34,408 nucleotides of DNA from Methyloversatilis discipulorum (lineage in GTDB: Bacteria; Pseudomonadota; Gammaproteobacteria; Burkholderiales; Rhodocyclaceae). The notes under the pieces were generated by a model. That model searched no databases. It saw only the letters and a program-made list of their open reading frames with translations, and was not told where the DNA came from. Location: positions 1-34,408 of the forward strand of contig NZ_JADMJL010000051.1 in the NCBI RefSeq assembly GCF_018780585.1. Reading direction: 5' to 3'. A program made the translations under genes and the position numbers. Shown here piece by piece: positions 1-34,408 of the stretch. Within the stretch, counting starts at the first letter, position 1. Each line of letters begins with the position of its first letter.

Positions 1-321
1 AAACCTTTCGACCCAACCGCTCACGGTGCTTGACTCGGATAACAGTATCTACAGGATGAGCGCCCGATCCACGGCCGGAGCCCGGATTGGTCTTCTGACC
101 CCGACAGCCACCTGTATCGAAGCCGGCGGACTACGACGGCCGCGTCGCGGCCAAGGCTGCTCCCACCGAGGTGTGCGCTAACCGCTCCCCCGCATGGTGC
201 GATGCAAAACGTAACCTTTCGGTCACTTTCTGCATGACTTATTACCGGCCGTCCGCGTCCATGTTGCGTAGCATCAATTCCATCGCGCGGCCGTCGCTGC
301 GCAGCGATCCGGAGTCCCGAA
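1..321. other. Non-coding leader region before the first PEP-CTERM gene
   Basis: I see no convincing gene here. A 41-codon frame from an ATG at 56 runs through the REP-like palindrome near 146-172 and has no family resemblance. The frames open on both strands look like shadows. The stretch 182-321 must hold the promoter and ribosome site of the downstream PEP-CTERM gene, but I could not pick out a convincing -35/-10 pair or a correctly spaced sigma-54 element. The upstream neighbour lies outside the window. Confidence 0.5.
146..172. repeat. REP-like palindromic element
   Basis: The stretch resembles the intergenic REP family known from Pseudomonas and Xanthomonas, whose units look like TCGCGGCTNAAGCCGCTCC followed by TACA. 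Here the core GCGGCC-AA-GGCTGC is a near-perfect inverted repeat with one G-T type mismatch, and it is followed by TCCCACC. A second short inverted repeat (GACG/CGTC around GCCG) abuts it on the left. Only one copy is visible in the window, so its status as a dispersed repeat is an inference. Confidence 0.4.
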
Positions 322-867
322 ATGCTGAAGTCCCTCGCCCGATTTTCCCTGCCCCTGCTGGCGCTGCTGGCCATGAACGGTGCCCGCGCCGAAGACTGCG
401 CCGACACCAGTTTCTCCGGCGTCGCCGCCAGCGCCTGCGTCGGTGCGCGGCCGAACAACATCAACGGCGCCACGGCCGAAACCGACTTCCTCGCGACCAC
501 CTTCGGCGGCAGCTGGACTTTCGTCGGCTCGACCGACAGCACCGGTTTCGGTCCCTTCTCGTCGAACCCGAGCGGCGCCACCTCGGGCACGCTGAACTTC
601 GACAGCGCGGTCAGTGGCCGCATCGTGATCGGCCTGAAGGCGGCCAATCAGCACAGCTTCTACTACTTCGACCTGGCCGCCCCGGTCACCTCGCTGAGCT
701 TCGACACCACCGCCGGCATCGCGACCAACGTCAGGGGCAACGCGCAGAACCTGTCGCACGCCATCCTGTACGCCGGCAGCCCGCTGCCGGTGCCCGAGCC
801 GGCGAGCTGGGCACTGCTGGCCGCCGGTCTGGGCGTGATCGGCGCGATCGCCCGTCGCCGCGTCTGA
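322..867 (+). CDS. PEP-CTERM sorting-domain exported protein (181 aa)
   Basis: This is a small exported protein that probably passes through the exosortase/PEP-CTERM sorting pathway to the cell envelope or the extracellular matrix. The N-terminus has a classic signal peptide (MLKSLARF, then a Leu/Ala core ending ...GARA, cleavage near residue 23). The C-terminus has the full tripartite sorting signal: VPEP at residues 157-160, a hydrophobic helix, and a closing RRR cluster. The region between is Ser/Thr/Gly-rich, predicted beta, with two cysteines near the mature N-terminus and no recognisable enzymatic motif. A rho-independent terminator follows the stop. No exosortase gene lies in the window, so processing must come from elsewhere in the genome. 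The family call is firm; the function of the mature part is unknown. Confidence 0.88.
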   Translation: MLKSLARFSLPLLALLAMNGARAEDCADTSFSGVAASACVGARPNNINGATAETDFLATTFGGSWTFVGSTDSTGFGPFSSNPSGATSGTLNFDSAVSGRIVIGLKAANQHSFYYFDLAAPVTSLSFDTTAGIATNVRGNAQNLSHAILYAGSPLPVPEPASWALLAAGLGVIGAIARRRV

Positions 868-889
868 GCACCGTACCCGGCTCGAACCG

Positions 890-918
890 ACGCCCCGCAC
901 CGCGGGGCGTTTTCTTTT
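890..918 (+). terminator. Rho-independent terminator after the first PEP-CTERM gene
   Basis: An 8-bp stem ACGCCCCG / CGGGGCGT encloses a 5-nt loop and is followed by the T-rich run TTTTCTTTT, 22 nt after the stop codon of the PEP-CTERM gene. It separates that gene from the glycosyltransferase downstream. Confidence 0.85.
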
Positions 919-982
919 GCGCGCGCTGTCAGCGCAGCACGCGGTCGCGCGTTATGCGGCCGTCCAACCGCCTGCACTCGTC

Positions 983-2560
983 GTGAATCCAGCCGCCGCC
1001 CGCCGCAACATCCCCGCCTTCCTGCTGTTCGTCCTGATCGCGCTATACGTCCTGCTGTGCTTCGACCAGCACGGTCTAAGCAATGACGAGGAGGTACAGC
1101 ACGTCTATGGCCGGCTGCTGCTCGATTACTACCGTTCCGGTCTGACCGACCTCGCGGCCTTCCAGTACAAGAACCTCTACCTCTACGGCGGCCTGTTCGA
1201 CCTGCTCGCCGCTTCGGCCGAACGGCTGCTGCCGGCGATGAATGTGTGGGATCTGCGGCATCTGCTGACCGCGCTGTTCGGTCTCGGCGGCCTGTTCGCC
1301 GTGTATCGCACGGCGCGCCTGCTGGCCGGTGAGGCGGCTGCGCTGAGCGCGGTCGGGCTGCTGATGCTGACCGGCGCCTGGGGCGGCGCGCTGTTCACGC
1401 ACACCAAGGACATCCCCTTCGCCGCCTGCATGGCGTGGGCGACGCTGTGCATCGTGCGGCTGGTGCCGTTGATGCCGCGCCCGCCGCTGGCGCTCGTGCT
1501 GCAACTGGGTGCGGCCATCGGCTGTGCCTTCGGGCTGCGCGTCGGCGCGGTGTTCGCGGTGATGGCGCTGGGGCTGACCGTGGTCGCGGTCAGCGCGCTG
1601 TCAGCGGGCGACCTGCGCACGCGGGCGGCTCATCTGCTGCGCTCGATCGCCAGCCTGCTGCCTGCCGTGCCGGTCGCACTGGCGCTGATGGCGCTGTGCT
1701 GGCCGTGGTCGGTGCAGGCGCCCGGCAATCTGTTCAAGGCGCTCACCACCTTCTCTCACTTCACTTTCGACCTGTACACGGTGCTCGATGGCGAGGTGAT
1801 GAAGATCGGCGAGGTGCCACGTCATTACCTGCCGCTCTACCTCGCCGCCCGACTGCCCGAGCTGGCGCTGGCCGGGCTGCTGCTCGCCGCCGCTGGCGCG
1901 CTGACGGCGCCGCGGCGCGTCGACGGGCTGCGCTGGCTGCCGGTGCTGCTGGCCGCGCTGCTGCCGCTGGCGCTCGCACTGGCCACACGGCCGACGCTGT
2001 ACAACGGCATCCGCCATTTCACCTTCCTGCTGCCGCCACTGGCGGTGATCTCGGCCGCCGGCCTGCGCGCCGCCGGGCGCTGGTCGCGTGCGCGACCGGC
2101 CACGACCGCCGCGTTCGCGCTGCTGTGTGCGGCCGGCGTCGCCGTGCCGCTGTACGACATGGCGCGGCTCGCCCCCTATCACTACGTGAACTACAACCGG
2201 CTGGCCGGCGGCTTCGCTGGCGCGCCGGACCGCTGGGAAACCGACTACTGGTCGGACGGCGTGCGCGAGGCGGCGGCGCTGCTTCGCGCGCGCATCGACG
2301 CCGAACCGGCGCCGGCCGAACCGTGGCAGGTGGCGGTGTGCGCCGAATCGCTGCAGGCACAGGCCTGGCTGCCGACGGAGCGCTACGTCGTCACCCGCGA
2401 CTGGGTGCGGGCGGACTTCTTCATTTCGACCACGCACATGCGCTGCGACGAAGTGCTGCGCGGCGACGAGATCGCACGCGTCGAGCGCGCCGGACTGACA
2501 CTGACCGTGGTGAAGGACCGCCGCACGCTGCCACCCGAACTGCGCCGCCCGCTGCGCTGA
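983..2560 (+). CDS. GT39-like polytopic membrane glycosyltransferase
   Basis: This is an integral membrane protein of about 525 residues with many hydrophobic helices. It resembles the dolichyl-/polyprenyl-phosphate-sugar glycosyltransferase superfamily (GT39/ArnT fold). The first helix is followed by a periplasmic loop with adjacent acidic residues (LSNDEEVQH), where ArnT/PMT-type enzymes carry their catalytic Asp/Glu. A later loop has TRPTLYNGIRHFTFLLPP, typical of this superfamily. The soluble C-terminal tail of about 130 residues is periplasmic in such proteins. I chose the GTG at 983 because an upstream TTG at 917 lies inside the preceding terminator; no strong ribosome site is visible, so the start is uncertain. 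The likely role is moving a lipid-linked sugar onto an envelope glycan or protein. The substrate is unknown. Confidence 0.65.
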   Translation: MNPAAARRNIPAFLLFVLIALYVLLCFDQHGLSNDEEVQHVYGRLLLDYYRSGLTDLAAFQYKNLYLYGGLFDLLAASAERLLPAMNVWDLRHLLTALFGLGGLFAVYRTARLLAGEAAALSAVGLLMLTGAWGGALFTHTKDIPFAACMAWATLCIVRLVPLMPRPPLALVLQLGAAIGCAFGLRVGAVFAVMALGLTVVAVSALSAGDLRTRAAHLLRSIASLLPAVPVALALMALCWPWSVQAPGNLFKALTTFSHFTFDLYTVLDGEVMKIGEVPRHYLPLYLAARLPELALAGLLLAAAGALTAPRRVDGLRWLPVLLAALLPLALALATRPTLYNGIRHFTFLLPPLAVISAAGLRAAGRWSRARPATTAAFALLCAAGVAVPLYDMARLAPYHYVNYNRLAGGFAGAPDRWETDYWSDGVREAAALLRARIDAEPAPAEPWQVAVCAESLQAQAWLPTERYVVTRDWVRADFFISTTHMRCDEVLRGDEIARVERAGLTLTVVKDRRTLPPELRRPLR

Positions 2561-2603
2561 AGGCGGCGCTACACTCGGCCACCCCGCAACCGGCGCGATC
2601 GTC

Positions 2604-4313
2604 ATGAGTGCATCCACCCCACCCGTTGCCCGCCACTTCCGCCAGATCCTGATGTGGCCGCTGCGGCTGATGCCGATGCGCGCCGGCGACCAGGTACAGC
2701 GGCATTCGGAAGCGCTGGCGGCGATCACCGAGAACAACCCCTGGCGCGAACAGCGCGACGAATTCACCGGCGCGCCGACCGATTTCCACGAGCGCCACTA
2801 CCGCGAATTCGTCACCTTCCTGCCGCACGTTCAGCGCTTCCTCTACGGCCAGGGGCGTTCCAGCGCGACCTTGCGCGGCTACGGCGAATCGCCGATCCGC
2901 GTGTTCCGCCGGCACGACATCGCCGCCGTCCGCTTGGGCTGCGAGGACGGCAGCACGCTGGACCTGACGGTGCAGCACATCGACCTCTATTTCTTCTATG
3001 ACGTCGATGTGGTGCTGCTGGTGCTGGAGGTGTATGCCGACGACCTGCCGCTGCCGCGCGTGCAGGAACTGCTGTTCCGTTTTGGCCGCGCCTTCCCCGC
3101 AAAGTGGACCAACGGCGACAGCAACGACAGTCGCGCCGCCCAGTGCATGCGCAGCGTGCAGTGGCTGGGGCGCGACGGCGAGGTGCTGGCCGAATCCGAC
3201 TACGGCGACCGCGAACGCTATCTGCGCCACGTGTGGGAACACCGCGCATCGGCCATCGGCAAGCACTGGGAATACCTGCTCAGCCCGATGGTGCTGCACC
3301 ACTCGGAAGCCGACGGCGACATCCGCTACCGCCAGCTGGAATATCACCGCCAGCCGAAGATGACCTTCCTGTCCTTCGACGACCCGTTCGCGCTGACGCG
3401 CGAAGACTTCGTCCGGCTGGGTCAGGCGACGCAGCCGGACGACGGCCGGCCGCTGCCCTATTCGGAAGAGGTGATGTCGGAGTTCGAACGCACGTCCTGC
3501 TACGACCGCTTCTGGGTGCCCGGCCGGCGCAGCGAGAACGCGAGCACGCGCGTCATCTGCACCGGGCCGTCCATGGTGATGGTGGGCATGCACGGACTGA
3601 GCGGCTATTCCGATCCGCAGAACGGCCTGCTGGCCGAATTCCGCCACCAGTACTTCCTGATCGGCCTGATCGCCCACTTCCACCGCGCTTCGCTGCTGAT
3701 GCTGATGGATCGCCTGGTGGTCGCAGTGAGCCTGCTCGACGCCGACGAGGCGGACTCGCGCCGTCGCTTCAAGCGCAGCATCCGCCAGACCATGGAAATC
3801 TTCCTGCGCTTCAGCCACCGCTACTGGTTCGGCGAGGTATCGAAGCAGTCGATGGCCAAGGACCTCTTCGACATGTGGACCCGCAACCTCGGCAACGACG
3901 CGCTGTACGACGAGCTGCGCGCCGAAATACTCGACATGGACAACTACCTGGAGGCCGACGACAGCCGCCGCCAGAACGAAACGCTGCTGCGGCTGACCGT
4001 GGTGACCATCTTCGGTCTGGTCGGCACCATCGTCACCGGTTTCCTTGGCATGAACATTTTCGACGGCCCGCCGACCACGCTGCTCGGCAAGATCGGCGCC
4101 GTCGTCGTGGTGGCGATCCCGACGCTGGTGCTCACCTTCTACACACTGAAGAAATCGAGCGCGCTGTCGGAATTTTTCGACGCGGTGTCGGATGACACGC
4201 TGACGCCGCGGCAGAAGGTGCGCGCCTTCCTGCGCATCTGGCGACCGCGCAGCAGCGCGGCCGGCCGCCGCCGCAACGACCGCATCGCCGCGGCCGCGCG
4301 CACGCGCCCCTGA
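2604..4313 (+). CDS. CorA-family divalent metal transporter-like protein (569 aa)
   Basis: The C-terminal part carries the CorA signature: a hydrophobic helix ending in G482-M483-N484 (FLGMNIF), a short loop, and a second helix (residues about 497-515). This is the two-helix pore module of pentameric Mg2+/Co2+/Zn2+ channels. The usual MPEL loop motif after GMN is absent (DGPPTT instead). The long N-terminal cytosolic domain, about 460 residues against roughly 260 in E. coli CorA, has no obvious known motif. The C-terminal tail is unusually long and basic, whereas classical CorA ends a few residues after the second helix. The start at 2604 lies 43 nt after the preceding stop. The gene is convergent with tpsB. 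Transport is likely; the ion and direction are not determined by sequence. Confidence 0.75.
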   Translation: MSASTPPVARHFRQILMWPLRLMPMRAGDQVQRHSEALAAITENNPWREQRDEFTGAPTDFHERHYREFVTFLPHVQRFLYGQGRSSATLRGYGESPIRVFRRHDIAAVRLGCEDGSTLDLTVQHIDLYFFYDVDVVLLVLEVYADDLPLPRVQELLFRFGRAFPAKWTNGDSNDSRAAQCMRSVQWLGRDGEVLAESDYGDRERYLRHVWEHRASAIGKHWEYLLSPMVLHHSEADGDIRYRQLEYHRQPKMTFLSFDDPFALTREDFVRLGQATQPDDGRPLPYSEEVMSEFERTSCYDRFWVPGRRSENASTRVICTGPSMVMVGMHGLSGYSDPQNGLLAEFRHQYFLIGLIAHFHRASLLMLMDRLVVAVSLLDADEADSRRRFKRSIRQTMEIFLRFSHRYWFGEVSKQSMAKDLFDMWTRNLGNDALYDELRAEILDMDNYLEADDSRRQNETLLRLTVVTIFGLVGTIVTGFLGMNIFDGPPTTLLGKIGAVVVVAIPTLVLTFYTLKKSSALSEFFDAVSDDTLTPRQKVRAFLRIWRPRSSAAGRRRNDRIAAAARTRP

Positions 4314-4321
4314 GACAGGGG
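4307..4321. terminator. Small hairpin between convergent genes
   Basis: CCCCTG-AGA-CAGGGG forms a perfect 6-bp stem across the stop codon of the CorA-like gene and ends 4 nt before the stop codon of the convergent tpsB gene. It lacks a T run, so it may be a weak bidirectional terminator or a 3' end stabiliser. Confidence 0.35.
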
Positions 4322-4325
4322 ACGA

Positions 4326-5972
4326 TCAGAAACTGTAGCCGGCGCTGACCCAGACGCGCGGCAGGCGGTCCTTGGTGTCCGACTCCGGCGCGCCGCCGGA
4401 CAGGCGCCAGGCGAACGAGGCGTCGAAGTTCCAGCCGCCATCGCGCGCACGCAGACCGAAGCCGGCGCCGCTGATCGAGCGGTTGTTATCGATCGCCTGC
4501 CAGCGGCGGGCGTCGGTGCGAACGCGACCGATGTCATAGAAGCCGTAGGGACTGAGCGCACCGTGCGTCCAGCGCAGTTCGACCTGCGCCAGCGCGCCCT
4601 CGTCACCGTAGCCCTCGCCCACCGGGTAGGCACGCACGCCGTTCGGCCCGCCGAGGCCGAACCCTTCCGACGAGTCGAGATTGCGGCTCGCCCACTGCGC
4701 CGACAGCCGGCCGAACAGATTGAAGCCGGCCGGCAGCAGCTGCAGTCGGGCGACATCGAGGTTATAACGGCTGAAACCGCCCTCGGTGCGCGCCGTCGTG
4801 CGATCGAGCGCAGCCAGGCCGCTGTCGAGATCGAGACGACCGGGCGTCCAGGCGAGCGCGCCGTAGGTCATGCCGCCGCCGCCCAGACCGTCGCGCAGAT
4901 CGAAGCCCAGCGTGACCGGAAGTGCGTGACTGGACTTGTCGCTGCTGCTCAGCGTTGCGCCCTGTCTGTCGTTCAGGTCCTTGTACTGCAGGTTGACCGA
5001 CAGATTGACGTTGGCGCGCTGCGAACGCAGCAGCGGATAGCTCAGCCCGGCGCTGGCCGTCTTCGCCGTGCCGCTGGCATCGAGCGCCGCGAAATCGCGT
5101 TCAAGCTGATAGTAGGTGTGTGCGTAGGCGAACTGCGCGCGCAGGCCCGACACGCCCACCGGCAGGCTGTAGCCGGCGTGCCCGAACCACATGCCCTCCT
5201 GCGTGAGCAGGCCGCGCAGCAGGAACTGGTCGCCCAGCATGAAAGGACTGTCGACGCCGAGATTGACGCGCGCGCGGCCCTGCCCGGTATAGCGGTTGCC
5301 GTGGTTGTCCAGCCCCACTTCGAGTGCATAGCGCCGCTCGCGCTCGACGCGCACGATCATGTCGCCGGTGCCGAGTTCCTGCCCCGGACGGATGATGGGC
5401 ACCGCCCGGACACCGGGCAGATCGTCGAGCAGCAGGGCGGTGCGTTCGAGCGCCCCGCCTTCGATCACGTCGCCTGTCTGCAGCGGCACCAGGAAACGCT
5501 GCGCCCCGGTGGCCAGGTCGGCCTCGCCGTCGGCGCGTACCTGACCGTAACGCCCTTCGATGACCTCGATGCGCAGCGCGCCGTCGCGCATCGCCTGCGC
5601 CGGCAGGAAGGCGCGCGCGAACGGGTAGCCGGCACTGCGGTAGAACGCCGACACGCGGGCGGCCAGCTCGCGCAGGCCCGCCAGATCGAACTCGCGGCCG
5701 ACGACGTCGCCGAGCGCTGCCCGCAGGGCCGCCTCGTCGAACACGGTATTTCCGCTGAAGCCGACCGACTGCAGCGTGACGCGAACGCCGCCCTCAGGAG
5801 CGACGGCGGCGTCCGACGGCGGTTCTATCGTTATGTCGGGTGACGGCCGGGGCGCCTGCACCGGCGGCACGGTTTCCTGCAGCGTGCGTCCGGCGTCCGG
5901 TGCCACCTGGGCGTGGAGCGGAAGCGAGAGCACAAGCGCGCTGGCGAGCGCCGTAGTACGGATCAAAGCCAT
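4326..5972 (-). CDS. ShlB/FhaC-type outer-membrane transporter (TpsB)
   Basis: This is the outer-membrane pore partner of a two-partner (type Vb) secretion system, which exports the TpsA protein encoded just upstream. The order is: signal peptide (residues 1-21, ending LHA), a Pro-rich linker, POTRA-type domains from about residue 65 to 210 (VTLQSVGFSGNTVFDEAALRA and following), then a 16-strand barrel with alternating aromatic strands ending in a terminal Phe (SAGYSF). The conserved VRGY-type loop motif that inserts into the pore is present as VRAY near residue 445, keeping the Arg. The length of 548 fits the family (about 550-590). The start ATG at 5972 gives a clean signal peptide. It follows tpsA by 106 bp on the same strand, so the two are probably cotranscribed. 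Confidence 0.9.
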   Translation of the reverse strand: MALIRTTALASALVLSLPLHAQVAPDAGRTLQETVPPVQAPRPSPDITIEPPSDAAVAPEGGVRVTLQSVGFSGNTVFDEAALRAALGDVVGREFDLAGLRELAARVSAFYRSAGYPFARAFLPAQAMRDGALRIEVIEGRYGQVRADGEADLATGAQRFLVPLQTGDVIEGGALERTALLLDDLPGVRAVPIIRPGQELGTGDMIVRVERERRYALEVGLDNHGNRYTGQGRARVNLGVDSPFMLGDQFLLRGLLTQEGMWFGHAGYSLPVGVSGLRAQFAYAHTYYQLERDFAALDASGTAKTASAGLSYPLLRSQRANVNLSVNLQYKDLNDRQGATLSSSDKSSHALPVTLGFDLRDGLGGGGMTYGALAWTPGRLDLDSGLAALDRTTARTEGGFSRYNLDVARLQLLPAGFNLFGRLSAQWASRNLDSSEGFGLGGPNGVRAYPVGEGYGDEGALAQVELRWTHGALSPYGFYDIGRVRTDARRWQAIDNNRSISGAGFGLRARDGGWNFDASFAWRLSGGAPESDTKDRLPRVWVSAGYSF

Positions 5973-6078
5973 GAGGTCGGTTCGGTCAGTTTGAAAATGA
6001 CGGTGTCAGTGTACTGCGATGCCTGTACGCATTCGACCCGCGTACTGACATCGCTCGCCTGACTCGCCAGTCTGCGCT

Positions 6079-8751
6079 CTATTCGCGCTCGGTCCCGGCA
6101 GTTTCTGGCAACAGCACGCCACCGTCGACGACAAAGACCTTGAGCATGCCGAGCGCATCGGCCGACTGCGACACTTGGGCCAGCAGCGCGCTGTCGCCGC
6201 CGTCCTGGTCCTGCGCGTCTCCGGTCTGCGATGTGCCGCCCCCCTGCGCCTCGCTGCCCGTCTGCTGCGAGCGGATCTCCGTCACCTGCAGGCTGCCGAT
6301 GGAGCCGACGCGGTTGCCCGCAGCCGGCACGTTGCCGGCGGCGACCGACGGCAGCACCGGCGTCGCCGGCGGCTGCACGGTCACGGTCTGCTGCTGTGCG
6401 TTCTGCACTGCGGCGTCAAGCGGCGGGCGCGTGTTGACGGGCGGCTGCGGCGCTGGCGGACGCACGCCGGCCGACGTCGATACCTGGCTCACGATGTTGT
6501 CGAGCAGCGCAACCGGGCCGGCCGCGTAGTACCAGGTCATGCCATTGCTCTGCCCGGGTGCGAGATCCTGCAGCCGGATGAACAGTGCATAGGAGCCGTC
6601 CTCGGCTCGCGGGTTTCCGCTGCCATCGACACCGCGGGCGATGAGCGAAGTGCGCGGATCGATGCCGGTCGCGTTGGAGAAGCTGCAGCAGGTCGAGATC
6701 GAGGTGTCGGCGCCGTCGGACGTCGAGTAGAACAGCACGGCGGCACCGGTCAGGCCGTCGTTGAATTCGGTGATCTTGAGCGCCTTGGACTGGGTGTTCT
6801 GCGTGGCGATCTGTTCGAAGCCGTCGGCGGTCAGGTTGCCCTTGAACTTGAACTGGCTGTCGCGGGTCGCGATGTAGTCGTCCTGCGTGCCCACCCACAG
6901 CCGCACATTGCCGAGAGAACCGGCCAGATCGAGATTGGTGACCGCGGTATCGGCCTTCAGGAAGGAGGCGGTCGCGCCCAGCGTGTAGGTGTTGGTCACG
7001 CGCACCGTGCTGCCGCCACCCGGATAAAGGATGTCGATCGCCGACACGATGACGCCGCTGCCTTCGCGGTAGCCACTGATGTCCAGACTGCGCGCGGTGA
7101 CGGCCGGCAGCAGGTTGTTGTTGGAGCCAAGTATCTCGCCGTTGCGATTCCAGCTCGACGTGCCGTCGCCGCCAACGCCCAGTTCGAGATTGAGCGGGAA
7201 GCTGCTGAAGGTGAGCTTGAACCAGCCGTTGCGGGTCACGCCGTTGACGACCGAGGTGTTGTCGAAATACCAGGGCTGCAGCAACTGCCCTTCGTTGTTG
7301 ATCGACGCCTGCGTGCCGTTGCCGAAACGCAGCAGGCCGTTGTCGAACACCAGGTTGCGCACGGCGCCAGCCGAACCCTTCTGCCAGGTAAAGGCCGAAG
7401 CGGCCGGAATCAGCACCTTCGAGCCGCTGGCTACCTGGTAGCTGCTGCCGGCGCCGTCGCTGCTGGCCTGACCGTAGGCGAAATGCAGCGAACCGGTACC
7501 GGTCGCTTCCAGTGTCGCGTTGATCAGGATGTTGTTGTGCGCACTCAGCGACAGCTTGTTCGAACTCCAGCTGATCGGCGCATTGACCGTGATGTTGCCG
7601 GCTGCACCGCCGGCAGCGGCGGTGGCGATGCTGACATCGGTGCCGCCATTCAGCGTGGACGCAATCGTGTTGGCGGAGATGCAGTTGGTGCCGGTACAGC
7701 TGGCAGCGGCGATCGTGATGTCGGTCGGATCGATGAGCCACAGGCCGGATGCGCCCGCGGGCGCTGCAGCGGTGACGACGAGGTCGGGCGCCAGATCGAT
7801 CTGCGCCGCGCTGGTTTCGATGAAGCCGCCGTCGCCACCGTCCGGTGCGCTGGCGTCCAGCCGGCCGGACACCGCGATGCGGCCGTTCTCCATGTCGCCG
7901 AGCAGCACGATCTCGCCGGATTCTCCGGTCGCCAGCGTGCGTGCTTCGATGACGCCGCTGTGGTTGATCACCGTGGACACCAGGTCACCGGCGGCACGGG
8001 CGGTCAGCATGACCTGCCCGCCGTCGGCACGGATGGCGCCGCCATTGACGATGAGCGCATCCAGCGCAGCTTCGTTCAACTGGAGTTTGACCGGGCCGCC
8101 CAGATCCAGCGTCACCGTCGCGCCGGCACCAAGCAGGACGCGACCGGCGTTGGCGGTGAGCGTACCTTCGTTGATCACCCGGGCGGCGACCAGCGCAATC
8201 GTGCCGCCGTCAGCGGCGCGGATATTGCCCTGGTTGATGACCGCATTCGCGCTGGCGCCGGAGAGGCGGTAGCGGTCCGGCCCCTCCTCGCTCATGTCCA
8301 GCGTCGACGCGACGATGCCGCCGACATTCACCTGGGCGCTGGGCGAGAACAGCACACCGTTCGGGTTGATCAGGAACACCTGACCGTTGGCGTTCAAGGC
8401 GCCCTGGATCACCGACACCTCGCCACCGGTCACGCGGTTCAACGCGACCGACGCGGCCGAGGGCTGCACGAAATTGACGGTGTGGCCGGCACCGATCGAA
8501 AAACCCGCCCAGTCGATGGCCAGTCGCGCGCTGTCCTGCTGCACGGTCATCGTGCTGCCCGACTGCGTGACGGCGCCGCTTCCGGACACGATCTGACCGC
8601 CGGTCGGCAGGTCGGCTGCGCTTGCATGGGCGCAGTACCAGACCCCGGCGATCAGCAGGAGGCCGGCCGTGAGCCGGGTCAGCGGCAGAGGCGGACGAGC
8701 CGCACCAGGGGCGGCGATGGAAGTTGCGCGAGCGGGGGCTGGGCTGGGCAT
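6079..8751 (-). CDS. Filamentous-haemagglutinin-type secreted exoprotein (TpsA)
   Basis: This is a secreted two-partner-system exoprotein, probably an adhesin or matrix protein. A long cationic signal region (residues 1-46, ending AHASA) precedes a TPS secretion domain with the hallmark motifs NRVTGG (105-110) and NPNG (129-132). The TPS domain continues as beta-helical repeats such as GNIRAADGGTIALVA and GGAIRADGGQVMLTA up to about residue 330. An LIDPTDITI segment follows, as in many haemagglutinin-like proteins. The rest is Ser/Gly/Asn-rich, with a Pro/Gln-rich stretch near residues 770-830. At 890 residues it is short for the family, which often exceeds 2000, and I see no toxin-like C-terminal domain. 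Two cysteine pairs (TGTNC region and STCC) may form disulphides. GAGGA about 10 nt upstream supports the ATG at 8751. Confidence 0.88.
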   Translation of the reverse strand: MPSPAPARATSIAAPGAARPPLPLTRLTAGLLLIAGVWYCAHASAADLPTGGQIVSGSGAVTQSGSTMTVQQDSARLAIDWAGFSIGAGHTVNFVQPSAASVALNRVTGGEVSVIQGALNANGQVFLINPNGVLFSPSAQVNVGGIVASTLDMSEEGPDRYRLSGASANAVINQGNIRAADGGTIALVAARVINEGTLTANAGRVLLGAGATVTLDLGGPVKLQLNEAALDALIVNGGAIRADGGQVMLTARAAGDLVSTVINHSGVIEARTLATGESGEIVLLGDMENGRIAVSGRLDASAPDGGDGGFIETSAAQIDLAPDLVVTAAAPAGASGLWLIDPTDITIAAASCTGTNCISANTIASTLNGGTDVSIATAAAGGAAGNITVNAPISWSSNKLSLSAHNNILINATLEATGTGSLHFAYGQASSDGAGSSYQVASGSKVLIPAASAFTWQKGSAGAVRNLVFDNGLLRFGNGTQASINNEGQLLQPWYFDNTSVVNGVTRNGWFKLTFSSFPLNLELGVGGDGTSSWNRNGEILGSNNNLLPAVTARSLDISGYREGSGVIVSAIDILYPGGGSTVRVTNTYTLGATASFLKADTAVTNLDLAGSLGNVRLWVGTQDDYIATRDSQFKFKGNLTADGFEQIATQNTQSKALKITEFNDGLTGAAVLFYSTSDGADTSISTCCSFSNATGIDPRTSLIARGVDGSGNPRAEDGSYALFIRLQDLAPGQSNGMTWYYAAGPVALLDNIVSQVSTSAGVRPPAPQPPVNTRPPLDAAVQNAQQQTVTVQPPATPVLPSVAAGNVPAAGNRVGSIGSLQVTEIRSQQTGSEAQGGGTSQTGDAQDQDGGDSALLAQVSQSADALGMLKVFVVDGGVLLPETAGTERE

Positions 8752-8853
8752 GATTCGGGGTCCTCGAAAGTCGGCCTACTCACCGCTTAACGTCGCCCGC
8801 CCCTCGGGCTTGAGCACAGGACACCGAATGAATCAATGCAATCCGCCACACCC

Positions 8854-8867
8854 TTGATCGGAGTCAA
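8854..8867. promoter_or_regulatory. FNR/Anr-like box upstream of tpsA
   Basis: The plus-strand sequence TTGAT-CGGA-GTCAA (minus strand TTGAC-TCCG-ATCAA) matches the FNR/Anr consensus TTGAT-N4-ATCAA at 9 of 10 positions. It lies about 103 bp upstream of the tpsA start and 30 bp past the RNase gene's stop. The spacing would allow an activator role, but no clear -10 was identified. Confidence 0.45.
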
Positions 8868-8896
8868 GCGGCGGCGACGCGGCGACCGCCGCGCGC

Positions 8897-10912
8897 TCAG
8901 TCCGCCTCGCCACTCTCCGGCGGGGTCACCGGCAGTTCGGGCACCGGCGCGTCGGCGGGCGGTGTTTCCGGCGGCAGCTCGGCTTCGGCGATTTCCTCCG
9001 CCAGTTCTTCCTCCGACACCGCGGCAGCGCCGGTCAGCGCCGCCAGATCGCCGACCCAGCGGGCGCGGGCATCGTTGTCGAGCAGATGGATGTGCTCCAC
9101 CTCGACCTCGACCCGCGAGCGCGGATCGCGCGCCGGCAGGCTGGGGCAACGCAGTACCAGCGGAATCTGCTCCAGCCGCACCAGCGATTCGCGCAGCACG
9201 ATGGCCGACAGCGGCGAGGTATCGCCAGCCGCCGCCCGCTGACGCAGCCAGCGCAGGCACCAGTAGCGCTCCATCGCGCGCTGGAAGTCGGCGTAGGCGG
9301 CGTACACCAGCTCGAAGTCGCGCAGCGCCGACAGCAGCGCTTCCGACTTCGGCGGGAACACTGGCGGCTCGCCGCGCAGCAGCGTGATCATCTGCCACTG
9401 ATTCACCAGGTCGACGTAGCGGCGCAGCGGCGAGGTCGACCAGGCGTAGCAGTCGACGCCCAGCCCTTCGTGCGGTGCGGCCACCGTGGTCATGCGCACC
9501 TTGCCGGCGCCCTGGGCGCGGTACAGCGCCGGGATGCCGGCGTCGCGCAGATCGGCGCCCCAGGTGTTGTTGGCGACGATCATCAGTTCGGCCACCAGCT
9601 TGTCCAGCGGGCTGCCGCGCGCACGGCGCAGGATGTCGACACGGCCCTCGCCGTCTTCGGTCGTCTGTTCCCAATCGACGTAGAAGTTGAAATCCATCTG
9701 GCCGCCGTTGGCCGACGGCTTGCCGCGACCGGCTTCGAGCACTTCGGCCAGACGCCACAGCAGCAGCAGTTCGTCGCGCCACTCGAAGTCCGGCAGTTCG
9801 CCGGCCGTCAGCGTGTCGTCGTTGAACAGCGGCTCGATCTCGTGATGACGCAGGTTGGCGACCACGGCAACGCGTTCGATGCGGGTCTGCTTCGCCGTCA
9901 CCCGCAGATCGGTCTCGACATCGAGGTAGAGCGACAGCGCCGGGCAGTCGCGCCCGGCGGCCAGCGTGTAGGCGTCGACCGCCTCGTCCGGCAGCATGGT
10001 GATCTTGCGACCGGGGAAATAGACGGTCGACAGCCGGTTGCGCGCGATGTCGGCCAGCGCACTGCCGGGCTGTATCGCCAACGACGGCGCGGCGATGTGG
10101 ATGCCGACGCGCCAGCCGCCGCCCTCCTTCGGGCGCACCGAGAAGGCGTCGTCGATCTCGGTGGTGGTGGCGTCGTCGATCGAGAAGGCGCGCACGCCGG
10201 CGTCCGGCAAATCGCCAGCGGGCGGCACTTCGTGCGTCGGGAAGTCGGTGCCCTTCGGGAAGTACTCGAACAGGAAGCGGCCGAGGTGATAGTCGTGGCT
10301 GGACGCGAAGGCACCGGCCTTCGCCATCAGCCCCACCACCGACAGGCCGGCGGCCGCGGCAGCGGCTTCGACTGCCTTGGTTTCGAGGCGGTTGCGGTCC
10401 GGCTTGTACAGGATCTGCGTCGCACAGGCGGCAATCTCCGGCGGCGTGCGCCCGGCCTGCAGTTCGGCGCTCCAGTGCTCGATCTGCTCCTGCTGCAGCC
10501 GCTTCTTTTCCAGGCCGGCGAGCGCGGCCTTCAGGATGTCCGGTGGCGCCTTGCGGAAGCGACCGCGGCCCTTGCGATGGAAGTAGATCGGAGCGGCGTG
10601 CAGGCACAGCAGGATGGCGGTCGACTGCACGGCATCCGGTGCGGTGCCGTGGTATTCGCGGGCCAGTTCCTCGAAGGCGAACTCGTCGTCGCCACACACT
10701 TCCCACAGAAAGGGCGCGTCGAGATCGGCCGCCTGCGTTTCGGCGGCCGCCAGCAGCGCGGACGGCTCGGGGCTGGCAAAACGCAGCAGCACATTGGCCG
10801 CCTTCACCTTTGAGCGCTTGCCGCTCGGCAGTTCGACCTGCAGCGAGGACACGCTGTCGGTCATCACGGAGCCGGCGCGGAAATGGCCGTCCTCTTCGAA
10901 AAGAACATTCAT
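8897..10912 (-). CDS. RNB-domain (RNase II/R family) exoribonuclease
   Basis: This is a 3'-5' exoribonuclease of the RNase II superfamily, acting on single-stranded RNA in the cytoplasm. The catalytic RNB motif sits at residues 243-259 (FSIDDATTTEIDDAFSV). Asp246, Asp254 and Asp255 match the Mg2+-binding aspartates of E. coli RNase II; the position of its Asp207 is Glu252 here. Further RNB motifs are YFPGRKITMLP (298-308), VAELMIVANNTWG and YAWSTSPLRRYVDLVNQWQ, the last with the conserved Arg pair near the active site. The N-terminal part is OB-like and helical. The C-terminal S1-like region is short and is followed by an acidic, Pro-rich tail. The length of 671 is close to RNase II (644). 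It is divergent from mgtE; a GATAAT box at 10942-10947 could be its -10. Confidence 0.85.
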   Translation of the reverse strand: MNVLFEEDGHFRAGSVMTDSVSSLQVELPSGKRSKVKAANVLLRFASPEPSALLAAAETQAADLDAPFLWEVCGDDEFAFEELAREYHGTAPDAVQSTAILLCLHAAPIYFHRKGRGRFRKAPPDILKAALAGLEKKRLQQEQIEHWSAELQAGRTPPEIAACATQILYKPDRNRLETKAVEAAAAAAGLSVVGLMAKAGAFASSHDYHLGRFLFEYFPKGTDFPTHEVPPAGDLPDAGVRAFSIDDATTTEIDDAFSVRPKEGGGWRVGIHIAAPSLAIQPGSALADIARNRLSTVYFPGRKITMLPDEAVDAYTLAAGRDCPALSLYLDVETDLRVTAKQTRIERVAVVANLRHHEIEPLFNDDTLTAGELPDFEWRDELLLLWRLAEVLEAGRGKPSANGGQMDFNFYVDWEQTTEDGEGRVDILRRARGSPLDKLVAELMIVANNTWGADLRDAGIPALYRAQGAGKVRMTTVAAPHEGLGVDCYAWSTSPLRRYVDLVNQWQMITLLRGEPPVFPPKSEALLSALRDFELVYAAYADFQRAMERYWCLRWLRQRAAAGDTSPLSAIVLRESLVRLEQIPLVLRCPSLPARDPRSRVEVEVEHIHLLDNDARARWVGDLAALTGAAAVSEEELAEEIAEAELPPETPPADAPVPELPVTPPESGEAD

Positions 10913-11011
10913 GAAACGGGTCGGCAGGGATACGGCCCGTGATTATCGTTGAAAGCGCGCAGCCGCTGTCGCATCGCGGCAAAAAGCCTCGGGCCGGTAA
11001 CCGGGGGCGGC

Positions 11012-11017
11012 TACAAT
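11012..11017 (+). promoter_or_regulatory. Putative -10 box (TACAAT) of mgtE
   Basis: TACAAT lies 39 nt before the chosen GTG start of mgtE in the divergent RNase/mgtE spacer. The -35 region is poor. Its position argues against the GTG at 10939 being the real start. Confidence 0.45.
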
Positions 11018-11055
11018 CGCCTGCCAGCCCGCCGCCCGGCAGGCCCGACCCGGAT

Positions 11056-12507
11056 GTGCTGCACGTGGCCGACGCCGACGAAATCCTTCACCACGACGCG
11101 ATGCAAGAGCGCCTGCAAGAGGTGAGGACGCTGCTCGACCGTCAGAAGCGGGTCGAAAGCCTGGTGCACCGGCAGGAGATGCCGCGTCACGAACTGGTCG
11201 AGACGCTGGTGGCCAAGCAGCATCACAACGAGCTGACCAAGAAGCTCGACGCGATGCACCCGGCCGACATCGCCTACATCCTGGAAGCGCTGCCGCCGGA
11301 CGACCGCCTGCTGGTGTGGGACCTGGTGCGCGCCGAGCGCGACGGCGAAATCCTGCTCGAAGTGTCGGACGCGGTCCGCGAGACGCTGATCGACGCGATG
11401 GAGCCGAAGGAGCTGGTCGCCGCGGTCGAACAGCTCGACGCCGACGAACTGGCCGACCTCGCGCCCGACCTGCCGACCGAAGTCATGCAGGACGTGTTCA
11501 GCTCGCTCGACCACGAGGAGCGCGAACAGCTGCGTGCGGCAATGTCCTACCCGGAGGACTCGGTCGGTGCGCTGATGGATTTCGACATGGTCACGGTACG
11601 CGAGGACGTGACACTGGAAGTCGTGCTGCGCTACCTGCGCCTGTTCGACGAACTGCCGGACCACACCGACCAGATCTTCGTCATCGACCGCGACGACAAG
11701 CTGCGCGGCTCGCTGTCGCTGAACACGCTGCTGGTGAACGACGTCGACGTCGATGTGGCCAGCGTGATGCACGACCATCCGCTCGTGCTGCGCGCCTCGG
11801 ACAGCGCCGAATCGGCCGCCCAGGCTTTCGAGCGCTACGACCTGGTGTCGGCGCCGGTGGTCGACCACCACGATCAGCTGATCGGCCGGCTCACCGTGAA
11901 CGAGGTGATGGACTTCATCCGCGAGCAGTCGGAAGAGGAGCTGCTGGCGCACGCCGGTCTGCGCGAGGAGGAAGACATCTTCGCGCCCATCATGGATTCG
12001 GTGAAGAACCGTTGGGCCTGGCTGGCGATCAATCTGGTCACGGCCTTCTTCGCCTCGCGCGTGATCGGCGCTTTCGAAGGCTCGATCGAGAAGCTGGTGG
12101 CGCTGGCCGCGCTGATGCCCATCGTCGCCGGCATCGGCGGCAACTCCGGCAACCAGACCATCACGATGATCGTGCGCGCGATCGCTCTCGGTCAGCTGCA
12201 GCCGGAGGCGGCGCGCCGCCTCTACCGCAAGGAAATGGGCGTGTCGCTGATCAATGGCATCGTCTGGGGCGGCCTGCTCGGCCTGCTCGCCTGGTGGCTG
12301 TACGACTCGTGGGCGCTGGGCATGGTGATGACCGGCGCGATGACGCTGAACCTTCTGCTCGCCGCCTTTGTCGGTGTATCGGTACCTATGCTGCTGGCGC
12401 GCTACGGGCGCGACCCGGCAGTGGGCTCTTCGGTGCTGATCACCGCGGTGACCGATTCCGGCGGCTTCTTCATCTTCCTCGGGCTGGCCACCCTGTTCCT
12501 GATCTGA
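11056..12507 (+). CDS. mgtE: Magnesium transporter MgtE
   Basis: This is an inner-membrane dimeric Mg2+ channel. It has the complete MgtE architecture: an N-terminal alpha-superhelical domain (LHPADIAYILEALPPDDRLLVWDLV is diagnostic), two CBS domains roughly in the middle (first around FVIDRDDKLRGSL, second around APVVDHHDQLIGRLTVNEVMDFI), a plug helix, and five membrane helices. The pore stretch GIGGNSGNQTITMIVRAIALG is present, as is the closing ITAVTDSGGFFIFLGLATLFL with the pore Asp. The frame is open from a GTG at 10939, but the TACAAT box at 11012 lies inside that extension. The GTG at 11056 gives the usual N-terminal length; the ATG at 11101 is a further alternative. The stop lies 10 nt before the next gene, so the two are likely cotranscribed. 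Confidence 0.93.
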   Translation: MLHVADADEILHHDAMQERLQEVRTLLDRQKRVESLVHRQEMPRHELVETLVAKQHHNELTKKLDAMHPADIAYILEALPPDDRLLVWDLVRAERDGEILLEVSDAVRETLIDAMEPKELVAAVEQLDADELADLAPDLPTEVMQDVFSSLDHEEREQLRAAMSYPEDSVGALMDFDMVTVREDVTLEVVLRYLRLFDELPDHTDQIFVIDRDDKLRGSLSLNTLLVNDVDVDVASVMHDHPLVLRASDSAESAAQAFERYDLVSAPVVDHHDQLIGRLTVNEVMDFIREQSEEELLAHAGLREEEDIFAPIMDSVKNRWAWLAINLVTAFFASRVIGAFEGSIEKLVALAALMPIVAGIGGNSGNQTITMIVRAIALGQLQPEAARRLYRKEMGVSLINGIVWGGLLGLLAWWLYDSWALGMVMTGAMTLNLLLAAFVGVSVPMLLARYGRDPAVGSSVLITAVTDSGGFFIFLGLATLFLI

Positions 12508-12517
12508 AGGACTTGCC

Positions 12518-13033
12518 ATGCAGCTGCGCCTGTTCGCCTTCGGCCTCGCGATGATGATCGCCGGCACCTGCGCCGAAGCGGCTGACCGCATCGTCACCGT
12601 GCCCTGCGCCGAGGCCGGTACGCTGGAGTTCGACGTCCCCGAGGACTGGGCGGTGGACATCAGCCGGCACGACGCCCGCATGCCGCCGACGGTGACCGTC
12701 GCCGCGCCGGACGGCCAGGCGCAGTGGGTGGTGACCGCCGTGTGGAAGGCCGCCGACCGCAAGCCGCCGGCCACGCCGGACGAAATCCGCGCACGCGTCC
12801 GCCGCACCGCCGAAACGGTCGGCGCGGCGGCGGCGCCGCTGCAGGCGACGGCGACCGGCTTCTATTTCGACGCCGGCGGCAGCATCACGCCGGAACCCTA
12901 TACCCGGCTGCGCCAGGGCATGCTGCGCGTCGGCGAACTGACGGTGAGCTTTACCGCGATGAGCGCGGAGGCGCGCGCAGGCGATCAGCAGACTGCGGTC
13001 GAACGGCTGACCGCGGCACGGCACCGTCCGTGA
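12518..13033 (+). CDS. Small secreted protein of unknown function (171 aa)
   Basis: I do not recognise the family. A signal peptide is clear (MQLRLFAFGLAMMIAGTCAEA, cleavage near residue 21). The mature part is a compact alpha/beta protein of about 150 residues, with one cysteine near its start (VTVPCAEAG) and an early EFDVPEDWAV stretch. That stretch resembles small periplasmic proteins in which a beta strand leads into a Pro-containing P-D-W turn. AAGGA lies 8 nt upstream of the ATG. The 10-nt spacing after mgtE suggests one transcript. A GGCGGC-TCAG-GCCGCC hairpin at 13037-13052 spans the gap to the convergent TauE gene and may end both transcripts, although it lacks a T run. Confidence 0.7.
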   Translation: MQLRLFAFGLAMMIAGTCAEAADRIVTVPCAEAGTLEFDVPEDWAVDISRHDARMPPTVTVAAPDGQAQWVVTAVWKAADRKPPATPDEIRARVRRTAETVGAAAAPLQATATGFYFDAGGSITPEPYTRLRQGMLRVGELTVSFTAMSAEARAGDQQTAVERLTAARHRP

Positions 13034-13042
13034 AGCGGCGGC

Positions 13043-13885
13043 TCAGGCCGCCCACAGCTTCCACAGCATGCGCGCGCACAGCACGACCAGCAGCGTCGCG
13101 AACACGCGCTTGAGCAAGGTGGCCGGCAGACGGTGAGCGGCGCGCGCACCCCAGGGCGTGGTGAACACGCTGGTGCATAGGATGGCGGCCAGCGCCGGCA
13201 GGTGCACATAGCCCAGCACCTGAGCCGGCATGCCCTGCACACCCCAGCCATTGACGACGTAGCCGACCGTGCCGCCGAGCGCGATCGGCAGGCCCAGCGC
13301 GGCAGAGGTGCCGATGGCGTTGCGGATGTCGCGGTTGCACCAGGTCAGGAAGGGCACCGTCATCGCACCGCCGCCGACCGCCACCAGCGCGGAAATGGTA
13401 CCGATGCCGCCCCCTACCGCAATGAGGCCGGCCGGCCCCGGCAGCTGACGCGACGGCTTGGGCTTCAGTCCGACCAGCATGTTGATCGCGATGTAGGCGA
13501 TGAATACCGCAAAGAACACCGACAGCGTCTGCGTAGAAACGAGACGCGCGATGAAGGTGCCGAGCGCGGTACCGAGCAGCACGCCCACCGTCATCAGCCG
13601 GACTACCGGCCAGTCGACGGCGCCGTGTGCGTGATGGGTGCGCAGGCTGACGAAGGCGGACACGACAATGGCCGCCATCGAGGTGCCCAGCGCCAGATGC
13701 AGGATGTGGTCCGGCGTCACCTGCTGCTGTTCGAACAGCATCACCAGTATCGGCACCAGCAGCGTGCCGCCGCCGATGCCCAGCATGCCGGCGAAGAAGC
13801 CGGCAACGGCACCGAGCACGAGACAGGCGAGGACGAAGTCGAGGCTGGGGAAGAAGTCCGGTATCAGCATCATGGTGCAGCGCAA
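13043..13885 (-). CDS. TauE/SafE-family (sulfite exporter) membrane permease
   Basis: This inner-membrane protein has about eight helices in two repeats of the TauE/SafE (DUF81) type. Diagnostic glycine-rich stretches are AGFFAGMLGIGGGTLLVPIL near the N-terminus and its pseudo-repeat GGGIGTISALVAVGGGAMTVPFLTWCN in the middle. Members export or import sulfur-containing or small organic anions such as sulfite, sulfoacetate or taurine-derived products; the substrate cannot be read here. The frame allows starts at 13885 (ATG) or 13873 (ATG-ATG pair), and neither has a strong ribosome site. The gene sits alone, convergent with the small secreted protein gene, and is separated from the operon upstream by a terminator. 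Confidence 0.85.
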   Translation of the reverse strand: MRCTMMLIPDFFPSLDFVLACLVLGAVAGFFAGMLGIGGGTLLVPILVMLFEQQQVTPDHILHLALGTSMAAIVVSAFVSLRTHHAHGAVDWPVVRLMTVGVLLGTALGTFIARLVSTQTLSVFFAVFIAYIAINMLVGLKPKPSRQLPGPAGLIAVGGGIGTISALVAVGGGAMTVPFLTWCNRDIRNAIGTSAALGLPIALGGTVGYVVNGWGVQGMPAQVLGYVHLPALAAILCTSVFTTPWGARAAHRLPATLLKRVFATLLVVLCARMLWKLWAA

Positions 13886-13937
13886 AAGGCGCTATCTGAA
13901 CACAGCACGCGCTGTCGCCGCAAAAGTGGCGTGGCGC

Positions 13938-13972
13938 AAAAACAAAACGGGGCGCCCGAAGGCGCCCCGCTG
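13938..13972 (-). terminator. Rho-independent terminator of the acs-tctCBA-panE operon
   Basis: On the minus strand a GGGGCGCC-TTCG-GGCGCCCC stem-loop with a UUCG tetraloop is followed by GTTTTGTTTTT. It lies about 20 nt after the stop codon of the reductase gene and closes the five-gene operon. Confidence 0.88.
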
Positions 13973-13992
13973 TGTCGTACAGTCGGCGACGA

Positions 13993-14997
13993 TCAGCCAG
14001 CGATGGCCAGCTTGCCCTTCTTGTCCGACAAGGTGCGCGCCAGCAGCGACACCAGCGCGTAGACCGCGTCGATGTTGGGCGTCGGGATACCGGTGATGCG
14101 GCCCAGTTCGCGCACCGAGCCAACCAGCGCCTCGAACTCCAGCGGACGGCCGGCTTCGACGTCCTGCAGCATCGAGGTCTTGTGCGCACCGACCGCTTCG
14201 GCGCCGGCGATCCGCTTGTCCAGACCGATCTTGAATTCCACGCCCAGCTTCTCGCCGACCGCCTGCGCCTCGCGCATCATGTTGGCAGCGAGTTCGCGCG
14301 TCAGCGGGAAGCGGCAGATGTCTTCCAGCGTGGCATGGGTCAGCGCCGAAATCGGGTTGAAGCTCAGGTTGCCCCACAGCTTCACCCACATTTCGGAACG
14401 GATGTCCTTCGACACCGGCGACTTGAAGCCAGCGGCGATCATCGCCTGCGACAGCGCCTCGATGCGCGGCGAACGCGAACCGTCGAGCTCGCCCAGCGTG
14501 AAGCGGTTGCCCTCGATCAGCTTGATCACGCCCGGCTCGACCAGCTCGGACGCCGGATAGACGACCGAGCCGATCACGCGCTCGACCTCGATATTGGCGG
14601 CGACGATGCCGTCCGGATCGACCGAGGTGACCGGCGTGCCTTCGTAGTCGCCGCCCAGCTTGTGGAAATACCACCAGGGGATGCCGTTCTGCATGGTCAC
14701 GACCATCGTGTCGGGGCCGAACAGCGCGCGCATGTCGGCCGCCACGTCCTTCACCTGATGCGCCTTCAGCGTCAGCAGGATGACGTCCTGCACGCCGGCG
14801 TCGGCCATCTTCTGCACGCCGCGGATGTTCGGGGCGTCTTCGACCGTGCCGTCCTCCAGGATCAGCGACATGCCCTTGGCCTGGATGGCGGCGAGGTTGG
14901 GGCCGCGCGCAATGCAAGTCACTTCATTGCCGGCGCGCGACAGCTTCACCGCCAGGTAACCACCGATGGCGCCTGCGCCAACGACTGCGATCTTCAT
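13993..14997 (-). CDS. PanE/ApbA-family reductase, proposed oxalyl-CoA reductase
   Basis: This is an NAD(P)H-dependent oxidoreductase of the ketopantoate reductase family (334 residues). The N-terminal Rossmann motif is VVGAGAIGGYLA (residues 5-16). MQNGI (102-106) is the conserved cofactor-site motif. Lys206 (MWVKLWGN) matches the catalytic lysine of E. coli PanE, and SMLQD at 275-279 with Glu287 matches its substrate-binding Ser/Glu region. A strong GAAGGAGAT ribosome site precedes the ATG at 14997. It is the last gene of the operon after a CoA ligase and a TTT transporter, so a role in pantothenate synthesis is unlikely. A PanE paralogue (PanE2) in Methylobacterium extorquens is the oxalyl-CoA reductase that yields glyoxylate; the neighbouring ligase makes that the best guess here. 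The family is certain, the specific substrate inferred. Confidence 0.85.
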   Translation of the reverse strand: MKIAVVGAGAIGGYLAVKLSRAGNEVTCIARGPNLAAIQAKGMSLILEDGTVEDAPNIRGVQKMADAGVQDVILLTLKAHQVKDVAADMRALFGPDTMVVTMQNGIPWWYFHKLGGDYEGTPVTSVDPDGIVAANIEVERVIGSVVYPASELVEPGVIKLIEGNRFTLGELDGSRSPRIEALSQAMIAAGFKSPVSKDIRSEMWVKLWGNLSFNPISALTHATLEDICRFPLTRELAANMMREAQAVGEKLGVEFKIGLDKRIAGAEAVGAHKTSMLQDVEAGRPLEFEALVGSVRELGRITGIPTPNIDAVYALVSLLARTLSDKKGKLAIAG

Positions 14998-15053
14998 CTT
15001 TTCATCTCCTTCAATGGCGCGGCGGGACGGCGCTTGCGCACCGGCCCGCCGTC

Positions 15054-15085
15054 ATTCCGTCCCGCCGTCGTGGGGCGGACGGAAT
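15054..15085 (-). other. Stem-loop between tctA and the reductase gene
   Basis: ATTCCGTCC and GGACGGAAT form a 9-bp perfect stem around a 14-nt GC-rich loop. It lies between the tctA stop and the reductase start and overlaps neither gene. There is no T tract on the minus strand. It could set the relative level of the last gene or mark an mRNA processing point. Confidence 0.4.
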
Positions 15086-15094
15086 CAGTTCATG

Positions 15095-16591
15095 TCACGC
15101 ACGGCCGCGCAGATAGTGCTTCAGCGCCGGCACGATGGGCCACAGCAGCATGGTGAAGGACAGCAGCATCAGACCGGCCACCAGCGGGTTGGCCCAGAAG
15201 ATGTCGAGACTGCCCTGCGAGAGCAGCATGGACTGACGGAAGCTCGATTCGGCCATGTCGCCGAGCACCAGCGCAAGCACCAGCGGTGCGAGCGGGTAAC
15301 GCAGCTTCTTGAACAGGTAACCGAACACGCCGAACACCAGCATCATCACCACGTCGAAGATGGAGCTGTGCACCGTGTAGGCACCGATCGCGCAGATCAC
15401 GATGATGACCGGGCCGATCACCGAGAACGGGATGCGCAGGATGGCCGCCCACCAGGGCACCGTGGTCAGCACGACGATCAGGCCGACGATGTTGCCGAGG
15501 TACATCGACGCGATAAGGCCCCAGACGAAGTCCGGCTTCTCGGTGAACAGCAGCGGACCGGGCTGCAGACCCCAGATCAGCAGGCCGCCCAGCAGCACAG
15601 CGGCGGTCGGCGAACCGGGAATGCCCAGCGTCAGCATCGGCAGCAGCGCCGAGGTACCGGCGGCGTGCGCCGCGGTTTCCGGGGCCACCACGCCTTCGAT
15701 ATTGCCCTTGCCGAACGAGTCCTTGTCCTTCGCTCCCCGACGGGCCAGACCGTAGGCCATGAAGGAGGCCGGCGTCGCGCCACCCGGGGTGACGCCCATC
15801 CAGCAGCCCACCAGCACCGAGCGGATCGAGGTCTTCCAGTAGCGCAGCAGTTCCTTCCAGGTCTGCAGCACGACGTTGAGCTGGATCTTCGCGCTCTTGC
15901 CCTTGAAGGCCAGGCCCTCTTCCATCGTCAGCAGGATTTCGCCGATGCCGAACAGACCGATCACCGCGATCAGGAAGTCGAAGCCCTTCAGCAGCTCTGT
16001 GGTGCCGAAGGTCATGCGCAGCGTGCCGGTCACCGTGTCCATGCCGACCGCCGCCAGCGCGAAGCCGAGCGCCATCACGGCCAGCGTCTTGGCGGGTGGC
16101 TCCTTGCTCATGCCGACGAAGGAGCAGAAGGTGAGCATCTGCACCGCGAACATTTCCGCCGCCCCGAACTTCAGCGCGAACTTCGCCACCAGCGGGGCGA
16201 GGAAGGTGATCAGCAGCACGGCGAAGAAGGCGCCAACGAAGGACGACGTGAACGCCGCCGTCAGTGCGGCACCCGCCCGACCCTGCTGTGCCAGCGGGAA
16301 GCCGTCGAAGGTGGTGGCTACCGACCACGGTTCGCCCGGAATGTTGAACAGGATCGACGTGATCGCCCCGCCGAACAGCGCGCCCCAGTAGATGCAGGAC
16401 AGCATGATGATGGCCGAGGTCTGGTCCATCGAAAAGGTCAGCGGCAGCAGGATGGCGATGCCGTTGGCACCGCCCAGGCCCGGCAGCACGCCGATCAGGA
16501 TGCCCAGCGTGATGCCGAGCACCATGAAGCCCAGATTGGGCAGGGTCAGCGCGACGCTGAACCCGTGCATGAGGTTGTTGAGTTCTTCCAT
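15095..16591 (-). CDS. tctA: Tripartite tricarboxylate transporter large permease TctA
   Basis: This is the large membrane subunit (498 residues, usual length about 500) of a TTT transporter, which imports carboxylates together with H+ or Na+ using a periplasmic binding protein. Diagnostic motifs are GVLPGLGGANGIAILLPLTF near residues 34-53 and the repeat GVTPGGATPASFMAYGLARR, with LTLGIPGSPTAAVLLGGL further on. About eleven or twelve hydrophobic helices follow the family pattern. It starts 26 nt after the tctB stop and belongs to the same operon. The binding protein and CoA ligase in the operon suggest a small dicarboxylate, oxalate by inference. Confidence 0.95.
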   Translation of the reverse strand: MEELNNLMHGFSVALTLPNLGFMVLGITLGILIGVLPGLGGANGIAILLPLTFSMDQTSAIIMLSCIYWGALFGGAITSILFNIPGEPWSVATTFDGFPLAQQGRAGAALTAAFTSSFVGAFFAVLLITFLAPLVAKFALKFGAAEMFAVQMLTFCSFVGMSKEPPAKTLAVMALGFALAAVGMDTVTGTLRMTFGTTELLKGFDFLIAVIGLFGIGEILLTMEEGLAFKGKSAKIQLNVVLQTWKELLRYWKTSIRSVLVGCWMGVTPGGATPASFMAYGLARRGAKDKDSFGKGNIEGVVAPETAAHAAGTSALLPMLTLGIPGSPTAAVLLGGLLIWGLQPGPLLFTEKPDFVWGLIASMYLGNIVGLIVVLTTVPWWAAILRIPFSVIGPVIIVICAIGAYTVHSSIFDVVMMLVFGVFGYLFKKLRYPLAPLVLALVLGDMAESSFRQSMLLSQGSLDIFWANPLVAGLMLLSFTMLLWPIVPALKHYLRGRA

Positions 16592-16617
16592 CTCGGTCTC
16601 GGGAATTTCGCGTTATG

Positions 16618-17130
16618 TCAGAAACCGAGCATCAGCTCGATCGGACCTTTGGGCAGCGGCACGAGGAACCAGCGCTCGAACAGCATGAAGGCTGCGAGCG
16701 GCACGCCGACTGCGGTCAGGGTGGTGGCAATGAGGCCGAACTTGCCGTGCACCTTCATGAAGAAGGCGATCAGCACCAGCGACGACACGTAGATGCCGAG
16801 ATAGACGACAGCCACGATGTAGATGGTGAGCGGCACCAGCATCTGCATCACCGACTTCAGCTCGACCCAGGACGCGAACTGCGGCTGTGCCTTCTTGAAG
16901 CGTGTCAGTGCGCCGAACAGGATCCAGCCGCTGGATATGAGCAGGATGCAGCCGATGTAGAAGGGGAAATAGCCGGCGCGCGGGCCCTCACCCTCTTCCC
17001 AGCCGATGCCGACTCGGATGCTGTCGTTCACCACGATGATGCCGATGGCGAACAGGAAGAGCGCGACCAGGATTTCCGGCCAGCGGTTGGACATGCCGGC
17101 TTCAGCGGCGTCCTCGGATCGCTCCATCAT
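16618..17130 (-). CDS. tctB: Tripartite tricarboxylate transporter small permease TctB
   Basis: This is the small membrane subunit of the TTT transporter, 170 residues with four hydrophobic helices. It has the family's N-terminal helix (PEILVALFLFAIGIIVVNDS) and the G-P-R-A-G-Y-F-P-F-Y-I-G motif between helices 1 and 2. I chose the ATG at 17130 because CTGGAG lies just upstream; a longer frame up to 17217 would run through the palindromic hairpin in the intergenic gap. It partners TctA, encoded 26 nt downstream. Confidence 0.92.
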   Translation of the reverse strand: MMERSEDAAEAGMSNRWPEILVALFLFAIGIIVVNDSIRVGIGWEEGEGPRAGYFPFYIGCILLISSGWILFGALTRFKKAQPQFASWVELKSVMQMLVPLTIYIVAVVYLGIYVSSLVLIAFFMKVHGKFGLIATTLTAVGVPLAAFMLFERWFLVPLPKGPIELMLGF

Positions 17131-17182
17131 GAATCTCCAGAAACTAAAAACAGGAAGTGAACATCTTCGCGGCACATCGAAA

Positions 17183-17214
17183 CGAATACGGGCGGGATGA
17201 CCCGCCCGTATTCG
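17183..17214 (-). other. Perfect 14-bp intercistronic hairpin between tctC and tctB
   Basis: CGAATACGGGCGGG and CCCGCCCGTATTCG form a perfect 14-bp stem around a 4-nt loop, 18 nt after the tctC stop codon and 52 nt before the tctB start. On the minus strand it is followed by TTTCG rather than a long T run. In transporter operons such structures commonly protect the binding-protein message or cause partial termination, so that tctC is made in excess over the permease. Confidence 0.8.
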
Positions 17215-17232
17215 CACACTGCTACAGGCTGA

Positions 17233-18237
17233 TTACTTGGCCAGGAAGCCTGCGTCCTTCATCAGGCCGTAGTGCATCGCTTCCGACTTGCCGACCCAGT
17301 CGGCAAATTCCTTGCCGCTCATGAAGGTCTGCTTGAACGCGCCCTTCTTCATGAAGTCGGCCCACTCCGGCGTCTCGCGCACCTTCTTGAACAGATTGAC
17401 GTAGAAGTCGACCTGTTCCTGCGTGACACCCGGCGCCAGGAACACGCCGCGCAGCATCAGGTACTCGATCGGTACGCCGGCGCTCTTGCAGGTCGGGATG
17501 TCGCCCCAGGCCTGGGTCGCGGTCACCTTCTCGTTGTACGGCAGCTTTTCACTGTCCATGATGCACAGCGGACGCAGCTTGCCGCCACGCCAGTGGGCTT
17601 CCGCCTCGATCGGGTTGTTCACCGTCGAATTGACGTGACCGCCGACCAGTTGCACCGCCACGTCGCCACCGCCCTTGAACGGCACGTAAGTCATCTTCTT
17701 GCCGGTCGCCTTGTCGATCATCGCGGTGATGATCTGGTCTTCCTGCTTCGACCCGGTACCGGCCATCTTGAAGGTGTTGGCCGGCTTGGCCTTGATGTCG
17801 TCGATGTATTCCTTGGCCGTCTTGTACGGCGCATCGGCGTTCACCCACAGCACGAACTGGTCGAGCGCCAGCATCGCGCCCGGGGTCAGGTCACGCCAGT
17901 TGAACGGGACACCGGTCGCCAGCGGCGTGGTGAACAGGTTCGACAGGGTGATGATGATCTTGTGCGGGTCGCCCTTGGCGCCCTTCACTTCGAGGAAACC
18001 TTCCGCGCCGGCACCGCCGGACTTGTTGACGACGACCAGCGGCTGGGCCATCAGCTTGTTCTTGGCCACGACGCCCTGGATGAAACGGGCCATCTGGTCG
18101 GCGCCGCCACCGGTACCGGCCGGCACGACGAACTCGACCGGCTTGGTCGGTTCCCAGGCATTCGCGGCACCGGTCAGACCGATGGTCGCGATGGCGGTCA
18201 CGAGGGCGCGGCCGGCCCACTTTCCGAGTTTGGTCAT
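17233..18237 (-). CDS. tctC: Bug-type periplasmic binding protein TctC
   Basis: This is the periplasmic solute-binding protein of the TTT transporter (334 residues). The signal peptide runs from MTKLGK to GAANA (residues 1-27). The mature protein has the Bug-family start, VEFVVPAGTGGGADQMARF, which contains the carboxylate-binding loop, and later the conserved TFKMAGTGSKQEDQI and YVPFKGGGDVAVQLVGGHV. AAAGGAG lies 9 nt upstream of the ATG at 18237, and the frame open further upstream overlaps the CoA ligase gene, so this start is secure. It follows the ligase gene by 49 bp. Bug proteins bind small carboxylic acids; the binding residues read here do not settle which one. Confidence 0.95.
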   Translation of the reverse strand: MTKLGKWAGRALVTAIATIGLTGAANAWEPTKPVEFVVPAGTGGGADQMARFIQGVVAKNKLMAQPLVVVNKSGGAGAEGFLEVKGAKGDPHKIIITLSNLFTTPLATGVPFNWRDLTPGAMLALDQFVLWVNADAPYKTAKEYIDDIKAKPANTFKMAGTGSKQEDQIITAMIDKATGKKMTYVPFKGGGDVAVQLVGGHVNSTVNNPIEAEAHWRGGKLRPLCIMDSEKLPYNEKVTATQAWGDIPTCKSAGVPIEYLMLRGVFLAPGVTQEQVDFYVNLFKKVRETPEWADFMKKGAFKQTFMSGKEFADWVGKSEAMHYGLMKDAGFLAK

Positions 18238-18286
18238 GTGCAAGTCTCCTTTATTGTTGATGCGGTAGTGCGCGGAAGGGGATGGC

Positions 18287-19813
18287 TCAGCCACCCAGAC
18301 CCAGCTTCTGGGCGAGACCGATGCGTTGCAGCTTGCCGGTCGCACCCTTGGGGATTTCATCCATGAACAGGATCTTGCGCGGAACCTTGAAGTCGGCCAG
18401 TCGCGTCGCGGCGAAGGCGGTGATTTCCTTGTCGGTGGCCTGCTGACCTTCACGCAGCACGACCACGGCGCCCACTTCCTCGCCCAGCTTGGGGTGGGGG
18501 ATGCCGAAGGTGACGACCTGCGCCACGGCGGGGTGATCCATCAGCACTTCGTCGACTTCGCGCGGCGAAATCTTCTCGCCGCCGCGGTTGATGATTTCCT
18601 TCAGGCGGCCGGTCAGCGACAGATAGCCCTCGGCGTCCTTGCTGCCCTGGTCGCCGGTGCGGAACCAGCCGTTGGTGAAGCCTTCCTTGTTGGCCTTTTC
18701 GTTGTTCTCGTAACCCGGGGTGACGTTGGCACCGCGGATGACGATTTCGCCGATCTCGCCGGCCGGCAGGATGTTGCCGTCGTCGTCCATGATCTCGACT
18801 TCCGGACCGGCGGCCAGGCCGACGGAACCCGGCTTGCGGGCGCGCGGCGGCAGCGGGTTGGACGCCATCTGGTGCGACGCCTCGGTCATGCCATAGGCCT
18901 CGATCAGCGGAGCGCCGAAGGTTTCCTCCAGCTCGCGGATGACCTGCGGCGGAATCGACGACGACGACGAGCGCATGAAGCGCAGCGGGTTGCGTTCGAT
19001 GATTTCCTTGTTGCGCGAGGCGCGCGACAGGATGGCCTGGTGCATGGTCGGCACCGCCGTGTACCAGGTCGGGTGCGCTTCATCCATCAGCGAGAAGAAC
19101 TTCAGTGCATCGAAGCCCGGCGTGCAGAACACCGAAGCACCGGCCGACAGCGGCGCCATGATGCCGGCGATCAGGCCGTGAATATGGAACAGCGGCATGA
19201 TGTTCAGGCCGCGGTCCTTTTCGGTGAAGGCCAGCGTGGCGCGGATGTTCTGCGCCGAAGCGGACACGTTGCGCTGGGTCAGCGGAACGATCTTCGGACG
19301 CGAGGTCGTACCCGAGGTATGCAGCACCAGTGCGACGTCGTCCGCCTGCGCGGCGCCGCCGTTGGCGGCCGGGGCGACGGCCGCGGCTTCACGCGGCTCC
19401 AGGCTGAAATCGCCGGCGGCTTCGTTCGCCACCAGGTCGATCACGCGCACGCCCAGCTTCTTCGCCACCTCGATCGCCGGCGACACGCTGCCGCGCTCGA
19501 CGACCAGGGCCTTGGCATTCAGGTCGGACAGGTAGAACTCGAATTCCTCGGCGCGGTAGCCCGGATTCAGCGGCGCGGCGGTGGCACCGGAAGCAATGCT
19601 GATGAAGGCGCTGGCCATGTCCGGGCCATTCGGCAGGACGATGGCGACGCGGTCGTTGCGACCCACACCCAGTTCATTCAGACGTGCGACGGTGCGCGTC
19701 ATCAGTGCGCGCAGATTGCCGAAGCTCAGATCGGTGCGCGCGGGCGCGGACAGCGCCACTGCCGAATCGGCACCGGTGGAAAACAGCTCGGCAAGCGTGG
19801 AAATACCGGACAT
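18287..19813 (-). CDS. AMP-forming CoA ligase of the oxalyl-CoA synthetase (AAE3/Pcs60) type
   Basis: This is an ANL-superfamily acyl-CoA synthetase (508 residues) that makes an acyl-adenylate from ATP and a carboxylate, then a CoA thioester. It has the P-loop TSGTTSRPK (167-174 region), the A5 motif EAYGMTEAS (305-313), the hinge GRLKEIINRGGEKISP (402-417), and the catalytic lysine K494 in GATGKLQR. The stretches PLFHIHGLIAGIM, TWYTAVPTMHQ, RSSSSSIPP and MASNPLP follow the plant/yeast oxalyl-CoA synthetase family (AAE3, Pcs60) closely, as I recall those sequences. The frame extends upstream to 20077, but the ATG at 19813 has CGGAG 9 nt upstream and gives a normal N-terminus. It is the first gene of the operon with TctCBA and a PanE-type reductase. 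Oxalate as substrate is inferred, not shown. Confidence 0.85.
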   Translation of the reverse strand: MSGISTLAELFSTGADSAVALSAPARTDLSFGNLRALMTRTVARLNELGVGRNDRVAIVLPNGPDMASAFISIASGATAAPLNPGYRAEEFEFYLSDLNAKALVVERGSVSPAIEVAKKLGVRVIDLVANEAAGDFSLEPREAAAVAPAANGGAAQADDVALVLHTSGTTSRPKIVPLTQRNVSASAQNIRATLAFTEKDRGLNIMPLFHIHGLIAGIMAPLSAGASVFCTPGFDALKFFSLMDEAHPTWYTAVPTMHQAILSRASRNKEIIERNPLRFMRSSSSSIPPQVIRELEETFGAPLIEAYGMTEASHQMASNPLPPRARKPGSVGLAAGPEVEIMDDDGNILPAGEIGEIVIRGANVTPGYENNEKANKEGFTNGWFRTGDQGSKDAEGYLSLTGRLKEIINRGGEKISPREVDEVLMDHPAVAQVVTFGIPHPKLGEEVGAVVVLREGQQATDKEITAFAATRLADFKVPRKILFMDEIPKGATGKLQRIGLAQKLGLGG

Positions 19814-20009
19814 ACGAACTCCGAAAAACTCAGGAAACAAAGGAATGGATGGGTGCATCCGCTTCCGCGACGGAGCCACGTGCGTCGTATGGACACACGG
19901 GACGAACGGCAGCTGAGTCTTTCCCAGATCGAACGGGTGTTCAAGACGCGCTGCCGCAAAACAGCCGCGCACAGCAAAGCTGACGCAGCAGATCTCTACG
20001 ACGGAGCAA

Positions 20010-20031
20010 TGTGTAACAGATGCGTTACACA
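20010..20031. promoter_or_regulatory. 22-bp palindrome, candidate operator of the oxalate-type operon
   Basis: TGTGTAAC-AGATGC-GTTACACA is a perfect inverted repeat with 8-bp arms and a 6-nt spacer, typical of a dimeric repressor or activator site. It lies about 197 bp upstream of the CoA ligase start, with a GC-rich hairpin on its far side. No divergent regulator gene is present, so the regulator must be encoded elsewhere. Confidence 0.55.
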
Positions 20032-20038
20032 GCAAAGA

Positions 20039-20059
20039 CCGCGGCTGGTATGGCCGCGG
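20039..20059 (-). terminator. GC-rich hairpin downstream of 6S RNA
   Basis: CCGCGGC and GCCGCGG form a 7-bp stem with a 7-nt loop. On the minus strand it is followed by TCTTT. It could terminate transcription from the zapBA-6S side before the operon promoter, but the T tail is weak. Confidence 0.3.
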
Positions 20060-20150
20060 CCGGAGGAGGGAGGCCACTTCTGGTGACCGGCCCGTACCCG
20101 GGGTAGTGGGCGTCGGGCTTGCAACACTCTACGGTACCGCTTTGTAGGGG

Positions 20151-20328
20151 ACCCCCGCGCATGTCGCTAGGCCGGCATCCTGAACCGAGGGTTCAGAGCG
20201 GCCGCGTCCCTGCCGCATCAGGCGCATCCCCGAGAGGTGCGCACAACAGCGGCGTCCATGGTTCGCGACCTTATGCCAATGAGACATTGGTTCAAGGAAT
20301 CTATGACCTTGGCGAACACCGCAGGGGA
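20151..20328 (-). ncRNA. ssrS: 6S RNA
   Basis: 6S RNA mimics an open promoter and sequesters sigma-70 RNA polymerase in stationary phase. Evidence is position and structure. It lies about 37 nt downstream of zapA on the same strand, as in many beta- and gammaproteobacteria. The ends pair: CCCCTGCG at the 5' end with CGCGGGGG at the 3' end. In the 3' half, TGAACC-CTC-GGTTCA (20181-20195) is the small hairpin seen in E. coli 6S RNA as the repeated GAACC/GGTTC element. The GGTGTTCGCC stretch near the 5' end also matches the family. Upstream, TTGCAG and TATCAA about 19 nt apart could be the promoter. The exact ends are approximate. The usual downstream gene ygfA is absent; the CoA ligase operon follows instead. 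Confidence 0.88.
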
Positions 20329-20365
20329 TTGATACGCAAGGTCTTTCACCTTGCTGCAACCGCCT

Positions 20366-20671
20366 CTAGAAGAGCTTTTCCTGTGCGGAAAGCGCTTCGT
20401 CGATACGCGACTGCATGGCGTTGATTCTACGCCGCAGCGGCACCAAATCAACACCGCCGGTCGCCTGCATCTGAAAAATTTCGTGTGCCAGGTTGAGCGC
20501 ACACATGACGGCGAGGCGCTCGCCGGAGGCGCGCGTGGCCTCGGCAAGATCGCGCATGCGCCGTTCGACAAGTTCGACCGATGCGTTCAGCGCATCGCGT
20601 TCGCCCTCGCGGCACTGCACCCGATACTCGCGGCCGAGTATGGTGATTTCGACGAGATTCGATTCGCTCAT
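20366..20671 (-). CDS. zapA: Cell division protein ZapA
   Basis: This is a FtsZ-binding protein that bundles Z-ring filaments at midcell. It has 101 residues, the usual length. The N-terminal beta strands start VEITILGREYRVQC, with the family's basic Arg/Gly turn, followed by a long helix. The MCALNLAHEIFQ segment matches the conserved ALNxxHE part of ZapA. The C-terminal half (PLRRRINAMQSRIDEALS) is coiled coil. The start overlaps the stop of the upstream small coiled-coil gene by ATGA, so the two are translationally coupled. 6S RNA follows. Confidence 0.93.
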   Translation of the reverse strand: MSESNLVEITILGREYRVQCREGERDALNASVELVERRMRDLAEATRASGERLAVMCALNLAHEIFQMQATGGVDLVPLRRRINAMQSRIDEALSAQEKLF

Positions 20672-20862
20672 TCCTGAGGCAGCCTTTCGAGCAGACCGCT
20701 CACCTTTTCACGCGCCGCGGCGACCTTGTCGCCGAGCACCTTGTTCTCGCCTTCGAGCGCCGCGACACGGTTCCGCAGAACGATGTTCTCGTCATGCAGT
20801 GCGCGGAAGCGACCGAGCAGGATGTCTAGCCGGTCGCCGAGCTGGTTGATGTCATGATCCAT
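20668..20862 (-). CDS. ZapB-like small coiled-coil protein (64 aa)
   Basis: This short, strongly helical protein has heptad repeats (LGDRLDILLGRFRALHDENIVLRNRVAALEGENKVLGDKVAAAREKVSGLLERL). It matches the TIGR02449/ZapB-like coiled-coil proteins encoded directly upstream of zapA in many proteobacteria, which are thought to act with ZapA at the Z-ring. I chose the ATG at 20862; the open frame further up to 20955 has no coiled coil and would overlap the cobU promoter. Its stop overlaps zapA's start in an ATGA. The gene is divergent from cobU. Confidence 0.82.
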   Translation of the reverse strand: MDHDINQLGDRLDILLGRFRALHDENIVLRNRVAALEGENKVLGDKVAAAREKVSGLLERLPQE

Positions 20863-20913
20863 CGGCGAACTATAGGTGGGTGCCGCCGGGCCGGTCAAGA
20901 CGAGGTGTGGCCG

Positions 20914-20919
20914 TACAAT
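20914..20919 (+). promoter_or_regulatory. Putative -10 box (TACAAT) of cobU
   Basis: TACAAT sits 31 nt before the chosen GTG start of cobU in the gap divergent from the zapB-like gene. The -35 is weak (around 20891-20896). I see no cobalamin riboswitch between this box and the gene. Confidence 0.45.
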
Positions 20920-20949
20920 TCGCGCCCACCAGCAACGGAGCGAAAAGCA

Positions 20950-21486
20950 GTGCACGAACTGATTCTAGGTGGGGCCCGCAGCGGCAAGAGCGCGTACGCC
21001 GAAGCGCTGGCGACGGACAGCGGGCTGACGGTAACCATGATGGTGACAGCCGAGGCGCGCGACGGTGAGATGGCGACGCGCATCGAGCGCCATCGCGCCA
21101 ACCGGCCGGCGCACTGGCCTGTGGTCGAAGCACCGCTGCATCTGGCATCCGCGCTGCGTGATGCCGCCGCGGCCGACCGCTTCATCGTCGTCGACTGCCT
21201 GACGCTTTGGCTGTCCAATCTGCTGATGGATATGGACGATGCGCCGGGCGCTGCGCTGCCCGGACTTTTCGTGCGCGAGTGCGCGGCACTGATCGACGCT
21301 CTGCCGACTCTGCCGGGCCGGATCGCACTGGTATCGAACGAGGTCGGCAGCGGCATCGTGCCGATGGGGCGCCTGTCGCGCGTGTTCGTCGATGAAGCCG
21401 GCCGGCTGCACCAGGCGCTGGCCCGCGTCTGTCCGCGGGTGACGCTGGTCACCGCCGGGCTTCCGCTGGCGCTGAAGCGGCCGTGA
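20950..21486 (+). CDS. cobU: Adenosylcobinamide kinase / guanylyltransferase CobU
   Basis: This is a bifunctional enzyme of cobalamin assembly and salvage that phosphorylates adenosylcobinamide and then transfers GMP to give AdoCbi-GDP. At 178 residues it matches the family. The Walker A loop is GGARSGKS (7-14). RIERHR carries His48, equivalent to the guanylylated His46 of Salmonella CobU. VVDCLTLWLSNLL is the Walker B region, and SNEVGSGIVP is the conserved nucleotide loop. The GTG at 20950 is the right start because the P-loop then begins at residue 7; a longer frame upstream is spurious. It overlaps the next gene by 4 bp (GTGA), so cobU and cobC are coupled. Confidence 0.95.
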   Translation: MHELILGGARSGKSAYAEALATDSGLTVTMMVTAEARDGEMATRIERHRANRPAHWPVVEAPLHLASALRDAAAADRFIVVDCLTLWLSNLLMDMDDAPGAALPGLFVRECAALIDALPTLPGRIALVSNEVGSGIVPMGRLSRVFVDEAGRLHQALARVCPRVTLVTAGLPLALKRP

Positions 21487-22049
21487 GCGCGCGCCGACTC
21501 TGGCTGGTGCGGCATCCGCCGGTCGCAGTGGAACGCGGCATCTGTTACGGGCGGTCCGACGTGGCACTGGCAGCGCCGGTTGCCGCTGCCGCGGCGACGC
21601 TGCGCGGCGAGTTGCCGGTCGGTGCGACGATCCTGAGCAGTCCGCTGCGCCGTTGCGCCGAACTGGCGCGGGCGCTGTCGGACACGGTGACCTTCGACCA
21701 CCGCCTGCAGGAGATGGATTTCGGCGAATGGGAAATGAGGCGCTACGACACGCTGCCGCGTGCCGACATCGACCTCTGGTCCGCCGACGTGTGGGGCTTC
21801 CGCATCCCGGGTGGCGAATCGGCGGCGGACATGGCGGCGCGCACGTGGGCCGCCTGGGAGGAATGGGGTGCAGCGGAGAGCGGCGACCTCGTCGTGGTCG
21901 CGCACGGCGGTCCGCTCCGGGTGATGGCAGGCCGGCTGCTCGGCCTGCCGCAGAACGACTGGCTGGACATCGCCTGTCCGCAGGGTGCGTGCATCAGGCT
22001 GGAATCCGGCGCGGACGGCACCTGGCGTCGCGGCGAGACCGCAAAATGA
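21483..22049 (+). CDS. cobC: Histidine phosphatase, alpha-ribazole phosphatase type (CobC)
   Basis: This is a histidine-phosphatase-superfamily protein (188 residues), most likely the alpha-ribazole-5'-phosphate phosphatase that finishes the lower ligand of cobalamin. The catalytic loop is LVRHPPV (His11), with the RHP variant of the usual RHG found in many CobC proteins. Other motifs are SSPLRRCAELA, LQEMDFGEWE (conserved acid) and the second histidine in VVAHGGPLRVM. It starts with GTG overlapping the cobU stop. A bidirectional terminator follows the stop directly. CobU next door is strong context, but the superfamily is broad and the substrate is inferred. Confidence 0.85.
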   Translation: MSARRLWLVRHPPVAVERGICYGRSDVALAAPVAAAAATLRGELPVGATILSSPLRRCAELARALSDTVTFDHRLQEMDFGEWEMRRYDTLPRADIDLWSADVWGFRIPGGESAADMAARTWAAWEEWGAAESGDLVVVAHGGPLRVMAGRLLGLPQNDWLDIACPQGACIRLESGADGTWRRGETAK

Positions 22050-22075
22050 AAAAGCCACCCTTGCGGGTGGCTTTT
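22050..22075. terminator. Bidirectional terminator between cobC and the small secreted protein
   Basis: AAAAGCCACCC-TTGC-GGGTGGCTTTT forms an 11-bp stem with A/T runs on each side, immediately after the cobC stop and before the convergent minus-strand gene. It can serve both directions. Confidence 0.9.
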
Positions 22076-22098
22076 CCGGTACGGCACTGAAACGTCGA

Positions 22099-22359
22099 TC
22101 AGCGGGTCGCTTCGGCCTTCTCGACGCGCTTTTCGGCGGACGATTCGGCAACGCGGGCGCTGTCCACCTTGCGGGTGAACACCCAGCGCGACGGCGTCTT
22201 CACGAAGGCGTAGCCGGTGGGCGCGTCGATGAACACCTTGTAGTCTTCGGGGTGTCCGACGGCAGCGGACGACACCGAAGCTTCGGTGGCGGCCGATGCG
22301 CCAAGCGTGGCGATCGCAAGACTGGTCGCGAGAGCGATGCGGAATGCAGTGGTTTTCAT
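22099..22359 (-). CDS. Small secreted protein of unknown function (86 aa)
   Basis: I do not recognise this family. The signal peptide is MKTTAFRIALATSLAIATLGASA (cleavage near residue 23). The mature part is about 60 residues, with a central conserved-looking core (FIDAPTGYAFVKTPSRWVFTRKV) followed by a charged Glu/Lys/Arg/Ala helix at the C-terminus (SSAEKRVEKAEATR). The A-AGGAG ribosome site is strong, 8 nt before the ATG. It is convergent with cobC across a good terminator and divergent from the second histidine phosphatase gene. Confidence 0.75.
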   Translation of the reverse strand: MKTTAFRIALATSLAIATLGASAATEASVSSAAVGHPEDYKVFIDAPTGYAFVKTPSRWVFTRKVDSARVAESSAEKRVEKAEATR

Positions 22360-22573
22360 GGTGATGCTCCTTGCAAGTTAAAAAGCTGTCGTTGAGTTCA
22401 ATGTAGTGCACCGCAACAAACCTTTCAACCCCTACGTCTGCCTTGGTTTGCCTCAGATCAAGTAAGAATTTTTTGCAGCGCATCAAAGTGCATACGCGAC
22501 GTTACACAGTGCTCCAGGTGTGCCGGCTGGCGGGTGCGCCGTCACGCTGCTGTCATTGCATGAACGCAACACG

Positions 22574-23155
22574 ATGAACGAACTGTTCCGTCTGACTGAT
22601 CCACTGGACCTGTATCTGGTCCGCCATCCGAAGCCGGCCGTCGATCCCGCCCTGTGCTACGGCGCCGTCGATCTGCCGGTGGCCGAGGACGTCGCCGCCT
22701 GCGCCGCACGGCTTGCGCCGCTGCTGCCCACCGACGCGCGCGTCGTCAGCAGCCCGCTGACGCGGGCCCGTCTGCTGGCCGAGGCGGTATCGCCGACGGT
22801 GCATCTGGACGCGCGGCTGCGCGAGCTTGATTTCGGTGACTGGGAACTGAAGCCCTTCGCCGACATTCCGGCGGAAGGCTTCGAGGTGTGGGGCAGCACG
22901 CTGATCGACTTCCGCGCCCCCGGCGGCGAGCTGTACGCGGACATGGCAGCGCGCGTCTGGGACGCTTTCGAGGCGCAGCGCGCGGGTACCGGTGCGCTGG
23001 TCGTGGTCGCGCACAACGGACCGATGCGCGCGCTGACCGGCACCCTGCTCGGCCTGCCGCCAAGCCGCTGGCTCAATCTGGAGTTCGAGTTCGGCCGCGT
23101 CACCCATCTGGCGATCGGCCCGCTCGGACCCAAGCTGCGCAGCTTCAATCGCTGA
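22574..23155 (+). CDS. Second CobC-like histidine phosphatase
   Basis: This is a second histidine-phosphatase protein (193 residues from the ATG at 22574) related to the cobC product 1 kb upstream. Matching motifs are LVRHPKP, SSPLTRARLLAEA, RLRELDFGDWELK and VVAHNGPMRA. In the last of these a Gly of the usual AHGGP is replaced by Asn, with the catalytic His kept. Like the first copy it uses RHP, not RHG. The frame stays open to 22520, but the ATG at 22574 gives a normal N-terminus. The two proteins look like paralogues that have diverged, so this one may act on alpha-ribazole phosphate or another phosphoester. Confidence 0.8.
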   Translation: MNELFRLTDPLDLYLVRHPKPAVDPALCYGAVDLPVAEDVAACAARLAPLLPTDARVVSSPLTRARLLAEAVSPTVHLDARLRELDFGDWELKPFADIPAEGFEVWGSTLIDFRAPGGELYADMAARVWDAFEAQRAGTGALVVVAHNGPMRALTGTLLGLPPSRWLNLEFEFGRVTHLAIGPLGPKLRSFNR

Positions 23156-23236
23156 CGTCGGCGTGCAGAGCAAGCACGGATGAACAGAGCCTCGCCGGAT
23201 CAAGGATAATCCGCGCTTCTCCGCCTGACGCCCGCC

Positions 23237-24988
23237 ATGAATTCACCCCAGGTTTCAAGCCGCGCGCTGTATATGCGTCTGCTCGGCTACGTGCGCCCCT
23301 ACTGGATCGCCTTTGCCGTCTCCATCGTCTGCATGGCATTGACCGCGGCGGCGGAACCGGTCTTCCCGGCGTTGATGAAGTCGCTGCTCGACGGCGGTTT
23401 CGGCGGCCAGGATCCGCAGGCGGTGTGGTTCTACCCGCTGGCCATCGTGCTGCTGTTCGCCGTGCGCGGCGTGTTCGGCTTCATCGCCGACTACGCCTTC
23501 GCCTGGGCCGCCAACAACGTGGTGCTCGATCTGCGGCGCGCCATGTTCGGCCGCCTGCTGGCGCTGCCGACCGACTTCTTCGACAACAACTCGTCCGGCG
23601 CGCTGATTTCGAAGGTCGCCTACGACGTGCAGGGCGTGACGCAGGCGGCGACCAACGTGATCACCGTGTTCGTGCGCGATACGCTCACCGTGGCCGGTCT
23701 GCTCGCCTGGCTGCTGTGGCTGAACTGGAAGCTCACGCTGATCGTGCTCGGCATGCTGCCGCTGATCGCGCTCATCGTGCGGCTCAGTTCGCGTCGCATC
23801 CGCGAATCTGCGCGCGGCGCGCAGACGGCGATGGGCAGCATCGCGCATACGCTGGAAGAGACCATCGAGGCGCACAAGGTGGTCAAGATATTCGGTGGCC
23901 AGGACTACGAAATGGGCCGCTTCGACGCCGCCTGCCGCAAGCAGCGCCGGCAGAACATGCGCAACATCGTCGCCGCCTCACTGGTGTCGCCGATGACCCA
24001 GGTGCTCACCGCGGTGGCACTGGGCATCGTCATCGCGGTCGCGCTGGCCGATTCGGCGGCCAATCGCACCACGGTCGGCGGCTTCATGGGCTTCGTCACC
24101 GCGATGCTGATGCTGCTGGCGCCGCTGAAGCGCCTGACCGACGTTAACGCGCCGCTGCAGCGCGGGCTGGCGGCGGCGGAAAGCGTGTTCCAGCTGATCG
24201 ACCAGCAGGCCGAACGCGACAGCGGCACGGTGGAACTGGAGCGCGCGCGCGGACGCATCGACTTCGACCAGCTCGGCTTCGGCTATCCGGGCCGCGAACT
24301 GCGGGTGCTGCAGCACTTCGATCTGTCGATCGCGCCAGGCGAGACAGTGGCGCTGGTGGGCGCCTCCGGCTCCGGCAAGACCACGCTGGCCCATCTGCTG
24401 GCGCGCTTCTACACGCCGACCTCGGGACGCATCCTGCTCGACGGGCACGACATCCAGAACGTGAAGCTGGCCAGCCTGCGCGCGAACATGGCGCTGGTGA
24501 GCCAGGACGTCGTGCTGTTCAACGACACGGTGGCGGCCAACATCGCCTACGGCGCGCTGCGCGGCACCGACCGCGCAGATATCGAGGCGGCGGCTCGCGC
24601 CGCCTATGCGCTGGATTTCATCCAGGCGATGCCGGAAGGCTTCGACACCATGATCGGCGAGAACGGCGTCAAGCTGTCGGGCGGCCAGCGCCAGCGGCTG
24701 GCGATCGCGCGCGCGCTGCTGAAGGACGCGCCGGTGCTGATACTGGACGAAGCCACCTCGGCACTGGACACCGAATCCGAGCGTCAGGTGCAGGCCGCGC
24801 TCGAAGTGCTGATGAAGAACCGCACGACGCTGGTGATCGCACACCGGCTGTCCACCATCGAGCGCGCCGACCGCATCGTCGTGATGGACCGCGGCCGCAT
24901 CGCCGAGATCGGCAAGCATGCCGACCTGCTGGCAGCGGGCGGCATGTACGCCGGCCTCTACAACTCGCAGCTCGGTGGCGGCGAGTGA
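23237..24988 (+). CDS. msbA: MsbA-type lipid A export ABC transporter
   Basis: This is an inner-membrane half-transporter (583 residues) that flips lipid A-core across the inner membrane. The N-terminal six-helix domain covers about residues 1-310. The nucleotide-binding domain has Walker A GASGSGKTT (375-383), the signature LSGGQRQR (480-487), Walker B LILDEATS (501-508) and the switch histidine in VIAHRLSTIERAD. IGENGVKLSGGQRQRLAIARALLKDAPVLILDEATSALD follows MsbA closely, and the length is exact for the family. A GATAAT at 23205-23210 may be the -10. The next gene is convergent, starting 8 nt away. Confidence 0.93.
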   Translation: MNSPQVSSRALYMRLLGYVRPYWIAFAVSIVCMALTAAAEPVFPALMKSLLDGGFGGQDPQAVWFYPLAIVLLFAVRGVFGFIADYAFAWAANNVVLDLRRAMFGRLLALPTDFFDNNSSGALISKVAYDVQGVTQAATNVITVFVRDTLTVAGLLAWLLWLNWKLTLIVLGMLPLIALIVRLSSRRIRESARGAQTAMGSIAHTLEETIEAHKVVKIFGGQDYEMGRFDAACRKQRRQNMRNIVAASLVSPMTQVLTAVALGIVIAVALADSAANRTTVGGFMGFVTAMLMLLAPLKRLTDVNAPLQRGLAAAESVFQLIDQQAERDSGTVELERARGRIDFDQLGFGYPGRELRVLQHFDLSIAPGETVALVGASGSGKTTLAHLLARFYTPTSGRILLDGHDIQNVKLASLRANMALVSQDVVLFNDTVAANIAYGALRGTDRADIEAAARAAYALDFIQAMPEGFDTMIGENGVKLSGGQRQRLAIARALLKDAPVLILDEATSALDTESERQVQAALEVLMKNRTTLVIAHRLSTIERADRIVVMDRGRIAEIGKHADLLAAGGMYAGLYNSQLGGGE

Positions 24989-24995
24989 CAGGGCT

Positions 24996-26075
24996 TCAGA
25001 TCTTCAGCGCTGCCGCGTAACCGGTCAGCTCCAGATAGCCGCGGCCGACCCGGCGCGCGCCTTCGAACACGGTCACCGCGCCTTCCCAGTAGATGGCGCC
25101 ACTGCTGGCGCGGCTGTCCAGTTCCTGGTCGTCGAACAGCGGTTTCACCAGGAAGCGACGCCCCCCCACACTGACGTCGAGTTCGATCGGATAGGCGCCG
25201 CCGCTGCGCGGGCTGCGCCAGACGCGGCGCACCGCGAAACCGACTTCATTCGACGCATGGCGGCGATCGCCCGCCGCGTCGCGCACGGTCGCTGCCGCCC
25301 ACAGCGCGTGGCCGTTGGCGTCGCGCATGCGGAAGGCCATCAGCGCACCGCCGTCGTCCAGATTGATGCCCAGCCAGTCCCAGCCCTGCGCGCCCTCCGG
25401 CATCAGCGCGCTCGACCACTCATGATCGAGCCAGGCGCGACCGCGCACGGCGCGGGTCTTCGCAGCGATGCGCAGGCGTCCGCTCACTTCCAGCTGTGGC
25501 CAGCTCAGGTAATGGCTGGCGTGCGCCGGATCAGGCCCCTTTCGGCTGAACCCCTGTTCGCCCTGCCACAGCACCGGCTGCGTCGGCGCGAAGGTCAGCG
25601 CGTAGTCGAAATCGTCCGCCGCGATGTGTGCGAGCAGGCGCTCCGGCGCAGGCTGGCGGGCCAGATGCCAATCGTCGATGCGCACGTCGAGGTCGTCAGC
25701 CGACGCCTCGGCCAGACCGAAACCGGCGCGCGCGATCTTCTGCGCGTGCAGCAGGCGGCCACGCGCCGGGTCGGACACCGCGGCGTGCGCGAACAGCAGC
25801 TGGCGCGGAGCAAAGCGGCTCGGGTTGGCGTCGTGCGCCGGCTGACGCACGCGGAAAAAGGTAAGCTGGAAGCCGATCGGCACCGCGGCGTCGCGCTCCA
25901 GCCAGCCGGTGATGTACCACCACTCGATACGGTGGCCGGGGTGCGCACCGTGGTCACGCGGCAGGCTGCGCGGCGTGGCGGGCAGTACCGCATCGTAGGC
26001 AGCTTCGTCGGCGCGGGCCGGCAGCACGGCCAGCAGCGGCAGGTGCAACAGCAGTCGGCGCAGCGCGGAATTCAT
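24996..26075 (-). CDS. AttH/CrtC-like (lipocalin-fold) exported protein
   Basis: This protein of 359 residues belongs to the AttH/CrtC (carotenoid 1,2-hydratase-like) family with two lipocalin-like beta barrels. Motifs include HPGHRIEWWYITGWLE (about 45-60, the diagnostic HxxxxEWWY), FQLTFFRV, DHEWSS and GWDWLGINLDDGGALMAFRMRD. The N-terminus is a signal peptide ending PARA near residue 22, so it acts in the periplasm or outside. In many genomes this family sits beside an ABC transporter with FtsX-like permeases; none is visible here. Instead a glycosyltransferase gene lies 36 nt upstream on the same strand, so the two may share a transcript. The biochemical role is unknown for most members. 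Confidence 0.83.
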   Translation of the reverse strand: MNSALRRLLLHLPLLAVLPARADEAAYDAVLPATPRSLPRDHGAHPGHRIEWWYITGWLERDAAVPIGFQLTFFRVRQPAHDANPSRFAPRQLLFAHAAVSDPARGRLLHAQKIARAGFGLAEASADDLDVRIDDWHLARQPAPERLLAHIAADDFDYALTFAPTQPVLWQGEQGFSRKGPDPAHASHYLSWPQLEVSGRLRIAAKTRAVRGRAWLDHEWSSALMPEGAQGWDWLGINLDDGGALMAFRMRDANGHALWAAATVRDAAGDRRHASNEVGFAVRRVWRSPRSGGAYPIELDVSVGGRRFLVKPLFDDQELDSRASSGAIYWEGAVTVFEGARRVGRGYLELTGYAAALKI

Positions 26076-26111
26076 GTTGCGCAGAGCGCACCCACGGCCG
26101 GAGGTTCCCGC

Positions 26112-27305
26112 TCAGCGCAGCAGCGCTTCGAGCTCGTCGGCGATGCAGGCACCGGTCTTCGTCGGGTCGGCGCCGGCGTGACGCTGTGCCAGCGCGCGCG
26201 CTGCCGCGGCGAAGCGCGCTTCGTCGAGCAGGCGACGCAGCAGCGCCGGGTAATCGGTGTTCTTGCTGCCCGGCGGCACGGCCAGACCGAAGCCGCCATC
26301 GACGATGCGGCGCGCCACCATGTACTGCTCCATGTGATTGGGCAGCACCAGTTGCGGACACCCGGCAAGCGCCGCAGCGCTGACGGTGCCGATGCTGGCG
26401 TGCGAAATGACCAGATCGGCTGCGCGCACGGCCGGGTCCATCTGCACCGGCGAAGACTCGAAGCGGACCGACGGCCCACCGAGCCGTCGTGCGGCGTCCG
26501 GTGACAGCCCTTTGGCATGCACCAGCGTGCGCATGCCGGACTGCCGCAGCGCCTCCATCAACGCATTGAAATCCGCGTGTTCGGGCGACAGGTAGACGAA
26601 CACGCGGGCGCCCTCGCCCGCCGGCCACTCCGGCGCCACGCCTTTGTCGCCGACATAGCTCGGACCAACCATCCGAACGCGCTCGTCGTATTCGGGGTAG
26701 TGGGCCAGCTCCGGCAGGCTGGCCGCGATGCAGCGCACCCCGCCGAACAGTTCGGTCAGGCGCGGCAGGGCGCTGTCACCGAGCAGCGCCAGCGCCTGGT
26801 TCACCGGCGCCAGCAACAGCGCATCGCTGCGTGCGCACTGGGCAACGTCGCCCTTGTCCCAGTAGTTCATCGCCGGAAACACATCGCGATGCGGTGGAAT
26901 CTCGAAGCAGTTGCCGATCGCCGCGATCGGCGTGCCGCGGCCGCGCATCGCCAGCATCGCCGTCGGCGCGTGATCGCACACCAGCAGTTCGGGGCGGTGC
27001 AGGTCAAAAAGCCCGCGCCAGGCCGACAGCAGCCCGGCCAGACCGGCCGGGTCCAGCCATCCTGCGGCGGCCAGCACGGCCGAGAAGTTCACCAGCTTCG
27101 GCGGGTTGACCATGCGCGGCAGCCACAGTGGCGACTGCAGCATAGGAAAACCGTCGGCGACGATGCGGCCGTGCGCGCGTGCGAGGTCCTTCAGCGCAAA
27201 GGTGACCGCGTGCCCGCGTTCGCGCAGCGCGCGCGCGGTGATCAGCATGCGGTCGATGTGGCCCATATTGGCGCCCAGTTCCCATGCCATCAGTACGCGG
27301 CTCAT
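26112..27305 (-). CDS. Nucleotide-sugar glycosyltransferase (GT1/MGT-like)
   Basis: This is a cytosolic GT-B-fold glycosyltransferase (397 residues). The N-terminal half starts MSRVLMAWELGANMGHIDRMLITARALRERGH, typical of UDP-glycosyltransferases, with the acceptor-side Gly-His pair. The C-terminal half holds the donor site LVISHASIGTVSAAALAGCPQLVLPNHMEQYMVARRI, equivalent to the GT1/MGT signature that binds the nucleotide sugar. The ATG at 27305 is preferred over a GTG at 27314, although neither has a clear ribosome site. It is followed by the AttH-like gene and is divergent from the Gly/Tyr-rich PEP-CTERM gene. A surface glycan or small lipid acceptor is plausible; none can be named. Confidence 0.8.
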   Translation of the reverse strand: MSRVLMAWELGANMGHIDRMLITARALRERGHAVTFALKDLARAHGRIVADGFPMLQSPLWLPRMVNPPKLVNFSAVLAAAGWLDPAGLAGLLSAWRGLFDLHRPELLVCDHAPTAMLAMRGRGTPIAAIGNCFEIPPHRDVFPAMNYWDKGDVAQCARSDALLLAPVNQALALLGDSALPRLTELFGGVRCIAASLPELAHYPEYDERVRMVGPSYVGDKGVAPEWPAGEGARVFVYLSPEHADFNALMEALRQSGMRTLVHAKGLSPDAARRLGGPSVRFESSPVQMDPAVRAADLVISHASIGTVSAAALAGCPQLVLPNHMEQYMVARRIVDGGFGLAVPPGSKNTDYPALLRRLLDEARFAAAARALAQRHAGADPTKTGACIADELEALLR

Positions 27306-27396
27306 CGCGCGCACAACTGTCGGGGGGCTTTACACCACGCCCTGTCGGAGCGCGAAGACGACGTGCAAGTCATTGATTCTTTTAACCTAAGAGAAT

Positions 27397-27412
27397 GGGC
27401 ATAAATCTTGTT
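27397..27412 (+). promoter_or_regulatory. Sigma-54-like promoter of the second PEP-CTERM gene
   Basis: GGGCATAAATCTTGTT fits the -24/-12 pattern (GG, 10 nt, then G plus T where GC is usual; consensus TGGCAC-N5-TTGC). It lies 30 nt before the ATG, at a normal distance. RpoN with the PrsK/PrsR system is known to control PEP-CTERM genes in floc-forming betaproteobacteria. The mismatch in the -12 GC keeps this tentative. Confidence 0.42.
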
Positions 27413-27441
27413 ACAGGCGGCGAGCGCCTTAATCGTACAGG

Positions 27442-28407
27442 ATGAAAACAATGAACTTCTCGCTGCCCTCGCGCCCGACACTGATCGCGGTATCGCTGTT
27501 CGCCTGGTTCAGTCAGGTGCCGCTCGCCCACGCACTGCCGGTTCTCGGCGCCTCGTCCGCCGCCAGCAGCAACGGCAGCACTGCAACACCTTCCGATTGG
27601 GTGACACCGGAGTATCGCAACAGCTCGAGCTACATCTGGTCGGGCGACAACAACTCCGCCTCCGGTTATGCCTTCTCGTCCGCCACCGGCGCATATGCCG
27701 TGTCCTCCTCGGCCTACGGCTACAACGGCAGCGCCAGCGCGATGGCCAGCATTCTCGCCACCGTTACCAACGCGTCGAACGTGGCGCAGAACTTCAGCCT
27801 CACGTTCAAGATCTACGGCGGCTCGATCAGTGCAACGAACTACTACGCGCTCGACGCAGACGAATACCTCAGCGTCGACTACCTGGCGTCGATCAAGATC
27901 GATGGCAATCAGGTCTGGTACTCGTCGGCCAGCATCCAGAACAACGGCGGCGTCATCACGCACGACAAGTCGGGCACCGACCTGAACAGCAACGACGACG
28001 GCAGCGACGGCTATTACAGCTGGGGAAGCCGTTACGTCACCATCGACCTCGGCGTGCTCGACCCGAACCAGTCGCTCGACGTGCTGGCCGAGCTGTCGGA
28101 CAGCGCCGCCAGCAACCTCGGGGTCTATGCCTACGATTGCGGCGGCGGTTACGAGGGCTACGGCGGCTACGGTGGATATGGCGGCTACGGCCCGGTGCTG
28201 CAGAGCACCTCCGTGTGCACGCAGAGCAAGGGCAATGCGTCGGCCTTTTACGGCGACCCGTTCGAGATCGAAGCGAATCCGGTCAACGCCGACCCGAACA
28301 GCCTGCGCGTCACCACGCGCGCCGTGCCGGAGCCCGGCAGTCTCGCCTTGCTGGCACTCGCCGCGGGCGCGGCCGGCGTTGCACGACGACGGAAGAAGCG
28401 CGACTGA
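27442..28407 (+). CDS. PEP-CTERM exported protein with Gly-Tyr repeats (321 aa)
   Basis: This exported protein is sorted by the exosortase/PEP-CTERM pathway. The signal peptide ends at LAHA near residue 32. The mature part is very rich in Ser, Asn, Ala and Tyr, with no known catalytic motif; such composition suits a matrix or floc protein. A run of Gly-Gly-Tyr units at about residues 233-251 is encoded by a short tandem DNA repeat (28141-28194). The C-terminus has VPEP at 295-298, a hydrophobic stretch and a strongly basic end (RRRKKRD). CAGG lies just upstream of the ATG at 27442; an ATG at 27451 is a weaker alternative. It is divergent from a glycosyltransferase gene, and a strong terminator follows. 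Confidence 0.88.
   Translation: MKTMNFSLPSRPTLIAVSLFAWFSQVPLAHALPVLGASSAASSNGSTATPSDWVTPEYRNSSSYIWSGDNNSASGYAFSSATGAYAVSSSAYGYNGSASAMASILATVTNASNVAQNFSLTFKIYGGSISATNYYALDADEYLSVDYLASIKIDGNQVWYSSASIQNNGGVITHDKSGTDLNSNDDGSDGYYSWGSRYVTIDLGVLDPNQSLDVLAELSDSAASNLGVYAYDCGGGYEGYGGYGGYGGYGPVLQSTSVCTQSKGNASAFYGDPFEIEANPVNADPNSLRVTTRAVPEPGSLALLALAAGAAGVARRRKKRD
28141..28194 (+). repeat. Short in-gene tandem repeat encoding GGY units
   Basis: Near-identical 9-bp units (GGCTACGGC and variants) repeat about four times and encode GYGGYGGYGGYG. Third-position changes between units show that this is not a recent slippage array. Confidence 0.7.
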
Positions 28408-28429
28408 GTCGCACATCCGCACCGACAAG

Positions 28430-28457
28430 AAAAAAGCACCGCATGCGGTGCTTTTTT
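28430..28457. terminator. Bidirectional terminator between the second PEP-CTERM gene and fpr
   Basis: AAAAAAGCACCGCATGCGGTGCTTTTTT is a perfect 28-bp palindrome with a GC-rich stem and A/T runs at both ends. It serves the PEP-CTERM gene and the convergent fpr gene. Confidence 0.92.
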
Positions 28458-28480
28458 CTTTCCACGGTCACATCGCCCGC

Positions 28481-29257
28481 TCAGCGCTCGACGAATGCCC
28501 GCTCGATCACGTAGTCACCCTGTTCACCGACCCCCGGAGAGATGACGAAGCCGCGCGCGTCGAGCAGGTCGGCGGTGTCCTTGTTCATGCTCGGGCTGCC
28601 GCAGATCATCGCGCGGTCGGTTTCCGGATTCAGCGGCGGCAGTCCGAGGTCGTCGGTCATCTTGTTGCTGACGATCAGATCGGTCAGGCGGCCGCGGTTG
28701 CGGTAGGGCTCGCGCGTGACGCTGGGGTAGTACAGCAGCTTGTCGCGCACGAACTCGCCGAGGAATTCGTCGTTCGGCAGTTCGTTCTCGATGTAGTCCT
28801 GGTAGGCCAGCTCATTCACGTGGCGTACGCCATGGAACAGGATGACCTTGTCGAAGCGCTCGTAGGCTTCGGGATCGCGGATCAGGCTCAGGAAGGGCGC
28901 CAGACCGGTGCCGGTGCCGAACAGGTACAGGTGCTTGCCCGGCTTCAGGTCGTCCAGCACCAGCGTGCCGGTGGGCTTGCGGCCGACCAGGATTTCATCG
29001 CCCGGCTGCAGGTGCTGCAGCTTGGAGGTGAGCGGGCCGTCCGGCACCTTGATGCTGAAGAACTCCAGGTGTTCCTCGTAGTTGGCGCTGGCGATGCTGT
29101 AGGCGCGCAGCAGCGGCTTGCCGCCGGTCTCCAGACCGATCATGACGAAATGACCGTTGCGGAAGCGCAGACCGGGGTCGCGCGTGGTCTTGAAGCTGAA
29201 CAGCGAATCGTTCCAGTGATGGACGCTGAGAACTTTTTCGGGCGCGACGCTGGCCAT
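28481..29257 (-). CDS. fpr: Ferredoxin(flavodoxin)-NADP+ reductase
   Basis: This is a single-domain FAD enzyme (258 residues) that passes electrons between NADPH and ferredoxin or flavodoxin. Motifs in order: the FAD-binding RAYSIASANYEE (the conserved RxYS stretch) near residue 50; the GRKPTGTLVLDDLKPGKHLYLFGTGTGLAPFLSLI stretch, with the NADP-binding GTGTGLAP; MICGSPSMNKD; and a C-terminal YVIERAFVER. The end in ...ER rather than Tyr is typical of the bacterial (subclass I) enzymes. I chose the ATG at 29257, giving the E. coli Fpr length (about 250), over the frame extending to 29311. The promoter and a LysR-type box lie immediately upstream. Confidence 0.93.
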   Translation of the reverse strand: MASVAPEKVLSVHHWNDSLFSFKTTRDPGLRFRNGHFVMIGLETGGKPLLRAYSIASANYEEHLEFFSIKVPDGPLTSKLQHLQPGDEILVGRKPTGTLVLDDLKPGKHLYLFGTGTGLAPFLSLIRDPEAYERFDKVILFHGVRHVNELAYQDYIENELPNDEFLGEFVRDKLLYYPSVTREPYRNRGRLTDLIVSNKMTDDLGLPPLNPETDRAMICGSPSMNKDTADLLDARGFVISPGVGEQGDYVIERAFVER

Positions 29258-29288
29258 GGCAGTAATCCGGTTGAAAGGCGATGGTGCA

Positions 29289-29318
29289 TTTATAGCGCCG
29301 CAGCGCACCATAACTCAA
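29289..29318 (-). promoter_or_regulatory. Putative sigma-70 promoter of fpr
   Basis: On the minus strand TTGAGT (29318-29313) and TATAAA (29294-29289) are 18 nt apart, a good -35/-10 pair. The expected start of transcription is near 29282, about 25 nt before the ATG. Confidence 0.6.
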
Positions 29319-29339
29319 CAAACCAAATAACAATGTTTC

Positions 29340-29356
29340 GATAACCTGTGGTTATC
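29340..29356. promoter_or_regulatory. LysR-type box (T-N11-A) upstream of the fpr promoter
   Basis: GATAACC-TGT-GGTTATC is a perfect 7-bp-arm palindrome containing TAACCTGTGGTTA, a T-N11-A LysR box. Its centre lies about 66 nt upstream of the predicted fpr start, the classic position of a LysR-family recognition site. It also overlaps the stop codon of the histidine kinase gene. Confidence 0.45.
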
Positions 29357-31649
29357 CCGCTTCCGGTGCGCGACGGTACGACAGATGACGCGCCAGCGTC
29401 GCCACCAGTTCCCCGGCCTGGAAGGGTTTGCTGATGAAATCGTCCATACCGGCGTCGCGGCAGCGGGCGCGATCCTCGTCCAGCGCGTTGGCCGTGATCG
29501 CGACGATGGGCACCTGCTGCCAATACGGATCGCCCAGCGCGCGAATGCGGCGCGTCGCCTCCAGCCCGTCCATGACCGGCATCTGCATGTCCATCAGCAC
29601 CAGATCGAAGTGACGCTCGCCGCAGGCCGCCACTGCCTGCCGGCCGTCGGCCGCCTGGGTGATGCGCACGCCGTGGCGCGACAGCAGGCGACCGAGCAGC
29701 ACCTGGTTGACCGGCGTGTCCTCGGCGATCAGCACGTCGGCATCGCACAACGCGACCGCGTACGTGGATGCCGCGTCGTCCGGCCGCGCCGCGGCGTCCT
29801 CGGTCGGTGCGGCCGGCAGCGGCAGTTCGACGCGGAAGGTGCTGCCGCGGCCCGGCGTACTGTCCAGCTTGATCGTGCCGTGCATCAGCGCAACCAGCCG
29901 CGACACGATGGACAGGCCCAGCCCGGTGCCGCCATAGGTGCGCGTGGTCGATGAATCCGCCTGCGAGAAAGGCATGAACACCAGCGCCTGCTTGTCGGAC
30001 GCGATGCCGATGCCGGTGTCGGCGACCGACAGCGCGATCCGCCCCTCGCCCGCCCCCTCGACATTCACCGTCACGCCGCCGTGGGCGGTGAACTTCAGCG
30101 CATTCGACACCAGATTCGACAGTATCTGCCGCAGCCGCAGCGGATCGCCGGTGACGATGGCAGGAAGCGCCGGCGCCACCTGCCAGCGCAGCGCAATGTC
30201 CTTGCCTGCTGCTTGCGACGAGAAGATGGCCAGAGTTTCGGCGACCAGCGTTTCAAGGCTGAAGTCGACCGCTTCGAGCTGCAGCTGGCCGGCGTCGACC
30301 TTCGAGTAGTCGAGGATGTCGTTCAGGATGCCCATCAGGCTGTCGGCGGACGATTTCACCCAGCCGAGGTGCTCGCGCTGCTCGTCGCTGAGCGGTTCCG
30401 ACAGCACCATGTCCGTCATGCCGATGATGCCGTTCATCGGCGTGCGGATTTCGTGGCTCATGGTGGCGAGGAAGGCCGCCTTGGCGCGGCTGGCCGCCTC
30501 GGCTTCGTCACGCGCACGGCGCAGTTCGTCGGCCGCCGCACGCGCCGCCGACACGTCCTCACTGAGCCACATGCAGCCGATCTCGCGACCGTCGCCATCG
30601 CGCACGGTAAAGCTGCGCTGTGTCAGCGTACGGCCATCGGCCAGCAATATCTCCCGCTCGCCGCGGTGAGGGCAGAACACCGTCGTCGCCGCGCCGGACG
30701 ACAGCCGCGCGGCACACATCGCTTCGACCGCCTGCAGCGCACAGCCGTCCGGCGGACGACCGGCGTCGAGCGCCCACACCTGCGCCAGCTTGTCGTTCGC
30801 GTACAGCACCCGCTTCTCGTGGTCGGCCAGCAGCACGCCGATGTCCATCGCGTCGAGCAGCGCTTCGAGCCGACCGTTCGCCTCAGACGCGATGCGCGCC
30901 AGACCGTGCTCCTTCTCGTGCAGCGCCTGCAGTTCGCCGATGCGCTCCCGGATCGCCGCCGACATCGCGTTGAAGGCGCGGCCAAGCTGGCCGACCTCGT
31001 CCTCGCCTTCGGCGACCGGCGCGGGCGTCAGCGCGCCGTGCGCAACCTCTTCCGCCGCATGCGTAAGCCGCAGCAACTGGCGTGTCAGCCACAGACCGAG
31101 ACCGGTGAGCAGCGCGATCGACAGCAGCAGTTCGCCCGCAGCGATGCCGATGCCCTGCAGCAGCAGCTGGCGGTTGGCGCTGCGCAGCGCCGACATGTCG
31201 AGACCGAAATGCAGCTGACCGAGCGGCTGCCCGGCCAGCGCCACCGGCGTGACCAGGTCGTAGATCGGAGGATCCTCCTCGACCGACAGATCGAAGCGCT
31301 CGTCGGTCTGCGGCAACGGCGCCTCGCGCGACCAGCCGCTGTGTGCGACGACGTGGCCGCCGCTATCACGCAGGATGAGATAGGCGATGCCCTGACTGGA
31401 TCGACTTTCGTCCAGCACCGCCTGCATCGTCGCGTAGTCGCTCTGCGCCATCGGCGCCACCAGCGCCGCGTTCAGGATGGGCACGATCTGCTGCGCGTGA
31501 CGCTCAGCCTGCTCGGTCATGTGGGTGCGCTGCAGGCGCACGCTGTTGCTCACCAGCAGCGTCAGCATGACCGCCTCGACGACGATGGCGGCGATCAGCA
31601 GACGGCCGCGCACCGAGCGCCGCAGCCGGAAATCGAACAGCCAGCTCAC
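29352..31649 (-). CDS. Hybrid sensor histidine kinase with receiver domain
   Basis: This is a membrane-bound two-component sensor (765 residues). In order: a transmembrane helix (about 17-37), a periplasmic sensor domain (38-165), a second helix (168-190), HAMP (190-243), a PAS-like domain (about 260-370), HisKA with phospho-acceptor His399 (FLATMSHEIRTPMNG), and HATPase with the N-box Asn516, G1 DTGIG (544-548) and GGTGLGLS (573-580). A C-terminal receiver follows (from about 637) with Asp687 (LMDMQMPVMDG) and Lys741. There is no Hpt or output domain, so signal must pass to a separate phosphotransfer or response partner. It overlaps the upstream binding-protein gene by 4 nt (ATGA). The pair suggests that a periplasmic ligand, relayed by that protein, is the stimulus. 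Confidence 0.92.
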   Translation of the reverse strand: MSWLFDFRLRRSVRGRLLIAAIVVEAVMLTLLVSNSVRLQRTHMTEQAERHAQQIVPILNAALVAPMAQSDYATMQAVLDESRSSQGIAYLILRDSGGHVVAHSGWSREAPLPQTDERFDLSVEEDPPIYDLVTPVALAGQPLGQLHFGLDMSALRSANRQLLLQGIGIAAGELLLSIALLTGLGLWLTRQLLRLTHAAEEVAHGALTPAPVAEGEDEVGQLGRAFNAMSAAIRERIGELQALHEKEHGLARIASEANGRLEALLDAMDIGVLLADHEKRVLYANDKLAQVWALDAGRPPDGCALQAVEAMCAARLSSGAATTVFCPHRGEREILLADGRTLTQRSFTVRDGDGREIGCMWLSEDVSAARAAADELRRARDEAEAASRAKAAFLATMSHEIRTPMNGIIGMTDMVLSEPLSDEQREHLGWVKSSADSLMGILNDILDYSKVDAGQLQLEAVDFSLETLVAETLAIFSSQAAGKDIALRWQVAPALPAIVTGDPLRLRQILSNLVSNALKFTAHGGVTVNVEGAGEGRIALSVADTGIGIASDKQALVFMPFSQADSSTTRTYGGTGLGLSIVSRLVALMHGTIKLDSTPGRGSTFRVELPLPAAPTEDAAARPDDAASTYAVALCDADVLIAEDTPVNQVLLGRLLSRHGVRITQAADGRQAVAACGERHFDLVLMDMQMPVMDGLEATRRIRALGDPYWQQVPIVAITANALDEDRARCRDAGMDDFISKPFQAGELVATLARHLSYRRAPEAG

Positions 31650-32479
31650 AGTGCAGACTTCTTCAACTGTTCGCGCACCTCGGCGGCATAGGGCACCATC
31701 GCATCGAGTTCGCCGGAGCGAAGCGGGCGGTAGCCTTCAAGCTTGTAACGGGCGAAGTAATCGACGCCGGCCGGCGTTTCGGCAAACGACCACAACGCCG
31801 TCTCGATCGCGGCCGCGCGTGCGGCCTCGACCTGATTGAGCAGATAGACGCGGCCGACCATGGCCGGACTGTCGGTCAGCAGCCGCAGTCGCGTACGCAC
31901 CTCGGGCGCCAGGCCCTGAAAGTTGGCAAGCGACATCGTGCCGGCGCTGACTTCGCCATTGAGCAGCAACTGCGCCACGCTGTCGGCGGCGCTGACGTAT
32001 CGAACGGTGACGCCGGCCGCACCGTGCTCGCTCATCCAGCGCAGGCCCCACAGTGTCACCAGTGACGACGGACTGAGTCCGGCCACCGTGCTGCCGGCCA
32101 GTTCGCGTGCCGACTTCGCCCGGCTGCCCGCAGCGACGGCGACGACCGCATGGAAGGGCGCGCGGTAGGTCAGCAGCGGCCGGTAACGCGCATCAGCGCG
32201 CAGCATTTCGGCCTGATGTCCGGTCGTGATGACCAGCGCGTACTCCTGGTTCAGCGCCCGGCGCGCGAACTCGGTGAAGTCCGGCGCAGTAACGATGGCA
32301 ACGGGCGTGCTGAGCGTCTTCTGCAGATGCTGCCGCAGCGGTTGGTACATTTCGATGATGACGCGCGAACTGGTGTGCGGCGCCACGCCGATGCGGAACA
32401 GCGGCGCGTCCTGCGCAAGCGCAAGCGCCGGAATGAAACAGGCAAGGGACAGCAGCAGACGAGTGAGGGCGAGGAACAT
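31646..32479 (-). CDS. PhnD-like periplasmic binding protein, sensory partner of the kinase
   Basis: This is a periplasmic type II binding protein (277 residues) of the PhnD/phosphonate-binding superfamily. It begins with a signal peptide ending ALA (near residue 22). The mature start LFRIGVAPHTSSRVIIEMYQPLRQHLQ and the later VAIVTAPDFTEFARRALNQEYALVITTGHQA are typical of the family. No transporter permease or ATPase is nearby. Its stop overlaps the start of the hybrid kinase gene, so it probably serves as a ligand sensor for the kinase instead of an importer, as in other cases where a PhnD-like protein partners a histidine kinase. The ligand is unknown. Confidence 0.83.
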   Translation of the reverse strand: MFLALTRLLLSLACFIPALALAQDAPLFRIGVAPHTSSRVIIEMYQPLRQHLQKTLSTPVAIVTAPDFTEFARRALNQEYALVITTGHQAEMLRADARYRPLLTYRAPFHAVVAVAAGSRAKSARELAGSTVAGLSPSSLVTLWGLRWMSEHGAAGVTVRYVSAADSVAQLLLNGEVSAGTMSLANFQGLAPEVRTRLRLLTDSPAMVGRVYLLNQVEAARAAAIETALWSFAETPAGVDYFARYKLEGYRPLRSGELDAMVPYAAEVREQLKKSAL

Positions 32480-32621
32480 CCGGGCAGACGAGACGGCAAT
32501 GGGTACCTCGGCATTAACGGATCGCGCCGTCGCCCCTTGAATGGCTGGTGCACCACAACATCATCACAACACACTGTTTAACAATGATTTTTCCAGAAAG
32601 CGTTGGTGACTCGAAGCGTGT
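32480..32621. other. Intergenic region between the sensory pair and a GT4 gene
   Basis: This 142-bp gap must contain the promoter for the binding protein/kinase pair. It is A/T-richer than its surroundings on the GT4 side. I see no convincing -35/-10 pair, terminator or palindrome. Confidence 0.4.
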
Positions 32622-33695
32622 TCAGCCGCGCAGCCAGGCCATCAGTCCGCCATAGCAGGCCGCATGCGAGAAGCGGTCGCGGGCGTATGCGTGGGCGGCG
32701 CGTGCGTAGCGCCGGCGCAGCGGCAGATCGTCGAGCAGCGTGCGGCAGGCGTCAGCAAAGGCAGCGGCTTCGTCGGCCAGCAGAAAGGCCTCGCCGGCGC
32801 CATCCTCCAGGCCGCGCGCGCCTTCGCGCGTGGTGACCACGGGCAGACCGGCGGCGAGCGCCTCGACCGTCTTGATCTTCAGCCCGGAGCCCCAGCGCAC
32901 CGGGTTGATGGCGATGTCCACGCCGCTCCACAGCACCTCGATGTCGGGAACGAAGCCGCGCGCGCGGATGCCGTCCGGCAACGGCTGCGGCAGCAGCGCG
33001 GCGATGTGCCCGGCCACCTGCAGCTCGGCGCGCTCGGCGGACAGCGCGGGCCACACGTCATCGATGAACCACTGCAGGCCGTGCCGGTTCGCCACCCACT
33101 GGCTGGCCGCGTAGCCGATCACACGCGAATCCGGCCTCACCGGCTGCGCCGGCAGCACGACCGGGTGCGGCACGCACAACGCCCGCTCGCCGAGCGCGGC
33201 GGCAACGCGCGCGTGATCGTCCGGCTGGATCAGCAGCACGCGGTCGTAGTGACGCAGGAAGCCGAGCTCGCGTTCGAAATCCAGCGCCTCCTCGACCGCG
33301 ACGCCCACGCTCGCGCGCGACGCGGCGTTGTCGCTGACCAGGTCGTGCGTGTCCATCACCAGCCGGATGCCATCCGGCACCGCCAGCCGCAGGAAATCGA
33401 GTTGCAGCCGCGACAGCAGCACGCAGTCCGGCGCGATCTGCCGGCACATGCCGCGCAACCCGCTCACCAGTGCGGCGCGTTCCGGCCTCGCGGTATCGCC
33501 GACCGCGAGGCGGTAGCGATGCCGGCTGCGCTCGACAAAGGGCCGGGTGGCTGCGTCCGGCTGCTCGGGGAAGAACACGGTCAGTTCGCAGACCTCGGCC
33601 AGTGCATCGATCAGCGCCGCGGTGCGCGCCGCTTCGCCGTTGCCGGGGCGCCAGTAGCGACTGCGGGTGACGAATATCAGTTTCGGTCGGCTCAT
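32622..33695 (-). CDS. GT4-family glycosyltransferase
   Basis: This is a GT-B retaining glycosyltransferase (357 residues). The N-terminal half starts [35 protein letters not shown], an acceptor-binding Rossmann fold. The donor site is in the C-terminal half: [43 protein letters not shown], where the family's E-x7-E motif is only partly seen (V-E-A-L-A-A-G). A GTG at 33704 is an alternative start three codons earlier; neither start shows a clear ribosome site. It probably acts in exopolysaccharide or LPS assembly, as does the other GT gene in this region. It lies back-to-back with ilvD. Confidence 0.8.
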
Positions 33696-33715
33696 CGGAG
33701 GCACATCGGGGAAGA

Positions 33716-33742
33716 TGAAGGGACGGAAGGTGAAGGGACGGA
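33716..33742. repeat. Tandem 15-bp direct repeat upstream of ilvD
   Basis: TGAAGGGACGGA occurs twice with a 15-bp period (33716-33727 and 33731-33742), next to the TAGAAT -10-like box of ilvD. The spacing puts both copies on about the same DNA face. Confidence 0.6.
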
Positions 33743-33748
33743 TAGAAT
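33743..33748 (+). promoter_or_regulatory. Putative -10 box (TAGAAT) of ilvD
   Basis: TAGAAT lies 31 nt before the ilvD ATG, just after the direct repeats. The -35 region falls inside the repeats and is not a good match. Confidence 0.4.
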
Positions 33749-33779
33749 TCCGCTTTTACCCGATTCTGCAGGAGCTTCC

Positions 33780-34408
33780 ATGCCCGCCTACCGTTCCCGT
33801 ACCTCGACCCACGGCCGCAACATGGCCGGCGCCCGCGCGCTGTGGCGCGCCACCGGCATGAAGGACGGCGATTTCGGCAAGCCCATCATCGCCATCGCGA
33901 ACAGCTTTACGCAGTTCGTGCCGGGCCACGTGCACCTGAAGGACCTCGGCCAGATGGTCGCCCGCGAGATCGAGAAAGCCGGCGGCGTGGCCAAGGAATT
34001 CAACACCATCGCGGTCGATGACGGCATCGCGATGGGCCACGGCGGCATGCTGTACTCGCTGCCGTCGCGCGACCTGATCGCCGACAGCGTCGAATACATG
34101 GTGAATGCCCACTGCGCCGACGCGCTGGTGTGCATCTCGAACTGCGACAAGATCACCCCGGGCATGCTGATGGCCGCCATGCGGCTGAACATCCCCACCG
34201 TGTTCGTGTCCGGCGGCCCGATGGAAGCGGGCAAGGTGAACTGGGGCCAGAAAATCATCGCCGTCGATCTGGTCGACGCCATGGTCAAGGGTGCCGACAC
34301 CAACTGTTCGGACGAGGAGTCCGAAGCTTACGAGCGCAGCGCCTGTCCGACCTGCGGCTCCTGCTCCGGCATGTTCACCGCCAATTCGATGAACTGCCTG
34401 ACCGAAGC
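33780..34408 (+). CDS. ilvD: Dihydroxy-acid dehydratase, N-terminal part (truncated by the window)
   Basis: This is the Fe-S dehydratase of branched-chain amino acid synthesis, converting 2,3-dihydroxyisovalerate to 2-ketoisovalerate and its isoleucine counterpart. The visible 209 codons run almost collinear with E. coli Ilv[21 protein letters not shown], then [13 protein letters not shown], Cys122 in NCDKITPGM, Cys192 and Cys195 in [11 protein letters not shown]. The latter carry the iron-sulfur cluster ligands of the long E. coli type. AGGAG lies 8 nt before the ATG at 33780. The reading frame is still open at the window end, where about two thirds of the protein is missing. It is divergent from the GT4 gene. 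Confidence 0.95.

Follow-up and report, generated by a model that had tools for sequence, protein, structure and literature searches.

Gene Content and Organization of the Locus

The window (the whole analysed stretch of 34,408 nt, belonging to a Methyloversatilis-like genome) carries at positions 13993-19813 five genes in a single direction, as the earlier note had proposed, all located on the minus strand in the order ligase-tctC-tctB-tctA-panE. The first ORF (19813-18287, 508 aa) encodes a predicted AAE3/Pcs60-type oxalate--CoA ligase (oxalyl-CoA synthetase) and is followed by tctC (18237-17233, 334 aa), tctB for the small membrane subunit (from an ATG at either 17130 or 17127 to 16618, approximately 169 aa), tctA for the large membrane subunit (16591-15095, 498 aa) and panE (14997-13993, 334 aa), whose product is a putative PanE2-type oxalyl-CoA reductase. 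All five products scored above the Pfam cut-offs: AMP-binding and AMP-binding_C, TctC, TctB (60.7 bits), TctA (502.7 bits), and ApbA with ApbA_C. The genes are separated by 49 nt (ligase-tctC), 102-105 nt (tctC-tctB), 26 nt (tctB-tctA) and 97 nt (tctA-panE), and a GGAG ribosome-site sequence can be read before four of the five starts, the site of tctA being weak.

The terminator postulated to close the operon was found on the minus strand at 13971-13946 (11-bp stem, 4-nt loop, TTGTTTTT T-rich tail), with a fold z of -3.1 and equal stability in 3 of 200 shuffles; the number of terminator-like sites in the overall scan was by itself not significant, since six were counted against 4.5 +/- 2.2 in shuffles. 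A second minus-strand hairpin with a 15-bp stem (17182..17215; RNA fold of 17170-17235) lies between tctC and tctB and was more pronounced (-32.5 kcal/mol, z -5.6, equal stability in none of 200 shuffles); plausibly, it raises the expression of the binding protein relative to the membrane subunits.

A candidate operator, the strand-neutral palindrome TGTAAC-N6-GTTACA, is positioned at 20012..20029, 199-216 bp upstream of the ligase start. At the aligned position it was perfect in 9 of 12 sequences of the genus (as TGTAAC..GTTACA or TGTGGC..GCCACA) and had one mismatch in the other three, some of the 12 representing near-identical strains. It was not seen in locus L155, and scanning upstream of the ligase in the 14 other ligase-tct loci gave no match to the strict motif. 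No regulator gene adjoins the operon, and the scan for sigma-70-like promoters returned none, with 1.0 expected. A 255-aa gene adjoining panE in many relatives, first taken for a regulator, actually encodes an FAH-family protein.

The CoA Ligase

The assignment of the ligase to the AAE3/Pcs60 type rather than to the fatty-acyl type held in both the alignment and the tree. In the phmmer search against PDB the top four matches were oxalate-CoA ligase/oxalyl-CoA synthetase sequences, with AtAAE3 (5ie0) at 461 bits, an oxalyl-CoA synthetase (6qjz) at 444 and Pcs60 (8aff) at 391, followed after a gap by FadD13 (229 bits) and malonyl-CoA synthetase (211 bits). The identity was 48% to AAE3 and 44% to Pcs60, and the three proteins formed one clade with a support of 97/100, leaving outside FadD13, which was the sole fatty-acyl reference in a tree with long branches and without malonyl-CoA synthetase. 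The best NCBIfam model was FadD7, scoring below its cut-off.

Residues H216, R286, S289 and H319 (AtAAE3 numbering) were present in the window ligase, in all 44 panE-linked ligases and in AAE3, LsAAE3 and Pcs60, but not in FadD13, while H214 of the window ligase was also found in FadD13. We take H214, S289 and H319 to be the pocket residues contacting oxalate in the AAE3-type ligases. Only R286 and H319 set the AAE3 group apart from the ligases of loci L026 and L027 (34% identical and outside the AAE3 clade), since H214, H216 and S289 are common to both and H319 corresponds to a gap there. The marker residues are also no proof of a catabolic role, because all of them are carried by a second AAE3-like ligase of the same genome (54% identical), which adjoins an NRPS. 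The window ligase is predicted to convert oxalate to oxalyl-CoA.

The Reductase

The reductase was 65% identical to the sole close PanE homologue of Methylorubrum rhodesianum and M. zatmanii, whose other matches reached 29-38%; these proteins, from the same genus as strain AM1, served for the comparison with PanE2. The close Methylorubrum homologue adjoins a 72% identical ligase, and the PanE homologues of four genomes with oxalyl-CoA decarboxylase (OXC) above the cut-off were 60-62% identical to the window protein. Among its paralogues, the reductase is closest to the Methylorubrum PanE, which speaks for the proposed oxalyl-CoA reductase of the M. extorquens type. In the PanE tree, four paralogues of 40-51% identity fell inside the reductase group on a long branch and largely had its near-invariant residues; in a comparison with six paralogues, no clear set of residues marking the use of oxalyl-CoA emerged. 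Solved structural relatives are close for both the reductase and the ligase.

The PanE of M. extorquens has been assayed as a reversible oxalyl-CoA/glyoxylate enzyme acting with CoA and NADP+ (PMC9485241), and PanE2 has been employed for the reduction of oxalyl-CoA (PMC8411744). Deletion of the homologous ApbA2 in Cupriavidus necator slowed growth on oxalate, the doubling time rising from 6.5 to 10 h (PMC7486775). With this background, the window enzyme is predicted to reduce oxalyl-CoA to glyoxylate. The NCBIfam models NF005089 and TIGR00745, both above cut-off, name it 2-dehydropantoate 2-reductase, which would suit a house-keeping function as a second ketopantoate reductase of vitamin B5 synthesis surrounded by unrelated genes. 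Such a function is very improbable, given another PanE-family gene in the same genome (G000 C31, 28% identical) and the recurrence of the five-gene order across the Rhodocyclales and Burkholderiales.

The Transporter

The TctA, TctB and TctC subunits are all encoded in the operon, and its tctC was the only TctC match in the genome; the best solved relative of TctC was 4x9t. The same TctCBA type is located between panE and an OXC gene (above the TIGR03254 cut-off) in three relatives (L068, L082 and L095), with 68-71% identity for TctC and 75-76% for TctA. In L068 and L082, where the locus extends far enough, OXC is followed by formyl-CoA transferase (FRC), above the TIGR03253 cut-off. The trees placed the oxc-linked transporters beside the ligase-linked ones. 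The position between panE and OXC points to oxalate as the transporter substrate and makes TctCBA a candidate oxalate importer, the ligand of TctC itself not being readable from the sequence.

The binding proteins of the tripartite tricarboxylate transporters (TTT) accept varied dicarboxylates and their ligands are hard to predict (PMC5812351), which, together with the NRPS-adjoining AAE3-type ligase with no evident oxalate catabolism around it, would also fit the import, activation and reduction of some other small (di)carboxylate with oxalate as a side substrate only. We consider this unlikely, as the AAE3/Pcs60 clade, the PanE2 group and the linkage of the transporter to oxc in three loci all point to oxalate. 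As a general property, a TTT with a binding protein is an uptake system, and pyrophosphate hydrolysis drives AMP-forming ligases towards acyl-CoA. Both, along with the related transporters being located with oxc/frc genes, argue against operation in the opposite sense, with glyoxylate oxidised through oxalyl-CoA to oxalate, either to secrete the acid or as an overflow valve. The opposite sense is thus improbable, albeit the PanE reaction is reversible (PMC9485241) and, in C. necator on glycolate, was inferred to run in reverse (PMC7486775).

Recurrence of the Gene Order and Distribution of OXC and FRC

Among the 80 named PanE loci kept in the sample of relatives, the order ligase-tctC-tctB-tctA-panE was collinear and complete in 17, that is, beyond chance, with 14 of these outside Methyloversatilis; in two further loci it was interrupted by a contig end within the ligase. 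Within the genus, tctA adjoins panE in 12 of 13 genomes (G007 is without this panE), and the ligase was present at the expected distance in all 11 other Methyloversatilis genomes looked at. Counting OXC/FRC within the stored flanks, 48 of the 80 loci had an AAE3-type ligase, 15 had OXC/FRC and none had both, while 16 had neither ligase nor tct nor OXC/FRC near panE, which contig ends explain for some. In the tested genomes, OXC above cut-off was found in 0 of 17 with linked ligase and tct, in 7 of 16 with the ligase only and in 12 of 12 with no linked ligase. Seven of seven FRC copies tested passed TIGR03253.

The search for both enzymes elsewhere in the genome, which the earlier note had recommended, detected neither OXC (TIGR03254) nor FRC (TIGR03253) above cut-off in any of the 13 Methyloversatilis genomes, the present one included, with weaker homologues matching. 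Methyloversatilis is a methanol-using bacterium, and OXC and FRC are the enzymes that normally mark users of oxalate, the acid of kidney stones. The open-licence papers searched yielded no report of oxalate growth of Methyloversatilis. The five-gene arrangement was likewise not found in the open-licence PMC papers searched, in agreement with the opinion that it is undescribed; it is, however, not rare, since it recurs in the Rhodocyclales and Burkholderiales and the Methylorubrum/Methylobacterium loci carry the reductase-ligase pair.

Proposed Pathway and Its Significance

Gene content, families, phylogeny, conserved residues, synteny and the below-cut-off scores for OXC, FRC and glyoxylate carboligase (GCL) are direct observations. 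Sequence and gene context support the import, activation and reduction of oxalate, and the operon very probably represents a self-contained, decarboxylase-independent route of oxalate assimilation, with the substrate, direction, co-factor, regulation and physiological role as we infer them. Periplasmic oxalate would be captured by TctC and brought in through TctA/TctB by ion symport, the ligase would convert it to oxalyl-CoA with ATP cleaved to AMP and PPi, and the PanE2-type enzyme would reduce oxalyl-CoA with NADPH to glyoxylate and CoA. Glyoxylate could then enter the serine cycle via serine-glyoxylate aminotransferase or be consumed by malate synthase. The glyoxylate sinks of the genus are the serine cycle and the glyoxylate shunt; the genome itself has isocitrate-lyase-family and MOFRL-domain proteins above cut-off, and GCL scored below it.

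As neither OXC nor FRC reached its cut-off, oxalate probably does not pass through the usual oxidative formyl-CoA/formate route. By our own reckoning, the full oxidation of oxalate yields 2 electrons per molecule while its activation costs two ATP equivalents, and oxalate is, therefore, probably an auxiliary C2 carbon source or co-substrate used beside methanol or another energy source. More tentatively, and with somewhat less than even confidence, the operon may reflect a widespread but overlooked use of oxalate by frc/oxc-less organisms through dedicated TTT import and direct conversion to glyoxylate; in methylotrophs, oxalate carbon would substitute for that half of the serine cycle which regenerates glyoxylate, with methanol as the energy source, and surveys by oxc, frc and oxlT would miss such organisms.

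If correct, this would establish a portable five-gene oxalate-to-glyoxylate cassette, name a candidate TTT oxalate importer and give a role to bacterial AAE3-type ligases, and it would mean that one group of oxalate-using bacteria escapes surveys relying on oxlT, frc, oxc and oxdC (PMC10192776). A survey from 2026 (PMC12927642) includes the oxalyl-CoA reductase step in its drawing, yet scores its toolkits by Oxc, Frc and OxlT, together with Gcl, hydroxypyruvate reductase and serine-glyoxylate transaminase. It would also become testable whether oxalate spares a serine-cycle methylotroph the regeneration of glyoxylate from acetyl-CoA.

Comparison with Known Systems

The chemistry is known, and the five-gene arrangement of importer, ligase and reductase is a new form of it. 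The operon has all three subunits of the TTT family; the string 'oxal' does not occur in the main text of a review of these transporters from 2018 (PMC5812351), whereas oxalate is listed as one possible receptor ligand in a genome paper of 2010 (PMC2864759). With the plant and yeast AAE3/Pcs60 oxalyl-CoA synthetases the window ligase has family, clade and residues in common, but it is bacterial and located in an operon with an importer and a reductase, while the plant enzyme feeds decarboxylation (PMC8004701). The engineered oxalate degrader SYNB8802 similarly pairs an oxalyl-CoA synthetase with a transporter of oxalate, but is man-made and, as described in a review, uses an antiporter, OXC and FRC and is based on decarboxylation, not on reduction to glyoxylate (PMC11045627).

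The frc-oxc oxalotrophy of the Oxalobacteraceae, Variovorax and C. necator (the latter with ApbA2) resembles the proposed route in substrate, oxalyl-CoA intermediate and PanE group, and in three loci also in the TctCBA type; in contrast, none of the 13 Methyloversatilis genomes has FRC or OXC above cut-off, and the CoA step in the window is assigned to an ATP-dependent ligase. The PanE2 route of Methylobacterium (Methylorubrum) extorquens AM1, with glyoxylate directed to the serine cycle, is similar in the reductase (65% identity to the close Methylorubrum homologue) and in the 69-72% identical ligase directly after panE in the eight Methylorubrum/Methylobacterium loci where the ligase gene is complete. 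It differs in that TctCBA is replaced at locus L052 by an MFS transporter and an FAH-family gene, and in OXC being above cut-off in 7 of 8 Methylobacteriaceae genomes tested, compared to 0 of 13 in Methyloversatilis.

Operon structure

The window is carried by contig 7 of the 4.56-Mb genome. The five same-direction genes closed by a terminator, described in the earlier note, were found on the minus strand: the ligase gene (19813-18287) came first, followed by tctC (18237-17233), tctB (from 17130 or 17127, two starts being possible, to 16618), tctA (16591-15095) and panE (14997-13993), and the operon ended in a minus-strand hairpin with an 11-bp GC-rich stem and a T-rich tail (13971-13946). Another minus-strand hairpin, with a 15-bp stem (17215-17182; fold z -5.6), separated tctC from tctB, and folding indicated strong RNA structure in the tctA-panE gap (z -4.0). 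Upstream, a same-strand 6S RNA (20330-20148, minus; RF00013, 50.2 bits) ended 335 bp before the operon's first codon, while a TauE/SafE permease gene was the downstream neighbor. A TGTRRC-N6-GYYACA-like palindrome upstream of the ligase (20012-20029) was noted as a candidate site; its position was kept in Methyloversatilis (loci L144-L154), with paired changes in both arms.

The ligase

The four top PDB matches of the ligase were all oxalate-CoA ligase sequences (461, 444, 391 and 283 bits), followed by FadD13 (229), a malonyl-CoA synthetase chimera (213) and malonyl-CoA synthetase (211); BLAST identity was 48% to AtAAE3, 44% to Pcs60 and 32% to FadD13. In a 61-row tree, which had several long branches and unsure exact joins, one clade (97/100) grouped the window and panE-linked ligases with Pcs60, plant AAE3 and a single paralogue from the same genome (L131), leaving FadD13 and the remaining own-genome paralogues outside, which bears out the proposed AAE3/Pcs60 rather than fatty-acyl type. 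H216, R286, S289 and H319 (AtAAE3 numbering) were present in the window ligase, AAE3, LsAAE3, Pcs60 and 44/44 panE-linked ligases (the 48 ligase loci minus L028, L039, L042 and L061, where the gene was cut or split), the FadD13 residues being A, I, G and G. S289 and H319 presumably contact oxalate in AAE3. Since the ligases of L026 and L027 (34% identical, outside the clade) also had H216 and S289, the group was marked by R286 and H319 alone, which tempers the weight of the residue match.

The genome encoded a second AAE3-type ligase (C64:34129-35586; 54% identical) with the same marker residues. Next to it came a 563-aa thiamine-diphosphate enzyme and then a 2944-aa NRPS, in which AMP-binding matched three times, condensation twice and thioesterase once (C64:30000-47000); the genes may form a biosynthetic cluster whose product incorporates an oxalyl-type unit. 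Because this ligase adjoins an NRPS, membership of the AAE3 family alone does not establish function.

The reductase

Among the matches listed, the nearest named relatives of the window PanE (95–97% identical) came from Methyloversatilis sp. XJ19-49, a Methyloversatilis MAG and M. thermotolerans; of the 13 Methyloversatilis genomes, only G007 lacked the window type, its best match being 27% identical. A single protein each in Methylorubrum rhodesianum and M. zatmanii was 65% identical and, as their other PanE-family matches reached only 29–38%, was taken as the putative PanE2, the comparison covering these two species. In an 87-row tree the window protein fell within a set of 23 (support 95/62), of which 20 came from loci with both ligase and tct genes. 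A search for PanE residues diagnostic of oxalyl-CoA use gave no clear set, and automatic family models name the protein ketopantoate reductase; both count against the oxalyl-CoA reading.

Partner genes of panE

Partners were counted within stored flanks of 8 kb or less for the best 80 of at least 588 PanE relatives, so that the figures concern near kin. Ligase plus tct genes were found in 22 loci, the ligase only in 26, tct only in one, and OXC/FRC without ligase in 15, four of which also had tct sequence (the L089 fragment measures 83 aa, is 59% identical and lies where the locus ends); the remaining 16 showed no partner, which counts against the oxalate reading. Ligase (48/80) and OXC/FRC (15/80) never shared a locus. 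Three of the 15 OXC/FRC loci were classed by FRC alone (L096, L100 and L101, the last by a 141-aa piece), and all seven FRC copies scanned, from six loci, exceeded the TIGR03253 cut-off. The ligase-tct loci comprised 17 with the complete window order, two cut at the ligase and three arranged tctCBA-FAH-panE-ligase.

A genome-wide search of 45 of these genomes, several being MAGs (single absences are weak) and related ones not independent, placed OXC above the cut-off in 0/17 genomes with ligase plus tct, in 12/12 without a linked ligase and in 7/16 ligase-only genomes, all seven Methylobacteriaceae. A SucCD-like pair (ATP-grasp plus CoA-binding) occurred in 8/15 OXC/FRC loci (among them L068:4985-7029, L071:4717-7108, L082:3172-5217 and L095:4913-6957; Pfam on L082 only) versus 0/48 AAE3-type ligase loci, as if standing in for the AAE3-type ligase; it is perhaps an alternative, ADP-forming oxalate-CoA ligase. 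An FAH-family gene (~255 aa) directly preceded panE in 19/26 ligase-only, 13/15 OXC/FRC and 3/22 ligase-tct loci (e.g., L040:7210-7965, L052:7109-7879, L082:5413-6177) and was missing from the window operon.

The transporter

The window TctC was the only TctC match in its genome. Ligand prediction for tripartite tricarboxylate transporters (TTT) is described as difficult in passages of a review (PMC5812351); the putative ligand is read here from gene context, TctC itself being uninformative. Loci from a Burkholderiales MAG (L068), an Oxalicibacterium MAG (L082) and Herminiimonas contaminans (L095) carried TctCBA between panE and oxc, in the order SucCD-like pair, FAH, panE, tctC, tctB, tctA, a reversed cNMP-binding-type gene and oxc, with frc next in L068 and L082 (L095 stops short of that position). 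Their TctC and TctA were 68–71% and 75–76% identical to those of the window, the remaining TctC proteins in the loci reaching 23–29%, and these oxc-linked transporters were sister to those of ligase loci L041, L047 and L048 (TctC tree 96/98, TctA tree 93/86). All three OXCs exceeded the TIGR03254 cut-off, as did both FRCs for TIGR03253, though cut by the locus end. The reversed gene (~202 aa; L068:13271-13876, L082:11295-11900, L095:14025-14630), whose L082 copy matched its Pfam model just above the cut-off, is a candidate oxalate regulator. In Methylorubrum rhodesianum an MFS transporter gene lay upstream of FAH-panE-ligase (L052:5724-7094), a candidate oxalate importer of that version.

Proposed pathway and host metabolism

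In this organism oxalate would be captured by TctC, brought in through TctAB, converted by the ligase with ATP and CoA to oxalyl-CoA, AMP and PPi, and reduced by PanE2 with NADPH to glyoxylate and CoA; glyoxylate would then yield glycine/serine via serine-glyoxylate aminotransferase, or malate. Searching the genome for OXC and FRC, as the earlier note had advised, placed neither above the cut-off in any of the 13 Methyloversatilis genomes, including this one, although weaker homologues did match. Bicupin oxalate decarboxylase (19.9 bits vs. a cut-off of 254.2) and glyoxylate carboligase (320 vs. 711) also stayed below theirs in this genome, while isocitrate-lyase-family and MOFRL-domain proteins were above. 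The string 'oxal' was absent from the source text on Methyloversatilis universalis FAM5. Since, by our own stoichiometry, full oxidation of oxalate gives 2 electrons while its activation costs two ATP equivalents, oxalate more likely serves alongside methanol than as the only growth substrate. Cupriavidus necator no longer grew on oxalate once frc-oxc was lost (PMC7486775), which agrees with oxalate as co-substrate rather than sole substrate.

Comparison with known systems

A stand-alone module of TTT importer, AAE3-type ligase and PanE2 in genomes without OXC/FRC above the cut-off was not found in the open-licence PMC papers searched. The chemistry of the oxalate-to-glyoxylate route is already known. 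PanE of Methylobacterium extorquens is reported to convert glyoxylate and oxalyl-CoA into each other, the assay supplying CoA and NADP+ (PMC9485241), and PanE2 has been used for oxalyl-CoA reduction (PMC8411744). In C. necator, the homologue ApbA2 is encoded near frc-oxc and shares 51% identity with PanE2 of M. extorquens; its deletion lengthened the doubling time on oxalate from 6.5 to 10 h (PMC7486775). Oxalate was named earlier as a possible TTT ligand (in part of PMC2864759), and oxalyl-CoA synthetase and a transporter have already been combined by engineering (in part of PMC11045627).
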